Source: Elusimicrobiota bacterium (GTDB lineage Bacteria > Elusimicrobiota > Elusimicrobia > UBA1565). From it: 64,000 nt of DNA. The stretch lies in contig JACRDU010000144.1 in NCBI GenBank assembly GCA_016218495.1, positions 62,001 through 126,000 of the forward strand, read 5' to 3'. The notes beneath the pieces are model-generated. The model ran no database searches, was not told where the DNA came from, and saw only the letters and a list, made by a program, of their open reading frames with translations. This document shows positions 1-64,000 of this stretch, piece after piece; positions within the stretch are counted from its first letter, which is position 1, and every line of letters starts with the position of its first letter. The position numbers and the translations under genes are program-made.

Positions 1-756
1 CTCGGAGAATTCAGGACCCCGGAGAGCGGCATGACGGCGCCGCTGACCGTGTTCTCCGATCAAGGCGACGTCGGTGCGATTCTCTACCGCGCGCGGAGCC
101 ATACGCGTGCGAATAGCGGAATTCTTGTGTTTTCAAGACGCGGGCGTGAGATCGGCCGATATGAGAGTCCCGATTGGTCCCCGGCTTCGCAGGACATCCA
201 GAATCCGCAGGGCGCCGTGCTGGTGCCTCTGGCTCGCGTCGATTCGAGAAACGGAGTGGTAGTGGCCGAAGGATACGCCGTGGAGGGCAGCAGCAGCGTT
301 CGACGCCAAATCCTTGCCATCGATGATACCGGACGTCTTCTCTGGCGCTGGCACCACAGCGTCGACCCTAGGGCGTGTGGGTCTACCTTGCTGGTCAAGC
401 CACAGTCCCAGAGGCTCGGAGTTTTCGACTTCTGTGGTCCAGACGCTCGCGTGACGGAACTGGACCTGCGAACAGGAGCGGAAGTTCGGTCGAGAGAGTT
501 TCGCATTCCTGACGGGCGCACGATCGCAGTCGTAGTCTCAGTGGCCCCAGATGAGGCGGAGACTCTACTGAACCTCAAGCAGGAGGTTCCGGGCGGGCGT
601 GTCAGCCAGTCGGCCCTCTTGCTGGATTCTAGTCTGAATTTGCGTTGGAGAGAGACCTTCGCCGCAAATCTCGGCGGGAGTGCGCGTTTTGACAAGGACG
701 GTTCCGTGATTTTGAGACGAGGAGCACGAGTCTATGTGGGCGCCTTCTCGAAATAG
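1..756 (+). CDS. Propeller-like protein, probably 5' partial
   Basis: The frame is open from the window edge. An ATG at 31 follows GGAGAG at 21-26, so a start there is possible, but the protein from it begins in mid-fold and lacks a signal peptide, unlike its exported neighbours, so I treat the gene as cut by the window. The product carries repeated strand motifs with alternating Asp, Gly and aromatic residues (for example ILAIDDTGRLLWRW and ELDLRTGAE), which resemble PQQ- or WD-type beta-propeller blades. No catalytic motif is visible. It overlaps the next gene by 23 nt, so it probably belongs to the same operon of exported proteins. Its function is unknown. Confidence 0.6.
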   Translation, partial: LGEFRTPESGMTAPLTVFSDQGDVGAILYRARSHTRANSGILVFSRRGREIGRYESPDWSPASQDIQNPQGAVLVPLARVDSRNGVVVAEGYAVEGSSSVRRQILAIDDTGRLLWRWHHSVDPRACGSTLLVKPQSQRLGVFDFCGPDARVTELDLRTGAEVRSREFRIPDGRTIAVVVSVAPDEAETLLNLKQEVPGGRVSQSALLLDSSLNLRWRETFAANLGGSARFDKDGSVILRRGARVYVGAFSK

Positions 757-3700
757 GGTCGCCGCGACCAGCTCGGTCGCGATGCTCCTGATCGCTCTGT
801 CGCCCGGCGTGGGACTTGCCGCAGCGGTGTGGCCGATTTCCAGCGGGACGGTGAATTACCAGGCGATCAGTGATACCTTCGGCGCCTGTCGGTCCGACGA
901 TGACACGGTATGCGACCAGTTTCACACCGCCGTGGATATACTTCCGACCCCGCACTGCGGGACGACGGTATATGCGGCAATTTCCGGGCTCGCTGAGTTT
1001 GGAATTGACTCGGCTGGAGGATACTTCGTTAACCTCAACGACTACTATGAGTATGCCCACCTGGCGACGCATACCATTCAAACACAATTCGTCGTTTCCG
1101 GTGCGAGTATCGGACTCACCAGCAACTCCGGGACTCCGCCGGGGACCGAATGCCACTTGCACTTTACGACGCTGGATCTCCTTCCGAACGTGTGGTCTTC
1201 AGGGTTCGTTTTCTTCAATCCTCTTCTGAAGTTCCCGATTCCAGACACGACGAATGGCGTCATCCAAGAGGTCCTATTCAGGAAGGGAGGTTCCACGGTT
1301 GCGGTAACGGAAGGAGTGATAACGAACTTCGCGCCCCCTCTGGAGGTACTTGCAAGAGGCTCGGATGGCTCGAACTTTCTCTTCTCGGGCGCTACGCAGC
1401 CAGTAAACTGGGCGCGTTTCCGAGCCGTGATTGACACCACGAGCTTCTTGAACGACTACTACTTCAATGCTCTGGAGACAAACAAGCTACGCTTGGAGTA
1501 CCCGGACGCATTCTCGGACGTCTACTCCGTCTCAAATCCAACCTCCACTTTCACGCCGAACAGGCCGTACTACCGAATGGGCGAGACCGGTCTGCTTTCT
1601 GAGGGTTCGCACTATCTTTGCCTCTATGGCTATGACTTGAATGACTACTCTCCGCTATCGCCTGGGACTCGGCTGAGCGCGACGAACTGTCTTAACTTTT
1701 TCTTGGACTTTGCGGCGCCGACCAAGGGGCTGAAGAAGACGGATGGGACCCCAATTCTAAACGGCGGGACCAATGAGACCGCTGTAGTAGTGTCGGCGAC
1801 CGACACCTACGGCCTCCAAAAGTTCGTTTTGTCCGGGCCCACGTCGGCAACGCAGCCGGTCAGCGGGCTGACTGCCACCCACACCTTTTCCAGCCTCGCC
1901 GCGAATTCCACGACGCCCTACGTCGTCGCCGTCCACGACCTCGCCGGCAACGTCTCTTCGGCGCAATTCAATATCGACACAGATCCCGCCGATGACCTCC
2001 CCGCAGTCCCAAGCGGCGGCGGCTCCTTCTCGGGTGGCTGGATCACCAACGACAAATGCGCCGTTTTCCGCGCCCGCGACACCGGCTCCGGCGTCAAGTC
2101 CATGTGCGTCAGTTGTTCCCCCCAGAAGTGCGCCGAATATTCCGTCGGCCCGTCCACCGCGCTTTTTGCGGGGGCCTTCTGCAACCTCGGGCTCGGGACG
2201 TGCACGCAGACCATCACCGACTTGGCCGGCAACACCACGAACTACTACCGGACGGTCTCCTCGACGACAATCCAGTTCGTCCACTCTGTGAGCTCGCCGG
2301 GCTGGAGCAGCGGGGATGTGGCTGTCACCGTCACGACCACGGCTGTGGCCAGCCAAGCCCTGAGCGTCCACGCCGTCATCGTCGGCCTGGGCGCCGGGAC
2401 GTGCAACGGCTCGACGCAGGACGCCTGGTGTGCCAAGATACGGACCACGGGCAACGGGGCCGTCTGGCCATGCGCGTGCGCTTCTGACGGCGCCTCCGTC
2501 GCTTCTTCGATGACATTCTCCGCCCCCGCGACCTCGGTGTCGTATCATGCGGAGAACGCGGGGTCCACGAGTGGAGGGGACCACTTGCGCTTTACCACCG
2601 GCGGACTCGGGGTTGCGCAGATCGAGTACAACAACTTCGGCTGGGAGCCCGGCCATTACGTCGACGGCGTGGTGACCGTTCCCGAAGTGGCCGGAACGAC
2701 CTGGACCAGCGTCAACTCGGACCCCCTCTACGTCTACGCTCCTCTAGGCAACATCGACATCCATGACAGCGCGGCCCTGACGGCGCCGCAAGAGGGGGCG
2801 CGCCTCAAGCAGGTCCTCCGACTCTCCTCGCCTCGGGTCTACACCCTCGACCCGGACGGCCAGACCGTCGTGACGACGACGTTCACCGTCAAATTCCAAT
2901 ACCCTGACGGTGTCGGGACCGATACCGATACCCTGCGCGTCTATTGGTTCGACGGGTCGTCCTGGTCGACAGACTTGTTTTCCGGGCTGAGCATAGCGAA
3001 GGACACATCGAATTATGTTACGGCCATCGTGCAGAGCACGTTTACCGGGGTCTATGCGGCCTTCTTCGACGGGGTCGATTCATCCGCCCCTGTGACCTCC
3101 TGGGCCGTCGAGGGCTCCTCCTCCGGCTTCCAGGGTATCGTCATCCTCTCCACCTATTCCTATTTCGTCCTCTCCTCGACGGACCCCTCCGTCAACGGTT
3201 ACGCATCGGGAGCGGCCACCACCTACTACCGCATAGACGGCCTCCCGGGTGAGCCCTACTCGGCATACTCTTCCTCCCTGAGCGTCCTCCCAGGCACTCA
3301 TTGGGTGGACTACTACGCCGTCGACTGGGCCGGCAACTCCGAATCCGTCTCCCGCGCCACCATCACCGTCACCGCCGGCTCCGTCACCAAGCTCTCCTCC
3401 GATTTGCAGGTCGACGGCAACCTCCTCGTTGGCTTCCTGGGCTCGGGCGCCAAAGCCGAGGTCGTCGCCCGCTCCGAATACGACTATGCCCTCAAGGTCT
3501 CGAGCCCCGACGGCCGGGCCATGCTGGCCGTCGACAACGCCAACTTCGTCTCCATCGGCACCGCCCCGGCGTCGGGCCGCCTGACCTTGCAGGGCGTATC
3601 CGGCGATGCGGCCCTGGCCCTGCGCACGGGGAACTCGACGGCCTCCCTCACGGGCGCCCAAATCGCCCTGGGCTACGACGGCTCGGGCCAGTTGCGCCAT

Positions 3701-4279
3701 GCCCTCGTGACCCAGCACGGCTCGGCCGCCTATAACAACCGCCTCGAGTTCGACCTGTGGAGCCCCGACTCGAGCTCGGGTTCGCTGGCGGGCGTCCGGG
3801 GCCTGTCCTTGCAGGGCAGCACCAAGACGGCGGCCGGGGCGCTGGTGGAGGTGCGCCCTGTGGACATCACGGGCGACCCCGCCGATGCGGAGTTGGAGGT
3901 CTCAAACGGGGTGGCGCACGGGGCGGGCTATGTGCTGCGCGCCGACGTCATCACTTTGAGCTCGCGCGGCTTCAAGCGGGACATCCACCGCCTCACGAGG
4001 AAGGACGAAGAGCAGGCCTACAAGGACATCGCTGCCCTCATGCCTGCGGTATTCAGGAGGAAGCGCCGGGGCATGGACGGCTCCCTCCATTCCGACCCCT
4101 CGGCCGCCCTGGAGCGCGGCCTCATCTATGAAGAGACCCCGCAGAGCATCCGCGGGCGGCCGGGGGAGATTATCTACGACGAGCGGCTGGTCAACGCGGA
4201 GCTGGCCCTCAAGGCCGCCATGCGCCGGATTGAGGAGCTCTCCGCGAGATTGAAGAGATTGAAGGAGCAAGGCCGATGA
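734..4279 (+). CDS. Exported M23-like peptidase/S74 chaperone fusion
   Basis: A 1,181-aa protein with a signal peptide (hydrophobic stretch about 12-30, ending LAAA). Residues ~55-150 look like a LytM/M23 zinc endopeptidase: FHTAVD supplies H64 and D68, YAHL has H109, and CHLHF supplies H141 and H143, so the usual zinc ligands are present. The middle (~330-900) is a series of Ig-like or fibronectin-like segments with D-x-AGN loops. The end (~1076-1181) resembles the peptidase S74 intramolecular chaperone: SSRGFK places S1076 five residues before K1081, as in the known Ser/Lys dyad, followed by an LIYEE motif and a terminal helix. GGAG lies at 721-724 upstream of the ATG. Likely a surface or secreted trimer that cleaves off its chaperone; substrate unknown. 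Confidence 0.75.
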   Translation: MWAPSRNRVAATSSVAMLLIALSPGVGLAAAVWPISSGTVNYQAISDTFGACRSDDDTVCDQFHTAVDILPTPHCGTTVYAAISGLAEFGIDSAGGYFVNLNDYYEYAHLATHTIQTQFVVSGASIGLTSNSGTPPGTECHLHFTTLDLLPNVWSSGFVFFNPLLKFPIPDTTNGVIQEVLFRKGGSTVAVTEGVITNFAPPLEVLARGSDGSNFLFSGATQPVNWARFRAVIDTTSFLNDYYFNALETNKLRLEYPDAFSDVYSVSNPTSTFTPNRPYYRMGETGLLSEGSHYLCLYGYDLNDYSPLSPGTRLSATNCLNFFLDFAAPTKGLKKTDGTPILNGGTNETAVVVSATDTYGLQKFVLSGPTSATQPVSGLTATHTFSSLAANSTTPYVVAVHDLAGNVSSAQFNIDTDPADDLPAVPSGGGSFSGGWITNDKCAVFRARDTGSGVKSMCVSCSPQKCAEYSVGPSTALFAGAFCNLGLGTCTQTITDLAGNTTNYYRTVSSTTIQFVHSVSSPGWSSGDVAVTVTTTAVASQALSVHAVIVGLGAGTCNGSTQDAWCAKIRTTGNGAVWPCACASDGASVASSMTFSAPATSVSYHAENAGSTSGGDHLRFTTGGLGVAQIEYNNFGWEPGHYVDGVVTVPEVAGTTWTSVNSDPLYVYAPLGNIDIHDSAALTAPQEGARLKQVLRLSSPRVYTLDPDGQTVVTTTFTVKFQYPDGVGTDTDTLRVYWFDGSSWSTDLFSGLSIAKDTSNYVTAIVQSTFTGVYAAFFDGVDSSAPVTSWAVEGSSSGFQGIVILSTYSYFVLSSTDPSVNGYASGAATTYYRIDGLPGEPYSAYSSSLSVLPGTHWVDYYAVDWAGNSESVSRATITVTAGSVTKLSSDLQVDGNLLVGFLGSGAKAEVVARSEYDYALKVSSPDGRAMLAVDNANFVSIGTAPASGRLTLQGVSGDAALALRTGNSTASLTGAQIALGYDGSGQLRHALVTQHGSAAYNNRLEFDLWSPDSSSGSLAGVRGLSLQGSTKTAAGALVEVRPVDITGDPADAELEVSNGVAHGAGYVLRADVITLSSRGFKRDIHRLTRKDEEQAYKDIAALMPAVFRRKRRGMDGSLHSDPSAALERGLIYEETPQSIRGRPGEIIYDERLVNAELALKAAMRRIEELSARLKRLKEQGR

Positions 4280-5160
4280 AAGCTCTGCTCGTCCTCCTCA
4301 TCGTGGTCGCCCCGGCGGGGGCCCAGACCGTCTTCGATTCCGAGGCCTGGGCGCCCGGCAAGACCGGGGTGGGGACGGACAGCCCCGGGGCCCGGTTCGA
4401 GAGCCGGGCCTCTTCGACTACGGCGGCCGCCTTCCAGGTCTCGGGGGTGGACCTGTCCCCGGCCTTGCGCGTCGGGGCGGACGGGACCTTGGGGCTATCC
4501 ACGGCCTCGGCGGCGCGGGCGACGGTGTCGGGGGCGGGGGAGGCGGGGGACCTGGCCCTGGAACTTCGCGGCCCCGAGCTCCAGTCCGGTACTTCGAGCT
4601 ATCAGCTGACCTTGGGCTACGCGGGGGGGGCGCTCTACCGGCACGCCGTCCAGAGCGGCCACGGGGTGGCGCCGTCCTCTTCCAGCCTGAGCTTCCTGGT
4701 CTGGACCCCCGCAGCCGCCTCGGGCCAGATCGCCTCCCGGCGTGTCCTCCAGCTCATGACCCACTCCACCGGGGTCCTCGTCCACGTCCTGCCCCCGAAT
4801 TCGGGGGTGGGACCGCTGGGGCAACTGGTCGTCTCGGACGGCTCGTCCTGGGGGACCGGGACCATGCACGACGCGGGGGAAGGCTCGGTTTCTTCGGCGC
4901 GGCTCAAAGACGACATCGAGTACCTGGGACCCGACGCTGAAAGGGAAGCCTATGCCGAGGCGGCCGCCCTGCGCCATGTGAGCTTTCGCTTCAAGGCGAG
5001 AGGGGCCAGGGTCCAGCGCGGAATCCTCTACGAGGAGGCCCCCGAGAGCGTGCGCTACCCGGGCGGCGGCGTGTCCTTCGACCGCCGGCTCCTCAACGCC
5101 GAGCTGGCCGCCAAGGAGCTCCTGCGCCGACTGGGCGACCTGGAGAGGGAGGCGCCATGA
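4276..5160 (+). CDS. Exported protein with C-terminal S74-type chaperone
   Basis: A 294-aa product with a short signal peptide (MKALLVLLIVVAPAGA). The body (~80-200) shares with both neighbours a module reading LELRGPELQSGTSSYQLTLGY, a glycine-rich beta pattern like phage tail-fibre shafts. The C-terminus is the best S74 match in the window: SSARLKDDI puts S206 five residues before K211, then GILYEEAPESV and a helical tail with NAELAAKELLRRL. S74 domains assist trimer folding and then cut themselves off. The start overlaps the previous stop as ATGA and has AAGGAG at 4262-4267, so the two genes are probably translationally coupled. No receptor- or substrate-binding function can be assigned. 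Confidence 0.75.
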   Translation: MKALLVLLIVVAPAGAQTVFDSEAWAPGKTGVGTDSPGARFESRASSTTAAAFQVSGVDLSPALRVGADGTLGLSTASAARATVSGAGEAGDLALELRGPELQSGTSSYQLTLGYAGGALYRHAVQSGHGVAPSSSSLSFLVWTPAAASGQIASRRVLQLMTHSTGVLVHVLPPNSGVGPLGQLVVSDGSSWGTGTMHDAGEGSVSSARLKDDIEYLGPDAEREAYAEAAALRHVSFRFKARGARVQRGILYEEAPESVRYPGGGVSFDRRLLNAELAAKELLRRLGDLEREAP

Positions 5161-6074
5161 AGGCTCTGGCCCTGCTCGTGCTCCTGCCCCTGGCCGCCTC
5201 GGCCGGGACCCGCACCTCGGGCGACCTGACCGTCACCGGCGCTATGGGGGCGGGGACGCTGGTCCCGCGCGCGGCCCTTGAGGTGGGGATGCAGCCGGAG
5301 GACGCCTATGCCCTCAAGGCCTCGAGCCCTGACGGCACGGCCCTCTTCTTATTCGACCGCTCGGCCAAGGCCGGGTTGGGCCTGACGCCTACAGGCTCGC
5401 GCCTCACCGTCTCGGGCCAAGCCGACGCTGGGGAGGTGGGCCTCGAGCTGCGCGCGGGAAACTCGTCTTCTTCCGTGACGAGCGCGCAAATCGCCTTGGG
5501 CGATGAAACAGGTGCCTACCGCCACGACATCCGGACCCGGGCGGCGGGCGGACAGCGCGAAGGCAACGCCGTGGACTTCTACCTCTGGAATTCCGCCGAC
5601 GCTGTCTACGGATTGGGCTCGGAAGAGGCCATGAGCGTGCAACTGGGGACCGAGTCCGGCATGTCCGGCTGGCATGTGGACCCCTCCAGCGACCCGGTGA
5701 CGGTCGAGCTCGTCGTCTCCAGCGGCGGGGTCTACGCCGGCGGCGTCATCGTGCGCGGCTTCTGGGCGACCCACTCCTGCTTCGCGGCCATGAAGGAGGG
5801 GGTGAGGCGCCTCGGCGAGGTGGAGCGGGTCCGGGCGGCAGCCGACCTGGCTTCGCTCAGGCCGGTGCGCTTTCGCTACAAGGGCGACCCGCGCGGGACG
5901 CGGCGCACCGGGCTGAGTTATGAAGAGGCGCCCGAGAGCGTCCATGGTCCGGGCGGCTCGGTGTCGGTCAAGGAGCGGCTGATGAACCTGGAACTGGCCC
6001 TGCAGGCGGCCCAATCTAGGATAGTGACGCTTCAGGCCGAGGTGGAACGGCGGGAGAAGGGGAGGGCAAGATGA
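5157..6074 (+). CDS. Exported S74-like protein, atypical active site
   Basis: A 305-aa paralogue of the preceding gene, with a signal peptide (MKALALLVLLPLAASA). It keeps the shared module (YALKASSPDGTALFLFD, then GLELRAGNSSSSVTSAQIALG) and the S74-like end with GLSYEEAPESV and a long terminal helix. The self-cleavage site differs: the stretch is HSCFAAMK, so the residue five before K213 is C208, with S207 six before. Either Cys serves as nucleophile, the alignment slips by one, or this copy does not cleave. It overlaps the genes on both sides by 4 nt. Export and the family relation are well supported; function is not. Confidence 0.72.
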   Translation: MKALALLVLLPLAASAGTRTSGDLTVTGAMGAGTLVPRAALEVGMQPEDAYALKASSPDGTALFLFDRSAKAGLGLTPTGSRLTVSGQADAGEVGLELRAGNSSSSVTSAQIALGDETGAYRHDIRTRAAGGQREGNAVDFYLWNSADAVYGLGSEEAMSVQLGTESGMSGWHVDPSSDPVTVELVVSSGGVYAGGVIVRGFWATHSCFAAMKEGVRRLGEVERVRAAADLASLRPVRFRYKGDPRGTRRTGLSYEEAPESVHGPGGSVSVKERLMNLELALQAAQSRIVTLQAEVERREKGRAR

Positions 6075-6787
6075 GGAATTTCCTGGCGGCGGTCCTGTTG
6101 GCGGCGCTGGCGCTGCCGGCGGAGGCGGACGTGGTCGACAGCGGGAGCCTCATCATCGGCCAGCAGGGCATCATCGGCGGGACGATGACCGTGCAGGGGA
6201 ACGCCTTCAGCGTGGGAGGCAGCGTTTCGGCTTCCAGCGCGACGTTAACGGCGACCGGCGCGACCATCTATTCCCTCACGACTTCCTCGAGCATCCATCT
6301 TCTGGCGGGAGGACTTAGATGGGCCGACGGGACGCTCAGCACCTCCGCGTCGCAAGCGTCTGGAACGGGATTGGCCTCCAGCAGCGCGACGACGAACATG
6401 ACGTCGACAAGATTCACGGGGCCCGCCTTGCTAGGGGCGTGCGTGACAGGCTCAACGATCACCTTGACCAGTTCCGGCGCAAACGTGGCCGTTTGGTTTA
6501 CGGGCACCTGGCAGACCGACTCGTATTACTTTACTCGGTTGGGATTCTTGGTCGACGGCCAAATCCCGGCGGGGATGACAAATGACCTGGGAGTCGTAAC
6601 CGGCCAGCCGATTTCCCTCAACAACCCGACCCCCATCTCCTTCTACTTCGCCACCCAAGTCACCGCAGGATCGCACACGTACTGCCTGACTGCTTCATCG
6701 AAGGGCACCGGCCCCCTTCTCGATGTGCCGGCGCCCACCAACCAGATTACGACCCTCTCCCAGTTTGGAGTCATGGAACTAAAGTGA
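6071..6787 (+). CDS. Small secreted beta-rich protein of the S74 operon
   Basis: A 238-aa product with a signal peptide (MRNFLAAVLLAALALPAEA). The N-terminal half is a Ser/Thr/Ala-rich repeat region with short alternating motifs (SSATLTATGATIYSLTTSSS), as in collagen-free fibre shafts. The C-terminal half (~115-238) looks like one compact beta-sandwich with two Cys (GACVTGS and TYCLTAS) that could form a disulphide. It lacks the S74 tail of the two genes before it. It overlaps the previous gene by 4 nt and is the last of the run. A C1q/TNF-like head is a possible fold, but I do not recognise the family. Confidence 0.65.
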   Translation: MRNFLAAVLLAALALPAEADVVDSGSLIIGQQGIIGGTMTVQGNAFSVGGSVSASSATLTATGATIYSLTTSSSIHLLAGGLRWADGTLSTSASQASGTGLASSSATTNMTSTRFTGPALLGACVTGSTITLTSSGANVAVWFTGTWQTDSYYFTRLGFLVDGQIPAGMTNDLGVVTGQPISLNNPTPISFYFATQVTAGSHTYCLTASSKGTGPLLDVPAPTNQITTLSQFGVMELK

Positions 6788-6811
6788 CCGCCGCTTTCCG
6801 CCCAGTCCCAG

Positions 6812-6837
6812 CTACAATAGCGTCAGAACCCTAGGAG
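6812..6837 (+). promoter_or_regulatory. Possible -10 element and strong RBS of the BMC operon
   Basis: TACAAT lies at about 6812-6817 in the short gap before the first BMC gene, but no good -35 sits at 16-18 nt. AGGAGA at about 6832-6837 is a strong ribosome binding site for the ATG at 6842. Confidence 0.3.
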
Positions 6838-6841
6838 ACCT

Positions 6842-7393
6842 ATGCTCGCCAATATCGCCATCGGAATGCTCGAGACCAGCTCCATCGCCAAGGGCGTGGA
6901 GGCCTCCGACGCCATGTGCAAGATGGCCCAGGTGGAGCTCGTGAAGACCGCCGTCGTCGCGCGCGGCAAGTACACCATCCTCATCAAGGGTCCCGTCGGC
7001 GAGGTGGAGATGTCGCTGCGCGCCGGCATCAACATGGCCGGCAAGAGCGTGGTCGACCAGTTCATCCTGCGCAATGTGCACCAGCAGGTGCTCGATTCCC
7101 TCGATAAGCGCCTTCCTGTCGCCAAGCTCGACGCCTACGGCCTCATCGAGACCAAGGAGGCCATAGCCGCCGTGCGCGCCGCCGACGCCGCGGCCAAGTC
7201 CGCCAAGGTCCACCTCATAGAGGTGAAGACCGCCATCGGGGGCGGCAAGGGCTATGTGGCGATGACCGGAGAGGTCGGCGCCGTGCGCACCGCCGTCGGC
7301 GCCGGCATCGCCGAGGTCCCGGAGGGGATGCTCGTCAGCCACATCGTCATCCCCCAGCCCGACTCCCAGCTCCTCAAGACGGTGGGCGCGTGA
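6842..7393 (+). CDS. BMC-T tandem-domain shell protein
   Basis: A 183-aa protein with two BMC folds in tandem. The first is ~5-90 (GMLETSSIAKGVEASDAM, then KGPVGEVEMSLRAG). The second is ~96-180 (GLIETKEAIAAVRAADAA, then MTGEVGAVRTAVGAG). BMC-T proteins form pseudohexameric trimers in the facets of bacterial microcompartments; size and order resemble the PduT branch. No Cys lies at an obvious pore position, so an iron-sulphur pore is not indicated. It is the first gene of the microcompartment operon, and its TGA overlaps the GTG of the RpiB-like gene by 4 nt. Confidence 0.9.
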   Translation: MLANIAIGMLETSSIAKGVEASDAMCKMAQVELVKTAVVARGKYTILIKGPVGEVEMSLRAGINMAGKSVVDQFILRNVHQQVLDSLDKRLPVAKLDAYGLIETKEAIAAVRAADAAAKSAKVHLIEVKTAIGGGKGYVAMTGEVGAVRTAVGAGIAEVPEGMLVSHIVIPQPDSQLLKTVGA

Positions 7394-7833
7394 GGCTGGT
7401 CATCGGCTCGGACCACGGCGGCTTCGAGGCCAAGGAAGAGCTCAAGGAATTTCTCCAGAAGCTCGGCCACGAGGTCACCGACTTCGGCTGCCACTCGCTC
7501 GAGGCCGTGGACTACCCCGACATCGCCCAGCTCGTCGCCGAAGCGGCGGCGGGCGGTCAGTTCGAGAAGGGCATCCTCTTGGACGGCTTCGGCGGGGCGG
7601 TCTGCATGGTGGCCAACAAGGTCAAGGGCTGCCGGGCCGTGTCCTGCTACGACGTGACGGCCGCCAAGCTGGCCGCCGCCCACGACGACGCCAATGTCAT
7701 GTGCCTGGGCGGCAAGACCCACGGCGAGCTCGCTCTGCAGGAAATCTCCAAGGCGTTTCTGGAGACGAAGTTCGAAGGCGGGCGTCACGAAAGGCGGCTC
7801 GCCAAGGTCGCGGCGCTGGAGGCGCGCAGATGA
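7390..7833 (+). CDS. rpiB: RpiB/LacAB-family sugar-phosphate isomerase, BMC-associated
   Basis: A 147-aa protein matching the ribose-5-phosphate isomerase B fold over its full length: GSDHGGFEAKEEL at the N-terminus, DYPDIAQLVAE, VANKVKGCRAV, and FEGGRHERRLAKV at the end. The family interconverts ribose 5-phosphate and ribulose 5-phosphate or related sugars. Two active-site segments deviate. The usual GILICGTGIG reads GILLDGFGGA, placing D65 where the E. coli enzyme has its catalytic C65, and the usual HNDAN reads HDDAN at H98. The enzyme may use an acidic base or act on another sugar phosphate. GTG start coupled to the shell gene; RpiB-like enzymes are known in sugar-phosphate-utilising BMC loci. 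Confidence 0.85.
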   Translation: MRLVIGSDHGGFEAKEELKEFLQKLGHEVTDFGCHSLEAVDYPDIAQLVAEAAAGGQFEKGILLDGFGGAVCMVANKVKGCRAVSCYDVTAAKLAAAHDDANVMCLGGKTHGELALQEISKAFLETKFEGGRHERRLAKVAALEARR

Positions 7834-7838
7834 GAGGC

Positions 7839-8348
7839 TTAGGACTTCGCTTCGAGAGAGGTGAGGCGCCGTCCGTGGTCGCGGAGCGCGTCAGTGTGCT
7901 CCACGAGCATGGCGCCGTGAGTGACGGCCTTCCGGTCGTAGGTCTCGCCCTTCTTCGCGAAGGCGTCGATGGAATCGAGGATACGGCTGGTGTGGCGCTC
8001 CATCATCGCCAGAAGTTCCGCTTTCACCCGGTCGGCCTTGGCGTCTGCTCGCACGACGGCTGCGGCAAGTTTGGAGATGTCGCCTTTGAGCTCGGACTTG
8101 ACGGCAGAGATATCGCCTTTGAGCTCGGACTTGACGGCAGAGATATCGCCTTTGAGCTCGGACTTGACGGCAGAGATATCGCTTTTGAGCTCGGACTTGA
8201 CGGTGGCGATGTCGCCTTTGAGCTCGGACTTGACGGCAGAGATATCGCTTTTGAGCTCGGACTTGACGGTGGCGATGTCGCCGGTCAGGACCTTCTGGAG
8301 GGAATCCAGGTCGTCCTTGGCCACCGAGCCGTCTTTCCTCTGCGCCAT
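7839..8348 (-). CDS. Coiled-coil protein with 11-residue repeats
   Basis: A 169-aa product on the strand opposite to the BMC genes. Residues ~22-95 are hendecads of the type SDISAVKSELK, giving a continuous amphipathic helix expected to form a coiled coil. The C-terminal part (RADAKADRVKAELLAMMERH onward) is also helical but not repetitive. No signal peptide or membrane segment is seen. Because 33 nt is a multiple of three, other frames stay open across the repeat; I chose this one for its ATG and its coherent helical sequence on both sides. No clear SD precedes the start. Whether it serves the microcompartment is unknown. Confidence 0.6.
   Translation of the reverse strand: MAQRKDGSVAKDDLDSLQKVLTGDIATVKSELKSDISAVKSELKGDIATVKSELKSDISAVKSELKGDISAVKSELKGDISAVKSELKGDISKLAAAVVRADAKADRVKAELLAMMERHTSRILDSIDAFAKKGETYDRKAVTHGAMLVEHTDALRDHGRRLTSLEAKS
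8085..8282. repeat. Six 33-nt tandem repeats
   Basis: Six direct copies of a 33-nt unit begin at 8085, 8118, 8151, 8184, 8217 and 8250, each starting TTTGAGCTCGGACTTGACGG on the plus strand. Copies differ mainly at two spots (GGCAGAGATATC or GGTGGCGATGTC, and GCC or GCT). They encode the hendecads of the minus-strand coiled-coil protein. The near identity points to recent expansion by slippage or unequal exchange. Confidence 0.9.
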
Positions 8349-8410
8349 GGGGACATGATACCATCGCTCAGGGCGGACGACACGGGCCCAAAGGCCCAGA
8401 GGATGACGAC

Positions 8411-8695
8411 ATGAAAGCCGCCCGGGTCGTCGGCCGCGTCTTCTGCACCCGCCAATATCCCACGCTGGCCGGCAAGAAGCTGCTGCTCATCCAGCCCATG
8501 GACTGGGAGACCAAGGAGGACAAAGGCGGGCCCATCGTGGCGGCCGACGCCTGCGGCTCCGGATCCTCCGAGTTCGTCTACTGGGTGGCCTCGCGCGAGG
8601 CCGCCGTGGCCTTCGACGACCTGCCGCCCGTCGACGCCGCCGTCATCGGCATCATCGAGGGGCACCAGGTGAAGGATTTTAGAGGCAAGGCCTGA
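8411..8695 (+). CDS. BMC-P (EutN/CcmL-type) pentameric vertex protein, copy 1
   Basis: A 94-aa protein of the EutN/CcmL/CsoS4 family. It begins MKAARVVGRVFCTRQYPTL, matching the family's N-terminal strand, has KKLLLIQPMD, then AADACGSGSSEFVYWVAS around the conserved turn, and ends AAVIGIIEG. Pentamers of this family cap the vertices of the microcompartment shell. AGAGGATGACGAC precedes the ATG. It is the first BMC gene after the inverted coiled-coil gene, so it may need its own promoter or read-through. Its TGA overlaps the next ATG by one base. Confidence 0.9.
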   Translation: MKAARVVGRVFCTRQYPTLAGKKLLLIQPMDWETKEDKGGPIVAADACGSGSSEFVYWVASREAAVAFDDLPPVDAAVIGIIEGHQVKDFRGKA

Positions 8696-8991
8696 TGTTC
8701 ATCGCCGAGGTCGTGGGCAACGTCTGGGGGCAGTACAAGCACAAGAGCCTCGACAGCAAGAGGCTGCTCCTGGTGCGCCCCATCGACCCCATGACGGAGA
8801 AGCCCACCGGCGAGGCCATGATGGCCGTCGAGGGCGGCGTGGGCGCCGGCCCGGGCTCCATCGTGCTCGTCATAGACGAGGGCACCGGGGCCAGACAGAT
8901 TCTAAACGACAAGGCGGCGCCGGTCCGGACCGTCGTCTGCGGCATCATCGACCGCGTCTGCATGAACGGCAAGGAGAAAGGATATGACTGA
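8695..8991 (+). CDS. BMC-P (EutN/CcmL-type) pentameric vertex protein, copy 2
   Basis: A 98-aa second vertex protein: [47 protein letters not shown] and CGIIDRV are the family's strand and turn motifs. It diverges from copy 1 in the middle loop. Two or more BMC-P paralogues are common in BMC loci and may form vertices with different properties. It overlaps the start of the aldolase gene by 8 nt, so shell and enzyme are probably translated together. Confidence 0.9.
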
Positions 8992-9979
8992 GGCAGAGTT
9001 GCGCGTCATCGTCGAGGCCGTGGTGAAGGAGCTGGCGTCCCGCGGCGTCCTCAAGTCCTGCTCCTGCTCGGACGCGCCCAAGCGCGAGGTGAAGGTCACC
9101 ATCGGCACCGCCGGCAAGGTGTTCGGCCCCTCCGAGTTCTCCTTCAAGAAGCAGACGGCCGTCCCCACCAAGCCCGTCTCGGCCGACGCCGAGAAGGACC
9201 ACACCCACGGCCCCGACTGCCCGCACTGCCAGCCGCTCTCGCCCAAGGCCGCCCAGGCCTTAAAGGATTTGGGCGCCGACCGCATCGGGGTCTGCCATCC
9301 CATGAAGGGCTGCAACGCCATCGCCCCGGTCGTCGACCATACCTTGCTCAAGCCCAACGCCACCCAGGAGGAGGTCGCCAAGCTCTGCCAGGAGGCGCGC
9401 ACCTACTGCTTCGCGTCGGTGTGTGTGAACCCGACCTATGTGGGCCTGTCCGCCCAGCTCCTCAAGGGCTCGGGGGTCAAGGTCTGCACCGTCATCGGCT
9501 TCCCGTTGGGCTCCACCACGCCGACGGTCAAGGCCATCGAGGCCCGCGACGCCATCGCCAACGGGGCGGATGAAATCGACATGGTCATCAACGTCGGGGC
9601 CCTCAAGAGCGGCAACGACGCCCTGGTGAAGGGCGACATCCAGGCCGTGCGCGACGCCACGCGCGGCAAGGTGCTGAAAGTCATCATCGAGACCTCGCTC
9701 CTGTCCGACGACGAGAAGGTGCGCGCCTGCAAGATGTCCAAGGAGGTGGGGGCCGACTTCGTGAAGACCTCCACCGGCTTCGGCCCGGGCGGGGCCACGG
9801 CGGCCGACGTGGCCCTCATGCGCAAGACCGTGGGGCCGCTCATGGGCGTGAAGGCCTCGGGCGGCATCCGCGACACCGCCACGGCCCAGGCCATGATCGA
9901 GGCCGGGGCCACGCGCCTGGGCACCTCGGCCTCGGTGGGCATCGTCACCGACGCCAAGCCCGCGGGGAAGGGCTACTGA
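8984..9979 (+). CDS. deoC: Deoxyribose-phosphate aldolase with N-terminal extension
   Basis: A 331-aa protein; ordinary DeoC is about 220-260 aa. Residues ~110-325 are a complete class I aldolase barrel: D199 in [11 protein letters not shown], Schiff-base K261 in [12 protein letters not shown] and K290 in [10 protein letters not shown] are all present, so activity is expected (2-deoxyribose 5-phosphate to acetaldehyde and glyceraldehyde 3-phosphate). The extra ~105 residues start with an amphipathic helix ([20 protein letters not shown]) like known BMC encapsulation peptides. They continue with a CSCSD cluster and [11 protein letters not shown], which could bind a metal. AAGGAG precedes the ATG. 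Packaging into the compartment is inferred. Confidence 0.93.
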
Positions 9980-10308
9980 TGAAGAAGCACGAGATCCTGC
10001 TGCGCATCGACCTGCAGTGCGGCACTTGCGGGGCGCTGACCCACCGGGGGGAGACCGTCGACTCCTCCGAGAAGAAGCCCAAGGACAAGCCCTTCAACCC
10101 GGCCGAAGGCGTGAAGTTCTGCCCCTGCTGCGGGGCGGGCTACGAGCGCTACTGCATGCGCTGCCACAAGAAAGCGGACATGTTCTTCGAGGAGTACTGG
10201 CCCGAGGAGGACGAGTGCGTGCGCACCTACGTCCCGGCCAAGCGCTGTTCGTCGTGCAACGCCGGTCTCGAAGTGGATCATCGCGGTAAGGACAAACCCG
10301 AGGAGTGA
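9979..10308 (+). CDS. CxxC-rich putative metal-binding protein of the BMC operon
   Basis: A 109-aa protein with four CxxC-type pairs: CGTC (~15-18), CPCC (~47-50), CMRC (~58-61) and CSSC (~94-97). This spacing suits two zinc ribbons or a rubredoxin-like iron site. The rest is charged ([11 protein letters not shown]) and the protein is not exported. It sits directly between the aldolase and BMC-H genes, with its ATG overlapping the deoC stop, so a role in the compartment (redox, scaffold or regulation) is plausible. I do not recognise the family. Confidence 0.7.
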
Positions 10309-10310
10309 CA

Positions 10311-10604
10311 ATGGCAGAAATCAAAGAAGCGCTGGGGCTGGTCGAGACGAAGGGGTTCGTGGGCATGATCGAGGCCACCGACGCCATGGGCAAGGCCGCC
10401 AAGGTCAAGATGCTCGGCTACGAGCGCATCGGCTCAGGCCTGGTCACCACCCTGTGCCGGGGCGAGGTCGGCGCCGTGCGCGCCGCCGTCGAGGCCGGTG
10501 CCGCCGCCGCGCAGCGCGTGGGGGAGCTGGTCGCCGTCCATGTCATCCCACGCCCGCACGATGACCTCGAGAAGTACCTCGACAAGATCTCCATCAAGGT
10601 CTAG
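10311..10604 (+). CDS. BMC-H hexameric shell protein
   Basis: A 97-aa single-domain BMC protein: [37 protein letters not shown], then [20 protein letters not shown] and [14 protein letters not shown]. This is the standard PduA/EutM/CcmK fold that tiles the shell facets. The pore loop has the family's GSGL turn. I place the start at the ATG at 10311, which has GAGGAG at 10300-10305; a GTG two codons upstream lies inside that site. It follows the stop of the CxxC gene by two bases. It is the only BMC-H gene visible in the window. Confidence 0.93.
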
Positions 10605-10607
10605 ACC

Positions 10608-10892
10608 GTGAGGCCGGAGGACATCCGGGACGCCCTGCTGCGCCGCCTTGCCCCCTGGGGCAAGGCGGCGCAGCCCGCGCCCCAGGCCCCCGCGCCGCCT
10701 CCCATCCCCCAAACGCCCCCGGGCCCGCGCGCGCGTACGACAGCGGGCCGTCCGTTCCTCACGGACCGAGACGTGCGAAGGTCGTTGACACCCGGGGCTA
10801 GGACCCTTACAATAGAGAAAGACGCCATCGTCAGCCCGCTGGCATTGGAGTGGCTGGCGCTCAAGGGCGTCCGTATAGTCCGCTCGTCCTGA
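10608..10892 (+). CDS. Short adaptor-like protein of the BMC operon
   Basis: A 94-aa product from a GTG three bases after the BMC-H stop. It has three parts: a basic amphipathic N-terminal helix (MRPEDIRDALLRRLAPWG); a Pro/Ala linker (~20-45); and a C-terminal segment TDRDVRRSLTPGARTL followed by DAIVSPLALEWLALKGVRIV. The last part resembles the small LTPxA-type segment at the N-terminus of EutT and appended to other BMC-associated proteins; this relation is from memory and moderate. The layout suggests a linker between shell and cargo. A consensus-like promoter lies within the coding sequence. Confidence 0.6.
   Translation: MRPEDIRDALLRRLAPWGKAAQPAPQAPAPPPIPQTPPGPRARTTAGRPFLTDRDVRRSLTPGARTLTIEKDAIVSPLALEWLALKGVRIVRSS
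10785..10813 (+). promoter_or_regulatory. Sigma70-type promoter inside the adaptor gene
   Basis: TTGACA at 10785-10790 and TACAAT at 10808-10813 are separated by exactly 17 nt. Transcription would start near 10820, about 150 nt before pilT, so this promoter probably separates the pilT cluster from the BMC operon. Confidence 0.6.
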
Positions 10893-10898
10893 AAAATA

Positions 10899-10922
10899 GC
10901 GGTTTTATAAGCACAAAACCGC
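10899..10922 (+). terminator. Hairpin after the BMC operon
   Basis: GCGGTTTT (10899-10906) and AAAACCGC (10915-10922) form a perfect 8-bp stem with an 8-nt loop, just after the adaptor stop and preceded by an A-rich stretch. No T-run follows, so it may be a weak or bidirectional terminator, or a structure in the pilT leader. Confidence 0.45.
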
Positions 10923-10968
10923 ATCAGGGGGCGAGGGGCCGTTTGTCTATTTTGCAGAGGGGCTAGAC

Positions 10969-12057
10969 ATGGCGATGGACCTGACGAACCTGCTGAAGCT
11001 GATGGTGGAGAAGGGCATCTCCGACATCCATTTCAAGGCCAACGCGGCCCCGGCCGTGCGCATCCACGGCCGGCTGGTGGCGGCCGTGAACATCCAGAAG
11101 ATGTCGGCCCCCGACATCGAGGGCATGGCCAAGACCATCATGACCCCCGAGCAGCTCCAGCACTTCGAGGGCGCCCAGGAGATGGACCTGGCCTACAGCC
11201 TCGACGGGGTCTCGCGCTTCCGCGTCAACGTGTTCCGCCAGCGCGGCACGGTGGCGCTGTCCTTGCGCGTCGTGCCCATCAAGCTCAAGGGCTTCGCCGA
11301 CCTCAACCTCCCCCAGCAGGCCTTCGACAAGCTCTCCGGGGAGTCGCGCGGGCTCATCCTCTTCGCCGGCATCACCGGCGCCGGCAAGACCACCTCGATG
11401 AACTCCTTCGTGCACCAGCTCAACGAATCCCACAACGTGCGCATCATCACCATCGAGGACCCCATCGAGTTCTTCCACGAGGACGTCAAGGCCACCATCG
11501 TCCAGCGCGAGGTGGGGCGCGACACAGCCTCCTTCGCGGGAGCCCTCAAGCACGTGCTGCGCCAGGACCCCGACGTCGTCGTCATCGGCGAGATGCGCGA
11601 CGCCGAGACCATGCAGGCCGCCCTGACCGCCGCCGAGACCGGGCACCTGGTGCTCTCCACCGTGCACACCCTCGACGCGGTGCAGACCATCGACCGCATC
11701 GTCGACAGCTTCCCGTCCGCGCACGCCTCCCAGGTCCGCCAGCAGCTGGGGCTGGTGCTCAAGGGCGTCGTCGCCCAGCGCCTGGTGCCGTCCAAGGACG
11801 GGCGCGGGCGCTTCCCCGCCACCGAGGTCCTCATCGTCAACTCGCTGGTGCGCCGCCACATCATGGAGGGGAAGAACGCCGACATCTACAAGACCATGGA
11901 GGCCGGCGGCTACTACGGCATGCACACCTTCGACCAGGACCTGGTGCGCCTGGTCACCGAGGGCAAGATCACCGACAAGGAAGCCCTGGAGAACGCCACC
12001 AACACCGAGGACATCCAGCTCAAGCTCCGGGGCGTCGGAGGCATCGTCCAGCAATGA
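10969..12057 (+). CDS. pilT: PilT-type retraction ATPase
   Basis: A 362-aa hexameric ATPase that powers type IV pilus retraction. The N-terminal domain has the PilT pattern (GISDIHFKANAAPAVRIHG). The ATPase part has Walker A GITGAGKTT with K140, the Asp box around TIEDPIEFFHED, Walker B DVVVIGEMRD, and a His box GHLVLSTVHT. It lacks the N-terminal domain of PilB-type extension ATPases. GAGGGG lies upstream of the ATG at 10969; a second in-frame ATG lies two codons later. It is followed by an unusual set of genes with no pilin or PilB among them. The next gene overlaps by 4 nt. Confidence 0.93.
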   Translation: MAMDLTNLLKLMVEKGISDIHFKANAAPAVRIHGRLVAAVNIQKMSAPDIEGMAKTIMTPEQLQHFEGAQEMDLAYSLDGVSRFRVNVFRQRGTVALSLRVVPIKLKGFADLNLPQQAFDKLSGESRGLILFAGITGAGKTTSMNSFVHQLNESHNVRIITIEDPIEFFHEDVKATIVQREVGRDTASFAGALKHVLRQDPDVVVIGEMRDAETMQAALTAAETGHLVLSTVHTLDAVQTIDRIVDSFPSAHASQVRQQLGLVLKGVVAQRLVPSKDGRGRFPATEVLIVNSLVRRHIMEGKNADIYKTMEAGGYYGMHTFDQDLVRLVTEGKITDKEALENATNTEDIQLKLRGVGGIVQQ

Positions 12058-13307
12058 GCCCGGACGGCGGGCCCGGCGGGGGGGACCAGGACATCAACGA
12101 CGTCCTGGCCGACCTCGACGGCATCCTGCAGGACATCACCTCCGGGGTCGCCAAACCGCCGCCCGCGGACGCGGCCGCTCGGGCCGCGGCGGAGGAGGCC
12201 GCGCGGCGGACCGCGGAGGCACGGAGGCAGGCTGAAGAGGTCCGCCGCCTCGCCGAGCAGCGCCAGGCCGAGGAGGCCCTGCTCAAGGCCCAGCGGGACA
12301 CGGCCGCGAAGCGCGAGGCCGAGGCCGCGGCGACGGCCGCCGCCCAAGCCGAGGCGAAGCGGCGGGCCGAGGAAGCCGCCGCCGCGAAGGCCGCGGCGGA
12401 GGCGGAGGCGAAGCGCCAGGCCGAAGAGCGGGCCGCCGTGGTGGCCGCCATGGAGGCCGAAGCCCAGCGCCAGGCCCAGGCCGACGCCGCCCGGAAGGCC
12501 GAACAGGAGGCCGCGGCGAAGGCCGCCGCCCACGCCGAGGCGAAGCGCCGGGCGGAGGAAGAGGCCGTCGCGAAGGCCGCCGCCCAGGCGGCCCGCCCCA
12601 AGGCGGCAGGGACGGAGCAGGCCGACGCCACCGAGGCGGCCCTGCTGGCGGCCGAGGCGAAGTTCAAGCTCCAGGACGCCGCGAAGGCCGCCGTGTTGCC
12701 CGCGGCGGGAATCGAGCTGGCCCCCCGCGGCGGCGTGATGCCCCCGCCGAAGAAGGCGGAGGAGCCGAAGGCCCCGGAACCCGCCCCGAAGCGCGGCCTC
12801 CCCACTCCCCAGCCCATCGAGATAACCGCCGCGCCGCCGGCGCCCGCCGAGCCGCCGCCCGCCTCCGCGCCGCCGCCCGGCGCCGGTTCCTCGGGCACGT
12901 TGGCGCTCGACCCCGACCCCATCCCGCCCAAGACGCCCAAGGAGCAGGTGCGCCGCATCGTCTTCGTCGGAGCGGCCGGCGGGGGCGAGCCCTTGGCCAA
13001 GTTCTGTAAGTTCGTCATCGGCGTGGCCGCCACCGTCTCCAAGAAGCCCCTCTATGTTCATAAGGCGGCCGTCATGACCGTGAACGCCGCGACCACGGCC
13101 TTCGAAGTGCTCGACGCCGTCAAGAAGACGAACGCCGCCGGCATCCTCGTCCTCTGCGAGGGGGTCCCGGCCGGTCTGCTGGACCAGGTCGAGAAGATGT
13201 GCGAGGACCAGGAGATATTCTTCCACAGGGTCGCGGCCGAGGATTCCGCGAAGCGGACCGCCGCCATCGACCTCGTCGTGGACATGATGCTCATCAGGGC
13301 GGGCTAA
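12054..13307 (+). CDS. Ala/Glu-rich coiled-coil protein with small C-terminal domain
   Basis: A 417-aa product. Residues ~40-215 form a long Ala, Glu, Lys and Arg-rich helix like the TolA stalk (AARRTAEARRQAEEVRRLAE). A Pro-rich linker follows (~225-290). The last ~120 residues look like a compact alpha/beta domain (RRIVFVGAAGGGEPLAKF, GILVLCEGVPAG, AIDLVVDMMLIRAG). No signal peptide or membrane segment is present, so it is probably cytoplasmic. ATGA overlap with pilT and a 4-nt gap to the DnaA-like gene suggest a shared operon and perhaps a scaffold role. The C-terminal domain is not one I recognise. Confidence 0.65.
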   Translation: MSPDGGPGGGDQDINDVLADLDGILQDITSGVAKPPPADAAARAAAEEAARRTAEARRQAEEVRRLAEQRQAEEALLKAQRDTAAKREAEAAATAAAQAEAKRRAEEAAAAKAAAEAEAKRQAEERAAVVAAMEAEAQRQAQADAARKAEQEAAAKAAAHAEAKRRAEEEAVAKAAAQAARPKAAGTEQADATEAALLAAEAKFKLQDAAKAAVLPAAGIELAPRGGVMPPPKKAEEPKAPEPAPKRGLPTPQPIEITAAPPAPAEPPPASAPPPGAGSSGTLALDPDPIPPKTPKEQVRRIVFVGAAGGGEPLAKFCKFVIGVAATVSKKPLYVHKAAVMTVNAATTAFEVLDAVKKTNAAGILVLCEGVPAGLLDQVEKMCEDQEIFFHRVAAEDSAKRTAAIDLVVDMMLIRAG

Positions 13308-13311
13308 GACC

Positions 13312-15348
13312 ATGCTGACACGCTGGAAGATCAAGGACGCCTCCACCGCCAAGGACAAGAACCGCCGCACCTTGCTGGTCAAGGCGACTTGGAACGACGT
13401 CCAGTCCCTGGTCAAGAAGCTGGGGCCGGTCTGCGGGCGCCCCAAGAAGGAGGCCAGCGACCCGGAATTCAACTACAGCATCGTGCTGCACAAGCTCACC
13501 GACGAGGCCTTGAAGGGCGTCGAGGCCGTGCTGAAGTCCGTGGTGCCGGGGCGCTCGACGACGACCATGACGCGGGTCACGCGTACGACGCAGAGCATGC
13601 CGCTGCCCGCCCGGGCCCCGACGCCGCTGCCCGCGCAGGCCCCGACGCCGCTGCCCGTGCAGCCCCCCACGCCGTTGCCGGCCCCGGCCCCGGCCCCGCT
13701 GCCCGCGCCCCAGCCCGAAGCTCCTTTCGCCGGCATGGGCGCCGTCCCTCCCCCGGACCAGCAGGCCAAGGCGGCTCCGCCGCCCGCCGGCGGGCCGACG
13801 CCGGACAACCCCTTCGCCGGGTTCGGCACCCAGCCGCTCCAGTTCCCCCGGCCCACGGCCCATGAGCCGCTGTCGCCCCCCTTCGTCGCGGCCCCGGGCG
13901 GCGGACTGCTCCCCGACCTGATGGCGGCCGCCCACACCCCCGACCCCGTCCCGCTCGGAGACGAGCCCCCGCCCGCGGGCCTCTCCCTGAGCAAGCCTCC
14001 GGCTCCCGAGCCGCCTGCTCCCGCCGCTCCGGCCGTCCCGGCCATAGCGGCGCCCGCCCCCGAGCCCGTGCCCGCGCCTCCGAAGCCGCGTCCCGGCGGG
14101 ACGACGTCGTTGCCGAGCGTCCCGCCGGCCGCAGGTCCCGCCGGCGGGAGCTCCGAGCCCCTCTTCGGCGCGCTGCGCGGCCTCGACACGGAGCGCACGC
14201 TCGACAACATGCTGGTCGGCTCCTACAACCGCTTCTCCCATGCCGCGGCGATGTCCCTCTTGACGAGCCCCGGCACGCTCTACAACCCGCTCCTGGTCTG
14301 GGGCGGGAGCGGGACGGGGAAGACCCACCTGCTCAACGCCGTGGCGCTGCGCCTGCAGGAACAGACGCCGCACGAGACGGTCTGGCTGACCTCCGGCTCG
14401 GCGCTGGCGCGCGCCGCGGGCCAGGCTCAGGCCTCGGGGCGGGCGGCGGAGCTCATCGAGTTCGCGGCCAAGGCCCGGGCGCTGGTCATCGACGACCTGC
14501 ACATGACCGGGATGGCGGAGCACAACGCCGACACCCTGGTGAAGGTCATCGGGGCCGTGCTCCACGCCTCCAGGCAGATTGTGCTCTCGTCGCTCTACGC
14601 GCCCCGGCACCTGGGTTCCCTCGAAGCCTCGCTGGGGCTCAAGACCGACAAGGGGCACGTGGTGGAGCTCAAGACCCCCAACGACGCGGCGCAGCAGGCC
14701 ATCGGAGAGGCCGCCCTGACGCGCATGGGCCTGGCCCCCGCCGGGGAGGACAAGGACGTCTTCGCGCGCGGCCTGCTCAAGGACTTCACCATGCTCGACG
14801 ACCATCTGCGGCGGATTTCCGCGCTGGGCTCCCTCGGCCCGACCGGCGCGCCGCTCGGGCAGTTCCTGCGCGAGGTCTTCGCCCCGGACGCGGAGGCGGC
14901 CCCGATGAGCGCCGAGCAGGTGAAGGGGGCCATGCCTGCCGCGCCGAAGGCCGGCAAGACGGCCCTCGTGCTCTGCCACCCCGCCGGCGCCGAGGCGCAC
15001 GCCGACTTCCTCTTCGCCCGGCTCGGCGAGACCGCCAAGGCCCGAGGCTGGCCGTTCCTCTGGAAGCCGGCCGCCAAGGTCGCCTATCCGGTAGACCCGC
15101 CCCACGCGGCGCCCTATCTCCTCGCCGAGGAGTGCCTGCGTTCCGGCGCCGCCGCCGCCCTGGTCGTCGGGCCGCCGCCCGGCTGCGACCTGGCGGGACA
15201 GGAGCGGCCGTTCAGGACGGCGGCCCTGCGCCTGCTCTCCGAAGCCCAGATGGCCTGCGCGCTGGTCCCCTTCGCGCGGGTGCAGGACCCTAAGCAGGCC
15301 CTCTTCGCCTACCTGGACCTCACGCCCCGCGTCGGGGGGCGCGCATGA
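13312..15348 (+). CDS. DnaA/Hda-like AAA+ ATPase without DNA-binding domain
   Basis: A 678-aa protein. The first ~80 residues are a small domain (LTRWKIKDASTAKDKNRRT). Residues ~90-285 are a low-complexity Pro/Ala linker with a repeated TPLPAQAP motif. Residues ~295-520 match the DnaA ATPase: NMLVGSYNRFSHAAAMSLL, YNPLLVWGGSGTGKTHLLNA (Walker A K337) and Walker B ALVIDDLHM. A C-terminal alpha/beta region (~540-678, KTALVLCHPAGAEAH) replaces the DnaA domain IV helix-turn-helix, so binding of DnaA boxes is unlikely. It overlaps the histidine kinase gene by 4 nt. The setting suggests a signalling or assembly role rather than initiation. Confidence 0.75.
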   Translation: MLTRWKIKDASTAKDKNRRTLLVKATWNDVQSLVKKLGPVCGRPKKEASDPEFNYSIVLHKLTDEALKGVEAVLKSVVPGRSTTTMTRVTRTTQSMPLPARAPTPLPAQAPTPLPVQPPTPLPAPAPAPLPAPQPEAPFAGMGAVPPPDQQAKAAPPPAGGPTPDNPFAGFGTQPLQFPRPTAHEPLSPPFVAAPGGGLLPDLMAAAHTPDPVPLGDEPPPAGLSLSKPPAPEPPAPAAPAVPAIAAPAPEPVPAPPKPRPGGTTSLPSVPPAAGPAGGSSEPLFGALRGLDTERTLDNMLVGSYNRFSHAAAMSLLTSPGTLYNPLLVWGGSGTGKTHLLNAVALRLQEQTPHETVWLTSGSALARAAGQAQASGRAAELIEFAAKARALVIDDLHMTGMAEHNADTLVKVIGAVLHASRQIVLSSLYAPRHLGSLEASLGLKTDKGHVVELKTPNDAAQQAIGEAALTRMGLAPAGEDKDVFARGLLKDFTMLDDHLRRISALGSLGPTGAPLGQFLREVFAPDAEAAPMSAEQVKGAMPAAPKAGKTALVLCHPAGAEAHADFLFARLGETAKARGWPFLWKPAAKVAYPVDPPHAAPYLLAEECLRSGAAAALVVGPPPGCDLAGQERPFRTAALRLLSEAQMACALVPFARVQDPKQALFAYLDLTPRVGGRA

Positions 15349-17297
15349 ACGGCTGGTGGGCGGCCGCCGGTCTGGGGGCCTGCGCCGCTCTGGGCTCCTG
15401 GTGGGCCGTGTTCCGGCGCCTGCTCCCCGCCGAGCGCGAGCTGGCCCGCCAGACCCGGCTGGCCGAGTGCCGGGCGGCCTTCGCGCTCGAGCTCCTCAAG
15501 TCGCGGCGCGCCCCTTCGAGCCCCGGGGCCTTGGACGAGGCGCTCCAGGCCGCGGTCGACGCCTTCCTCGGCCGCTTCGGCGGCGTCGCGCTCTTCGTCT
15601 GGGTCAGCCGTTCGTCGGTCGGCGTCCACTCGTCCTCGGACGCGGAACTGGCCGTGCGCAGCGGCCCCCTCGAGGCCCGCGCCCCGTCCGACCTCGCCGC
15701 GCCCGCGGCCCTGTGGGACGAGGCTTTCTCCACTGCGGGCGTCCTGCCCTGGCCGGACCGGTCCCTCGGCGGACCCGCTTCGATACGGCCCTGGGGCTCG
15801 CGCGGACGGGTCTGGGGCCTGCTCGGGGCCGTGCAGACCGCGCCGGGGGAGGACCTGCTCGCCGTCCACGAGCCGGCCGTGGCCGAGCTCTGCGCCTACC
15901 TCGACGCCCTGGCCGAGCGGGCGGCCCAGCTCTGGGAGCTGGAGAAGGACCGGGTCGAGCTGGAGGGCGGCCTCGACGTGACGATGCGGCGCCTCGACGA
16001 GACCAACCTGCAGCTCATCCGGCGCGCCAAGGAGGTCCGGACCTTCCAGGAGGTGACCGACGCCATCACGCGCAACCCCGGCGGCGGCGTGCTCGAGGCC
16101 ATCGTCTCCATCGTGGCGCGCGCCCTGGAGGCGGACCTCTGCGCCTTCCTGCTGCTCGACGACGAGACCGGCGAGCTGGTCACCCAGCCCGGCGCGTTCG
16201 GCATCGCCAGCGACGAAGGGGCCCTCTACCGCATCTCGCTGGCCAACGAGCAGTCCTCCTCCGTGCGGGTCTTCAAGACCGGGGAGCCGTTCCTCACGGC
16301 CGACGCGCAGACCGACCCGGCCGTCATCGCCCGCTACGCCCGGCTGTGGCGCTGCCATTCCCTGCTGGTGGTGCCGCTGGTGCTCGAAGGACGGCGCATC
16401 GGGGTGCTGCGCGTGGGGTCCTTCAAGAAGGCCTTCTTCACCCCCGAGCACACGCAGTTCGTGTCGCTGATCGCCGAGGAGGCCGCCGTGCTCGTGGAGA
16501 GCGCCGTGCTCTCCAAGAGGCTGGCCGCCACCAACAAGCGCCTCGCCGAGATGCACCGCATCAAGGACGACTTCGTCTCCACGGTCAGCCATGAGTTCAA
16601 GACCCCGCTGACCTCCATCCTGGGCTTCCTGGCCGTGCTGCTCGACGGCGACGCCGGCCCGCTGGCGCCCGAGCAGCGCCGGTTCCTGGGCATCGTGCGC
16701 TCCGCGGCGCAGCGCCTCTCCGAGCTGGTGAGCGACATCTTGGACATCTCCAAGCTCGAGACCGGCGTCGAGATGGAGGCCGAGTCGGTCGACCTCGGCG
16801 CCGCCGCGCGCCGGGTCCTCGACGAGACGCGCTGGCGCGGCGAGGAGAAGAAGCTCTCCTTCGAGACCGACATACCGGCCGGCCTGCCCGCCGTCACCGG
16901 CTCCGAGCGCTGGCTGAGCCAGGTCCTCGAGAACCTGCTCTCCAACGCCATCAAGTTCAGCCGCCCCGAAGGCCGGGTCCGGATGTCCCTCTCCCACAAA
17001 GGCGAGGGCATGCAGGCCACGGTGGAGGACGCGGGCGTCGGCATCCCCGAGGCCGACCAGCCCCGCATCTTCGAGAAATTCTTCCGGGCCTCCAACCGCG
17101 ACGCCACCGGGGCGTCCGGCACGGGGCTCGGCCTGGCCATCTGCCGGCGCATCATCGACCGGCACTGCGGGCGCATCTGGTTCGAGTCGGTCGAGGGGAA
17201 GGGGACCAAGTTCCATTTCGTCGTGCCGGTCGCGCGGGCCGTGGAGCCCGCCGCGGGCCGGCCGAAAGACGCTCATGTCGCACCGGAGGGACGATGA
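15345..17297 (+). CDS. GAF-domain sensor histidine kinase
   Basis: A 650-aa kinase. It opens with one membrane-anchor helix (~2-23), then a first sensor region (~40-200), a helix, and a GAF domain (~225-400; ITRNPGGGVLEAIVSIVARA to EGRRIGVLRVGSF). The HisKA domain has H416 in SHEFKTPLTSILGF. The ATPase domain has N box LLSNAIKFS, G1 DAGVGIPEAD, F box IFEKFFRAS and G2 GTGLGLAICRRI. All catalytic motifs are intact. No response regulator gene is in the window, so its partner is elsewhere. It overlaps both neighbouring genes by 4 nt. Confidence 0.92.
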   Translation: MNGWWAAAGLGACAALGSWWAVFRRLLPAERELARQTRLAECRAAFALELLKSRRAPSSPGALDEALQAAVDAFLGRFGGVALFVWVSRSSVGVHSSSDAELAVRSGPLEARAPSDLAAPAALWDEAFSTAGVLPWPDRSLGGPASIRPWGSRGRVWGLLGAVQTAPGEDLLAVHEPAVAELCAYLDALAERAAQLWELEKDRVELEGGLDVTMRRLDETNLQLIRRAKEVRTFQEVTDAITRNPGGGVLEAIVSIVARALEADLCAFLLLDDETGELVTQPGAFGIASDEGALYRISLANEQSSSVRVFKTGEPFLTADAQTDPAVIARYARLWRCHSLLVVPLVLEGRRIGVLRVGSFKKAFFTPEHTQFVSLIAEEAAVLVESAVLSKRLAATNKRLAEMHRIKDDFVSTVSHEFKTPLTSILGFLAVLLDGDAGPLAPEQRRFLGIVRSAAQRLSELVSDILDISKLETGVEMEAESVDLGAAARRVLDETRWRGEEKKLSFETDIPAGLPAVTGSERWLSQVLENLLSNAIKFSRPEGRVRMSLSHKGEGMQATVEDAGVGIPEADQPRIFEKFFRASNRDATGASGTGLGLAICRRIIDRHCGRIWFESVEGKGTKFHFVVPVARAVEPAAGRPKDAHVAPEGR

Positions 17298-17746
17298 ACA
17301 GCAGCAGACTCACGGGCCTGGCGTTGTGCGCGCTCGCAGCCGCGTTGGCGGCGGGGTGCCGCGGAGGCACGTTCGTGAAGGGCGGCCGGGTGCAGGACAC
17401 CCTGAGCCAGGAAGCGGACAAGGGCAAGTACATCGAGTCGATCGGCATCGGAGCCGCCGACCCGACCCTGCCGACCGAGACGCAGCGCCGCGCGCTGTCG
17501 CGCGACGCGGCCATCGTGAAGTCTCAGTACGAGATGCTCTCGATGGTGAAGGGCGTGGAGATCGAAGGAGGCATCACGGTCTCGCGCGCGATGGAGAAGG
17601 ACTCGACCCTGGAGGCGCGCCTCAAGGAGACCATCCGCGGCGCCGAGATCACCAAGACCGAGTTCACCAAGGACGACGGCGCCGTCGTCACGCTGAGGCT
17701 CCTCAAGAAGCGCCTCGAGCAGATGATGGGAGTGAAGTTCAAGTAA
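17294..17746 (+). CDS. LPP20-like lipoprotein
   Basis: A 150-aa lipoprotein: signal peptide ending in lipobox LAAGC (Cys22). The mature part has KYIESIGIGAADPTLPTETQ followed by RRALSRDAAIVKSQYEMLSM, the pattern of LPP20-family proteins in which repeated rounds of processing 'alias' residues precede a small beta domain. Likely anchored in the outer membrane facing the periplasm. It is the first of four lipoprotein genes and overlaps the histidine kinase gene by 4 nt. Exact function is unknown. Confidence 0.75.
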   Translation: MNSSRLTGLALCALAAALAAGCRGGTFVKGGRVQDTLSQEADKGKYIESIGIGAADPTLPTETQRRALSRDAAIVKSQYEMLSMVKGVEIEGGITVSRAMEKDSTLEARLKETIRGAEITKTEFTKDDGAVVTLRLLKKRLEQMMGVKFK

Positions 17747-17780
17747 GAGGCGGACCCGTCCCGATCCGTGCGCCGGCCGC

Positions 17781-17805
17781 CCCCCGGAGCCTCAGGCTCC
17801 GGGGG
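17781..17805 (+). terminator. Perfect GC-rich inverted repeat between lipoprotein genes
   Basis: Arms CCCCCGGAGCCT (17781-17792) and AGGCTCCGGGGG (17794-17805) flank a single C. The transcript would form a very stable hairpin. It lacks a U-run, so it could be an attenuator or an RNA-stability element between the LPP20-like and FlgT-like genes. Confidence 0.5.
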
Positions 17806-17825
17806 CGTGCCCGGCGGGAGAACCC

Positions 17826-18953
17826 ATGACACGCACGCGCATACTTGTCGCGGTGGCCGCCGCGTTGGCCCTGGCCGGCTGTTCCCATCAGCGCATGAAG
17901 GTGGGCAAGACCGAAGACGGAGAGGTCATCGAGGCCGAGGGCTGGTCGCCCATCGACGCCGCGGACCTGCTCGCCACCAAGAAGCGTTCCCTGGCCGAGG
18001 CCCAGAAGAAGGCCGTCGAGCGGGTGGTGGGGGTGTACATCTCGGCCAAGACGCGCGTGGCCCAGGCCGTGTCGCTGGACCAGAACATCCTGGCCAACGT
18101 GGGCGGCTACATCAAGAAGTACGACGTGCTCTCCGAGAAGCAGGAAGACGGCTTCTACAAGACCGTCATCCGCGCCCATGTCCTCTACAAGAAGGTGGGC
18201 GACGACCTCAACGGGCTGGGCCTCATCAGGCCCGACGCCCCGCCCGGAAACCCGAAGGTGATGGTCGTGCTGGCCGGGGAGGCCGGGGCGGACCGGGCGG
18301 AGAGTCCGGCGGCCGGCGCCGTACGCAAGGTCCTGGTCGACCGCGGCTTCCAGGTCGTCGACCCGGCCGAGCTCGAGCGCAAGGGCCTGGTCAGAGGAGC
18401 CGATGCGAAGGCATTGCTCGGCGCGGGCAAGGCGCTGGGGGCCGACCTGGTCGTCACCGGGCTGTCCTCGGCCCGCGAGCTGACCGACGTCCGGCTCGGG
18501 GGCTTCCGGTCCTGGCGCTCGCGCGTCGAGATCCAGGCCATGCGCGCCGCCACCGCCGAGGTGGTCTCGCGGCGCACCCAGGAGGCCTCCGGGCTCGACC
18601 CCGACGGGGACATCGCCCGGGCCAAGGCCCTGGAGAACGCGGGGACTCTGGCCGCCGAATCGCTGGCGGCCGAGCTCTCCCAGGTCCTCTCCAAGCGCGT
18701 CACCGTCAGCCTGCGCGTGTCCGGGCTCAAGGGCGGTCTGGCCACCGTCCAGCGTCTGGCCGAGGAGCTCCGGCTGCAGCCCGACATCGCCCAGGCCGTC
18801 CTCGAAGGCTACGGAGACGGGGTCGCCGAGATCAAGGTGACGACGGAAGGGTTCACCGGCGACGAACTGGCCGCCCTCCTGGTGCGCCTGAAGAAGTACT
18901 CCTTCACGATGAAGAGCGTGACCCCGTATCTCGTCGAAGCGGATATTGACTAA
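17826..18953 (+). CDS. FlgT-like lipoprotein
   Basis: A 375-aa lipoprotein (lipobox LALAGC, Cys19). Residues ~35-125 resemble the N-terminal domain of FlgT and related proteins: EGWSPIDAADLLATKKRSLA, AQKKAVERVVGVYISAKT and EDGFYKTVIRAHVLYKKVGD. Residues ~145-290 resemble a TolB-N/CsgG-type alpha/beta module (VVLAGEAGAD, VLVDRGFQVVDPAELE, ADLVVTGLSSAREL). The rest is a small alpha/beta end domain. FlgT stabilises flagellar outer-membrane rings, but no flagellar gene is present here, so a role in another envelope machine is inferred. Its end overlaps the next gene by 8 nt. Confidence 0.7.
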   Translation: MTRTRILVAVAAALALAGCSHQRMKVGKTEDGEVIEAEGWSPIDAADLLATKKRSLAEAQKKAVERVVGVYISAKTRVAQAVSLDQNILANVGGYIKKYDVLSEKQEDGFYKTVIRAHVLYKKVGDDLNGLGLIRPDAPPGNPKVMVVLAGEAGADRAESPAAGAVRKVLVDRGFQVVDPAELERKGLVRGADAKALLGAGKALGADLVVTGLSSARELTDVRLGGFRSWRSRVEIQAMRAATAEVVSRRTQEASGLDPDGDIARAKALENAGTLAAESLAAELSQVLSKRVTVSLRVSGLKGGLATVQRLAEELRLQPDIAQAVLEGYGDGVAEIKVTTEGFTGDELAALLVRLKKYSFTMKSVTPYLVEADID

Positions 18954-19554
18954 ACAGAGCCTCCTCCTGGCCGCAGCGCTGACCGGCTGCGCGGGGCCCG
19001 GGCTGCGCTATGCGGCGCCGGACCTGGCCGCGCGCATGCCGAGGACGGCGGCGCTGCTCCCCTTCGACAACGAGAGCGTCAACCTGCGCGGGCCGGATAT
19101 CCTGAGGGGGCTGGTGTCGGAGTCCCTGCGCGCCAGAGGCTGGACCCTGGCCGACCAGGACGCCGTCGACGAGACCCTCCATCGTCTTGGGGTGACGGAG
19201 GGCGGACAGCTGGGCGCCCTCGACCCCAAGCGCCTGGGCGCCGCGCTGGGCGTGCCGGCCCTGATGTTCGGCACGGTGGAGGAGTTCACCTATCAAAACG
19301 TCGGCTTCGTGCGGCGGCGGGCCGTCCGGCTCTCGCTCAAGCTCGTCGACTCCGCTACCGGCGAGAGGCTCTGGGAGGCCGGGGGGGAGGAGACCTCCGG
19401 CAAGCTCGCCATCAAGGAAGGCGCCGCCGGGCGTTCGTTCATCGAGGGCCTGGCCGAGCAGGCGGCGGAGACGGCCTTGGGGGTCCCGCTGGCCCAGGAG
19501 TCGCGGGCGGCCGTGGAAAAGGTAATCTCATATCTGTCGGCAGGAGGTCTGTGA
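18946..19554 (+). CDS. GNA1162/DUF799-like lipoprotein
   Basis: A 202-aa product read from a TTG at 18946 (MTKQSLLLAAALTGC), the only start that gives a signal peptide with a lipobox (LTGC, Cys15). The mature protein has RTAALLPFDNESVNLRGPDI, GLVSESLRARGWTLADQDAV and LGVPALMFGTVEEFTYQNVG, the layout of the GNA1162/DUF799 family, which is structurally related to the TolB N-terminal and CsgG folds. The start overlaps the FlgT-like gene, and its stop overlaps the next ATG (TGATG). It is probably part of a periplasmic or outer-membrane complex with its neighbours. Confidence 0.75.
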   Translation: MTKQSLLLAAALTGCAGPGLRYAAPDLAARMPRTAALLPFDNESVNLRGPDILRGLVSESLRARGWTLADQDAVDETLHRLGVTEGGQLGALDPKRLGAALGVPALMFGTVEEFTYQNVGFVRRRAVRLSLKLVDSATGERLWEAGGEETSGKLAIKEGAAGRSFIEGLAEQAAETALGVPLAQESRAAVEKVISYLSAGGL

Positions 19555-20486
19555 TGAGGAAGGCACTGGTGTTGGTCGCGGCGCTCGGCGCCCTGGCGGC
19601 GTGCGCGCCGCGCGAGACGGTCCAGAGGGAGTCGCCGATGACGGCGACGGAGACGAAGGGGAAGCCCTCCAAGTACTTCGGGCCCAAGCGGCGCATCGGC
19701 GTCGTCGATTTCGAGAACAAGACCGCCTACGGCTCTCGCCTGGGCGAGGCCACCTCGGACATCCTCATCACCGAGCTGGCCAAGACCAACCGCTTCGTCG
19801 TCGTGGAGCGCTCCAAGCTCAACAAGATCCTCGACGAGCAGAAGCTCCAGGCCTCCGGCGCCATCGACCCGCGCACCGTCGTGCAGGTGGGCAAGGTGCT
19901 GGGCCTCAACGCCATCGTGACCGGCTCGGTGACCGAGTTCGGCGTGAAGACGGAGGGCTCGGAGTACCTGCTGGTCCAGTCCAAGCGCCAGACCGCCGAG
20001 GCCTCGGTGGACATCCGGCTCGTGGACGCGGAGACCGGCCAGGTCCTCTACGCCGATTCCGGCAAGGGCACGGCCAAGAGCGGCAAGGGCTCGGTGCTGG
20101 GCCTGGGCACGCGCGGGGGCTACGACGAGACCCTCGAGGGCAAGGCCCTGCGCGCCGCCATCGTGCAGTTCACCGACAACATCGTCAAGCAGGTCTCGAA
20201 GAAGCCCTGGTCCTGCCGCGTCGCGGCGGTCAAGGGGGACCTGGTCTACCTCAACGCCGGCACCTCGATGGGCGTGGAGAGCGGGATGGAGCTCAAGTGC
20301 TACCACCTGGGCAAGGCCATCATCGATCCGACCACGGGCCTGTCTTTGGGCAACGAGGAGTCCGAGGTGGGCACGGTGGAGGTCACCGGGGCGCTGGGCG
20401 ACACCGGCGAGGGCTCCACGGCCAAGATCACCCGCCGCACCGGCCCGGCCCCCGAGCCCAAGGACATCTGCCGGATGGCGGACTAA
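19554..20486 (+). CDS. CsgG/HfaB-family lipoprotein
   Basis: A 310-aa lipoprotein with lipobox LAAC. The CsgG core is clear: RRIGVVDFENKTAYGSRLGE, SDILITELAKTNRFVVVERS, LNKILDEQKLQASGAIDP, GLNAIVTGSVTEFG, and a strand with SVDIRLVDAETGQVLYADSG. CsgG forms an outer-membrane secretion pore; related HfaB helps anchor a holdfast. An extra ~80-residue C-terminal domain follows (KPWSCRVAAVKGDLVYLNAG), a feature of many CsgG-like proteins outside curli systems. I start at the ATG at 19554, which has CAGGAGG at 19541-19547. No curlin genes are nearby. Its TAA shares CTAA with the convergent gene's stop. Confidence 0.85.
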   Translation: MRKALVLVAALGALAACAPRETVQRESPMTATETKGKPSKYFGPKRRIGVVDFENKTAYGSRLGEATSDILITELAKTNRFVVVERSKLNKILDEQKLQASGAIDPRTVVQVGKVLGLNAIVTGSVTEFGVKTEGSEYLLVQSKRQTAEASVDIRLVDAETGQVLYADSGKGTAKSGKGSVLGLGTRGGYDETLEGKALRAAIVQFTDNIVKQVSKKPWSCRVAAVKGDLVYLNAGTSMGVESGMELKCYHLGKAIIDPTTGLSLGNEESEVGTVEVTGALGDTGEGSTAKITRRTGPAPEPKDICRMAD

Positions 20487-22264
20487 AGCGGGTTCTTGAG
20501 GGCTGGTCTGGAGGGGTCTATCGCCAGCGCCCGCACCATCTCGCGCTCGGCGTAGGCCTGGGCCCCCGCCTTCTCGTACAACCGGGCCAGGCGCGCATGG
20601 GCGTCGGCGTCGGCCGTCACGTCGTAGACGAAGATGGAGTTCCCCAGCACGGCCTCGGGCTTGCGCGCGTCCAGCCAGGCGAAGGGGTCCGGCCCCAGGA
20701 AGCGCCGCAGGTAGACCCCCGTGCGGTTCGTGGCGCTGAGCGCCAGCAGCTCCTTCTTGGGCGACGGGGCGCCGAGGCGCGTCTTCTCTCCCCAGACCCC
20801 GAACGACCAAAGGTCCTGGAACGGGAAGCCCACGGCGTCGACCAGAGTGGCGCCGTAGTAGGACAGGATGACTTCGTCGGCCCCTGAGCGGCGTACGTAG
20901 TCCCGCAGCAGCCAGAGGTCCTGTCCCCAATCGGCGTTGGCGTCGGAGAGGCGCCGCCACCCCTGGGTCGGCCCGCCGCCCAAGGCGTTGAAGTAGGTCA
21001 GGTAGTGGGGATGCAGGGCCAGGGAAGAAACGGCCGTCCAGGCCCCCAACGCCGCTCCCAGCCAGGGCCGCTTCGCCGCGGCGAGGGCGGCCGGCACGGC
21101 CAGCAAGGCGACCACGGGCAGGATGTAGCGCAGGCCGATTTGGATGGGGTTGCGCGAGGCGATGACGAGCAGGACGACGGCGGGCAGCAGGATGCCGGCC
21201 GTGAGGAAGGCCTCGCGGCGCGTCCAGACCCGGCGCGCCAGCCAAACAGGGGGCAGCAGCAGCAGGGCCGGGGAGAGCTTCAGCGCCAGGCAGGCCAGGA
21301 AGTAGCTCCGGAAGCCTTTGTACGACACCTGGCCGAACATATAGGTCGCCTGCCCCCGCGACTGATAGGCGAGGGTGTTCTTGACCGACAGCCAGTAGAA
21401 GCGGATGTCGGTGACGAGGTAGGCGGCGAGGAAGACGGCCGCGGCCGCGGCCGCTCCCGCCGCGAAGGAGAGCCCCAGACGCTTCCAGGCTTCACGCTCC
21501 CTCGGGACCACCCCGGAGGTCCCGGCCCAGGCCAAAATCAGGAGGAAGGCCGGCCCCATGGTCAGCGCATTGTGCTTGGACAACAGGGCCGCCGCCGTGA
21601 GGGCGCCGAGCAGAATCCCGCGCCTTGGGGAGGGTGCCTCCAGCGTCCAGAGCAGGGCCAGCGTGGAAAGCAGGCAGAGGAACGCCACCAGGCCGTCCTC
21701 TCCCACCAGGCCGGCGTAGGCCAGGAGGTTGGGCGACATGCTCAAGAAGAACGTCAGCCACAGGGCCGCCGTCGTGCCGAAGAGGAGGGCGCCCAGGGCG
21801 AAGGCCCCCAAGAGCGCAAGGGAGCAGGCCAAGATGAGGGTGGCCCGGGACCAATAGAGGAGGCGCTCCTCGGAGACCTTGTTGGTGTGGAGGTCTTTGA
21901 GGAAGAAGCGCCAACGGTGGTCGTGCAGGCCGTTCCAGGGCGTGTCCGCGTTCAGCCAGAGGTCGGCCTTCCTCCAATCCTCGTCCTCCCTGTCGAAGGA
22001 CGCGCCCAAGGCCTTCGCGGGGGCGCCTGCTATCCAAGGCACGAGGGGGGGCTTGTCGATGGAGAGCCGGAAGTCCCCGGTCTCCCAGAGCGAATGGCCA
22101 TAGACGAGGTAGAGCGCCTCGTCGTAGCAGGGGGATTCTATCGCCGCGCGGTGGAGCAGGCGCCCCGCGAATAGGGCGCAGAGCAGGAGGGCGGCGGCCC
22201 AATGGGCCGGAGAGGGTGCGGCGGGCGGATGCACTTCCCTGTCGCCGCGCTTGCCCTTGCCCAC
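20483..22264 (-). CDS. GT39/PMT-type membrane glycosyltransferase
   Basis: A 593-aa membrane protein from a GTG start. It has about ten hydrophobic segments. The first extracytoplasmic loop has the acidic catalytic motif of the family (SPCYDEALYLVYGHSLWE), then SIDKPPLVPWIAGAPAKALG. A second conserved stretch is MSPNLLAYAGLVGEDGL. Such enzymes move sugars from a polyprenyl-phosphate carrier to protein or lipid. The end (~555-593, LARLYEKAGAQAYAEREMVR) resembles a single TPR. It converges on the CsgG-like gene with a 4-bp overlap of stop codons. The acceptor is unknown. Confidence 0.85.
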   Translation of the reverse strand: MGKGKRGDREVHPPAAPSPAHWAAALLLCALFAGRLLHRAAIESPCYDEALYLVYGHSLWETGDFRLSIDKPPLVPWIAGAPAKALGASFDREDEDWRKADLWLNADTPWNGLHDHRWRFFLKDLHTNKVSEERLLYWSRATLILACSLALLGAFALGALLFGTTAALWLTFFLSMSPNLLAYAGLVGEDGLVAFLCLLSTLALLWTLEAPSPRRGILLGALTAAALLSKHNALTMGPAFLLILAWAGTSGVVPREREAWKRLGLSFAAGAAAAAAVFLAAYLVTDIRFYWLSVKNTLAYQSRGQATYMFGQVSYKGFRSYFLACLALKLSPALLLLPPVWLARRVWTRREAFLTAGILLPAVVLLVIASRNPIQIGLRYILPVVALLAVPAALAAAKRPWLGAALGAWTAVSSLALHPHYLTYFNALGGGPTQGWRRLSDANADWGQDLWLLRDYVRRSGADEVILSYYGATLVDAVGFPFQDLWSFGVWGEKTRLGAPSPKKELLALSATNRTGVYLRRFLGPDPFAWLDARKPEAVLGNSIFVYDVTADADAHARLARLYEKAGAQAYAEREMVRALAIDPSRPALKNPL

Positions 22265-22307
22265 CGGGCGATTATAGGGAACTTCCCTCCCGGTCGAACG
22301 GCCCGCC

Positions 22308-22478
22308 CTAACGGCCCGGGCTGAAGAGGCGCTGCACGCCGACCAGGCGGCGGGTCTCGTCGGATTTCTGGATGTCGAAACCGCGCTGGCGCGCAGGGTG
22401 CTTCGTCCAGTGGCCGGGGGCTTTCTTGGGACCGGAGCGTTCGCTGAAATAGCGGAACCAAAGGGCTTTGTTCTTCAT
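22308..22478 (-). CDS. Small basic protein, 56 aa
   Basis: A 56-codon gene starting MKNKALWFRYFSERSG and ending RRLVGVQRLFSPGR. AGAAGG lies five bases before the ATG. It is strongly basic and soluble, has two Trp residues, and fills the gap between two minus-strand membrane-protein genes. The good ribosome binding site and the lack of any competing frame support a real gene. Family not recognised. Confidence 0.5.
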   Translation of the reverse strand: MKNKALWFRYFSERSGPKKAPGHWTKHPARQRGFDIQKSDETRRLVGVQRLFSPGR

Positions 22479-22558
22479 AGCACCTTCTGAGGGTCTGGGA
22501 GGCCCTCTGCACCCATTGTAGCCCCGGGGCGGGGGAAGTCAATTGTGGAATTGTGACT

Positions 22559-23437
22559 TCAATGCTCGAACCACTTCTTCCCGCCGACGCCCGCGTGCGT
22601 GCAGTCGAGGAAGAACCAGCCATGGCAGGGCGACTCCGGGGCGTAGACATACCCCCAGCGCCCGGTATCCCTGAGGCGGTTCCCCAGCAGGGCCTGGCCC
22701 GCCTCGCGGCGGCCCGAACACACCTGCGCCCCATAGACTTCGACTCCGGGGGCCGCGGGATGGTCGTCCGTCTCGGCCGGGGTCAGATAATCGTAGCGGG
22801 CCATGAACTGGTCGGAGTTCGCCGGGAGGTCCAGGCCTTTGGCGGCGGCACCGTCGATCGCGGCCCTCATGTGGCGCGGGATTTCCGCGTGGATTCCCGC
22901 CAAGGCCTGCGCCATCTCGTAAATGGCGAAGAGCGCGCCCGAGATTATCAGGAGGCCGGCTGCGGTGACCAGCGCCCTGCGCCATAAGGGAGGGCTGCCG
23001 ACATAGACGACGCGCGTCCCCTCCGCGAAGTCGTGCAGGGCACGCTTGAAGGGCGTGACGGCGGCGCTCAGGAACCCCAGGCCCAGCAGAGCCAAAGACA
23101 CCCACTGGAGCAGCGCGCGGGCGAGGGAGCGTCCGGGGCCGATCGGCGTGCCGTCCAGCGACACCACGGCGATGCCCGCCGCCAGCTTGCCGGGGGTCCT
23201 CCCCGAGCCCAGCCAATGGGAGAGGGTGAAGTAGACGATGAGGCCGAGGGCTCCGCAGACTTCGTAGCCTTCCCGGGAGAGCCTCAGGCTCGAGGTGAGT
23301 CCCAGGAGGATGGGCGCCCAAAGGACGGTCAGCGCGATGAGCCAGTCGAGCCCCAACGCTCCCGCCCTGATCCAGAATCCGGCCGGTTCCGGCTCGGAAA
23401 GGCCTTCGACGGCGGTCCCTGCTCCGGGATTTTCCAT
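22559..23437 (-). CDS. RDD-family membrane protein with soluble C-terminal extension
   Basis: A 292-aa protein. Residues ~18-150 are an RDD domain: GFWIRAGALGLDWLIALTVL (R and D), several hydrophobic helices, and SGRTPGKLAAGIAVVSLDG. A further hydrophobic helix (~155-175) is followed by ~120 extracytoplasmic residues. The last part (GRWGYVYAPESPCHGWFFLD with a later CTH) resembles the C-terminal disulphide region of pilins or pseudopilins, but this is weak. AAGGAG precedes the ATG. RDD proteins are often transporters or protein-processing partners; the role here is unknown. Confidence 0.75.
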   Translation of the reverse strand: MENPGAGTAVEGLSEPEPAGFWIRAGALGLDWLIALTVLWAPILLGLTSSLRLSREGYEVCGALGLIVYFTLSHWLGSGRTPGKLAAGIAVVSLDGTPIGPGRSLARALLQWVSLALLGLGFLSAAVTPFKRALHDFAEGTRVVYVGSPPLWRRALVTAAGLLIISGALFAIYEMAQALAGIHAEIPRHMRAAIDGAAAKGLDLPANSDQFMARYDYLTPAETDDHPAAPGVEVYGAQVCSGRREAGQALLGNRLRDTGRWGYVYAPESPCHGWFFLDCTHAGVGGKKWFEH

Positions 23438-23488
23438 TGATGGGCTCCTTGCCCAAGTCTATCAAACCCCCTCGGCTCCTGGCGCGCC

Positions 23489-25063
23489 ATGGGAAATAGG
23501 GAACCAAATCGCCCCCTCGCGCGTACTAGCATCGTGATAGCCCTGGTCTGGTCTGCGGTGGCGCGCGGCGCGCGCGGGTTCCTGGTGCGGGTGGAGGCCG
23601 ACGTTTCCGGCGGCCTGCCGCGCATGTCGGTGGTGGGCCTGGCCGCCGGGGCGGTGCGCGAGGCCAAGGAGCGCATCGTGGCCGCCGTGCGCAACTCCGG
23701 GCGCGCGTTCCCGGACGGGAGGGTGACCGTGAACCTGGCCCCGGCCGAGCTCCCGAAGGACGGCTCGCAGCTCGACCTGCCGATGGCGCTGGGCGTGCTG
23801 GCCTCCTCGGGCCAGTTGCCCGCCGCCGCCTGGTCCTCGGCCTGCCTGGTCCTGGGCGAGCTGGGCCTGGACGGCAGCGTGCTCCCCGGGGCGGGGGTGC
23901 TGGTCCTGGCCGGGGCCGCACGCTCCCACGGCCTGCGCTACGCCGTCGTGCCGGCGGCCAACGCCGAGGAGGCCGAACTGGCGGGGCTCGTCCCCATCCC
24001 CGTTCGCACCCTGGCCGAGGCGGCCGTCCTGCTCTCGGGGCCGGAGCCCGGGGCCTGCCTGAGCGGGCCGCGGGGGGAGGCCTGCTCGCCGGAGGGCGAA
24101 CCCGACCTGGCCGACGTCCGCGGCCAGCTCCTGGCCCGGCGCGCCCTCGAGGTGGCGGCGGCCGGGGGGCACAACCTGCTGCTCGTCGGCCCGCCGGGGA
24201 CGGGGAAGTCCATGCTGGCCGCGCGCCTTCCCGGGCTGATGCCCCGGCTGGAGCCCGAGGAGTCCCTGGAGGTGACCACCCTCCATGCCGCGGCCGGCCT
24301 GCTCAGGCGGGGGGCCGGCCTCATGACGCGCCGCCCCTTCCGGGCCCCGCATTCCTCGGCCAAGCCGGCGGCGCTGCTCGGAGGCGGTCCCAACGCGCGG
24401 CCGGGGGAGCTGGTGCTCGCCCACCGGGGGGTGCTCTTCCTCGACGAGCTGCCGGAATTCCCGCGCGACTCGCTCGAATCCCTGCGCCAGCCCCTGGAGG
24501 ACAGGGTGGTCCGCCTGGCGCGCGCGAAAGGCTTCGCCGAGTTCCCGGCCGACTGCGCCGTCGTCGGGGCCATGAATCCCTGCCAATGCGGGAGGGCGGG
24601 GCTGCTCAAGAATCCCTGCCGCTGTCCCGAGAGCGCCGTGACGCGCTACCGCGCCCGCCTCTCCGGGCCCCTGCTCGACCGCTTCGACCTCCGGGTGGAG
24701 CTGGCCCCCATCCCGTTCTCGGATTGGCTGGGGCGCGCCGGAGCCGCGGCCGAATCATCGTCGGCGGTGCGCGAGAGGGTCTTGGCCGCCCGGTCGGCGG
24801 CCGGGCGGCGCGCCGGCGTCCTCAACAGCCGGTTGGGCCCGGCGGAAGTGCGCCGGCATTGCGGGCTCGACCGGGCGGGCTGGAACCTCATCGCCTCCGT
24901 CGTGGAACGCGAACAGCTGTCCGCGCGCGGCATCGACCGCGTGCTGCGGGTGGCCAGGACGCTGGCCGACCTGGAGGGGGCGCGGGACATCGCGCGCGCC
25001 CATGTGGGCGAGGCCCTGCAATACAGGGGGGACGGGACAAGCGGGAGGAAACCTGCTATATAA
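23489..25063 (+). CDS. comM: ComM/YifB-type Mg-chelatase-like ATPase
   Basis: A 524-aa AAA+ helicase-like protein. The N-terminal domain (~25-185) has GFLVRVEADVSGGLPRMSVV, VNLAPAELPKDGSQLDLPMA. The ATPase core has Walker A GPPGTGKSM (K240) and Walker B LFLDELPEFPRD. A cysteine cluster (MNPCQCGRAGLLKNPCRCPE) and LSGPLLDRFDLRVELAP complete the family signature. ComM promotes branch migration of incoming DNA in natural transformation, which fits dprA a few genes downstream. The start is uncertain: the ATG at 23489 lacks an SD, and family alignment would also suit the GTG at 23534. Confidence 0.9.
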   Translation: MGNREPNRPLARTSIVIALVWSAVARGARGFLVRVEADVSGGLPRMSVVGLAAGAVREAKERIVAAVRNSGRAFPDGRVTVNLAPAELPKDGSQLDLPMALGVLASSGQLPAAAWSSACLVLGELGLDGSVLPGAGVLVLAGAARSHGLRYAVVPAANAEEAELAGLVPIPVRTLAEAAVLLSGPEPGACLSGPRGEACSPEGEPDLADVRGQLLARRALEVAAAGGHNLLLVGPPGTGKSMLAARLPGLMPRLEPEESLEVTTLHAAAGLLRRGAGLMTRRPFRAPHSSAKPAALLGGGPNARPGELVLAHRGVLFLDELPEFPRDSLESLRQPLEDRVVRLARAKGFAEFPADCAVVGAMNPCQCGRAGLLKNPCRCPESAVTRYRARLSGPLLDRFDLRVELAPIPFSDWLGRAGAAAESSSAVRERVLAARSAAGRRAGVLNSRLGPAEVRRHCGLDRAGWNLIASVVEREQLSARGIDRVLRVARTLADLEGARDIARAHVGEALQYRGDGTSGRKPAI

Positions 25064-25138
25064 GGAAAGCGTCTTCGGAGCGGAAGTAGCAATGGCCGCC
25101 AAGCCTATTGCACAATGGGCCCGGATGAAGGGAGGCTT

Positions 25139-25924
25139 ATGTCCATCTTGACGCTTGCGTTGGCTGTCCTGTCGGTCGTCCCGGCCCTGGCTCAGGACGA
25201 GGGGACGGATGAGGCGGAGACGACGGTGGAGACCGTCGTCGAAAAACAGGAACGCGACGTGGTCAAAGCCGACACGCTCTGGGACCTCGCCCAGCATTTC
25301 TACAAGGACCCCTGGCAGTGGACGCGCATCTACGAGGCCAACAAAGACCAGATCCGCGACCCGCACTGGATCTATCCCAACCAGATCCTCGTCATCCCCG
25401 GCTTCGACCGGGAGGTGCAGGTGGTGAAGACCGGCGCCAAGCCGCCGCGGCCTCCCGCCCCGGAGCCCGCGCCCGAGGCCGCCCCCGAGCCGGCCGCTCC
25501 GCCGGTCGAGTTCGTCCCGGACCAAGGCTCCGGCGGAGCCGTCCTCGCCGCGGAGGGACTGTCGACGAAAATCCCCGTGGGGATGACGGCGGGCGAGCCG
25601 TCGGTCTACCGCATGAAGATGCCCGCGGGCTGGAAGGCACAGGGCCGCGTCGTCCCCTACGGCGGGCGGGAGGCCATCGCCGGCCAGGGCGACGAGGTCA
25701 CCCTGGACCTCTATGGCGAGCTGACCGTTCGCCGCGGCACGCGCTTCACCGTCTGGCGGATGGCCGCCCCTACCGAGGCCGACGCCGACCAGAAGGCGAC
25801 CTATGCCCAGAAGATCGGCCTCATCGAGGCCGTCAAGCGGATGGGCAAGACACGCTTCAGGGCCGTCGTGCTGCGCTCGGGAAGCCCCGTCATCGTCGAC
25901 GACCTGGTCGTCCTGGGGGAGTGA
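25139..25924 (+). CDS. Exported LysM-domain protein
   Basis: A 261-aa protein read from the ATG at 25139, which has AGGGAGG just upstream and gives a clean signal peptide (MSILTLALAVLSVVPALAQ). A further ATG at 25115 lacks both. After an acidic stretch, residues ~48-95 are a LysM domain (VVKADTLWDLAQHFYKDPWQ, then YPNQILVIPGFDRE), which binds peptidoglycan. A Pro/Glu-rich linker (~105-125) leads to a beta-rich C-terminal domain with paired GRV...GQGDEVTLDLYG strands. Probably a periplasmic wall-binding protein. The next gene starts two bases after its stop. Confidence 0.8.
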   Translation: MSILTLALAVLSVVPALAQDEGTDEAETTVETVVEKQERDVVKADTLWDLAQHFYKDPWQWTRIYEANKDQIRDPHWIYPNQILVIPGFDREVQVVKTGAKPPRPPAPEPAPEAAPEPAAPPVEFVPDQGSGGAVLAAEGLSTKIPVGMTAGEPSVYRMKMPAGWKAQGRVVPYGGREAIAGQGDEVTLDLYGELTVRRGTRFTVWRMAAPTEADADQKATYAQKIGLIEAVKRMGKTRFRAVVLRSGSPVIVDDLVVLGE

Positions 25925-25925
25925 G

Positions 25926-26327
25926 ATGTTCGACGACTTCAGCTTCAGGAAGCTCTTCTTCGTGCTGGCCGTCATCGGCGGCGGGATCTGGTACGTCAAC
26001 AACAAGGTCTCCCTCGACGACGCCTTCCGGTGGTCCTTGGCCGTCAAAGAGCACGACAGCCGGGCTCGCGCCATCTATTACGTCGGGATGGTCTCCTACA
26101 TGAAGGACGACAACGCGAAGGCCGCCGAGGTGTTCAGCCGCCTCCTGGCCGACCATCCCACCTGCCAGTACGCCCCCAAGACCCTCGTTCGGCTGGGCGG
26201 AGTCTACCGTCAGATGAACCAATGGGGGGAGGCGCGGACGGCCTATGAGCGCTACATGGAGGAGTTCCCCAACGGGCCGGACATCTCCATAGTCCAGAAC
26301 AACTACGAGTACGTGAAGTTCCGGTGA
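25926..26327 (+). CDS. Membrane-anchored TPR protein
   Basis: A 133-aa product. One N-terminal membrane helix (FFVLAVIGGGIWYV) is followed by two or three TPR-like helix pairs: ARAIYYVGMVSYMKDDNAKA, APKTLVRLGGVYRQMNQWGE and ARTAYERYMEEFPNGP. Such proteins act as periplasmic assembly or docking factors. The ATG at 25926 overlaps nothing and follows the LysM stop closely; its own stop overlaps the HTH gene by 4 nt. The next partner is unknown. Confidence 0.75.
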   Translation: MFDDFSFRKLFFVLAVIGGGIWYVNNKVSLDDAFRWSLAVKEHDSRARAIYYVGMVSYMKDDNAKAAEVFSRLLADHPTCQYAPKTLVRLGGVYRQMNQWGEARTAYERYMEEFPNGPDISIVQNNYEYVKFR

Positions 26328-26713
26328 GCACGGAGCCGCTTCCGTTCGCGGACCTCGTCCGCTCGCGCATGCTCGAGCGCGGCGTCGGCTTGCGCGAGCT
26401 CTGCCGCGAGGCGGGGCTGGACGCCTCCTTCTTCTCCAAGGTGCTGGCCGGCAAGCGCAGCCCGCCGGCCGAGGAGTCCGTCCTGCGGCGGCTGGCCGGG
26501 AGCCTGGGCTTGGACGCGGCCCGCCTCGTCGTCGCGGCGGGGCGCATCCCCGGCGAGTGGCGGGGCCTGTGGACCGACCCGGCCCTCTTCGAGGCCGTCG
26601 ACGGCGTGCTGCGCGGCAGGACCGGCGCCCCCGGGCCTTCCCGGCCTTCCTCTTGGGACTCTCCCGCCCCGTTCTCCCGCCCCGCCGTGCGCTTGGAGGA
26701 CGAGCTGCTCTGA
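26324..26713 (+). CDS. Xre-type helix-turn-helix protein
   Basis: A 129-aa protein from a GTG. Residues ~8-68 are a Cro/CI-type HTH: FADLVRSRMLERGVGLRELC, REAGLDASFFSKVLAGKRSP, LRRLAGSLGLDAARL. The rest is a Pro/Ser-rich tail. It is tightly packed between the TPR gene and dprA (stop and start share TGATG), so it may autoregulate this operon or be a general regulator. No operator is identified. Confidence 0.75.
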   Translation: MSTEPLPFADLVRSRMLERGVGLRELCREAGLDASFFSKVLAGKRSPPAEESVLRRLAGSLGLDAARLVVAAGRIPGEWRGLWTDPALFEAVDGVLRGRTGAPGPSRPSSWDSPAPFSRPAVRLEDELL

Positions 26714-27558
26714 TGCGCCGCCTGTTGAGGAAGGCCGACGCCGAATACCCGGAGCTCCTGCGGGCGCTGTCCGGTTCCCCGGAGTCCCTCTGGGTGCGCG
26801 GCGGCCTGCTCCCGGCGGCGCCCGCCGTGGCGGTGGTCGGCTCGCGCCGGCCCACGCCCTACGGCCGGCGCATGGCGCGCGTCCTGGCGGCGGGGCTGGC
26901 CCGGGCCGGCGTCGTCGTGGTCAGCGGCTTGGCGCGCGGCATCGACGCCGAGGCCCACGAGGCGGCGCTGGAGGCCGGCGGACGGACCTGGGCGGTGCTC
27001 GGCTCCGGTCTCGACAAGGTCTACCCGGCCGAGCATGCCGCGTTGGCCGCGCGCATCGCGGCGGAGGGCGGCGCGGTCCTTTCGGAGCTCTCCCCGGACG
27101 CCCCGCCGCTGCGCTCCCATTTCCCGGCCCGCAACCGCATCGTCTCCGGCCTGTCGTGGGCCGTCGTGGTGGTGGAGGGGGATGTGAAGTCCGGCTCCCT
27201 CATCACCGCCCGCTGGGCGGCGGACCAGGGCCGAGAGGTCTTGGCCGTCCCGGGTCCCGCCGACAGCCCGCTCAGCGCCGGCCCCATCGAGCTGCTGCGC
27301 TCCGGGGCCCGCCCGGCGGCCGACATCGAGGACATCCTCGCCATCCTCCCTGGCTGGGCGCGCCCCGGGGGTGTCCCGGACGGCGAAAAAATCTTAGAAT
27401 TGCTCTCCCCTCACGCCCTCAGCCTCGAAGAGCTGGCGGAGGGGACCGGGTGGGCCCTGCCGCGCGTGCTCGCGGCGCTGGCCGAACTCGAGGCTCAGGG
27501 CGCCGTGAGCGCCCTCCCAGGACAGCACTATGGCATCGAACAAAGAAGTCAAAGTTAA
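26713..27558 (+). CDS. dprA: DNA-processing protein DprA
   Basis: A 281-aa protein, from the ATG at 26713. The Rossmann-like DprA core is clear: VAVVGSRRPTPYGRRMARVL, VVVVSGLARGIDAEAHEAAL, TWAVLGSGLDKVYPAEHAAL, HFPARNRIVSGLSWAVVVVE and GSLITARWAADQGREVLAVP. A C-terminal winged-helix domain (~215-275, ILELLSPHALSLEELAEGTG) follows. DprA loads RecA on incoming single-stranded DNA during transformation. It is shorter than many homologues because it lacks the N-terminal SAM-like domain. It overlaps topA by 29 nt. Confidence 0.94.
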   Translation: MRRLLRKADAEYPELLRALSGSPESLWVRGGLLPAAPAVAVVGSRRPTPYGRRMARVLAAGLARAGVVVVSGLARGIDAEAHEAALEAGGRTWAVLGSGLDKVYPAEHAALAARIAAEGGAVLSELSPDAPPLRSHFPARNRIVSGLSWAVVVVEGDVKSGSLITARWAADQGREVLAVPGPADSPLSAGPIELLRSGARPAADIEDILAILPGWARPGGVPDGEKILELLSPHALSLEELAEGTGWALPRVLAALAELEAQGAVSALPGQHYGIEQRSQS

Positions 27559-29890
27559 GGCCGAGCGGCGGCCCGCCTCCAAGGCCAAGAAGGGGGCCGG
27601 CAAGCCCAGCCTCGTCATCGTCGAGTCGCCCGCCAAGCAGCGGACGATCTCGCGCTTCCTCAAGCAGGGCTACGTCGTGGCCAGCTCCTACGGCCATGTG
27701 CGCGACCTGCCCGAGAAGAAGCTCGGCGTCGATGAAAAGAAGGATTTCGCCCCCAGCTATTCCCTCCTGGCGCGCACCAAGAAGCTCCTGCCCGACCTCA
27801 AGAAGCTGGCCAAGGACGCCGAGGCGGTCTACCTCGCCACCGACCATGACCGCGAAGGGGAGTCCATCGCCTGGCACCTGGCGCAGATCCTCGAGGCGGC
27901 TCCCGAGAAGATGCGCCGCATCACCTTCCACGAGATCACCCCCCAGGCCATCCAGGAGGCCCTCAAGAGCCCCCGCGAGGTGGACGTCAACCTCGTGCAT
28001 GCCCAGCAGGCCCGCCGCGTCATCGACCGCCTGGTCGGCTACAAGCTCTCCCCCCTGCTCTGGCGCAAGATCAAGCGCGGCCTGTCGGCCGGCCGCGTGC
28101 AGTCCGTCGCCGCGCGGCTCCTCGTCGAACGCGACCGGGAGATCAAGGCCTTCAAATCCGAGCCCTACTGGACCCTCATCGCCACCTTGGCCAAGCCTGG
28201 CAGCCCGCCCTCCTTCGAGGCGCGCCTGACGCAATGGCAGGGGAAGAAGGTCGAGGAGAGCCTGACTTTCCCGCTCTTCTCGGAAGAATACCGGGTGAAG
28301 GCCTCCATCTTCCGCAAGGCCGAGGACGCCGCGGCGGCCGAGGCCGCGGTGAAGGCCGGGCCCTACAAGGTCGTCCGGGTGGAGCGCAAGGAGGTCCGGC
28401 GCCGTCCCACCCCGCCCTTCATCACCAGCACCCTGCAGCAGGCTGGCTCGCAGCGCCTGGGCTTCGCCGCCGAGCGCACGATGCGCATCGCCCAGAGCCT
28501 CTATGAAGGCGTCGATGTCGGCGCCGACGAGCCGGCCGGTCTCATCACCTACATGAGGACCGATTCGACCGCCGTCGCCCACGTGGCCCAGGACGAGGCG
28601 CGGGCGTTCTTGAAGGCCGAATACGGCGAGCTCTACCTGCCGGAGACCGCCCCGGTCTACGCCGGGAAGGTCAAAGGCGCGCAGGAAGCCCACGAGGCCA
28701 TCAGGCCGACCAGCGTGAAGCGCACCCCGGAATCCCTGCGCAAGTGGCTGAGCCCCGAGCAGCTGAAGCTCTACACCCTCATCTGGCGCCGTTTCCTCGC
28801 CAGCCAGATGAAGGAGGCCGTGTTCGACACCGTCTCCGCCGACATTTCAGCGGGGGAAGGGCTGTTCCACGCCACCGGCCGCACCCTCAAGTTCGACGGA
28901 TTCCTGCGCGTGCTGCAGGCCGAGAAGTCCGAGGAGGAGGTCGAGGCCGCCGAGGAGGACGAGGAGCAGGAAGGCCGGCTCCCCGAGCTGCGCGAGGGAG
29001 ACGCCCTGAACCTCGAGAAGCTCGCCAATGACGAGCACCACACCAGCCCCCCGGCCCACTACAACGAGGCCAGCCTCATCCGGGCGCTGGAGCGGCACGG
29101 CATCGGGCGCCCGTCGACATACGCCCCCACCATCAAGACCATCATCGACCGCGGCTATGTGCGGCGCGGCCTCAAGGACCGCCGCCTGACGCCCACCGAC
29201 CTCGGCATCCTGGTCGTCAACCAGCTCATCAAGCACTTCGCCGACCAGGTCAGCCTGTCGTACACGGCCCAGGTCGAGCTCGAGCTCGACGAGGTCGCCG
29301 AGGGGCGGGACCGCTGGCAGGACGTGGTGCGCGCTTTCTACGACCCCTTCGCGAAGGCCCTCGAGCTGGCCGTCGAGACGATGGAGGACTGCCGGGTCGA
29401 GCCTCAGAAGTCCGACGAGGTCTGCCCGACCTGCGGCGCGCCCATGCTCATCCGCGAGAGCCGCTTCGGCAAGTACCTGTCGTGCTCCTCGTTCCCCAAG
29501 TGCAAGGGCAAGATCCAGCTCGACGGCGAGGGCAAGAAGGTCCTGCCCGAGGCCACCGACAAGGTCTGCGACCGCGAGGGCTGCGGCAAGCCGATGGTCA
29601 TCCGCACCGGGCGCAAGGGCCGCTTCCTGGCCTGCTCGGGCTACCCGGCATGCAAGAACACCTTCTCCATCGACGCCAACGGCAACATCGTCGAGGGCTC
29701 CCGTCCCATCGTCACCGAGCGCAAGTGCAACAAGTGCGGCAGCGCGATGTGGATGCGGCAGGGCAAGCGCGGGCATTTCCTGGCCTGCTCGGGCTTCCCG
29801 CGCTGCCGCAACCTCAAGCCGCTCTCGCGCGACGACGCCGAGACGCTCAAGCAGGAAGCCGAAGCCAAGGCCGGGGAAAAGAAGGCGTAG
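27530..29890 (+). CDS. topA: DNA topoisomerase I
   Basis: A 786-aa type IA topoisomerase that relaxes negative supercoils. The TOPRIM domain has LVIVESPAKQRTISRFL and the acidic ATDHDREGESIAWHL. The active-site tyrosine is Y341 in GLITYMRTDS. Domain motifs continue with HEAIRPTSVKRTP and EASLIRALERHGIGRPSTYA. The C-terminus carries three four-Cys zinc ribbons (starting CPTCGAPML, CDREGCGKPM and CNKCGSAMW), a typical number. The start overlaps the end of dprA; the dprA-topA-xer order is common in bacteria. Confidence 0.96.
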   Translation: MASNKEVKVKAERRPASKAKKGAGKPSLVIVESPAKQRTISRFLKQGYVVASSYGHVRDLPEKKLGVDEKKDFAPSYSLLARTKKLLPDLKKLAKDAEAVYLATDHDREGESIAWHLAQILEAAPEKMRRITFHEITPQAIQEALKSPREVDVNLVHAQQARRVIDRLVGYKLSPLLWRKIKRGLSAGRVQSVAARLLVERDREIKAFKSEPYWTLIATLAKPGSPPSFEARLTQWQGKKVEESLTFPLFSEEYRVKASIFRKAEDAAAAEAAVKAGPYKVVRVERKEVRRRPTPPFITSTLQQAGSQRLGFAAERTMRIAQSLYEGVDVGADEPAGLITYMRTDSTAVAHVAQDEARAFLKAEYGELYLPETAPVYAGKVKGAQEAHEAIRPTSVKRTPESLRKWLSPEQLKLYTLIWRRFLASQMKEAVFDTVSADISAGEGLFHATGRTLKFDGFLRVLQAEKSEEEVEAAEEDEEQEGRLPELREGDALNLEKLANDEHHTSPPAHYNEASLIRALERHGIGRPSTYAPTIKTIIDRGYVRRGLKDRRLTPTDLGILVVNQLIKHFADQVSLSYTAQVELELDEVAEGRDRWQDVVRAFYDPFAKALELAVETMEDCRVEPQKSDEVCPTCGAPMLIRESRFGKYLSCSSFPKCKGKIQLDGEGKKVLPEATDKVCDREGCGKPMVIRTGRKGRFLACSGYPACKNTFSIDANGNIVEGSRPIVTERKCNKCGSAMWMRQGKRGHFLACSGFPRCRNLKPLSRDDAETLKQEAEAKAGEKKA

Positions 29891-29899
29891 GCCTGTGGT

Positions 29900-30796
29900 G
29901 TGAAGCCCTGGGTCCAGCGCTTCCTGACCTCCCTGCGCGCGCGGCGCAACGCCTCGGACCATACCCTGCGCGCCTACGCCGCCGACCTGGGGGAGTTCGC
30001 CGACTTCTGGGAGAAGGGCCGGGGCGGCGCTCCCGGAGCCCTCGGGCGCAGCCAGGTGCGGGCCTACCTGGCCCATCTGCAGACCCGCACGCCGTCCCTG
30101 GGCCGCGCGTCGGTCCTGCGCAAGGTGGCCGCCCTGCGCTCCTTCTGCCGGTGGCTGCGCGAGGCCGGCGAGCTCAAGGCCGACCCCTTCCTGGGCATCC
30201 CGATGCCCAAGGGCGAGAAGCGCCTGCCCCGCTTCCTGTCCGGCTCCGAGGTCGAGACCTTGCTCGGCAAGGGCGCCGAGGGGGCGGAGTGGACCGCCCT
30301 GCGCGACCGGGCCCTCCTCGAGCTCCTGTATTCCTGCGGCATCCGCCGCAGCGAGGCCGCCGGCATGAGCGTGCCCGATGTGGACGCCATGTCCGGGACC
30401 ATCAGGGTCTACGGCAAGGGCTCCCGCGAGCGCATCGTCCCCGTCGGTGGCTCGGCCCTCAAGGCCCTGCGCGCCTACCTCGGCGCACGCCCCCGGCCGG
30501 TGGGCGACGAGCCGGCTCCTCCGCTCTGGATCAACGCCCGCGGGCGACGGCTCTCCGGCGACGGGCTGGCTCTGGTGGTGCGCCGGGCCGCCAAGCGAGC
30601 GGGCCTGCTCAAGGGCCTCTCGCCCCACGGCCTGCGCCACAGCTTCGCCACCGAGCTGCTCGGGGCCGGCTGCGGCCTGCGGGAGCTCCAGGAGATGCTG
30701 GGGCACAAGAACATCGGCACCACCCAGGTCTATACCCACACCACCCTGGAGAAGCTGCGCGAGACCTATCAGAAGGCCCACCCGAGGGCCAAGTGA
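29900..30796 (+). CDS. xerC: XerC/XerD-type tyrosine recombinase
   Basis: A 298-aa recombinase from a GTG. The N-terminal SAM-like domain is ~1-95 (FLTSLRARRNASDHTLRAYA). The catalytic domain keeps the R-K-H-R-H-Y set: GIRRSEAAGM, GKGSRERIVP, HGLRHSFATELL, LGHKNIGTTQ and VYTHTT. This family resolves chromosome dimers at dif. The position after topA and the absence of mobile-element features suggest the housekeeping enzyme rather than an integrase, though XerC and XerD cannot be told apart here. Its TGA overlaps the next GTG by 4 nt. Confidence 0.9.
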   Translation: MKPWVQRFLTSLRARRNASDHTLRAYAADLGEFADFWEKGRGGAPGALGRSQVRAYLAHLQTRTPSLGRASVLRKVAALRSFCRWLREAGELKADPFLGIPMPKGEKRLPRFLSGSEVETLLGKGAEGAEWTALRDRALLELLYSCGIRRSEAAGMSVPDVDAMSGTIRVYGKGSRERIVPVGGSALKALRAYLGARPRPVGDEPAPPLWINARGRRLSGDGLALVVRRAAKRAGLLKGLSPHGLRHSFATELLGAGCGLRELQEMLGHKNIGTTQVYTHTTLEKLRETYQKAHPRAK

Positions 30797-31737
30797 GCAA
30801 GGACAAGGTGGCCCTGCTGATGGAGGAGACCGGCTGCGACCGCTCCGAGGCGGAGCTGGCCCTGCAGCTGTGCGCCTACGACGTGGAGAGCTCGGTCCAG
30901 GCCGTGCCCCGGCTCTTCCAGCACGTGGTCATCTTCAAGGCCCGGGTCCGTGAGCCCGCCCAGTCCCTCTACGGCCTCTGGCTGGCCATCCTGAACCTCA
31001 AGGAGCGCCGGCTGCTCCGCGCCCGGGCCGTCGTCTCCTACAACCCGGCCGTCTTCGCCTCGGAGCTCGACATCCATTGGTTCGACTTCGAGGCCAGGCT
31101 CTATGCCTGCCGCCTCTGGGCCGGCACGGCCCAGGACCTCAGCCAGGACCTGGAGGCCGCCCTGGCCGCGTTCTTCGACTCCGCCGAGGCCCGCCCGTTC
31201 TATGAGGAAGGCCGCCGCTTCGGCTCGGAGGCCTTCGCCCCCGTGCGCGCGGCCATGGGCCGTGTGCTGGGGGCCGGCGTCGAGCTCGAGGCGCGCCAGG
31301 ACGTGCTGGACCTGGGCGAGTTCCGCGAAGTGCGCCCGACCGAGCCCTATGGCGAGGAAGTGCCGCCTCCGAGGCCTTGGAAGCGGCCCCGCCGCGCCGC
31401 GCGCGGGGGCCTCTTGGTCCTGCACATCGCCATCGAGCCCGACCCGGCGGGGGTCGCCGCCGAGGAGCTCAAGGCCGGGGACCTGGTCTACGCCTCCATC
31501 AACGACCAGCGCGACATCGCGCAATACCTGGCCAAGCTGTTCGGGGGGGGCGGGGAGAAGGGGGCGGGGCCCGTCGTGGCACCCATCGAGGCCGTGGAGC
31601 GCACGGAAGGGCGCGTGGCGCTGCGCGTGCGCTTCTCGGCCGGGGTCTGCGGGGACGTCGACCTGCCTGGCGCGCTGCGCGTGCGCACCGCGCGGCGCCC
31701 GGCCCGCTCGCCGTGGTGGAAGCGGTTCATAGGTTAG
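30793..31737 (+). CDS. Unrecognised protein with UBA-like N-terminus
   Basis: A 314-aa product from a GTG that overlaps the recombinase stop. Residues ~4-38 look like a UBA/TS-N helical bundle (KVALLMEETGCDRSEAELAL then LCAYDVESSVQAV), as in elongation factor Ts and NAC. The rest is alpha/beta and charged, with LLVLHIAIEPDPAGVAAEEL and ASINDQRDIAQYLAKLF. No signal peptide or membrane segment. The family is not known to me; it sits between the recombinase and purA and is probably co-transcribed. Confidence 0.6.
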   Translation: MSKDKVALLMEETGCDRSEAELALQLCAYDVESSVQAVPRLFQHVVIFKARVREPAQSLYGLWLAILNLKERRLLRARAVVSYNPAVFASELDIHWFDFEARLYACRLWAGTAQDLSQDLEAALAAFFDSAEARPFYEEGRRFGSEAFAPVRAAMGRVLGAGVELEARQDVLDLGEFREVRPTEPYGEEVPPPRPWKRPRRAARGGLLVLHIAIEPDPAGVAAEELKAGDLVYASINDQRDIAQYLAKLFGGGGEKGAGPVVAPIEAVERTEGRVALRVRFSAGVCGDVDLPGALRVRTARRPARSPWWKRFIG

Positions 31738-31749
31738 TCAGGAGGGGAC

Positions 31750-33036
31750 ATGCCGGCACTGGTGGTCGTGGGCGCGCAGTGGGGAGACGAGGGGAAGGGG
31801 AAGATCGTCGACCTCCTGAGCTCCGAGGCGCGCATGGTGGTGCGCTTCCAGGGCGGCGACAACGCCGGGCATACCGTCGTCTTCGGGGGGAAGTCCTATG
31901 CCCTCCATCTGGCCCCCTCCGGCATCCTGCACCCCCGGACCCGGGTCGTCATCGGCAACGGCGTGGTGGTGAACCCGCTCTCGCTCCTGGAAGAGACCCG
32001 GATGCTCGCCAAGCGCGGCGTCAGCGTCAAGGGGCGGCTCTTCCTCTCGCCGGCCGCCCATGTCATCTTGCCCACCCATCGCCTGCTCGACGCGCTGCGC
32101 GAGGAGGGGGGGCGCGGCATCGGCACGACCAAGAAGGGCATCGGCCCCTGCTACGAGGACAAGGTCGCCCGCATCGGCATCCGCGTGGCGGACTACCTCG
32201 ACGCCAAGGCCTTCCCGGGCCTGCTCGACATCGCGCTGCGGGTGCGCTCGGCCGAGCTACAGCGCGTCAAGCCCATCCGCGAGATCCGCGCCGAGGTGAT
32301 GCGCGACTGGCCGCGCCTGCGCCGCTTCCTGGCCCCGTTCGTCAGGGACACGGCGGCCCTGGTGGAGTCCGAGCTCAAGGCCGGGCGGCGCGTGCTCTTC
32401 GAGGGGGCGCAGGGGGCCATGCTGGACCTCGACTACGGCACCTACCCCTTCGTCACCTCGTCTAACACCCATGCCGGGTCCGCCGCCGCCGGCTCGGGGG
32501 TGGGGCCCATCTGGATCCGCTCGGTGCTGGGCATCACCAAGGCCTACACGACGCGCGTAGGCCGGGGGCCCTTCCCGACGGAAATCGAGGGCTCGGTGGC
32601 GCATTACGTCCGGGAGACCGGCCATGAGTACGGCACCACGACCGGGCGGCCGCGGCGCATCGGCTGGTTGGACCTGGTGCAGCTGCGCTGGGCGCTCAGG
32701 ACCAACGGGGTGACGGCGCTGGGGATGATGAAGCTCGACACCCTGGCCAACATCCACCCGCTCAAGGTCTGCACGGCCTATAAGCTGCGCGGCAAGACCA
32801 TCACCGAGTGGCCCTACTCGCGGCGCGACCTCTTCGAGCTGGAGCCCGTCTACGAGTCCTTCCCGGGCTTCGCCGGGGACCTGACCAAGGCGCGCTCCTG
32901 GGGCGAGCTACCTAAGGGTGCGCGGGACTATGCGGCTTGGGTGGAGAATAAGCTCGGGGTCCCCATCCCGCTCGTCTCGGTGGGCAAGGACCGCAAGCAG
33001 ACCATCTGGCGCTCGCGCAAAGGCCTCTGGGGCTGA
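31750..33036 (+). CDS. purA: Adenylosuccinate synthetase
   Basis: A 428-aa enzyme that joins IMP and aspartate with GTP hydrolysis, the first step from IMP to AMP. Motifs: VVVGAQWGDEGKGKIVDLLS with the catalytic Asp in GDEGKGK, QGGDNAGHTVVFGGK with the catalytic His, GTTKKGIGPCYEDKVARIGI, EGAQGAMLDLDYGTYPFVTS, and TTTGRPRRIGWLDLV. Length matches the family. AGGAGGGGAC lies before the ATG. It converges on the DUF4143 ATPase gene with a 19-nt gap. Confidence 0.97.
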   Translation: MPALVVVGAQWGDEGKGKIVDLLSSEARMVVRFQGGDNAGHTVVFGGKSYALHLAPSGILHPRTRVVIGNGVVVNPLSLLEETRMLAKRGVSVKGRLFLSPAAHVILPTHRLLDALREEGGRGIGTTKKGIGPCYEDKVARIGIRVADYLDAKAFPGLLDIALRVRSAELQRVKPIREIRAEVMRDWPRLRRFLAPFVRDTAALVESELKAGRRVLFEGAQGAMLDLDYGTYPFVTSSNTHAGSAAAGSGVGPIWIRSVLGITKAYTTRVGRGPFPTEIEGSVAHYVRETGHEYGTTTGRPRRIGWLDLVQLRWALRTNGVTALGMMKLDTLANIHPLKVCTAYKLRGKTITEWPYSRRDLFELEPVYESFPGFAGDLTKARSWGELPKGARDYAAWVENKLGVPIPLVSVGKDRKQTIWRSRKGLWG

Positions 33037-33055
33037 CCGTCCCCGGGCGCGGGGT

Positions 33056-34228
33056 TCAGACCGCTGAGGCGGCCTGGTCCCAGGGGAGGAGTTCGACGCC
33101 ATTGGGCCCGCGTGAGCGCAGCGGGCTCAAAGAGATGAGGAAGGAGGCCCTGGGCTTCAACTGCGCTCCCAGTCTGGCAAGGGCGGCGCAGTGCTCGGCG
33201 CGGGGGGTGGCGGTGGCCTTGACCTCGATGAGTTTGAGCGATGACCCGAAGTCCAGGACCAGGTCGACCTCGTTGCGGTTCGAGTCCTGATAGAAGGCCG
33301 GCTCGAAGTTGAGGTTGTGGTTGAGCTTCAGCTTCAAGACCTCGGTGACGACATGGCATTCGAGCAGGGCTCCCGCCTGAGGGCCCCGGCTCAGGGTTTC
33401 CGGGTTGGGATAGCGCAGTAGGTAGCACAGGAGCCCCGTGTCCGTGAAATAGACCTTCGGGCTCTTCACGACGCGCTTGGTGACGTTCTTGAAATAGGGA
33501 CGGAGCAGATAGACGATGCGGGTCGCCTCCAACAAGGACAGCCAGCGCCGGGCCGTCGTGAACGAGACCCCGCACTCTTTGGCGACTTCGCTGAGGTTCA
33601 GGAGTGCGCCGACCCGGGCGGCCAGGAGTTCCAGGAAGGCTTGAAAGACCCGTAGGTCGTGGACCGAGGTTATCTGCCGTATGTCGCGTTCCAAGTAGGT
33701 CTGGACGTAGGACGCCAGGAACCGGTCGCGCGGCGCCCCTTGCGCGACGATTTCGGGGTAGGACCCTCGGAAGATCGTCGTGAACGGGTCCTTCACAGCC
33801 CCTTTCGAAAGCGCCTTCGCCGCTTCTTGCGTAGAGAATCCCAATAGCTCGAAGAGCGCCGCCCTCCCTGCCAGAGACTCCGAGAGGCCCGCCATGAGGG
33901 GGAAATATTGAGAGCCTGAGAGAAGGAAGCGCCCTTTCCTGGTTCGGTCCGAATCGACCGCGATCTTCACCTCAGGCAGGAGTTCCGGGAGATTCTGGAC
34001 CTCGTCGATTATCAACGCTCGATCGCCGGCTAGGAAGCCCTTCGGGTCCTGCGCCGCGAACCGCCGGGTCAGCGGGTCGTCGAGCGTCGCATAGGCATGC
34101 TTCGGGAAGGTCTTGCGCAGGAGGGTGGACTTCCCGGTCTGCCGCGGGCCCGTCAAGACGACGACGGGGAAGCCGCTCGCGGCCGCCAGCAGCTCGGGCT
34201 CCATGGCGCGGGGGACATAGCGGTGCAT
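33056..34228 (-). CDS. AAA_14/DUF4143 family ATPase
   Basis: A 390-aa protein. The N-terminal AAA_14 domain has PVVVLTGPRQTGKSTLLRKT (Walker A), DRALIIDEVQNLPELLPEVK (Walker B) and RFLLSGSQYFPLMAGLSESL. The C-terminal DUF4143 domain includes a winged-helix (LLNLSEVAKECGVSFTTARR) and a PD-(D/E)xK-like end (NEVDLVLDFGSSLKLIEVKA). These proteins are widespread and poorly understood; many sit with toxin-antitoxin or defence genes. The ATG at 34228 lies at the predicted transcription start, suggesting a leaderless mRNA. It diverges from the nucleotidyltransferase gene. Confidence 0.88.
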   Translation of the reverse strand: MHRYVPRAMEPELLAAASGFPVVVLTGPRQTGKSTLLRKTFPKHAYATLDDPLTRRFAAQDPKGFLAGDRALIIDEVQNLPELLPEVKIAVDSDRTRKGRFLLSGSQYFPLMAGLSESLAGRAALFELLGFSTQEAAKALSKGAVKDPFTTIFRGSYPEIVAQGAPRDRFLASYVQTYLERDIRQITSVHDLRVFQAFLELLAARVGALLNLSEVAKECGVSFTTARRWLSLLEATRIVYLLRPYFKNVTKRVVKSPKVYFTDTGLLCYLLRYPNPETLSRGPQAGALLECHVVTEVLKLKLNHNLNFEPAFYQDSNRNEVDLVLDFGSSLKLIEVKATATPRAEHCAALARLGAQLKPRASFLISLSPLRSRGPNGVELLPWDQAASAV

Positions 34229-34234
34229 GGAAGA

Positions 34235-34263
34235 AGTATAGCCTTGAATCTATGCAGATTCAA
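34235..34263 (-). promoter_or_regulatory. Sigma70-type promoter of the DUF4143 gene
   Basis: Read on the minus strand: TTGAAT (34263-34258), 17 nt, TATACT (34240-34235). Six bases separate the -10 from the ATG, so transcription should begin at or next to the start codon. Confidence 0.6.
34244..34263. promoter_or_regulatory. 8-bp inverted repeat, candidate operator
   Basis: TTGAATCT (34244-34251) and AGATTCAA (34256-34263) flank ATGC. The palindrome overlaps the -35 and spacer of the minus-strand promoter, a typical repressor site. It lies in the only clearly AT-rich gap of the window. Confidence 0.5.
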
Positions 34264-34295
34264 TATTTAAAAGTTATATTACATGCGGTCGGACC

Positions 34296-34324
34296 TTGTC
34301 GAGCACCCGGGGCGGCGTTATACT
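34296..34324 (+). promoter_or_regulatory. Sigma70-type promoter of the nucleotidyltransferase gene
   Basis: TTGTCG (34296-34301), 17 nt, TATACT (34319-34324). The -10 ends six bases before the ATG at 34331, again implying a leaderless mRNA. If the upstream ATG at 34283 were the start, this would lie within coding sequence. Confidence 0.5.
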
Positions 34325-34330
34325 GAGGTC

Positions 34331-34822
34331 ATGTTCTTCGCGGACACCTTCCGGGCGCTGGACAAAGCCGAGGTGCGCTACCTCGTCGTGGGCGGCGTGG
34401 CCGTCGTGCTCCATGGCTTCCTGCGCGCCACGGCCGACTTGGACCTCATGGTGGACTTCGAGCGCTCGAATCTCGAGCGGTTCTTCGGGCTCTTGAAGAG
34501 CCGGGGGTATCTGCCGAAGGCGCCGGTCCCCATCGAGGCCTTCGCCGACGCCGAGAATCGGCGAGCGTGGCGTGAAGAGAAGGGGATGAAGGTCTTCACC
34601 GTCCACCATCCTGAGCGCGTCGGAGAGCTGCTGGATGTCTTCTCGTGGGAGCCCATCCCGTTCGCGGAGGCCTACTCGCGCCGCCTGATAGTCCCGATGG
34701 ATGGATACTCCATTTTCGTAGCCTCCATGGAAGACCTCATCGCTCTCAAGCGCCCCGTGGGCCGCCCTCAGGACCTCGAAGACATACGCGCCATGGAGGC
34801 GCGCTTGGGGAAGGGCGGGTGA
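34331..34822 (+). CDS. AbiEii/MNT-like nucleotidyltransferase
   Basis: A 163-aa protein from the ATG at 34331 (an in-frame ATG at 34283 adds 16 unlikely residues). The pol-beta fold motif is YLVVGGVAVVLHGFLRATAD followed by LDLMVDF, giving the GG and D-x-D metal site. Later parts are VFTVHHPERVGELLDVFSWE and MEDLIALKRPVGRPQDLEDI. Homologues include AbiEii toxins and nucleotidyltransferases of toxin-antitoxin pairs that modify tRNA or a partner protein. It overlaps the next small gene by 4 nt, which fits a two-gene system. Toxicity is not shown by sequence. Confidence 0.82.
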   Translation: MFFADTFRALDKAEVRYLVVGGVAVVLHGFLRATADLDLMVDFERSNLERFFGLLKSRGYLPKAPVPIEAFADAENRRAWREEKGMKVFTVHHPERVGELLDVFSWEPIPFAEAYSRRLIVPMDGYSIFVASMEDLIALKRPVGRPQDLEDIRAMEARLGKGG

Positions 34823-35007
34823 GCTCCGCGGAACCGGTTCGGGTCGTGCAGTACTACTCCCCCGAAAAAAATGCGGAGTTCTCCGCGATGGGCCCCGCCG
34901 AACGGCTGGCTTGGCTCGATGAAATCCGCTACCTGCATGCTTATGCCGCTTCGCTCGTCTGCGACGGGAAGCCGGTCGCCCTTGACGCCAAGGAGAAGCG
35001 CCCTTAG
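34819..35007 (+). CDS. Small partner of the nucleotidyltransferase
   Basis: A 62-aa protein from a GTG overlapping the previous stop (GTGA). It is mostly helical (NAEFSAMGPAERLAWLDEIR, then YLHAYAASLVCDGKP). Its size, overlap and position suit an antitoxin or companion of the nucleotidyltransferase, but the order here is enzyme first. Family not recognised. Confidence 0.6.
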   Translation: MSSAEPVRVVQYYSPEKNAEFSAMGPAERLAWLDEIRYLHAYAASLVCDGKPVALDAKEKRP

Positions 35008-35074
35008 ACTTGGGGCATGTGCCAAGGGGGACCCGCGCCGCGGGCGTTCTCTGCTGTTGTCAACCCCTCCCCCC

Positions 35075-35102
35075 TTGACAAAACAAGCCTCCCGGTTATA
35101 CT
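35075..35102 (+). promoter_or_regulatory. Sigma70-type promoter of the riboswitch RNA
   Basis: TTGACA (35075-35080), 16 nt, TATACT (35097-35102). Transcription would start near 35109, the first base of the riboswitch aptamer. Confidence 0.75.
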
Positions 35103-35108
35103 GCTAGG

Positions 35109-35213
35109 GTCGCAGAGTTCGCAACGAAACGGCAAACCCGGCGCAAGCCGGGGGCGCAAAGCCACGGGCCCCGCGTGCGGGGCGGCCAGGCTACCGAAAC
35201 GGGGAATGGCGAC
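35109..35213 (+). ncRNA. GEMM-I (cyclic di-GMP class I type) riboswitch aptamer
   Basis: The conserved core is visible: GGCAAACC (35131-35138), a six-pair P2 stem CCCGGC/GCCGGG capped by the tetraloop GCAA (35143-35146), then GGCGCAAAGCC (35153-35163), whose GCC can pair with the GGC at 35131-35133. P3 is a GC-rich hairpin (about 35166-35190), followed by GCCAGGCTACCG. P1 pairs GTCGC (35109-35113) with GCGAC (35209-35213). The family senses cyclic di-GMP; a minority (GEMM-Ib) sense 3',3'-cGAMP, and I cannot separate the two without an alignment. Confidence 0.88.
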
Positions 35214-35246
35214 TACGACGCACCGATTCCGCCCGGCCGCTGCTGA

Positions 35247-35274
35247 CTATCTTCGGGATAGAGGGGTAAGATAG
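35247..35274 (+). promoter_or_regulatory. Mutually exclusive hairpins around the RBS
   Basis: CTATC (35247-35251) can pair with GATAG (35257-35261) across TTCGG, leaving the RBS GAGGGG (35261-35266) mostly free. Alternatively CTATCTT (35247-35253) pairs with AAGATAG (35268-35274), enclosing that RBS in the loop. The start codon is at 35277. This looks like a translational expression platform for the riboswitch. Confidence 0.5.
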
Positions 35275-35276
35275 CC

Positions 35277-35771
35277 ATGGGGGCCGGGCGCCTCTTTTGC
35301 CTGCTGGCCGTCCTGACGGCCGCCGCCGGGATGAACCCGGCAAGTGCCGCCTCCGAGGACTTGGGGGCGGCCCCGGCCGGGGCCGTGGTCTCGCCTTTCG
35401 AGGCCCTGGAGCAGGGCCCGGGCCTGGAGCTGCGCGACGCGTCCAACCGCCTCATCTCGCGCGGCGACATCGCCCGCACGCTCAAGGACGCCCAGCGCGC
35501 CGAATCCGCCGTCCTGGCGGCCCCGGCGGCGAAGGCCTGGGCGGACTTCGTGGAGCGGGCCGATTCGCTGGCGCGTTCCATCCGCGTCGAGGGCTCGTCT
35601 TCCGGCGCCGCCGCGGTCACGCCGTGCACGGCCTCGCGCGAACCCAAGGTCTCCTGTCCCACCGTTCTGGTCCGGCTCGGCGACACCGGCCCGGCCCTCC
35701 GCTCTCAGGCGCGGGGGCCGGCTCCGGCCAGCGCGCCGGACCGCGCTTTGAACCTGCCTCTGCGCTGCTGA
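35277..35771 (+). CDS. Small exported protein downstream of the riboswitch
   Basis: A 164-aa protein with a signal peptide (GRLFCLLAVLTAAAGMNPAS, then A). The mature part is Ala/Ser/Pro-rich, with one helical stretch (ISRGDIARTLKDAQRAESAV) and a Cys pair (TPCTASREPKVSC) plus a C-terminal Cys. It is the first gene after the GEMM riboswitch and is directly under its control. No family is recognised. Its place upstream of the HEAT and giant-protein genes suggests a role in their export or assembly, which is inference only. Confidence 0.65.
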   Translation: MGAGRLFCLLAVLTAAAGMNPASAASEDLGAAPAGAVVSPFEALEQGPGLELRDASNRLISRGDIARTLKDAQRAESAVLAAPAAKAWADFVERADSLARSIRVEGSSSGAAAVTPCTASREPKVSCPTVLVRLGDTGPALRSQARGPAPASAPDRALNLPLRC

Positions 35772-35939
35772 GAGCCGCCGTACTCCCCGTACGGCTCCCC
35801 CCTGGGGAGCGTCCCGCCCCCCCGTCTTGACGGGGACTGGGACGGCGGAAGACGCAACAAAAGCTAAATCCGGACCCGGAGAGACCCGGGGATACTTGCT
35901 GACGGACCCCTTTGACGGGGCTTGGCCGGACTCTGTGCC
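35772..35939 (+). other. Structured spacer between riboswitch gene and HEAT gene
   Basis: 168 nt without a gene. CCGTAC/GTACGG (35778-35783 and 35789-35794) and CCCCGTC/GACGGGG (35820-35826 and 35829-35835) form strong hairpins without a U-run. TTGACGGGG occurs twice (35827-35835 and about 35911-35920). The A-rich piece near 35855-35870 is followed by ATCC/GGAT and CCGG/CCGG pairings. It may be terminator-like, an RNA-stability element or an unrecognised regulatory RNA. I see no good promoter in it. Confidence 0.4.
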
Positions 35940-36713
35940 ATGAACGAGAACGCTATAAAGAACTTCTCCTTCCCGCGCGCGCGCGCCTTCTTCGCCTGCG
36001 CGCTGGCGCTCGCCCTGGTCGCGGCCGTCCTCTTGCCCCTGGCCGCCTTCGGCGCGGGGGAGTGGGACAGGGCTTTCACCGATTTGCGCTCCAGCGACGA
36101 GAAGGTCCGGACGGCGGCGGTGAAGGCCTTGGCCTCGAACGGGGAGGCTGTGCTTCCCGCCTTGCTGGAGTGGATGAATTCCGCCGGCCGGTACGGTTTG
36201 GCCGCTCAGGTGGGGGCGGCCTTGGGCCGCCCTGCCGTCCCCGCTCTGGTTCGGCTGCTCAAGGACCCGGACCTGGGGGGGCGGGCGGGAGAGTTGCTCT
36301 TTCGGATTTCCAGGCCGGAGGTCTCCGCCGAACTGCCCGCCATCCTAGCCTGCGTCAGGGACCCCGAAGTCCGGGATAACTGCGGCCGGGCCCTGGTCCA
36401 GATGATGAGTCCCAAGGGCGGCCGCCATCGCTCCGCCCTGGAGGAGGCCCTGAAGGACGGCAATCCCATCGTCCGCGCCTATGCCGCGACGGCCCTGGGG
36501 CAGCTGACGGGCAAAGGCCGTGGGGCGGTGGCGGCCTTGGTTGAAGCACTCAAAGACCCCGAGCCTATCGTGCGTCGGAGCGCGGCGTTGGCGCTCGGGA
36601 AAATCGGCAAGAAGGCTTCGGCGGCGGTGCCGGCGCTGGAAACCGCCGCCAAGGACCCGGACGGCGAGGTCTCGCGTCTGGCGGCCCAAGCCCTGAAGGG
36701 GATTCGTGGCTAG
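35940..36713 (+). CDS. Exported HEAT-repeat protein
   Basis: A 257-aa product, started at the ATG at 35940 (a TTG six codons earlier is less likely). The N-terminus has a signal peptide or anchor (FFACALALALVAAVLLPLAA). The rest is a solenoid of about six HEAT repeats, e.g. VRTAAVKALASNGEAVLPAL, VPALVRLLKDPDLGG, IVRAYAATALGQLTGKGRGA and IVRRSAALALGKIGKKASAA. HEAT solenoids bind proteins. Its end overlaps the start of the giant gene by 8 nt, and the SD of the giant gene lies within its last codons, so the two are translationally coupled; a chaperone or docking role for the giant protein is plausible. Confidence 0.82.
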   Translation: MNENAIKNFSFPRARAFFACALALALVAAVLLPLAAFGAGEWDRAFTDLRSSDEKVRTAAVKALASNGEAVLPALLEWMNSAGRYGLAAQVGAALGRPAVPALVRLLKDPDLGGRAGELLFRISRPEVSAELPAILACVRDPEVRDNCGRALVQMMSPKGGRHRSALEEALKDGNPIVRAYAATALGQLTGKGRGAVAALVEALKDPEPIVRRSAALALGKIGKKASAAVPALETAAKDPDGEVSRLAAQALKGIRG

Positions 36714-39700
36714 CCCTCGCGCCCCTGGCCATGCCGGGACCGGGTTCCGGTTCCGTGCCCTCTCGCTGGCTCTGCTGGCCGCTTATCTGGCTTTGCCCCA
36801 CAATGCGCTCTCCGCCCAGCGAAAAATGACGACGGGAGCCGGGGCGAGCACCGGCTGGGGGGGGCAGAGGAACATCATCTCCATCCCGGGGCTGGGGACT
36901 TGGGCCTTCTTCAAGTCAGCCAACCCTGACCGGCTGACGGTGCGCTACTCGGCGGACGGCATGGATTGGACGGCGGCGGAGGACGTGTTCCCATACCTCC
37001 AGATGGCTCCCGACGCGGCGGCGGGCTATGTCAGCGTCTGGCTGCGCGACGAAGGCGCGCTGAAGTACATCTACATCGCGGCACCCGACGCCGGTCTTGA
37101 CTACTGGGGCTCCGCCAACAGGAAGGCTACTACGCCCGATTGGACGGACGCCAACGGCAACAAGATTTTCCTGCGCATGGGGAAACTCAACCCCACCAAC
37201 GCGGCTTGCGGCGTCGGGGAGGTCGCCGTGGCGCGGATGTGTCTGCAGCCCATCGCTTCTCAGCGCTCCACCTTCGGCCTCGCGAAAGGGCGGTGCCAAT
37301 ACGTCCCAGCCAAGACAAAGGATACGATCCATGACTGGATTTCGCTGCATTCGGTCTCCATAACCTACGCCAGCTCGACGACCGGGGGATTCGTCTCCCT
37401 GTTCGGCACCGGCCGGGGCCTTGAAATCAACGCCGGCATCCTGTCGGCCCATGGCGTCCTTAACCTGGCGCCGGACTTGAGCGACTACAACAACGGCGCT
37501 TGGAAGATGTTCGGCGACTGCATCGACAACGACAACACGCAGGCCCCTTTCCTCGACGCCACCCTGGACGAGACCTCGACCCCGGTGCTCGTGCCGGTCC
37601 GCGAGAGCGCCGGGACGTCGAAGGTGCTGCTGGCGGACAGGATTCCTAATGCCGATGCCCCCGCCAGTTCGCTCGCCGCGCACGGCCTGCACATCCTGCG
37701 CCTTACCGAGAACACCGTCGACCTCACCCCCGACGCCACCGAGCTCGGGAGTCTAAACCAGACCGCGCGAATCGCCACCCTCCTTGACAACAACTACGGC
37801 AATGCCGGCCTCAATGAGGAAGGGAGCGGAAACGCCCATTTCGCCTATATCGGGAGCGTGGGACAATTGGTCTATTGGAGGCGGGCCGCGGACGGGACCA
37901 GCCTTGTCAGCGGAACCCTGAACGGCAGCGGCGCCACCAATGCGACCCTTTCGTCGGGGTTCAGCGCCCCGTTGGGACATCCCAGCGTCTCCATCGTCGA
38001 CGGCGCCCCGGGCGGGGCGAAGTACGTGTATGTAGCCTATGCGAGCACGATCGGAATCCACTACGACTATACCGCGTCCACCAATACCGTCTTCAATGGG
38101 ACGACCGTCAAGCATGCGACGAACTGGCGCCTAGCCAAGACGCCGGGCGGCTCGGGGACCGGGGATCTCGGCAGCGCCGATTACCCGAAATTGGGGCTGT
38201 GGACCCGATATCCCAACCCCCTGCCCATCATCTGGACGGACGGGAACGATGTCTTCTTCGACAAAATCATCACCTCGACCTTCCCGACGGTCACGGCCAC
38301 CAATGTGACGACGGCGCCGGCGGCGGCCTATCTGAGCGGACCGAACTACGACCTCATAGTGACCGGCAACAACTTCGGCTATGGGGTGACCGGCTCGACT
38401 AAGCCCTGGTTCCGCGTCCTGCGCGCCAGCGAGACCCAGAGCGAAATCCGGGTCACCTCGGTGACCTATCTCTCCGACACGCAGCTGAGGGCCTCCATCG
38501 TCCTCTCCACCTATGCCTTCGCCGGCTATGACTACGACCTGCGCGTCGAGATGCCCGACGGGCAGGACTATCCGAAGCGCTTCGACAGGCTCGGCGGCTC
38601 AAGCGTGGACAAGCCCTTCTCGGTCTTCATCCCGTCCCCCACCGTCACGACCGTGTCCGATGAAGATGGCGGGAGCCACGCGTCGGCCGGCGCCGTGATG
38701 TCGAGCAACGGCACCGGCCTGTTCAGCCGCGCGCTAACCCTGACCGGGGCCAACTTCATGAACTGGTCCAATTCCGGGGCGTCCTCGGTCATCCCGAGCT
38801 CGACGACGGTCAAGGTCGAGTTCCTGCGCGACTCCGACGGCCTGCCGGAGCCGGAGATTCATGTGGCCTCCCTGACTTATTCCGGCTCCGGCAAGGTGAC
38901 CCTATTCACGAAGGTCTCCACCGCGGCCTATGTCGGCACCTATCAGCTGAGCCTGCGCAATCCGGCGGGCGGCAGCGCGCTGAGCGCGACCAGCACCTTC
39001 TATGTCACCCTTCCGACGGCCACCATCAGTTGGCCCTCGCCCGGGCTGCAGCTGGGCTTCTCGTCGGTGACGGGCCGGGCCTCCTTCAACAATTTCGGCC
39101 AGACTTCCATATCGGCCGTCCAGGTGCGCATCAAGCACCTGGCCACGGGGAAGATGTGGAGCGGCGCCGTCATGGCCATCCCGCCGGCCGACGAGGAGGC
39201 GCGCTGGCAGGACGCCTCCCTCGACGTTCACCAGGCCTCCGTCACCTACTCCTACAATTTCCCGGCGGCCAACACGGGCCTGGTCCCGGACGACGGAGAA
39301 TACGAGTTCGCCGTGCGGGCCAAGACCTCCGACGGGGGGTGGGGGGACCCCTACTTCCCCGGCTTCATCAGCACGCACTCGGTGACCTTGGACCGTTTCA
39401 ACCCCACGATATCCTTGGTCGAGCCGGTGGCGGGGGCCACGAACACGGCCTCGGCCGTGGAATTCACCTTCGCGGATAACGGCTCCGGCCTGACCACGGC
39501 CAAGCTCCTCGTCCAGGACATCACCACGAACCAGAGCGACCCTACCACCTGGCTAGCCTTCAATGTGGAAGGGACCTTGGGCGCGGTGAACCAGCAGATG
39601 TTCCTGACCATGTCCTCGACGGGCACTCCCCAGACCCTGTTCTCGCCTCCCTTCGTCGGTCCCCGCTCCGTGCGCGTCGAGTCCGGGACCACCATCAAGC

Positions 39701-42700
39701 TCCCCGCCTGGGAGAACGGCCATAAGTACCGGGTCTTCGGCCATGTCGAAGACGCCTCGGGGCGCGTGGTCGACCAGTCGACGAGTTCGCTCAATACGGG
39801 CGTGACCTTCCTTTATGACGTCCACCGGCCGACCTTGGCCCTGACCTCGCCCGCGGGATTGGCTACGACCAAGGCCGCGGCGACCTGGCTCACCGCCTTC
39901 AATACCTTGGCCGGGACCATCCGCGACAACACGGCCGACGGGCTCAACCCCATGCACATCTATCTGCGCGTGGGCGAACTCGTCGACGCCGACGACACCC
40001 CGGACCGCTGGGTCGACCCCAACTCGAGCCCCCTCATCCTGACCAACGCCATCACGCCCGCCCAGGCCTGGAAGGAGGTCACCTATACCCCCACGACGGC
40101 GGACGCCGTGGAAGCCTTCCCCTCCTGGGATGTTTCCGCCGCCCCGTTCATCGACGGCCTGGTCTACAAGATCGAGGCCTACGCCTCCGACACGGCCGGG
40201 AACTCCACGGGGACGGCCAGCACCCCGCGCTTCACCTATTACCTGCGCCTCGACCGCACCGCGCCCGTCATCAGCAAGGTGGCCTTCAGCACGGCCGGGG
40301 CGACGGGGTTCTCCGGCGACACCCTGCGGGACCCGACCTCCTTCGTGGGCCTCGACAGCACCTCTAGCCCGCTGACCAGCATCCGCTTCTATTTGAGCGA
40401 CGGCACGGGCTCGGGCATCGCCCAATCCAGCTATTCGCTGCGCTACAACGGCCCGACCGGCCCCACGCATTTCGACGCGCTGGCGCCGTCCTCATGGACG
40501 GCGGGCTCCCAGGTCTGGAACATCGCCCAATCCACGACGGCGGTGCCCTACGCCGTCTCCCTGGCCTCCGCCGTCCCCTGGCGCGAAGGCAAGGACTACT
40601 ATCTGGTCTTCCAGACCAGCGACGTGGCCGGAAATCTCACCCAGTATTCGCTGTCGTTCGTCTACGACTTTACCCCGCCGCTGCTGAGCAACCTGACCAT
40701 CTCCAGCGGTGCCACCTTCGGCGGGTCCCCCCTGGTCCTGCCGTCGAGCATCGGGGGGACGGTGCGCGACAAGCCCGAGGGCGGAGGCATCTTCAACGCC
40801 GATGTGGCCCAGGTCGGCATCGGCATCCGGCGGCAGTCCGACGGGAAGTGGTACCGCGAGGACCCGGGCGTGACGGGCGCGCCGGACTTCTGCGCGGCGG
40901 GGGCCGGGAACCTCAACTGGTGCGATTTGCGCCTCGACCCGGTGGACAACCCTCCATTCAGCGGCAACAATTGGTCCTACCCGTTGGCCGACGTCGCCGA
41001 TCCCTTCTGGAACTCCAGGGGGGTGGAGACCTATCATGTCTATACCTGGGCCAAGGACAACGTGCCCTCGCCCTACACCAACTCCAACAGCTCCCTGACC
41101 TTGGCCGCGGTCTTCAACTGGGAGACCCAGGCTCCGGTGACGACGGTGGAGGCGCCTCTGCAGGATGTCTGGTATTCGACCTATCCTTTGGTGAGCCTGG
41201 GCATCATCCGCGGCACCGCCATCGACCTGCCCAGCTCCGGGGTCGGCTACGGCCAGAACGACGCCTGCGACGGGGCGGGCGGGGCCGGGCTCCTGAACAT
41301 CTGCGTCATGGAGGTGGAAATCCAGGACTCCGACGGCAGCGGGCAGTGCTGGGGCGGTACGGCCTTCAACGCCACCTGCAACTCGGCGGCGGCCTGGCGC
41401 ACCATGTCGGTCAACGGGGCGGGCTACGATTTCCCCACCGATAACGCCGCCCCGGCCGGATTGTGGGCCAGCCTGACCAACGGGGCGCGCTACCGGGTGC
41501 GCCTGCGCTCGAAGGACGCGGCCCTGGACGGCGGCGGGACGGCCAAGCCCAATATCGAAGTCCCGCCCGACACCACCCTGGCGGGGTGGAACGCAGGGCA
41601 TACCGGCGTCCGCTTCTTCCGCGTGGACAAGGTCGCCCCGACCAGCGCCATCGTCGCCCCCGCCCACTCGGCCAATGTGGCGGGCCTTTCCGAGATCACC
41701 GGCACCGTGACGGACAACGAATCCAGTCCCAGCCAGACCTTCGTGGCCATCTGCGGCGACAACGCCGGAAACATCGATGATACCAAGTGTCTGAGCGGGC
41801 TGAGCGCGCTCGGCACCTTCACGAGCACCCGCGTCTACTACGAGGCTACGGTCACCGGGGCGGGGGCGACCAAGAACTGGACCCTGGACGTCTCGAACGT
41901 GGCGGATTTCCAGACCGGGAGCTTCTACCACGCCCTCGTCTACTCCTCCGACGCGGTGAAGAACTTCGGCACCATCGGGGCGGCGGCGTCGAACTCCAAC
42001 CACCACCGCTTCCGCTTCATCTCGGCCACCCCGTTCTCGAGCATCTCGGTCCCGGACACCAACGACCACTTCTACCGCTACTCTGCGGGGGCGAACCGCC
42101 TGACCGAGCTCACCGGCACGGCCTCGGACAGCGCCTCCAATGTGCGCATCGAAATCATGGTGTCGGCCTCCGACGACAAGTTCCCGGAGGACGCCGGGGA
42201 CGCCTCCGACAACAAATGCTGGGACGCCGCCGCCGTCTGGGTGGATTGTAACGCCGTGGGCTTCAGCAAGGTGACCTCGACCTATACCATACTGTCTCTG
42301 ATTGGAACCAGCCCCAAGGTTTGGAACTTCCCGGTCAGCGGGGCCTTCCCGGGCATCTACACGAACCACCGCTTCCGGGCCCGGGTCTCGGCCTTCGCCG
42401 GGGGCAACGACGAGGCGCCTCCCCAGTCGCGCGCCTTCTATTTCGACGAGAACGGGCCGACCCTTTCCCTTATAAGGCCCAAGGTCGGCGGCGAGAACCT
42501 CCTCACCGTCCTCACCGGGACGGCGGTCGACCAGGTGCCCGGGGGCGGGGCCACCAAGTCCGACATCGACGGCGGCACCGTCAAGTTCCGCATCGAGTTC
42601 GCCAGCTCGGCGACGACGGAGTACAGCCCCTCGGCCGACAAGTTCGTCACCAACGCCCCGGGCGACACCGACCTGTTGGGCGTCCCCAGCGGCATCAGCT

Positions 42701-45700
42701 TTTCCACGGCCCCCGGCAAGGTGGCGACCAGCGCCCTCTGGCAGGAGGGCTACCGCTACCGCGTGCTGATGAACGCCTCCGACAACGCCCAGAACGCGGC
42801 CAACCCCGCCAACGTGGTGTTCCGCTACGACACCAACAGGCCGACCGCCACGATGTCGGCGCCGTTCGTCGGGGTCAGCACGATGTCCTCCTTGTCGCTC
42901 ATCTCGGGGACGGTCTATGAGTTGGATCCAGACGGCAGCCAGAACGGGGCTACCGGCGTGAACCCCTCGGGCATCGACCCCGTCCTGGCGTCCAGCGGGG
43001 TCGAGGTGGCCATCCAGGCGCGCAGCGGCCCCGACAACGGCAAGTACCTGTTCTGCGACCCGTCCTGCGCCTGGTCCTCCAGCGAGAAATGGATGCCGGC
43101 CGACGTCCAGTCGGACGCCAACTGGGACAGCATCGACAATGCGACCTGGTCGTTCACGGCGGCCGGGCTCTCCTCTTTCCTGGCCGACAATACCGTCTAT
43201 GTGATCCGTTCGCGCGCCCGCGACAAGGCGCTCAACCTGCAGGGCGTCTGGCTCGACACCAACGCGTCTTCCATCACGGTGCGCTTCGACAAGACCCCGC
43301 CCCAGGCCTGGGTCAGCTTCCCCGGGACGGCCGACCCGCTCAACGGTATGACCAGCATCGAGGCCGCCTACGCGGTGGCCGCCCTCAACGCCCAGGGCAT
43401 AGCCGGGACGGCCGCGGACGGCCCGGCCTTGACCGCCGCCGGCTTCAAGGTGACAGACGACGACGACGTCGACATCCAGCTGGCCTACCTCAACGCCGGG
43501 GTCAGCACCTACTGGCGCACCTCGCCGGCCGGCTGGACGACGACCCCCTCGGACATCAAGGTCGGCGTGTCAGGCGGCGTTAACTGGTCGTTCAACACCA
43601 CGCCGGTGGACTGGGCCTCGCGCGGCGACCAGCGCTACTACGCCCGGGTGAGGACCCGGGACGCGGCCGTGGCCGGAAACGGAGCCGACCTGCGCAACAC
43701 CTCGGTCTACATGTCCACCGTCAGCTTCGTGGTGGATGACTCCCTGCCGGTGTCCAGCGTGACCTGGCCCATCGACGGGCGCTTCTTCAACGCCGTCTCC
43801 TCCATCACCGGCACGGCCAACGGGGACCTGGCCGGCATCTCCCGCATCGAGGTGCGCCTGGAGCGCTTCGCAGGGGCTTCCGTCGCGGACTGGACGGGCT
43901 CTTCCTGGACCGCCCTGAACGCCCATTGGTTCCCGGTCTCGGGCAGCGGGTCGGGCGTGGTCAACTGGAGCACTACGACCTTCATCGCCCCGGCTTTCGC
44001 CAACGACCAGAAGTTCCGGGTCCATGTCCGCGTCACCGACCGGGCGGGCAACCAGCGCGTGTCGGGGGCCGGGGGCGACGTGGCCTTCACCTTCGACAAC
44101 CAGCCCCCGGTCCTGGACATGCAGTTCCCCTATCCGCCCCCCGCCCATGACCATTACGCCAACGGGTCGAACGCGAACCTGGAATGGGAGCTGCACCGGG
44201 CCTCCGGGTCCGTCGCGGACAACGGCGCCTTCGCCTCGGGAGTGGCCGAGGTCTGGGTGGCGATATCCACCGGGACGACAGCCGCTTCGTCTTGGGACTG
44301 GTGGAACGAGGCGACGGAAGACTTCACTTTGCTCAACAACGCCCAGATACAGTGGACGACCCAGGTCTATACCTCCGGCTCGTCTTGGCAGTATCAGCCG
44401 GCGAACCTCTTCAACACCCCGCTCGAGGACGGCCTGAACTACACCTTCTTCATCAAAGCCAAGGACCGGGCCGGCAACTGGACCAACGACGTGACGGCGC
44501 CCAGCGGCTCGGGGGCCGCCTACACCCGCGAGGTCCTCTACGACGTCACCAAGCCCACTTCCAGCGTCGCCAGCCCTCCCAGCGGAGCCCCGCGCAACGC
44601 CCTGGGCCAGCTCTCCGGGACGGCCACCGACCTCGGCACGGGCGCCGGCGTGCGCGCGCTCTATCTGGCCGTCCAGCAGACCTCGCACAACCAGCTGCGC
44701 TGGTGGGACTGGGGCACCCCGGGCTTCTCCAAGAGCAACCCGCCCTTCTGGCCGCTGGACGGCAGCGAGCCCGACTCGGCCTGGGTCATGGTGGCCTCGG
44801 TGAGCGCGCCCGGCACCTACTCCCTGCCCTGGTCCACCCCGGTCCCCGTCGGCATGCTGGTCAGCTCCGAGACCTACCGCGTGGTGACGGCGGTCTGGGA
44901 CTGGACGAGCAACAAGACCGACAACCCGCCGGCGGCGGGCAAGGGCATCGAGTTCCGCTACGACACCCAGCCCCCGGTGGTGAAATCCACCTTCCCGGCG
45001 CAAAACCAGGCCTACAACGCCGCCGGCCTCACGCCGTTGGCGGGCACCGCCGACGACCGCCTCAACGGCAACTCCGGCGTGACCACGGTGGAAATCCTGC
45101 TCAAGGACAAGCTGCTCAACGCCTATTGGACGGGCAGCGGCTTCGGCGCCCTGACCTGGATCCCCGCCTCCTACAGCGTCGTGGCGGGGACGGTGCAGTG
45201 GAGCTTCTCCTGGCCGGCGCTCGACGACAACAAGCCGTACGTCGTCTGGATTCGCGCCTCCGACCCGGCCGGGAACACCTCCCAATACCCGACCTTGGCG
45301 GCGGACCTCACCAACGACCGCTACCCCGACCTCAGCCCGGCGCTGAGCTTCACCTACGACAACTCCCTGCCGGTGTCTCGGATGAACCAGCCCTCGGCGG
45401 CCTACCTGAAGGACACGACCTCCCTGGCCAGCATCACCGGGACGGCGTACACGGACGTGAACGACACCCCTACGGGTTCCGCGGTCAACGAGGTGCGCGT
45501 CAACCTGTGGTGCTCGGGCTGCGCCAGCGATGCCCCCGGCTGGTGGGGCGGCACGACCTGGGCGCCGGGGGCCGAACCCTCCCCGCCCCAGTTCAACACC
45601 GCTTTGGCGGCCCCCATCTGGAGCCAGACCTTCACCAACACCTGGGGCGACGGCTACCAGTTCAAGCTCTATTCACGCGCCCGCGACGGGGCCGTCAACA

Positions 45701-48700
45701 TCGAGGCCCCGGAGGCGGTGGGCACCTTCGTCATGGACCGCACCACCCCGGTGGCCAGGGTCTCCTTCCCGCCCGACGCGGGCTTCGCCGGGTCCGGTTC
45801 GGTCCTCATCACCGGCACCGCCAACGACCGCTTCTGCGACATCGTCGACCAGGCCCAGCCGGGCGGCGGGAACCCGCTGTGCCGTACGCCCGGCATCCGC
45901 GACTTCCAGTCGGGCATCAAGGCCTCCAGCGTGGTGGTCTCCGTCGAGGACATCAGCGGCACCTGCGGACTCATCCCGACCGTGAACAAGTGCTGGTGGA
46001 CCGGCACGGCCTGGACGGACCAGGTCCCGGCCATGTTCTCCACCGCCACCTTCGTGGGCGACTCCAGCGGCACCTGGAGCTACAACCTGGTGGCGGGCGC
46101 GCTGACCGACCTTCGCCAGTACAAGGTCTCGGCGTATGCGGCGCGCGACGCGGCCGGCAACGTCCAGACCCTGGTCTCCACGAACACCTTCTCGGCCGAC
46201 TTCTCTCCGCCCACCTCGCGCGTCATCGTCCCGGTCGACGGTTCCAGCCCGGAGTCCCTGGCCCAGGTCACCGGCACGGCCCAGGACGTCGGCGCCTCGG
46301 GCCTGCGCCGGGTCTATCTGGCCTACTACCAGGCCTCCGGAGCCAAGGGCTGGTGGAACAGCGCCACCAAGTCCTTCGGCGTCCACCCCGACATCCCTAC
46401 GCCGCCCCTGCCCAGCGTGGACCCCACCTATTGGGTGCAGGCCGCCACGAACAACGCCGTCCCGGTCCAGTGGATCGCCACGGGGGCGTCGACCCCGACC
46501 TGGGTCTCGGGCGTCACCTATCAGGTGGTGGCGGTGGCCGAGGACTTCGGTCTGAACCTGCAAACCATACCGGGGGCGGTCAACGGGGTGAACCGCATCC
46601 AGTTCGTCTTCACCGAGCCCACCCCGCGCTCGGACTTCATCAGCCCGGCGTCGGACGCCCACTTCCAGCCGGCCGGGGTCTCCATCACCGGCACCGCCAA
46701 CGACCCGGCCACCAGCCTGGAAGTGCGCGTCCAGGACATCACGGACCCGGGCAGCATCATCGTCTGGGACCCGACCCCCAGCATCGGCGGCTGGAAGCCC
46801 ATCGGGTCGTACAACTCTTTCAGCCCGCTGGGCGTCACCTTCACCGACAACGGCTCGGGCAACGAGAATAGCTGGGTGTACAACCTGGGGGCCTCTACCT
46901 GGACCGCTTACGGGCCTTTCCGGAAGTTCCAGGTCCACATCCAGGCCCGCAGCGCCACCCTCACCGAGGTCGCCCATACGGCCGGCGGCACCTTCGTCGA
47001 CAACGCCCCGCCGCAGACCGCGGTGTCCTTTCCGGTGCTGGGCTTCACCAACTCGGTGGCCAGCCTGCGCGGCACGGCCTCGGACGACTCCACCGACGGG
47101 CCCCTGCCCGCTCCCTTGGTGGCCCCGGTCAGCAACGCCGCCAAGACCGTCTATCTGCGCCTCAAGCGCAACGACAACGGGCAGTATTTCAACTTCATCT
47201 CATCGGCCTTCGTCGCCAGCGCGGCGAACTGCAACGTGGCTCCGGACAACACCTGCGCCGTCGCCCAGCCGGCGGGAGGCATCACCTATCAGATCGTCCA
47301 CGGCAGCTTCACCAACGCCGAGGCCTTCACCCCGAACGTGCAGTACGCCGTCGAACTGCTCGTGAAGGACCGCGCCGGGAACGGGACGGCCGCCACCCCC
47401 AAGCAGTTCACCTGGGACGTCACCGCGCCGGAGGCCGGCATCCTGCGGCCGTCCACCGTGAAGCCCATCAACACCCTGACGACGGTGACCGGCACGGCCT
47501 CCGACTTCCACTCGATGAGCGCTTCGAGCTTCTCCGTGCGCTCGATGCGCACCGGCAAGTGCTTCCAGCTGGCCGGCAACTTCGAGGCGGCCTGTCCGAA
47601 TTGGGTGGACGGGTCCTACGGCGGCGGGAACTGGATTTTCAACCAGCCCAGCATCGAGGCCGCCTTCCTGCTCTACCCGAACACCTGGTACGTCCTGCAG
47701 TCGCGCGCCATCGACACCGCGGGCAACCTGCAGTCGGTCTTCACCGACGACGTTTCCTCGCGGACCTTCCTGTTCGACAACACCTCGCCGCTGGCGGGGG
47801 TGACCTTCCCGGCGCATAACGGCAACTACAAGGCCGCCGACCTGGGCGGCGTCGGCGGGAAGTTCCTGGGTACGGTCAACGACCCCGGGGCCCCATGGAA
47901 CTCGGCCATCCGCCGCGCCCAGCTGCGCATCTCCTATACCTCGGCCGACACCTACTACTGGCGCACCGGCGTGGGCTGGACCTCGGGCACAGCCGTCGTA
48001 AACGGCGGCTTTTTCGACGCCTCGGGGCTCAGCGCGCCGACCTGGGAGGACATCACCCAGCCCAACTGGGCTTCCGTGGGGCCGGAACGGGCCTTCCGCA
48101 TCGAGGCGCGCGGCGAGGACGACTCGAACCAGTGGGACGGGACCGTGGTCGGGAACATCGGCACCCCGGGGACCGTCGGGACCGACATCCGGGACTTCGT
48201 CGTCGACGATGCCGCGCCGGTCTTCGCCCTCCAGTCCCCCGTGGGGGCGGAATTCGTCTCCGTGGCCGCCATCAGCGGCACGGCCGACGGCGGGCTCTCG
48301 GGCCTGACCCAGGACCCGGGCGCCGTCGCCGTGCGCATCCAGCGCATCGTGGGCGCGGGCGGCGACCAGGACTGGACGGGTTCGTCCTGGACGGCGCTCA
48401 ACGACCACTACTCCACCGCGACGCTCTCCGGCATCCTCGGCAGCGTGAACTGGACCTACGACGACCTGGCGGGAGCCTTCGTGGACGGCGAGCAGTACCG
48501 GGTCTATGTGCGCATCAGGGACCGCTCGGGCAACGAGCGCACTCCGCCCGTGGGAGGGGACCTGACCTTCAAGGTCGACCAGACCCAGCCCACCCTGGAC
48601 GTGCGCTTCCCGTTCTCCCCGCCCACCCCGCCCCCCTACTCCCATAACGGGGAGTCGGCGCGGCTCGTCACGCTGGCCTCCGGCGCGGTATCCGACGCCT

Positions 48701-51700
48701 GGGCGGGCGTGTCCGAAGTCTGGGTGGCCGTCTCCTCGGGCATCGACAACGCCGTGTGGTACGACCACCTGACGGGGAATTTCGACCATCCCGACGCCAA
48801 CAACATCTTCTGGACCACCCGTGCCTGGTCCGGGGGCGGCCAATGGACCTTTGAGCCGAGCAGCTGGACGCAGGCCAACCAGGTCACCCGCTTCTCGGAC
48901 GGCATCACCTACACGGTCTTCGTGAAGGCCAAGGACGCGGCCGGGAACTGGGCCAACGACAACACGGTTCCGGCCTCCGTGCCGGCCGCCTACAAGCAGC
49001 AGTTCAAGTACGACCTGAGCCGTCCAACCGGCACCGTGACCGTTCCCGTGAACAATTCCAGCACGAACGCCCTGACCCAGCTGCAGGGCTCCTGGAAGGA
49101 GACCAACGCCGCCGAAGCCTCCGGCCTGGCGAAGGTCTACGTGGCCGTGGAGCACCTCGACGGGCCGCAGGCCGTGGCCAACAAGTGGTGGGACTGGACG
49201 ACGCCGGGCTTCTCGCTCAACACGCCCCCGAACGACCCCACCCTCTCCAACGCATGGGTCCTCGTGGCCACGCAGTCCTACTCCCCCGTCGAGACGAACC
49301 TCTCTTGGTCGACCCCCGTCCCGGCCGGGATGATGGCTTCGTCGAACACCTACCGCGTGGTGACCTTGGTGGTGGACCAGGCCACGAACCGGCAGGCCAA
49401 TCCGACGGCGGCCGGCGCCGGAGCCTCGTTCCGCTACGACAACCAAGCGCCCACCGTGGGGGCGACCTTCCCGTCGGCCAACCAGTCCTATAACGGGGCG
49501 GCCTTGGTCAACATGTCGGGCATCGCCGACGACGGCCTGACCGGGGCGGCGGGGCTGACGGGCGTGGAAATCCTGCTCAAGTCCAACCAGCTCAACGGGT
49601 ATTGGAACGGCAACCCGGCCAACGACCTGGCCTCCTGGGACCAGGCCGGCACGAAGTACGGGCGCTGGCAGCCTGCCTCGGGCCTTAAGAACTGGACCAA
49701 AGCCTTCCCGGCGATGACCTTCCTCGACTCGACGAAGTTCACGCTCTGGGTCCGGGCCTCGGACGCCGCCGGCAACCGTTCGGCGACCCCATCGGACGCC
49801 CAGTTGGACGCCAACAACAACGCCGACGACACTCCGGGCCTGCAGTTCACCTTCGACGATTCCAAGCCCCTGTCGAAGGTCTTCTTCCCCGCGCAGTACG
49901 AGAACAACCCCACCTTGACCGCCATCTCGGGCACCTCGGCCGACGTCGGCCTGCAGCCGGCCGGGGTGCAGAGCGTCCAGTTCAAGCTCAAGTCCAGCAA
50001 GCTGACGGGCGGCCAGAACGAATGGTGGCAGCCGCTCAACAGCTGGGGGGTTGGGGAACCCGCCTTCTCTCCGGTGACCTCGGGCATCGCCAACTGGACC
50101 AAGGCCGACGGCATCACCTACCAGGACGGCTACCGTTACGAGGCCACCGGCCGCGCCTCCGACTACGCCGGAAACGTCGAGACGGCGCTGAGCACCCATA
50201 CCTTCATCATCGACCTCTCCAGCCCCATCAGCCGCATCGCCTCCCCGCCGAGCAACGGGTTCGTCAACGCCTCCCTCACGCAGATCCTGGGCACGGCCGA
50301 CGACCGCTACTGCTACCTCATAGCCGAGAGCGAGGCCAACTGTCCCGGAACCAACGGGCGCGACTACCAGGCCGGCCTTTCCTCGGCCGTGGTGGAGGTG
50401 GCCATCCAGGAGATATTCGGAGCCAATAACTACTGGAACGGCTCGACCTTCCTGTCGGGGACCCCGGTCTGGTCCTCGGCCACCTTGGTCGGCGTGACCT
50501 CAGGGAGCTGGAGCTGGAACTTCGCTGCGGCCAACCTGACCAGCCCGCGGCAGTACAAGGTCTCCACCCGCATCACCCAGGACCGGGCCGGGAACTACCG
50601 GACCGTCTACACCACCAACACCTTCATCTTCGATACCACCAAGCCCCTGTCCCTCTCCACCGGCCCCACGGGCTCGGTGGGCGCGGCGGACTTCATCTTC
50701 GGCACGGCCAGCGACCCGGCGCCGGGCGCGCTCGACGTGGTCCTGCTGAGCATCCAGGAAGACCAGTGCGGCGGATCGCAGTGCCACTCCGGGGCGTTCT
50801 GGCACGGCAACATCCCTGGCTGGCAGAGCGGCGAGGTCTTCCTGGCCTCGGGGACGGTGACGGGCGACCCGGCGGTGGGGAACCTCGATTCCGTCTGCGA
50901 CGCCGGCGAGACCTGCCCCTGGACGTTCGACGCCTCCGGGGTGGCCTGGGACAACAAGTCGACCTATACCGTGGTCGCCCGCGCCCGCGACGTGGCCGGC
51001 AACATCAAGGACATCCCGGGAATCCGCGAGCTGACCTTCTACCTGGAGACGCCGGCACCCGTCATCACGGTCGTCGCCCCGCCGGCGGCGGGAGGCCTGC
51101 CCCACTACAAGGGCGGCGACTCCGCCGTCACCGCCTTGACCGGCACGGGCAACAACCTGCGCCTGACCGAGGGCGTGCGCATCAAGCTGCGCCGCCTGAC
51201 CGAACCGACCAGCTACTGGTCCGACGCCACGGCGAGCTGGATCAACGACGTATCGACCTACACGCCCGTCAACGTCATCAACACGGTCCCTCAGACCTGG
51301 AACAAGAACCTGAGCGCGCCCTACCTGGTGACGAACGCCTCCTATTCGATGACCCTGGTGGGCGTCAACAGCGCCAATCAGGAATCGAATCCGCCCACCT
51401 CGAGGAACTTCATCATCGACGACGTGAAGCCGACCGGGCTCTATACCAGCCCTCCCACGACGGTGTGCCCCGGGGAGCCGGGGGCCGACGCCTGTCTGAC
51501 CGCCCTCCCGGCCATCATCGGCACGGCCATCGACCCCGGCAACCCGGCTGGCGTGGCGGCGTCCATCACCGACGTCTGGGTGCGCCTGCAGGACAATCAG
51601 GCGATTCCGGCGAACAAATTCTGGAACAACACGGCGTTCGGCCCGATCGGTTCGGAGAGCGACATCGTCACCTCCACGAACTCCGCGGGGGTGATCAACT

Positions 51701-54700
51701 GGAGCACGGCCACCTTGGCCGAGCCGGCCCTCCTGGACGGCGTCGACTACACCCTGTTCATGTTCGGGCGCGACCGGGCTGGCAACAAGGAGAGCGACCC
51801 CGCGCAGATGCGCCAGTTCACCTTCGTCTGGGACCGCATGCCGCCCGAGGCAGGCTTCGTCTTCCCCTCCTCGGGGACGGTCTACATGAACCTGGACTCC
51901 ATCACCGGCACGGCGAACGACCCGCCCGGCGCCTCGGCTCCGAAGCGTTCCGGCGTGACGGGCTCCACCTTGCGCATCTACCGGCCTTCCAACAACACCT
52001 GCTTCAACGGCGGCGGCTTCGGCGGCTGCGCGTCCGGCACCAGCGACCTGGCGGTGACCGGGACCGACAACTGGCTTTATCAGAACGCCGGCCTCTCTCC
52101 TTCCTTGGCCAACGGCACCACCTACGTCATCTGGGTCCAGGCCACCGACGCCGCCGGCAACCCCCAGGGGACGCCTGTCGCCCCGGTCTCCAGCCGCGCC
52201 ATCCACATCGACAAGAACCCGCCGACGGCGGGCTTCACCCTCCCCGTGGACGGGGTGGCCTACAAGCCCTCCGTCCTCGACGGCGGCAGCGCCATCGCCG
52301 GTACCGCCGCCGATGCCGAAGCGCCCCTCTATCCCGGCGACCCCATCCGCTCCGACGGCATCCACTCGCTGATTTGGTACATGCAGGGCAACACCAGCTT
52401 CTACTTCAACCCCATCGCCTGCGCGCCCTCCAAGTTCTGCTCCACCACCGACGCCGCCGCCAGCTGGGCTACCGCGACCTGGAACGGCTCGGCCTGGGCG
52501 GTGTTCGTCGACCAGACCTTCTGGGTCTCGGACAAGCCCTACAAGGCCATGGTCCGGGCCCGCGACAAGGCGCGGGTCTCGACCGGCACGGTGGTGGGCA
52601 ACCTGTCCCAGCCGGGCGTGCAGGGCCGGGACATGCTGGACTTCATCGTGGACGGCACGCCTCCCACGGAGGTCATCGAGTCGCATCTCAACGGGACCTT
52701 CATCCAGGACCTGACCGAGGTGCGGGGCACGGCCAACGCCGACCTGTCGGGGGCGACGAGCTACTACCTGCGCATCTCGACCAAGGCCGCGGGCTCTCCG
52801 GAGTCCTTCTGGAACGGCACCCTCTGGACGACGAACCCGACCAACCTGCCGGTGGAGCTGACCGGCTCCACCGGGGCCGTGGCCTGGCGCTATCCCGGCA
52901 ACATCATCAACCATGCGGCGCCGAGCATCATCGAGGCCGACGGCACGCAATACGCCCTCTCCTTCCAGGTCCTCGACATGGCGGGGCAGATGTCGTCCCC
53001 GTCGACCAACACGGTGACGCTGGACCGCCTCGGCCCTTCCGTGACGATCTCGACCCCGATGGCGGCGCCGCACGACGCGTACGGCCCCGCCCGGGTGCTG
53101 GCCACGCTGCGCGGGAACTCGAACGACACCCCGGCGGGCGTCACGCGCGTGGAGGTCCAGGTCCGCAACGACGACGACGTCAGCTACTGGCACGTCGGGT
53201 TCGGCGGCTCGGGCGGCTGGGTCGTGGGCGTCTCCAGCTTCGCCATCGCCAACGCCACGAACCCCTGGACGATGCCGGCCCCGGCCTGGGTGAACAACAA
53301 GAAGTACACCATCACCGTGCGCGGCATCGACGCCGCCGGGAACCAGACGGCCGTTCCCGCGGATCGGGTCTTCTACTACGACGCCAACAGGGCGTCCTCG
53401 ACCATCATCGTGCCCAGCGTGGCCCTCTATCCCAGCGGGAAGCCCTCCGTCATCTCGGGGACGGCCTTGGATGTGGTGAACCTGCCGGCCGAGACGCCCA
53501 CGGGGGTGCGCCGCGTCGAGGTGGCCATCCAAGAGACCGTTTCGAGCAACTACTGGAAGGGAACGGTGGGGGGCGGCGGTTTCGCCCCCGGAGAGACCTG
53601 GCGCGTCGCTTCGTCCACTCCTTCGGGGAGCCCGGTGCCCTGGAGCTATCCCGCCTTCGGCGACACCATCCCGCCCTGGGTCGACGGCACGAACTACACG
53701 GTCAAGTCCCGCGTGGTGGACAACGCCCTGGCCGTCGAGTCGCCCGAGCAGTCCTACGCCTTCACCTACGACCAGACGGCGCCGACGACGACGGTGTCGG
53801 CCCCGTCCTTCGCGGCCTATATCCAGCCGGTCTCGACCGTGGGGGGCTCCTATGCGGAGGCGTTCGGGGCCGCGCCGCGCATCCAAGTCGCCCTCCAGCA
53901 GCAGGACGGCCTCTATTGGGACGGCGTGAACTTCACCGCCGGCATCAAGTGGTTCGACGCCACGATCGGAGGGGGGAACACCTGGAGCTATACCGACGCC
54001 GACCTGACGCCGTACTTCCTGAGCAACCTCGAAGCCCCGGCCGAGTACAAGGTCCGCGTGGCCGGCACCGACGAGGCCGGCAACATCAACCGCTCGACGA
54101 CGACGGCCTGGGTCTACAACGACTGGGAGGAAGGGCGGTTCACCATCGACTTCTTCCGCCCCGTCTCGCTGGCCACCCACCCCGCCTCCGCCTACATGAC
54201 GGGAGCCATCGCCCCCATCGTCGGCACGGCCAACGACGTGCTGACTTCCGGCGGCTCGGCCGGCTCGTCGGGCGGCGCCGGCATGCTGGGCAACGGGCTC
54301 ATCGGGATGAAGGTGTCCCGCGAAGACACCGCCGGAACCCTGCAGTACCGGACCGGCCTGGGAGCCTGGGCGACCATCCCTGACCCCGGCTTCAACCTGA
54401 CGGCGGACAAGTACACCGACCCCTACCCGGGCGGAACGGCGGGCAACTGGGGCAGCAACCAGACCATCGTCCCGGAGGGCGCCTTCCTCGAAGGCTACCG
54501 CTACCGGGTGGTCACCCAGGCGCGCGACCTGGCCACTCCCCCGAACTACGAGAAGGACGTGACGACCCTGACCTTCGTCGTCGACCGGAGCACCCCCACC
54601 GTCCAGATCAGCTCGCCCACCCTGACGGTTTACGTGAGCACGGCCAACCTGCCCTTCTCCTCCGGCACCTGGAGCGACCAGTTCGGCCTGGGCGGCGGAA

Positions 54701-57700
54701 TCGTGTCGAGCGCGACGGCCGTTGAGCTCCAGCTCGAGGACGTGTCGGGCGGGGCCCATGCATTGGGGGCGAACATCTACTGGACCGGCCATGCCGGGAG
54801 CTGGCAGGCGGCCAGCACGGCGACGACCGCATCCCTCTTCACGAGCTCCTGGTCGCTCTCCTCCCTTCCGACGGACTGGACCCATGGCGAGGCCTGCGGC
54901 GGCGGGGTGTGTCCCGACGGTCGGCGCTACAAGCTGCGCGTCCGGGCCCGCGACCGGGCGGGCAACCAGGGGGCCTTCCCGACCTCGGCGCAGACCGCCG
55001 AAGCCCAGGTCATCGTCGACGTTACCCCGCCGGTCTCCTGGGTGGCCTTCCCGTCCGTGGCCGACGGAGGGGTCGCCACCAGCCTCACCAGCATCACCGG
55101 CACGGCGCGCGACGTCCAGGTGCAGGCCTCCTCGTCGGGGGTCGTCGGGGTCGCTGTCAGCATCCAGGGCAAGACGGCCGGACTGCTCTGCCACAACAAC
55201 GACTTCTGGGACGCAAGCATCGGGGAATTCGTCAACAACCTCGCCGTGCCCATCTACAACGACGCCGCCTTCGACCCGGTGACGGGAATCTGGACCTACT
55301 CCGCCCCGACCATCGACACGCGGCTCGGGGTCAACTGCCAGTACGCCGTCATAGCCTGGGCGAAGGACAAGGCCGGAAACCTCCAGACCGCCCAGGTCGG
55401 CACGGGAGAGGCGGGCCGGCGGCAGTGGATCTTCCAGCCTCCGCCAGCAGTCACCGACATCGACTACCCTCTCGGCGCGCATTACCGCCAGATGACGCCC
55501 TTCAGCGGCTCGGCCAACGCCGACACCTTCAAGGTCGAGCTGCAGATAAGCCGCGCGGACACCGCGCAGTGCTGGGGCGGCGACCCGGCCATGGGCTGGG
55601 TCAATTGTCTGGTCGACGCGTCCACCGCCGTGCGGCGCGCCGGCGTCGGCGGCCTGGCCTGGACCTATCCCACCGGGCCGGATTCCCTGCCGCCCCTGAT
55701 CGCCAACACCACCTTCACCCTGAGCATCCGCGGCCGGAACATCGCCGACATCCCCGAGGTGGGCTCGGGCTTCGCTCATACGGTCCAGTACAAGGTCGAC
55801 CGCGCGTCGCCTACGAGCACGGTGGGTTTCCCGACCGGGGGATTCGTCAACGTCTACCCGACCCTGACCGGCAGCATCCTCGACCCCTTGAGCAACGGCG
55901 TGCAGGCCGGCATCAAGCCGGCGGTGGGCGCCAAGGTCCGCATCCAGCGCTCCAACGGCGATTCTTGGGATGAAACGCTGGGCAAATGGGGCGGAGCGGT
56001 CTTCAATACGGCTTCCTATAACCAGGGATTGAACTCCTGGAGCTTCACGGCCTCCCCGGCCAGCATGACGTGGCTGACCAACGAGACCTACACGATCTAC
56101 ACGCGCGGCGAGGACGCCTCCGAGGGGACCATCGACGGGAACGTCGAGGACGCCTCCACCCCCAAAGCCACCTTCATCTACGACACGGCCATCCCGACCG
56201 CGACCATCACCTCGTTCGTGCGCGGCAGCACCTACTCCGCCGTCACCGTCTCCGGTACGGTGGCCGAAGCCGCGCCGGGCATCCTCGACCGCATCGACCT
56301 GGTCATCAAGGACCATGGGACGCCGTCCAACTTCTTCATCCAATATTGGACCGACATCGGCTGGGACGCCGTGGGTTCCACCCGCCCCTCGGTGACGGGG
56401 ACGAACTGGGTCTATGGGAATCCCCCGGCCTTCCTGGACCAGCACCTCTACAGCGTCTACGCGGCGGCGGTGGACCAGGCCGGCAACACCCAGACGCAGG
56501 CGCAGTATGTCCAGAACGGCTCTTCGTTCACGTTCTATGTCGACAAGGCGACGCCTGTCGTCACCTTCAGCAACCCCCCGAACTCCAATTACTTCTCCAA
56601 GAGCCTGGGCGTGCCGTCCGGACGGGTCGTCGACCCGGCCGCCGGCATCAACGCCGGCGTCTCCGGCGTCGCCAACGTCAAGGTCCAGGTCAAATTCGAC
56701 TTCGGCGGCGACACCTACTACTACAACAACGGCGGCGCCTTCTCCTCTTCCACCCTGAACGACACCAACTCCTGGTTCAGCCCTTCCGTCGGCAACTGGA
56801 CGGTGGAGGGGCCATCGTCGGGCACCTGGAACTACAACAGCGGCAACATCGGCAGCGCCTGGGTCCCGGACCGCACCTATACCATCTCGGCGCGCGGCAT
56901 CGACGACGCCAAGCCCGCCAACGAGGCGGTGGGGGACCCCGCGCGCCTGCTCAACGTCGTCTACGACATCACCCCGCCGGGCGTGGACGCCTCCGGGCCG
57001 GCGGACAAGGCCCCGCGCAAGACGGTGAGCGTGGTGTCGGGCACGGTGACGGACGCGTACGCGGGCGTCCAGACCGTCCGCCTGGTCCTGAGCTACCTGG
57101 ACGGCGGCGCGACCTACTATTGGAACGACGACGCCATTCCGTCCACCTTCACCGTGGCTTATGACGACGTCCCCGGGGTCGTGGCCGTCCCGGGGGCGCT
57201 GTCGACGACCTGGAGCTTCGACAGCTCGGCCATCGCCCAACTCAACGACGGCACCGTCCTCGCCAGGGAGTTCCGGGTCTTCCCCTTCGCCTCCGACCGC
57301 TCGGGCAACTGGCAGGCGGGCGCCTCCACGCGCACCTTCAGCATCGACAACACCGCGCCCACGGCGCGGGCGACGCGGCCGCCGGCTGCCGCGGTCAACC
57401 GGGCCGGCAACAAGTACTACGGCCCGTTCCTCGGCGGGGCCGAATCGTGGGGGAACCCCCTGGACCCCATCCGCGGCACGGCGGCCGACAGCGCCTATCC
57501 GGCCGGCTACCAGGCGGCGCGGCCCTCCGCCGTCGAGCTGCGAGTGCGGCGCAGCTTCGACGGCAACTACTGGACGGGCTCGAGCTGGACGGCCACGGCC
57601 AACACCTGGATGGTCATGGACGGCACGACGACGTGGTCCTGGAACGCCCCGCCCGCGGTCTCGACTCCCACGGCTTGGGACGACAACCAGCGCATGACGG

Positions 57701-60700
57701 TGGATGTGCGGGCCGTGGACCTGGTCGGCAACGTCTCGGCGACGGCCAGCGACAACTTCGTCTGGGACGCCTCGCCGCCCACCGTCTCCATCGCCACGCC
57801 GAGCGCCTCCCATGTGGCCTCCATGCCGTCCATCACCGGCACAGCCGACGACCCGCTGGACACCTCGGAGCCCTCCGGGCTCTCCGCGTCAGTCGAGAAG
57901 GTCCAGGTCTCCATCCGCAACAACAACACGAACCTGTGGTGGGACGGCTCGGACTTCCTGGGCCTGGCCGCCGACCATGACACGGGTTCGTTCTGGTTCG
58001 AATCGGCGGTGGGAGCGGAGACCCTGACGGCGGGCTGGGCGCTGGCCTCGGGGGGCATCCAGGCCAAGCTCCTGACCGGCAGCCAGTATTCCGTCAACGC
58101 CCGGGCGGTCGACTACGCGAAGAACGTCACCCCCGTCGCTTCCACCTTCACCTTCGTCTACGACGCCATGGCGCCCACCGCCACCGTGACGGTGCCGCGC
58201 ATCGACCCCAACCTGGTCGTCAGCCAGCTCGGCGTCCTGCAGGGCACGGCGCAGGACGGCGTGTTGCTCGACCATATCGATGTCCGCATCGGCCGCAACG
58301 ACGGCTTCAACGACTTCTGGGACCCGGGGGACTACGATTCCAACTACGACTTCCGTTGGGGGCTCCTGGCCGACAACCCCGTCTCCTGGTTCCCAGTCAC
58401 CGGTACCCTCAACTGGTCGACCGGGACCTTCCCGTCGGACTTCTTCCGCAACGGGAAGAGCTACCAGGTGCAGGCCCGCGCGGTGGACAAGGCCGGCAAC
58501 ACCTCCGTCGTTTCGGTCTCCAGCTTCAGCTTCACGACCCTGCTCCCGCGCAGCTTCGTGGTCACCCCCAGCACGCGGGCGCTGTCGGCCTTCCCGGGAA
58601 TCGCCGGCACGGCCATCGACGACAACGCCGCGGTGAGCACCGTCAGCGTGGCGATCAAGCGCGTGGGGAGCTCGGAGTGGTGGAACGACGCCACCTGGGT
58701 CACGGCGGGGTCCCCGTTCTGGCGGCAGGTCACCGTCCCGGGCTCCAACTGCAGCGCGGGGGCGGGGGTCTCCTGCGCCTGGACCTATGTGCTGATGAAC
58801 CCGGCCCTGCTGGTCTCGGGCAACCAGTACCAGGTCATGAGCATCTCGTCGAACACGGCCGGGAAGGTCGAGGAGTTCGGGGTAGGGAACGCCGGCACGG
58901 GCCGCGACTTCACCTTCACCTGGGACATACAGGAGCCGGATTCCAAGGTGCTGGTGCCGGCGGCGGGGGTGACCTTGCCCTCGGTGGCGGCCATCTCGGG
59001 CACGGTGGGGGACCAGAACCCGGGCGCCGGCCTGCACGATCCGCTGACCCTGGTCACCTATCCTTCGAGCATGACGCTGTCCATTAGGGAAATCGGGCCG
59101 TCTTTGGGCGCTTACTGGAACGGCGGCAGCACCTTCACGCTGTCGACCGAGCAGTTCTACCCCGTGACCACCCTCGTGCACACCGGCGGGAACCAGTACG
59201 CCTGGAGCCTGACCTCGGCGGGGAACCTCCCGACCTTCGCCAGCGGCAAGTCCTACCGCATCCGCACGCGCGGGGTCGACATCGCCCTGCCCACGGCAAA
59301 CAGCGAAACCACGCCCGACCAGCGGGACTTCAACTTCGAGACCTCCGAGGCCTCGGCCACCATCATGGTGCCGGTCAACTTCGGAGCCTACAACCTGCTC
59401 AACACGCTGTCCGGGACGGCCGCCGACCAGTTCGGAGTGAAGGTCGTCTCGGTGACGGTCCAGGTCAAGAACGGCAACTTCTGGAGCGGCACGAACTACG
59501 ACTCCGTCCCGGCGGTCTGGCACACGGCCGGGCTGACCGACTCAGGCGACGGGAAGAACTTCACCTGGAGCTTCTCGTCGAACACCTTCAATTTCGCCGA
59601 CGACGTCGTCTACACCATCGGCGTCCGTGTCGAGAACCGCGCCGGGGTCCTGAAGGTCGGCCAGAGCTCCGAATTCACCTTCGACACGGCCGCGCCGGCC
59701 GCCGGCATCACCGCCCCGACGCGGCAATCCAACCCGGCCAACGCCAACACCGTGGGGTTCTATCTGAACTCCCTGCCCCTCGTCGCCGGGACGGCCTCGG
59801 ACACCGTTCCGCCCAAGACGAACCCGGCCAACGTCAACGACGTGCAGGTCAAGATACAGTCGCTCTCGGGCACCGATGACCAGAAATTCTGGAACGGCTC
59901 GGGCTTTGACGACACCGTGACGGTCTGGCTGCCCACGCTCCTGAGCGGGGCGCCGCCGAACGCCTTCGACAAGACGACCCAACTGCCGCCCGGGGCCAAG
60001 ATGTCCACCGGCAGCGTCTACGAGATCGAAGCGCGCGCGGTGGACCGGGCCACGAACCAGCAGACCATCCTGCTCAAGAGCACGACCTTCACTTACGACC
60101 CGGTGCCTCCGACGGTGTCGCTGAGCACCCCGTCCAACGACGTCTCGGTAGCCACCTCGGCGGCCAACCCCTTCAAGTATTGCTCACCCAACAACAACTG
60201 CGGCGGTCTGGCCCTGCTCTACGGCACGGCCAACGACAACTTCAACGTGCGCCGCGTCGAGTATCGCGTGCAGAACCAGTTCGGGGACTATTGGAACCAG
60301 GCGAACGGCCTCTTCGAGACCAACGCCGGGCTGTGGGTGCTGGCCCGCGACAGCGCCAGCGTGACCGGGACGTTCCAGTGGCAGGCGTCGACCCTGCCGG
60401 CGTTCAATGTCGAGTCGGAGCAGCTCTGGACCATCAACGCGCGCGCCCTGGACGCCGCCGGCAACGTCCAGAGCTTCTCCACCGCCACGTTCGTATACGA
60501 CAAGACCGAGCCGGTCTCGATCGCCACCAGCGTCGTGCACGGCTCGACCATCTCCACCCTGGGGGCCGTCTACGGCACGGCCTCGGACGGGACCTCCCCG
60601 ACCCCCGGCGGCGTCACCGCGCCGCGCGTCGACAAGGTGTACTTCCGCATCCGCCGCGTCTCGGACAACCTGTGCTGGGACTTTATCGGGACCTTCGGCG

Positions 60701-63700
60701 ACGCCAACTGCCCGTTCTCCGCGGCCGCGACCCTGTCGGGCGCGGCGCCGAACTACGAATGGTCTTTCACCACCGCGGGGAACAACCTCCCCGGCGACTC
60801 GAAGCTGCAGACCGGGACCAGCTATTACATCAACACCAAGTCGCTCGACAAAGCCAACAACTTCCAGGGCGCCATCTCGACGCGAATCTTCACCTTCGAC
60901 GCCGCGCCGCCGGTGACGACGCTTTCGACCCCCCTGCCCGGAGGCTTTTACCGGCCCGCGGACCTGGGCGCCATCGGCGGCGGCTCCTACGACTATCCGG
61001 CCGGGGTGCAGGGGGTGTCCTACTCGATGCAGGACGTGACCGCCGGGAAGTGGTTCGACGTCGTCGGCTCGACCTTCTCCTCGGCGGCGGAGCCCGGCTT
61101 CACCCCGGCGTCGATGATCGGCAGCGACTGGCAGGACTCCATCGGGACCCCCCAGTTCACGTTCGCCAACGGGCACAGCTACCTGATTCGGAAAATCGGC
61201 AAGGACCTGGTCAACAACGTCGAGGCCTCGACCACGCCCATGACGGGCTTCCTGGTGGACTCGAGCACGCCGTCGACGACCATCCGCACCACCAGCGGCA
61301 AGGGCGACGGAGAGACCGAGGACGACCTGGTGCGCATCATCGGCAAGGCCTTCGACGTCACGCCGTCGGGCGAGCCGCAGTATTCGCTGGGCATGTCCTC
61401 CATCGCGGCCGCCTCCGACATCGTCTTCACCATACGCCAGACCGACGCCTTTTCGAACATCACCGAGGGCGGCACGGACAAGTACTGGAATGGGACCGCC
61501 TTCGTCGACTACGCGACGACGGCCGACGTCATCTGCACGGCCCCGGGCGTGCCGGCAAACTGCCGCTGGGTCCCGGCGTCCTTGTACAACCCGGTCAGCT
61601 ACGATTGGCAGTACACGGGCCTGGGCACCGGCGGCACGCTGTGGCCGCGCGGTAAGGTCTACTTCGTGCGCAGCCGCGCGCGCGACCGCGCCGGCAACCT
61701 GACGGCGCCCACCGACATCAGCATCCCGACCTACAAGTTCAAGGTCGCCGCTCCGGCCCAGAGCTTCCAGGTCGACATCATCGGGGCCCAGCCCCCCTAT
61801 ACCGCCAACGACCCGTTCACTGTGCGGGTGACCGCGCGCGACGACTTGAACAACATCGCCGCGGACTTCGCCGACACCGTGCAGTTCCAATCCCAGGACG
61901 CCAACGCGCCGGAGGCCAACGACGGCGTCACCTTCCCGGTGGACTACAAGTTCACGGCGGCCGACAACGGCGTCCACGATTTCACCGTCCGCCTGCGCAT
62001 GTCGGGGGTGCGCTCCGTGCGCGTGCAGCAGAGCCTGCCCTTCAACCCGGCCATCGCCGGCTCGACGGGCAGCATCACCATCAACCCGGATGTTGCCGAC
62101 CGCATCCTGCTCACCCTGCCGCCCCAGCTGCACGCCCCGGGGACGTCGCTGGGACGCTCGGGGACGGTGGCCATCAGCACCGCCGGGCAGACCTTCATCG
62201 CCACCCTGCGGGTGACCGACCAGTTCTTCAACACCGTGCCCTCCAGCGCCCCGGCCGGCGTCGTCATCTCCCATGACGACCCCAACTCGGCGGCCATCGT
62301 CCCCGGCTCCTGGTCGGCGGGGGCCATGACCGTCCCGGTGGTGCTGCGCTCCAAGCGCGGCGCCTGGACCGTGCCCGGCGCCACGGCCGAGACCGCCATC
62401 ACCGTGTCCAACGTCGGCTCCGCCGGCGTGTACAACAGCCAGTCGGTCCGCGTACAGGCGAACCAGGCCTCGGCGGCCAAGAACCTCCTGCTGCGCCTGC
62501 CGGGAGAGACGCTCGCCCCGGGCACGGCCGCGGGCAAGACGTCGGCCGTCCCCACCGAGCAGGAGGCGGGCTCCACCTTCACGGTGACCGTCTACGCCGC
62601 CGACCAGTTCTTCAACCCCTACGAGCCGCTGCAGCTCCAGCAGCCCGACGTCTGGGTGGAGGCCGGAACGCCCTACGCCCAGACCGGGACTACGGTGACC
62701 TTGGCCCAAGGTTCGACCACCTTCCCGCTGTGGCTGCCGGTCGCCTCGACGACGACCCTGGTCACGGCCAAGACCCTGACCGCCCCGTTCGTCGACAACT
62801 CCACGCGAGCTTCGGTCAGCCCGGCGCGCCAGCTCTCCGGCGTCTGGCGCCTGCAGCTCCTCCTCGAGAACATGGTGCAGGACCCCGGCTCCGCGGCAGG
62901 GTTCCGCAACGCCCTCGGCACGCTGACGGTCGGCTCCACGGTGTCCGCCCGGGTCAACCTGGTCGACGCCTTCTACAACACGGTCTACGGCACCACGACC
63001 TGGATCGGCTCGGTGGCGTTCCCGAACGCGCGCTTGGAGTTCTCCGACGGCAACATGGCGGCGCGCGGCCTGGTGCCGCCCATCCTCTCCCTCGTCGCCG
63101 GCACGCGCCTGTTCACCTACATCCCCGCCACCCGCACGGGCGGGACCCTGCCGCTCCAGGAGGTCGGCGCCGTCGACAACTCCGCCTTCTACAGCTCGGA
63201 CACCGTCAAAAACATCGCGGTCAACGCCGGGCCCGCCTCGCGCCTGCAGCTCATCCTTCCCAACGAGGCCGTGGCCGAGGGCTCCGTCCTCGGCAAGACC
63301 GGCAGCCTGAGGCTCTTCAGGGCGGGCGACGGCTATCTGGCCACGGTGCGCGCGGCCGACGACTATTGGAACCTCGCCACCGGCTCGGACCGCAGCGTGG
63401 CCCTGCTGGTCTCCGACCAATACGCGCTCATCCAGCCCGCCATCCCGCTGGTGGGCGGCGAGGCGGCCATCGGCTTCACGCCGCGGACGTCGACGGCCGC
63501 CGCCCTGATGTCGGTCCAGGCCGTCGACGTGGACAGCATCCTGCCCAGGCTGGCGACCCATACCATCGCGGGTCTCGGCGTCGACCCGTCCGGCTTCGTC
63601 AAGCTGCTGGCCCTCATCCCGGGCGAGACCTACGACCCCGGGAAGCCTCCTTACGACACGGGCGTGGTCGGCGGCCGCGCCATCGTCCAGTCCACCACGG

Positions 63701-64000
63701 TACCGGCCGGGACGCCCTTCACCTTCACGGTGCGCGGCGTCGATGCGCAATGGAACACCGTGAAGGTGAACGCTTCGGTGGGCATGTTCAACGACGACCC
63801 GGCCGGCGTGGTCCCGACTCCCAACCTGAGCCTGGTCAACGGGGTGACGACCTTCACCTACACGCCCGTGACCATCGGCAACCGGACGGCCGGAGCGGCC
63901 GGAGCGGGCGTGGCGTCGAGCACCTCGAACGTCTTTGCGGTGGCCGGCTCGCGGCTCTCGCTGCTGGCCCCCGGCGAATCGCCCGACCCCGGCAACATCG
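36706..64000 (+). CDS. Giant exported multi-domain Ig-like protein, 3' partial
   Basis: One frame is open from a GTG at 36706 to the window edge: 9,098 codons with no stop. GAAGGGG (36695-36701) precedes the GTG. A signal peptide follows (RFRALSLALLAAYLALPHNA, then LSA before Q). Residues ~40-520 are a unique beta-rich domain, perhaps a propeller. Two IPT/TIG-like domains follow (~525-770). Residues ~770-8,345 are about fifty ~135-aa Ig-like domains, each with an ITGTAxD motif, a (Y/F)W(N/T)G motif and a RAxDxAGN end. From ~8,346 a second family with LPGE motifs begins. It is probably a surface adhesin or fibre. The C-terminus, and so its export or anchoring signal, lies beyond the window. 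Confidence 0.93.
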   Translation, partial: MASPRAPGHAGTGFRFRALSLALLAAYLALPHNALSAQRKMTTGAGASTGWGGQRNIISIPGLGTWAFFKSANPDRLTVRYSADGMDWTAAEDVFPYLQMAPDAAAGYVSVWLRDEGALKYIYIAAPDAGLDYWGSANRKATTPDWTDANGNKIFLRMGKLNPTNAACGVGEVAVARMCLQPIASQRSTFGLAKGRCQYVPAKTKDTIHDWISLHSVSITYASSTTGGFVSLFGTGRGLEINAGILSAHGVLNLAPDLSDYNNGAWKMFGDCIDNDNTQAPFLDATLDETSTPVLVPVRESAGTSKVLLADRIPNADAPASSLAAHGLHILRLTENTVDLTPDATELGSLNQTARIATLLDNNYGNAGLNEEGSGNAHFAYIGSVGQLVYWRRAADGTSLVSGTLNGSGATNATLSSGFSAPLGHPSVSIVDGAPGGAKYVYVAYASTIGIHYDYTASTNTVFNGTTVKHATNWRLAKTPGGSGTGDLGSADYPKLGLWTRYPNPLPIIWTDGNDVFFDKIITSTFPTVTATNVTTAPAAAYLSGPNYDLIVTGNNFGYGVTGSTKPWFRVLRASETQSEIRVTSVTYLSDTQLRASIVLSTYAFAGYDYDLRVEMPDGQDYPKRFDRLGGSSVDKPFSVFIPSPTVTTVSDEDGGSHASAGAVMSSNGTGLFSRALTLTGANFMNWSNSGASSVIPSSTTVKVEFLRDSDGLPEPEIHVASLTYSGSGKVTLFTKVSTAAYVGTYQLSLRNPAGGSALSATSTFYVTLPTATISWPSPGLQLGFSSVTGRASFNNFGQTSISAVQVRIKHLATGKMWSGAVMAIPPADEEARWQDASLDVHQASVTYSYNFPAANTGLVPDDGEYEFAVRAKTSDGGWGDPYFPGFISTHSVTLDRFNPTISLVEPVAGATNTASAVEFTFADNGSGLTTAKLLVQDITTNQSDPTTWLAFNVEGTLGAVNQQMFLTMSSTGTPQTLFSPPFVGPRSVRVESGTTIKLPAWENGHKYRVFGHVEDASGRVVDQSTSSLNTGVTFLYDVHRPTLALTSPAGLATTKAAATWLTAFNTLAGTIRDNTADGLNPMHIYLRVGELVDADDTPDRWVDPNSSPLILTNAITPAQAWKEVTYTPTTADAVEAFPSWDVSAAPFIDGLVYKIEAYASDTAGNSTGTASTPRFTYYLRLDRTAPVISKVAFSTAGATGFSGDTLRDPTSFVGLDSTSSPLTSIRFYLSDGTGSGIAQSSYSLRYNGPTGPTHFDALAPSSWTAGSQVWNIAQSTTAVPYAVSLASAVPWREGKDYYLVFQTSDVAGNLTQYSLSFVYDFTPPLLSNLTISSGATFGGSPLVLPSSIGGTVRDKPEGGGIFNADVAQVGIGIRRQSDGKWYREDPGVTGAPDFCAAGAGNLNWCDLRLDPVDNPPFSGNNWSYPLADVADPFWNSRGVETYHVYTWAKDNVPSPYTNSNSSLTLAAVFNWETQAPVTTVEAPLQDVWYSTYPLVSLGIIRGTAIDLPSSGVGYGQNDACDGAGGAGLLNICVMEVEIQDSDGSGQCWGGTAFNATCNSAAAWRTMSVNGAGYDFPTDNAAPAGLWASLTNGARYRVRLRSKDAALDGGGTAKPNIEVPPDTTLAGWNAGHTGVRFFRVDKVAPTSAIVAPAHSANVAGLSEITGTVTDNESSPSQTFVAICGDNAGNIDDTKCLSGLSALGTFTSTRVYYEATVTGAGATKNWTLDVSNVADFQTGSFYHALVYSSDAVKNFGTIGAAASNSNHHRFRFISATPFSSISVPDTNDHFYRYSAGANRLTELTGTASDSASNVRIEIMVSASDDKFPEDAGDASDNKCWDAAAVWVDCNAVGFSKVTSTYTILSLIGTSPKVWNFPVSGAFPGIYTNHRFRARVSAFAGGNDEAPPQSRAFYFDENGPTLSLIRPKVGGENLLTVLTGTAVDQVPGGGATKSDIDGGTVKFRIEFASSATTEYSPSADKFVTNAPGDTDLLGVPSGISFSTAPGKVATSALWQEGYRYRVLMNASDNAQNAANPANVVFRYDTNRPTATMSAPFVGVSTMSSLSLISGTVYELDPDGSQNGATGVNPSGIDPVLASSGVEVAIQARSGPDNGKYLFCDPSCAWSSSEKWMPADVQSDANWDSIDNATWSFTAAGLSSFLADNTVYVIRSRARDKALNLQGVWLDTNASSITVRFDKTPPQAWVSFPGTADPLNGMTSIEAAYAVAALNAQGIAGTAADGPALTAAGFKVTDDDDVDIQLAYLNAGVSTYWRTSPAGWTTTPSDIKVGVSGGVNWSFNTTPVDWASRGDQRYYARVRTRDAAVAGNGADLRNTSVYMSTVSFVVDDSLPVSSVTWPIDGRFFNAVSSITGTANGDLAGISRIEVRLERFAGASVADWTGSSWTALNAHWFPVSGSGSGVVNWSTTTFIAPAFANDQKFRVHVRVTDRAGNQRVSGAGGDVAFTFDNQPPVLDMQFPYPPPAHDHYANGSNANLEWELHRASGSVADNGAFASGVAEVWVAISTGTTAASSWDWWNEATEDFTLLNNAQIQWTTQVYTSGSSWQYQPANLFNTPLEDGLNYTFFIKAKDRAGNWTNDVTAPSGSGAAYTREVLYDVTKPTSSVASPPSGAPRNALGQLSGTATDLGTGAGVRALYLAVQQTSHNQLRWWDWGTPGFSKSNPPFWPLDGSEPDSAWVMVASVSAPGTYSLPWSTPVPVGMLVSSETYRVVTAVWDWTSNKTDNPPAAGKGIEFRYDTQPPVVKSTFPAQNQAYNAAGLTPLAGTADDRLNGNSGVTTVEILLKDKLLNAYWTGSGFGALTWIPASYSVVAGTVQWSFSWPALDDNKPYVVWIRASDPAGNTSQYPTLAADLTNDRYPDLSPALSFTYDNSLPVSRMNQPSAAYLKDTTSLASITGTAYTDVNDTPTGSAVNEVRVNLWCSGCASDAPGWWGGTTWAPGAEPSPPQFNTALAAPIWSQTFTNTWGDGYQFKLYSRARDGAVNIEAPEAVGTFVMDRTTPVARVSFPPDAGFAGSGSVLITGTANDRFCDIVDQAQPGGGNPLCRTPGIRDFQSGIKASSVVVSVEDISGTCGLIPTVNKCWWTGTAWTDQVPAMFSTATFVGDSSGTWSYNLVAGALTDLRQYKVSAYAARDAAGNVQTLVSTNTFSADFSPPTSRVIVPVDGSSPESLAQVTGTAQDVGASGLRRVYLAYYQASGAKGWWNSATKSFGVHPDIPTPPLPSVDPTYWVQAATNNAVPVQWIATGASTPTWVSGVTYQVVAVAEDFGLNLQTIPGAVNGVNRIQFVFTEPTPRSDFISPASDAHFQPAGVSITGTANDPATSLEVRVQDITDPGSIIVWDPTPSIGGWKPIGSYNSFSPLGVTFTDNGSGNENSWVYNLGASTWTAYGPFRKFQVHIQARSATLTEVAHTAGGTFVDNAPPQTAVSFPVLGFTNSVASLRGTASDDSTDGPLPAPLVAPVSNAAKTVYLRLKRNDNGQYFNFISSAFVASAANCNVAPDNTCAVAQPAGGITYQIVHGSFTNAEAFTPNVQYAVELLVKDRAGNGTAATPKQFTWDVTAPEAGILRPSTVKPINTLTTVTGTASDFHSMSASSFSVRSMRTGKCFQLAGNFEAACPNWVDGSYGGGNWIFNQPSIEAAFLLYPNTWYVLQSRAIDTAGNLQSVFTDDVSSRTFLFDNTSPLAGVTFPAHNGNYKAADLGGVGGKFLGTVNDPGAPWNSAIRRAQLRISYTSADTYYWRTGVGWTSGTAVVNGGFFDASGLSAPTWEDITQPNWASVGPERAFRIEARGEDDSNQWDGTVVGNIGTPGTVGTDIRDFVVDDAAPVFALQSPVGAEFVSVAAISGTADGGLSGLTQDPGAVAVRIQRIVGAGGDQDWTGSSWTALNDHYSTATLSGILGSVNWTYDDLAGAFVDGEQYRVYVRIRDRSGNERTPPVGGDLTFKVDQTQPTLDVRFPFSPPTPPPYSHNGESARLVTLASGAVSDAWAGVSEVWVAVSSGIDNAVWYDHLTGNFDHPDANNIFWTTRAWSGGGQWTFEPSSWTQANQVTRFSDGITYTVFVKAKDAAGNWANDNTVPASVPAAYKQQFKYDLSRPTGTVTVPVNNSSTNALTQLQGSWKETNAAEASGLAKVYVAVEHLDGPQAVANKWWDWTTPGFSLNTPPNDPTLSNAWVLVATQSYSPVETNLSWSTPVPAGMMASSNTYRVVTLVVDQATNRQANPTAAGAGASFRYDNQAPTVGATFPSANQSYNGAALVNMSGIADDGLTGAAGLTGVEILLKSNQLNGYWNGNPANDLASWDQAGTKYGRWQPASGLKNWTKAFPAMTFLDSTKFTLWVRASDAAGNRSATPSDAQLDANNNADDTPGLQFTFDDSKPLSKVFFPAQYENNPTLTAISGTSADVGLQPAGVQSVQFKLKSSKLTGGQNEWWQPLNSWGVGEPAFSPVTSGIANWTKADGITYQDGYRYEATGRASDYAGNVETALSTHTFIIDLSSPISRIASPPSNGFVNASLTQILGTADDRYCYLIAESEANCPGTNGRDYQAGLSSAVVEVAIQEIFGANNYWNGSTFLSGTPVWSSATLVGVTSGSWSWNFAAANLTSPRQYKVSTRITQDRAGNYRTVYTTNTFIFDTTKPLSLSTGPTGSVGAADFIFGTASDPAPGALDVVLLSIQEDQCGGSQCHSGAFWHGNIPGWQSGEVFLASGTVTGDPAVGNLDSVCDAGETCPWTFDASGVAWDNKSTYTVVARARDVAGNIKDIPGIRELTFYLETPAPVITVVAPPAAGGLPHYKGGDSAVTALTGTGNNLRLTEGVRIKLRRLTEPTSYWSDATASWINDVSTYTPVNVINTVPQTWNKNLSAPYLVTNASYSMTLVGVNSANQESNPPTSRNFIIDDVKPTGLYTSPPTTVCPGEPGADACLTALPAIIGTAIDPGNPAGVAASITDVWVRLQDNQAIPANKFWNNTAFGPIGSESDIVTSTNSAGVINWSTATLAEPALLDGVDYTLFMFGRDRAGNKESDPAQMRQFTFVWDRMPPEAGFVFPSSGTVYMNLDSITGTANDPPGASAPKRSGVTGSTLRIYRPSNNTCFNGGGFGGCASGTSDLAVTGTDNWLYQNAGLSPSLANGTTYVIWVQATDAAGNPQGTPVAPVSSRAIHIDKNPPTAGFTLPVDGVAYKPSVLDGGSAIAGTAADAEAPLYPGDPIRSDGIHSLIWYMQGNTSFYFNPIACAPSKFCSTTDAAASWATATWNGSAWAVFVDQTFWVSDKPYKAMVRARDKARVSTGTVVGNLSQPGVQGRDMLDFIVDGTPPTEVIESHLNGTFIQDLTEVRGTANADLSGATSYYLRISTKAAGSPESFWNGTLWTTNPTNLPVELTGSTGAVAWRYPGNIINHAAPSIIEADGTQYALSFQVLDMAGQMSSPSTNTVTLDRLGPSVTISTPMAAPHDAYGPARVLATLRGNSNDTPAGVTRVEVQVRNDDDVSYWHVGFGGSGGWVVGVSSFAIANATNPWTMPAPAWVNNKKYTITVRGIDAAGNQTAVPADRVFYYDANRASSTIIVPSVALYPSGKPSVISGTALDVVNLPAETPTGVRRVEVAIQETVSSNYWKGTVGGGGFAPGETWRVASSTPSGSPVPWSYPAFGDTIPPWVDGTNYTVKSRVVDNALAVESPEQSYAFTYDQTAPTTTVSAPSFAAYIQPVSTVGGSYAEAFGAAPRIQVALQQQDGLYWDGVNFTAGIKWFDATIGGGNTWSYTDADLTPYFLSNLEAPAEYKVRVAGTDEAGNINRSTTTAWVYNDWEEGRFTIDFFRPVSLATHPASAYMTGAIAPIVGTANDVLTSGGSAGSSGGAGMLGNGLIGMKVSREDTAGTLQYRTGLGAWATIPDPGFNLTADKYTDPYPGGTAGNWGSNQTIVPEGAFLEGYRYRVVTQARDLATPPNYEKDVTTLTFVVDRSTPTVQISSPTLTVYVSTANLPFSSGTWSDQFGLGGGIVSSATAVELQLEDVSGGAHALGANIYWTGHAGSWQAASTATTASLFTSSWSLSSLPTDWTHGEACGGGVCPDGRRYKLRVRARDRAGNQGAFPTSAQTAEAQVIVDVTPPVSWVAFPSVADGGVATSLTSITGTARDVQVQASSSGVVGVAVSIQGKTAGLLCHNNDFWDASIGEFVNNLAVPIYNDAAFDPVTGIWTYSAPTIDTRLGVNCQYAVIAWAKDKAGNLQTAQVGTGEAGRRQWIFQPPPAVTDIDYPLGAHYRQMTPFSGSANADTFKVELQISRADTAQCWGGDPAMGWVNCLVDASTAVRRAGVGGLAWTYPTGPDSLPPLIANTTFTLSIRGRNIADIPEVGSGFAHTVQYKVDRASPTSTVGFPTGGFVNVYPTLTGSILDPLSNGVQAGIKPAVGAKVRIQRSNGDSWDETLGKWGGAVFNTASYNQGLNSWSFTASPASMTWLTNETYTIYTRGEDASEGTIDGNVEDASTPKATFIYDTAIPTATITSFVRGSTYSAVTVSGTVAEAAPGILDRIDLVIKDHGTPSNFFIQYWTDIGWDAVGSTRPSVTGTNWVYGNPPAFLDQHLYSVYAAAVDQAGNTQTQAQYVQNGSSFTFYVDKATPVVTFSNPPNSNYFSKSLGVPSGRVVDPAAGINAGVSGVANVKVQVKFDFGGDTYYYNNGGAFSSSTLNDTNSWFSPSVGNWTVEGPSSGTWNYNSGNIGSAWVPDRTYTISARGIDDAKPANEAVGDPARLLNVVYDITPPGVDASGPADKAPRKTVSVVSGTVTDAYAGVQTVRLVLSYLDGGATYYWNDDAIPSTFTVAYDDVPGVVAVPGALSTTWSFDSSAIAQLNDGTVLAREFRVFPFASDRSGNWQAGASTRTFSIDNTAPTARATRPPAAAVNRAGNKYYGPFLGGAESWGNPLDPIRGTAADSAYPAGYQAARPSAVELRVRRSFDGNYWTGSSWTATANTWMVMDGTTTWSWNAPPAVSTPTAWDDNQRMTVDVRAVDLVGNVSATASDNFVWDASPPTVSIATPSASHVASMPSITGTADDPLDTSEPSGLSASVEKVQVSIRNNNTNLWWDGSDFLGLAADHDTGSFWFESAVGAETLTAGWALASGGIQAKLLTGSQYSVNARAVDYAKNVTPVASTFTFVYDAMAPTATVTVPRIDPNLVVSQLGVLQGTAQDGVLLDHIDVRIGRNDGFNDFWDPGDYDSNYDFRWGLLADNPVSWFPVTGTLNWSTGTFPSDFFRNGKSYQVQARAVDKAGNTSVVSVSSFSFTTLLPRSFVVTPSTRALSAFPGIAGTAIDDNAAVSTVSVAIKRVGSSEWWNDATWVTAGSPFWRQVTVPGSNCSAGAGVSCAWTYVLMNPALLVSGNQYQVMSISSNTAGKVEEFGVGNAGTGRDFTFTWDIQEPDSKVLVPAAGVTLPSVAAISGTVGDQNPGAGLHDPLTLVTYPSSMTLSIREIGPSLGAYWNGGSTFTLSTEQFYPVTTLVHTGGNQYAWSLTSAGNLPTFASGKSYRIRTRGVDIALPTANSETTPDQRDFNFETSEASATIMVPVNFGAYNLLNTLSGTAADQFGVKVVSVTVQVKNGNFWSGTNYDSVPAVWHTAGLTDSGDGKNFTWSFSSNTFNFADDVVYTIGVRVENRAGVLKVGQSSEFTFDTAAPAAGITAPTRQSNPANANTVGFYLNSLPLVAGTASDTVPPKTNPANVNDVQVKIQSLSGTDDQKFWNGSGFDDTVTVWLPTLLSGAPPNAFDKTTQLPPGAKMSTGSVYEIEARAVDRATNQQTILLKSTTFTYDPVPPTVSLSTPSNDVSVATSAANPFKYCSPNNNCGGLALLYGTANDNFNVRRVEYRVQNQFGDYWNQANGLFETNAGLWVLARDSASVTGTFQWQASTLPAFNVESEQLWTINARALDAAGNVQSFSTATFVYDKTEPVSIATSVVHGSTISTLGAVYGTASDGTSPTPGGVTAPRVDKVYFRIRRVSDNLCWDFIGTFGDANCPFSAAATLSGAAPNYEWSFTTAGNNLPGDSKLQTGTSYYINTKSLDKANNFQGAISTRIFTFDAAPPVTTLSTPLPGGFYRPADLGAIGGGSYDYPAGVQGVSYSMQDVTAGKWFDVVGSTFSSAAEPGFTPASMIGSDWQDSIGTPQFTFANGHSYLIRKIGKDLVNNVEASTTPMTGFLVDSSTPSTTIRTTSGKGDGETEDDLVRIIGKAFDVTPSGEPQYSLGMSSIAAASDIVFTIRQTDAFSNITEGGTDKYWNGTAFVDYATTADVICTAPGVPANCRWVPASLYNPVSYDWQYTGLGTGGTLWPRGKVYFVRSRARDRAGNLTAPTDISIPTYKFKVAAPAQSFQVDIIGAQPPYTANDPFTVRVTARDDLNNIAADFADTVQFQSQDANAPEANDGVTFPVDYKFTAADNGVHDFTVRLRMSGVRSVRVQQSLPFNPAIAGSTGSITINPDVADRILLTLPPQLHAPGTSLGRSGTVAISTAGQTFIATLRVTDQFFNTVPSSAPAGVVISHDDPNSAAIVPGSWSAGAMTVPVVLRSKRGAWTVPGATAETAITVSNVGSAGVYNSQSVRVQANQASAAKNLLLRLPGETLAPGTAAGKTSAVPTEQEAGSTFTVTVYAADQFFNPYEPLQLQQPDVWVEAGTPYAQTGTTVTLAQGSTTFPLWLPVASTTTLVTAKTLTAPFVDNSTRASVSPARQLSGVWRLQLLLENMVQDPGSAAGFRNALGTLTVGSTVSARVNLVDAFYNTVYGTTTWIGSVAFPNARLEFSDGNMAARGLVPPILSLVAGTRLFTYIPATRTGGTLPLQEVGAVDNSAFYSSDTVKNIAVNAGPASRLQLILPNEAVAEGSVLGKTGSLRLFRAGDGYLATVRAADDYWNLATGSDRSVALLVSDQYALIQPAIPLVGGEAAIGFTPRTSTAAALMSVQAVDVDSILPRLATHTIAGLGVDPSGFVKLLALIPGETYDPGKPPYDTGVVGGRAIVQSTTVPAGTPFTFTVRGVDAQWNTVKVNASVGMFNDDPAGVVPTPNLSLVNGVTTFTYTPVTIGNRTAGAAGAGVASSTSNVFAVAGSRLSLLAPGESPDPGNI
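39010..61740 (+). repeat. About fifty tandem ~405-nt Ig-like domain repeats
   Basis: Each unit has the pattern (I/L)xGTAxD, VxVxIQ, (Y/F)WNG, a Trp-rich strand, then Y-x-V-x-x-RAxDxAGN and F-x-(F/Y)D-x-x-xPxS. Codons of the GTAxD motif begin near 41695, 42107, 42510, 42901, 43398, 43804, 44206, 44611, 45037, 45434, 45811, 46267, 46684, 47066, 47486 and so on to about 61333. The spacing is usually 360-450 nt. Identity at DNA level is low, so the units are old. Confidence 0.85.
43380..52290 (+). repeat. Two successive 11-domain super-repeats, about 4.45 kb each
   Basis: The block 43380-47850 is echoed by 47850-52290 in the same domain order. Examples: DWTGSSWTALN (about 43891 and 48373); WWDWGTPGFS (44703) against WWDWTTPGFS (49188); GVTTVEILLKDKLLNAYW (45080) against GLTGVEILLKSNQLNGYW (49556); GTANDRFCD (45817) against GTADDRYCY (50290). 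Offsets are 4,465-4,485 nt. A weaker echo continues after 52290 (VVGNLSQPG against VVGNIGTPG). Confidence 0.65.
62090..64000 (+). repeat. Second repeat family with LPGE motif, ~125 aa
   Basis: Units begin near 62110, 62488, 62851, 63244, 63604 and 63955 with variants of LLLRLPGETLAPGTAAGKT, followed by a TFTVTVYAADQFFN-type strand. Period 350-395 nt. The fold resembles invasin/filamin-type Ig domains. The last unit is cut by the window end. Confidence 0.75.

Follow-up and report, generated by a model that had tools for sequence, protein, structure and literature searches.

In the closest described systems, a C-terminal S74 intramolecular chaperone (ICA) domain cuts itself off by means of a Ser/Lys dyad. 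In phage T5, S1264, activated by K1269, cuts the scissile bond T1263-S1264, and an Arg of the neighbouring chain serves as a folding sensor (PMC4690869). MyRF is cut at P586-S587 with K592, in a reaction that depends on the trimer and does without a stalk sensor (PMC8326128). In an exported S74 fibre of Bdellovibrio, S782A blocks cleavage (PMC10769870). The S74 trimers in this literature are homotrimers, and in the open-access literature we found no description of a Cys version of S74 or of a mixed-chain S74 trimer.

Here we analysed a window of 64,000 nucleotides, the whole stretch of DNA under study, from an Elusimicrobiota genome bin of 4.15 Mb. Three tandem ORFs in it (734-4279, 4276-5160 and 5157-6074) each carry a C-terminal S74/ICA domain. 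According to the original prediction, the three tandem genes encode exported proteins of the S74/ICA type, and the catalytic position of the third is occupied by Cys; both the sequence and the homology tests bear this out. The predicted ORFs and six residues (S1076/K1081, S206/K211 and C208/K213) agree exactly with the sequence.

Architecture and distribution of the cassette

The features of the locus are listed below.

734-4279, plus strand: gene 1, 1181 aa, exported; signal peptide, M23-like head, Ig/OmpL47-like region, tail-fibre-like stalk and S74/ICA domain, with the S74 call made via homology to the paralogs
839-1228, plus strand: M23-like peptidase head of gene 1; motifs HxxxD (H64/D68) and HxH (H141/H143), weak phmmer match to 5j1l (E=0.012)
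3203-3370, plus strand: OmpL47-type domain of gene 1, residues 824-879; NCBIfam NF047446, 48.8 bits (cut-off 40)
3959-4276, plus strand: S74/ICA domain of protein 1; S1076 codon 3959-3961, K1081 codon 3974-3976
4276-5160, plus strand: gene 2, 294 aa, exported; stalk and S74/ICA domain, 4-nt overlap with gene 1
4891-5157, plus strand: S74/ICA domain of protein 2 (PF13884); S206 codon 4891-4893, K211 codon 4906-4908
5157-6074, plus strand: gene 3, 305 aa, exported; stalk and Cys/Lys S74/ICA domain, 4-nt overlap with gene 2
5778-6071, plus strand: Cys-type S74/ICA domain of protein 3; C208 codon 5778-5780 (TGC), K213 codon 5793-5795, S207 codon 5775-5777
6071-6787, plus strand: gene 4, 238 aa, exported; 4-nt overlap with gene 3, first ~90 residues conserved, C-terminal part variable

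The overlaps that join genes 1-3 (4276-4279 and 5157-5160) read ATGA, and a plausible signal peptide is seen by eye at the N-terminus of proteins 1, 2 and 3. The distance from the stalk to the Lys is 175-180 residues in all 18 cassette proteins. The stalks are similar to tail-fibre proteins of phages; that of protein 3 matches one from a cyanophage (31.6% over 54%) as well as a PHROG tail-fibre family. Gene 4, which has two Cys in its C-terminal part, accompanies every cassette copy in the same place.

The head of gene 1 carries both zinc motifs, HxxxD and HxH, without a match to Pfam PF01551, a profile that the ortholog in genome G001 passes with 35.5 bits. The head varies by genome, being M23-type here (by motif only) and in G001 (PF01551), Amidase_6 in G006 (28.3 bits) and NlpC-like in G009 (by eye). 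Heads are thus swapped between genomes with the remainder conserved (734-1228; L133:7134; L134:1907; L135:16350). All of them, whether M23 or papain-like, look like peptidoglycan or cell-wall hydrolases.

The trio was found in six copies in 5 of 341 genomes of the phylum: the source genome has two (contigs C115 and C21), and single copies occur in two further members of the genus, in one genome from elsewhere in the family and in one from a different family of the same order. It is absent from all other genomes among the 341. In a tree of the 18 proteins, three orthologous groups correspond to the gene positions (supports 99/95, 100/99 and 89/88). Since each position forms one orthologous group, the triplication probably predates the split of these families. 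A prophage origin of the cassette was rejected, as protein 2 has no relative in the viral contigs and protein 3 has only partial stalk/ICA matches in phage records.

Several features of the surroundings were also recorded. An ORF at 31-756, with a weak PQQ/BamB-like match, shares 23 nt with the beginning of gene 1, and no similar gene was found in the stretches examined around the other cassette copies. Directly downstream, a microcompartment operon (6842-10604) encodes two BMC-domain proteins, two EutN/CcmL vertex proteins, an RpiB-type isomerase and a DeoC-type aldolase, resembling sugar-phosphate-type BMC loci. Between the BMC genes, an ORF on the minus strand (7839-8348) contains repeated, coiled-coil-like 11-residue units (ISAVKSELKGD). 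BMC-T, RpiB and DeoC have counterparts of 84-89% identity in G001, where they likewise adjoin the S74 cassette. In addition, two exported proteins of the gene-4 type are encoded near each other in G001, with different C-terminal parts (L133:12330-14100).

Homology to S74 and conservation of the cysteine

The Pfam scores of the three proteins against PF13884 (cut-off 22) are weak. Protein 2 reaches 19.2 bits in hmmscan and 22.5 bits in the genome search, protein 3 reaches 12.1 bits, and protein 1 has no match; their C21 copies score 23.7 bits for protein 3, above the cut-off, and 21.4 bits for protein 1. Therefore, homology was tested further by profile comparison and a structure model. A profile of the four Cys-group domains matches the one built from 20 canonical S74 domains of Elusimicrobiota (E=2e-12) and that of the 14 Ser-type cassette domains (E=3.7e-35). 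The canonical profile in turn matches solved ICA domains including MyRF 7dc3, 6f45 and 3gud. Searching the PDB with protein 2 by phmmer yielded no useful match.

The full-length model of protein 3 was poor (pLDDT 49), so the ICA domain was modelled alone. The AlphaFold model of residues 185-305 has a mean pLDDT of 84, with the linker before the Cys poorly modelled (pLDDT <50 over the first 18 residues). Its best PDB match is the MyRF ICA crystal structure 7dc3 (probability 1.00, TM about 0.6, E=2.4e-3); 4uw8, 3gud and 3gw6 are also among the matches, non-significantly (probability <=0.30, E >= ~0.6). The predicted fold has the elements expected of an ICA domain, namely a short helix, beta strands with a GxIAQE-like motif and a long C-terminal helix. 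The S74 assignment of the three proteins is secure. Clear non-homology to S74, which the original prediction had named as fatal to its claim, is rejected by the two profile matches and the fold match to 7dc3.

Ser five residues before the Lys (K-5), as expected of Peptidase S74, is found in proteins 1 and 2 and is invariant in all their copies. Over the whole set, 14 of the 18 cassette proteins have it, that is, all but the gene-3 orthologs of the genus, and the Lys is invariant. The other S74 matches of the phylum have Ser at K-5 without exception (65/65). Protein 3 has C208 and K213 instead, and its four genus orthologs all read S/S/T/P-C-F-x-x-[MLI]-K. By sequence, then, protein 3 is an S74 homologue but not a serine peptidase.

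The C208 codon is TGC in all four orthologs, and synonymous divergence is mostly near saturation, which rules against chance or a sequencing error at this position. On the tree, the Ser-to-Cys exchange is a single change on the genus stem. Across the linker (residues 197-223, 27 positions), only I198, C208, F209 and K213 are invariant in the four orthologs; for both dyad positions to fall among these 4 of 27, p is about 0.017 with n=4 sequences. The gene-3 ICA is under purifying selection (dN/dS 0.15-0.34) and diverges somewhat faster, with a mean identity of 56% between chaperones vs 65% and 63% for genes 1 and 2. C208 is the sole Cys of mature protein 3, and no copy of protein 1 or 2 has a Cys in the stalk/ICA portion of its mature form, leaving no disulphide partner in the chain or in those portions of its paralogs. 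In this lineage, the catalytic Ser has been replaced by a conserved Cys.

The nucleophile and candidate mechanism of protein 3

We propose that the genes of this cassette are co-translated and give rise to an exported assembly resembling a phage tail fibre. To it, proteins 1-3 would each bring a beta-rich stalk, close to the others in length, and an S74/ICA chaperone at the C-terminus. If these domains behave like those of T5, K1F and MyRF, trimerisation via the terminal helix of the chaperone would unite the dyad, after which the chaperone would cut itself off. The proposed nucleophile of proteins 1 and 2 is Ser (S1076 and S206), five residues ahead of the Lys. For protein 3, the likeliest reading is that C208 acts with K213 in the same way, through an N-to-S acyl shift and thioester hydrolysis, so that its chaperone would be released just before C208. 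The assembly would display the enzymatic head of gene 1. An N-to-S acyl shift is established chemistry, as in inteins.

We assign a probability of about 0.5 to protein 3 cleaving itself with Cys as the working nucleophile. This reading draws on the invariance of Ser at K-5 and of Lys in 14/14 paralogs and orthologs and in the 65 other matches of the phylum, on the retention of C208, F209 and K213, on the sole mature Cys, on the fold match to 7dc3, on purifying selection and on an independent Ser-to-Cys swap in phages. Counted against it are the altered site, the register chosen by the aligners, the sample of four sequences, the poorly modelled linker, the faster divergence and the lack of a clear Arg sensor.

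The register of the site bears on which residue could act. From the last stalk Gly to the Lys there are 17 residues in all Cys orthologs and 16 in all Ser copies, indicating that the Ser-to-Cys change came with a one-residue insertion; together with the Phe that follows the Cys in all Cys orthologs, this alters the site beyond one atom. Counted from that Gly, S207 occupies the Ser place of the other 14 proteins, and MAFFT and hhalign both align S207, not C208, with the catalytic Ser, which would make S207 the true nucleophile and C208-F209 the following residue plus an insertion. However, the S207 position is Ser, Ser, Thr and Pro in the orthologs, and Pro cannot serve, whereas C208 and K213 are invariant. 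The spacing of nucleophile and Lys is also five in every other S74 inspected, as well as in T5 and MyRF. Counted from the Lys, the ortholog with PCFSDIK aligns gap-free with PSSREIK of G006. Because of this alignment and the Pro, C208 is very probably the better nucleophile candidate, and catalysis by S207 is highly improbable. The original prediction would have fallen with S207 in the active site; that outcome appears unlikely, even though the aligners favour it.

Alternatively, protein 3 may be a non-cleaving paralog in which the Cys and the inserted residue disabled cleavage, the chaperone staying on as a trimer partner or surface element. This is possible, though we hold it less probable than cleavage by Cys. 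The otherwise universal Ser, the extra linker residue of the Cys copies (17 against a constant 16 in the Ser copies), and the faster divergence of the gene-3 chaperone would all fit a lost activity. The persistence of both C208 and K213 over mostly near-saturated synonymous divergence, however, would be unexpected for a decayed dyad unless it is structural, and phage fibres have swapped Ser for Cys at the same spacing. The earlier suggestion of a non-cleaving chaperone kept on the surface is thus mildly disfavoured by the retained Cys and Lys. As the protein is exported, the lone conserved Cys could also serve in redox chemistry or disulphide bonding instead of acting as a nucleophile; it might pair with another chain or a different exported protein, linking trimers or binding gene 4, which has two Cys in its C-terminal part. 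We consider this very unlikely: proteins 1 and 2, in their mature form, offer no Cys in stalk or ICA, the three lone Cys of a homotrimer cannot all pair, and the exact placement at K-5 would be a coincidence.

Should protein 3 cleave by Cys, S74/ICA would be added to the families of self-processing domains that can use either Ser or Cys. Should it not cleave, it would be a conserved non-cleaving ICA paralog that shows the role of a retained chaperone. Tandem Ser and Cys copies within one operon make an easy natural test.

Synteny, the 4-nt overlaps, the matched stalk lengths and the single enzymatic head on gene 1 would also allow a mixed three-chain fibre. The three genes might then encode an obligate heterotrimeric S74 fibre with one chain each and one enzymatic head. 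Ser/Lys would cut two of its chains and Cys/Lys the remaining one, making this third cut chemically distinct and perhaps timed or redox-gated. We regard this as doubtful; paralogy alone could account for the synteny, the overlaps and the matched lengths. A fixed trio of S74 paralogs does render heterotrimerisation of such fibres directly testable.

Comparison with phage, bacterial and eukaryotic ICA systems

Pattern scans of viral contigs rejected the uniqueness of Cys/Lys. Of the 51 sites that matched a CDxRxK-type pattern, 22-23 have an S74-like motif downstream. With two-codon patterns that differ only in the first base, 42 S74-like sites were found for Ser (AGY) vs 11 for Cys (TGY); another Cys pattern gave 8 sites, none S74-like. 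Most phage Cys sites lie in short domains with only ~25 residues after the motif. One family of tail-fibre-like proteins (L151, L156, L159 and L179) has a full-length ICA with Cys, and its relatives (L382-L385) keep Ser in the same place, gap-free. The expectation that a Cys/Lys version would be unusual thus stands within the phylum, where 0/65 other S74 matches carry Cys, but it is not without parallel in phages.

Across L137-L187, many short phage C-terminal domains read [SC]DxRxKENI...G.MAQEV, often with Cys and with ~25 residues after the motif. It is possible that they form an ICA-like subfamily without the trimeric helix.

Like protein 3, the phage Cys/Lys domains have the Cys five residues before the Lys. 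They differ in belonging to independent lineages, in reading CDxxxK with Asp after the Cys and in lacking the linker insertion, and most are short, without a long coiled coil. The phage S74 fibres and spikes (T5 pb1, K1F endosialidase, GA-1/phi29 appendage) share with the cassette a C-terminal chaperone after a beta-rich trimeric stalk, and with proteins 1 and 2 the Ser/Lys dyad. In contrast to them, the cassette is bacterial and exported, comprises three paralogs with Cys in the third, and has Pfam scores near or below the cut-off. The MAT fibres of Bdellovibrio (S74 group, e.g. Bd3182) are also bacterial exported fibres with a self-cleaving S74; their motif is SDxxxK with Ser, and no three-paralog overlapping operon is described for them in the part of the source drawn on here (PMC10769870). 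These fibres have in common a beta-rich domain of ~130 aa that directly follows the signal peptide.

MyRF provides the best fold match of protein 3 (7dc3), shares the dyad spacing of five and needs no stalk Arg sensor. By eye, the linker sequences of the cassette have no clear conserved counterpart of the neighbour-subunit Arg sensor of T5 and K1F, which brings these domains closer to MyRF on this point. In several cassette members, the nucleophile is also preceded by Pro, as at the P586-S587 cut. MyRF differs in its Ser nucleophile and in being a homotrimeric, eukaryotic membrane transcription factor. With the Cys kept across the genus and an independent swap in phages, protein 3 appears to be a variation, particular to its lineage, on a known machine and not a new kind of machine.
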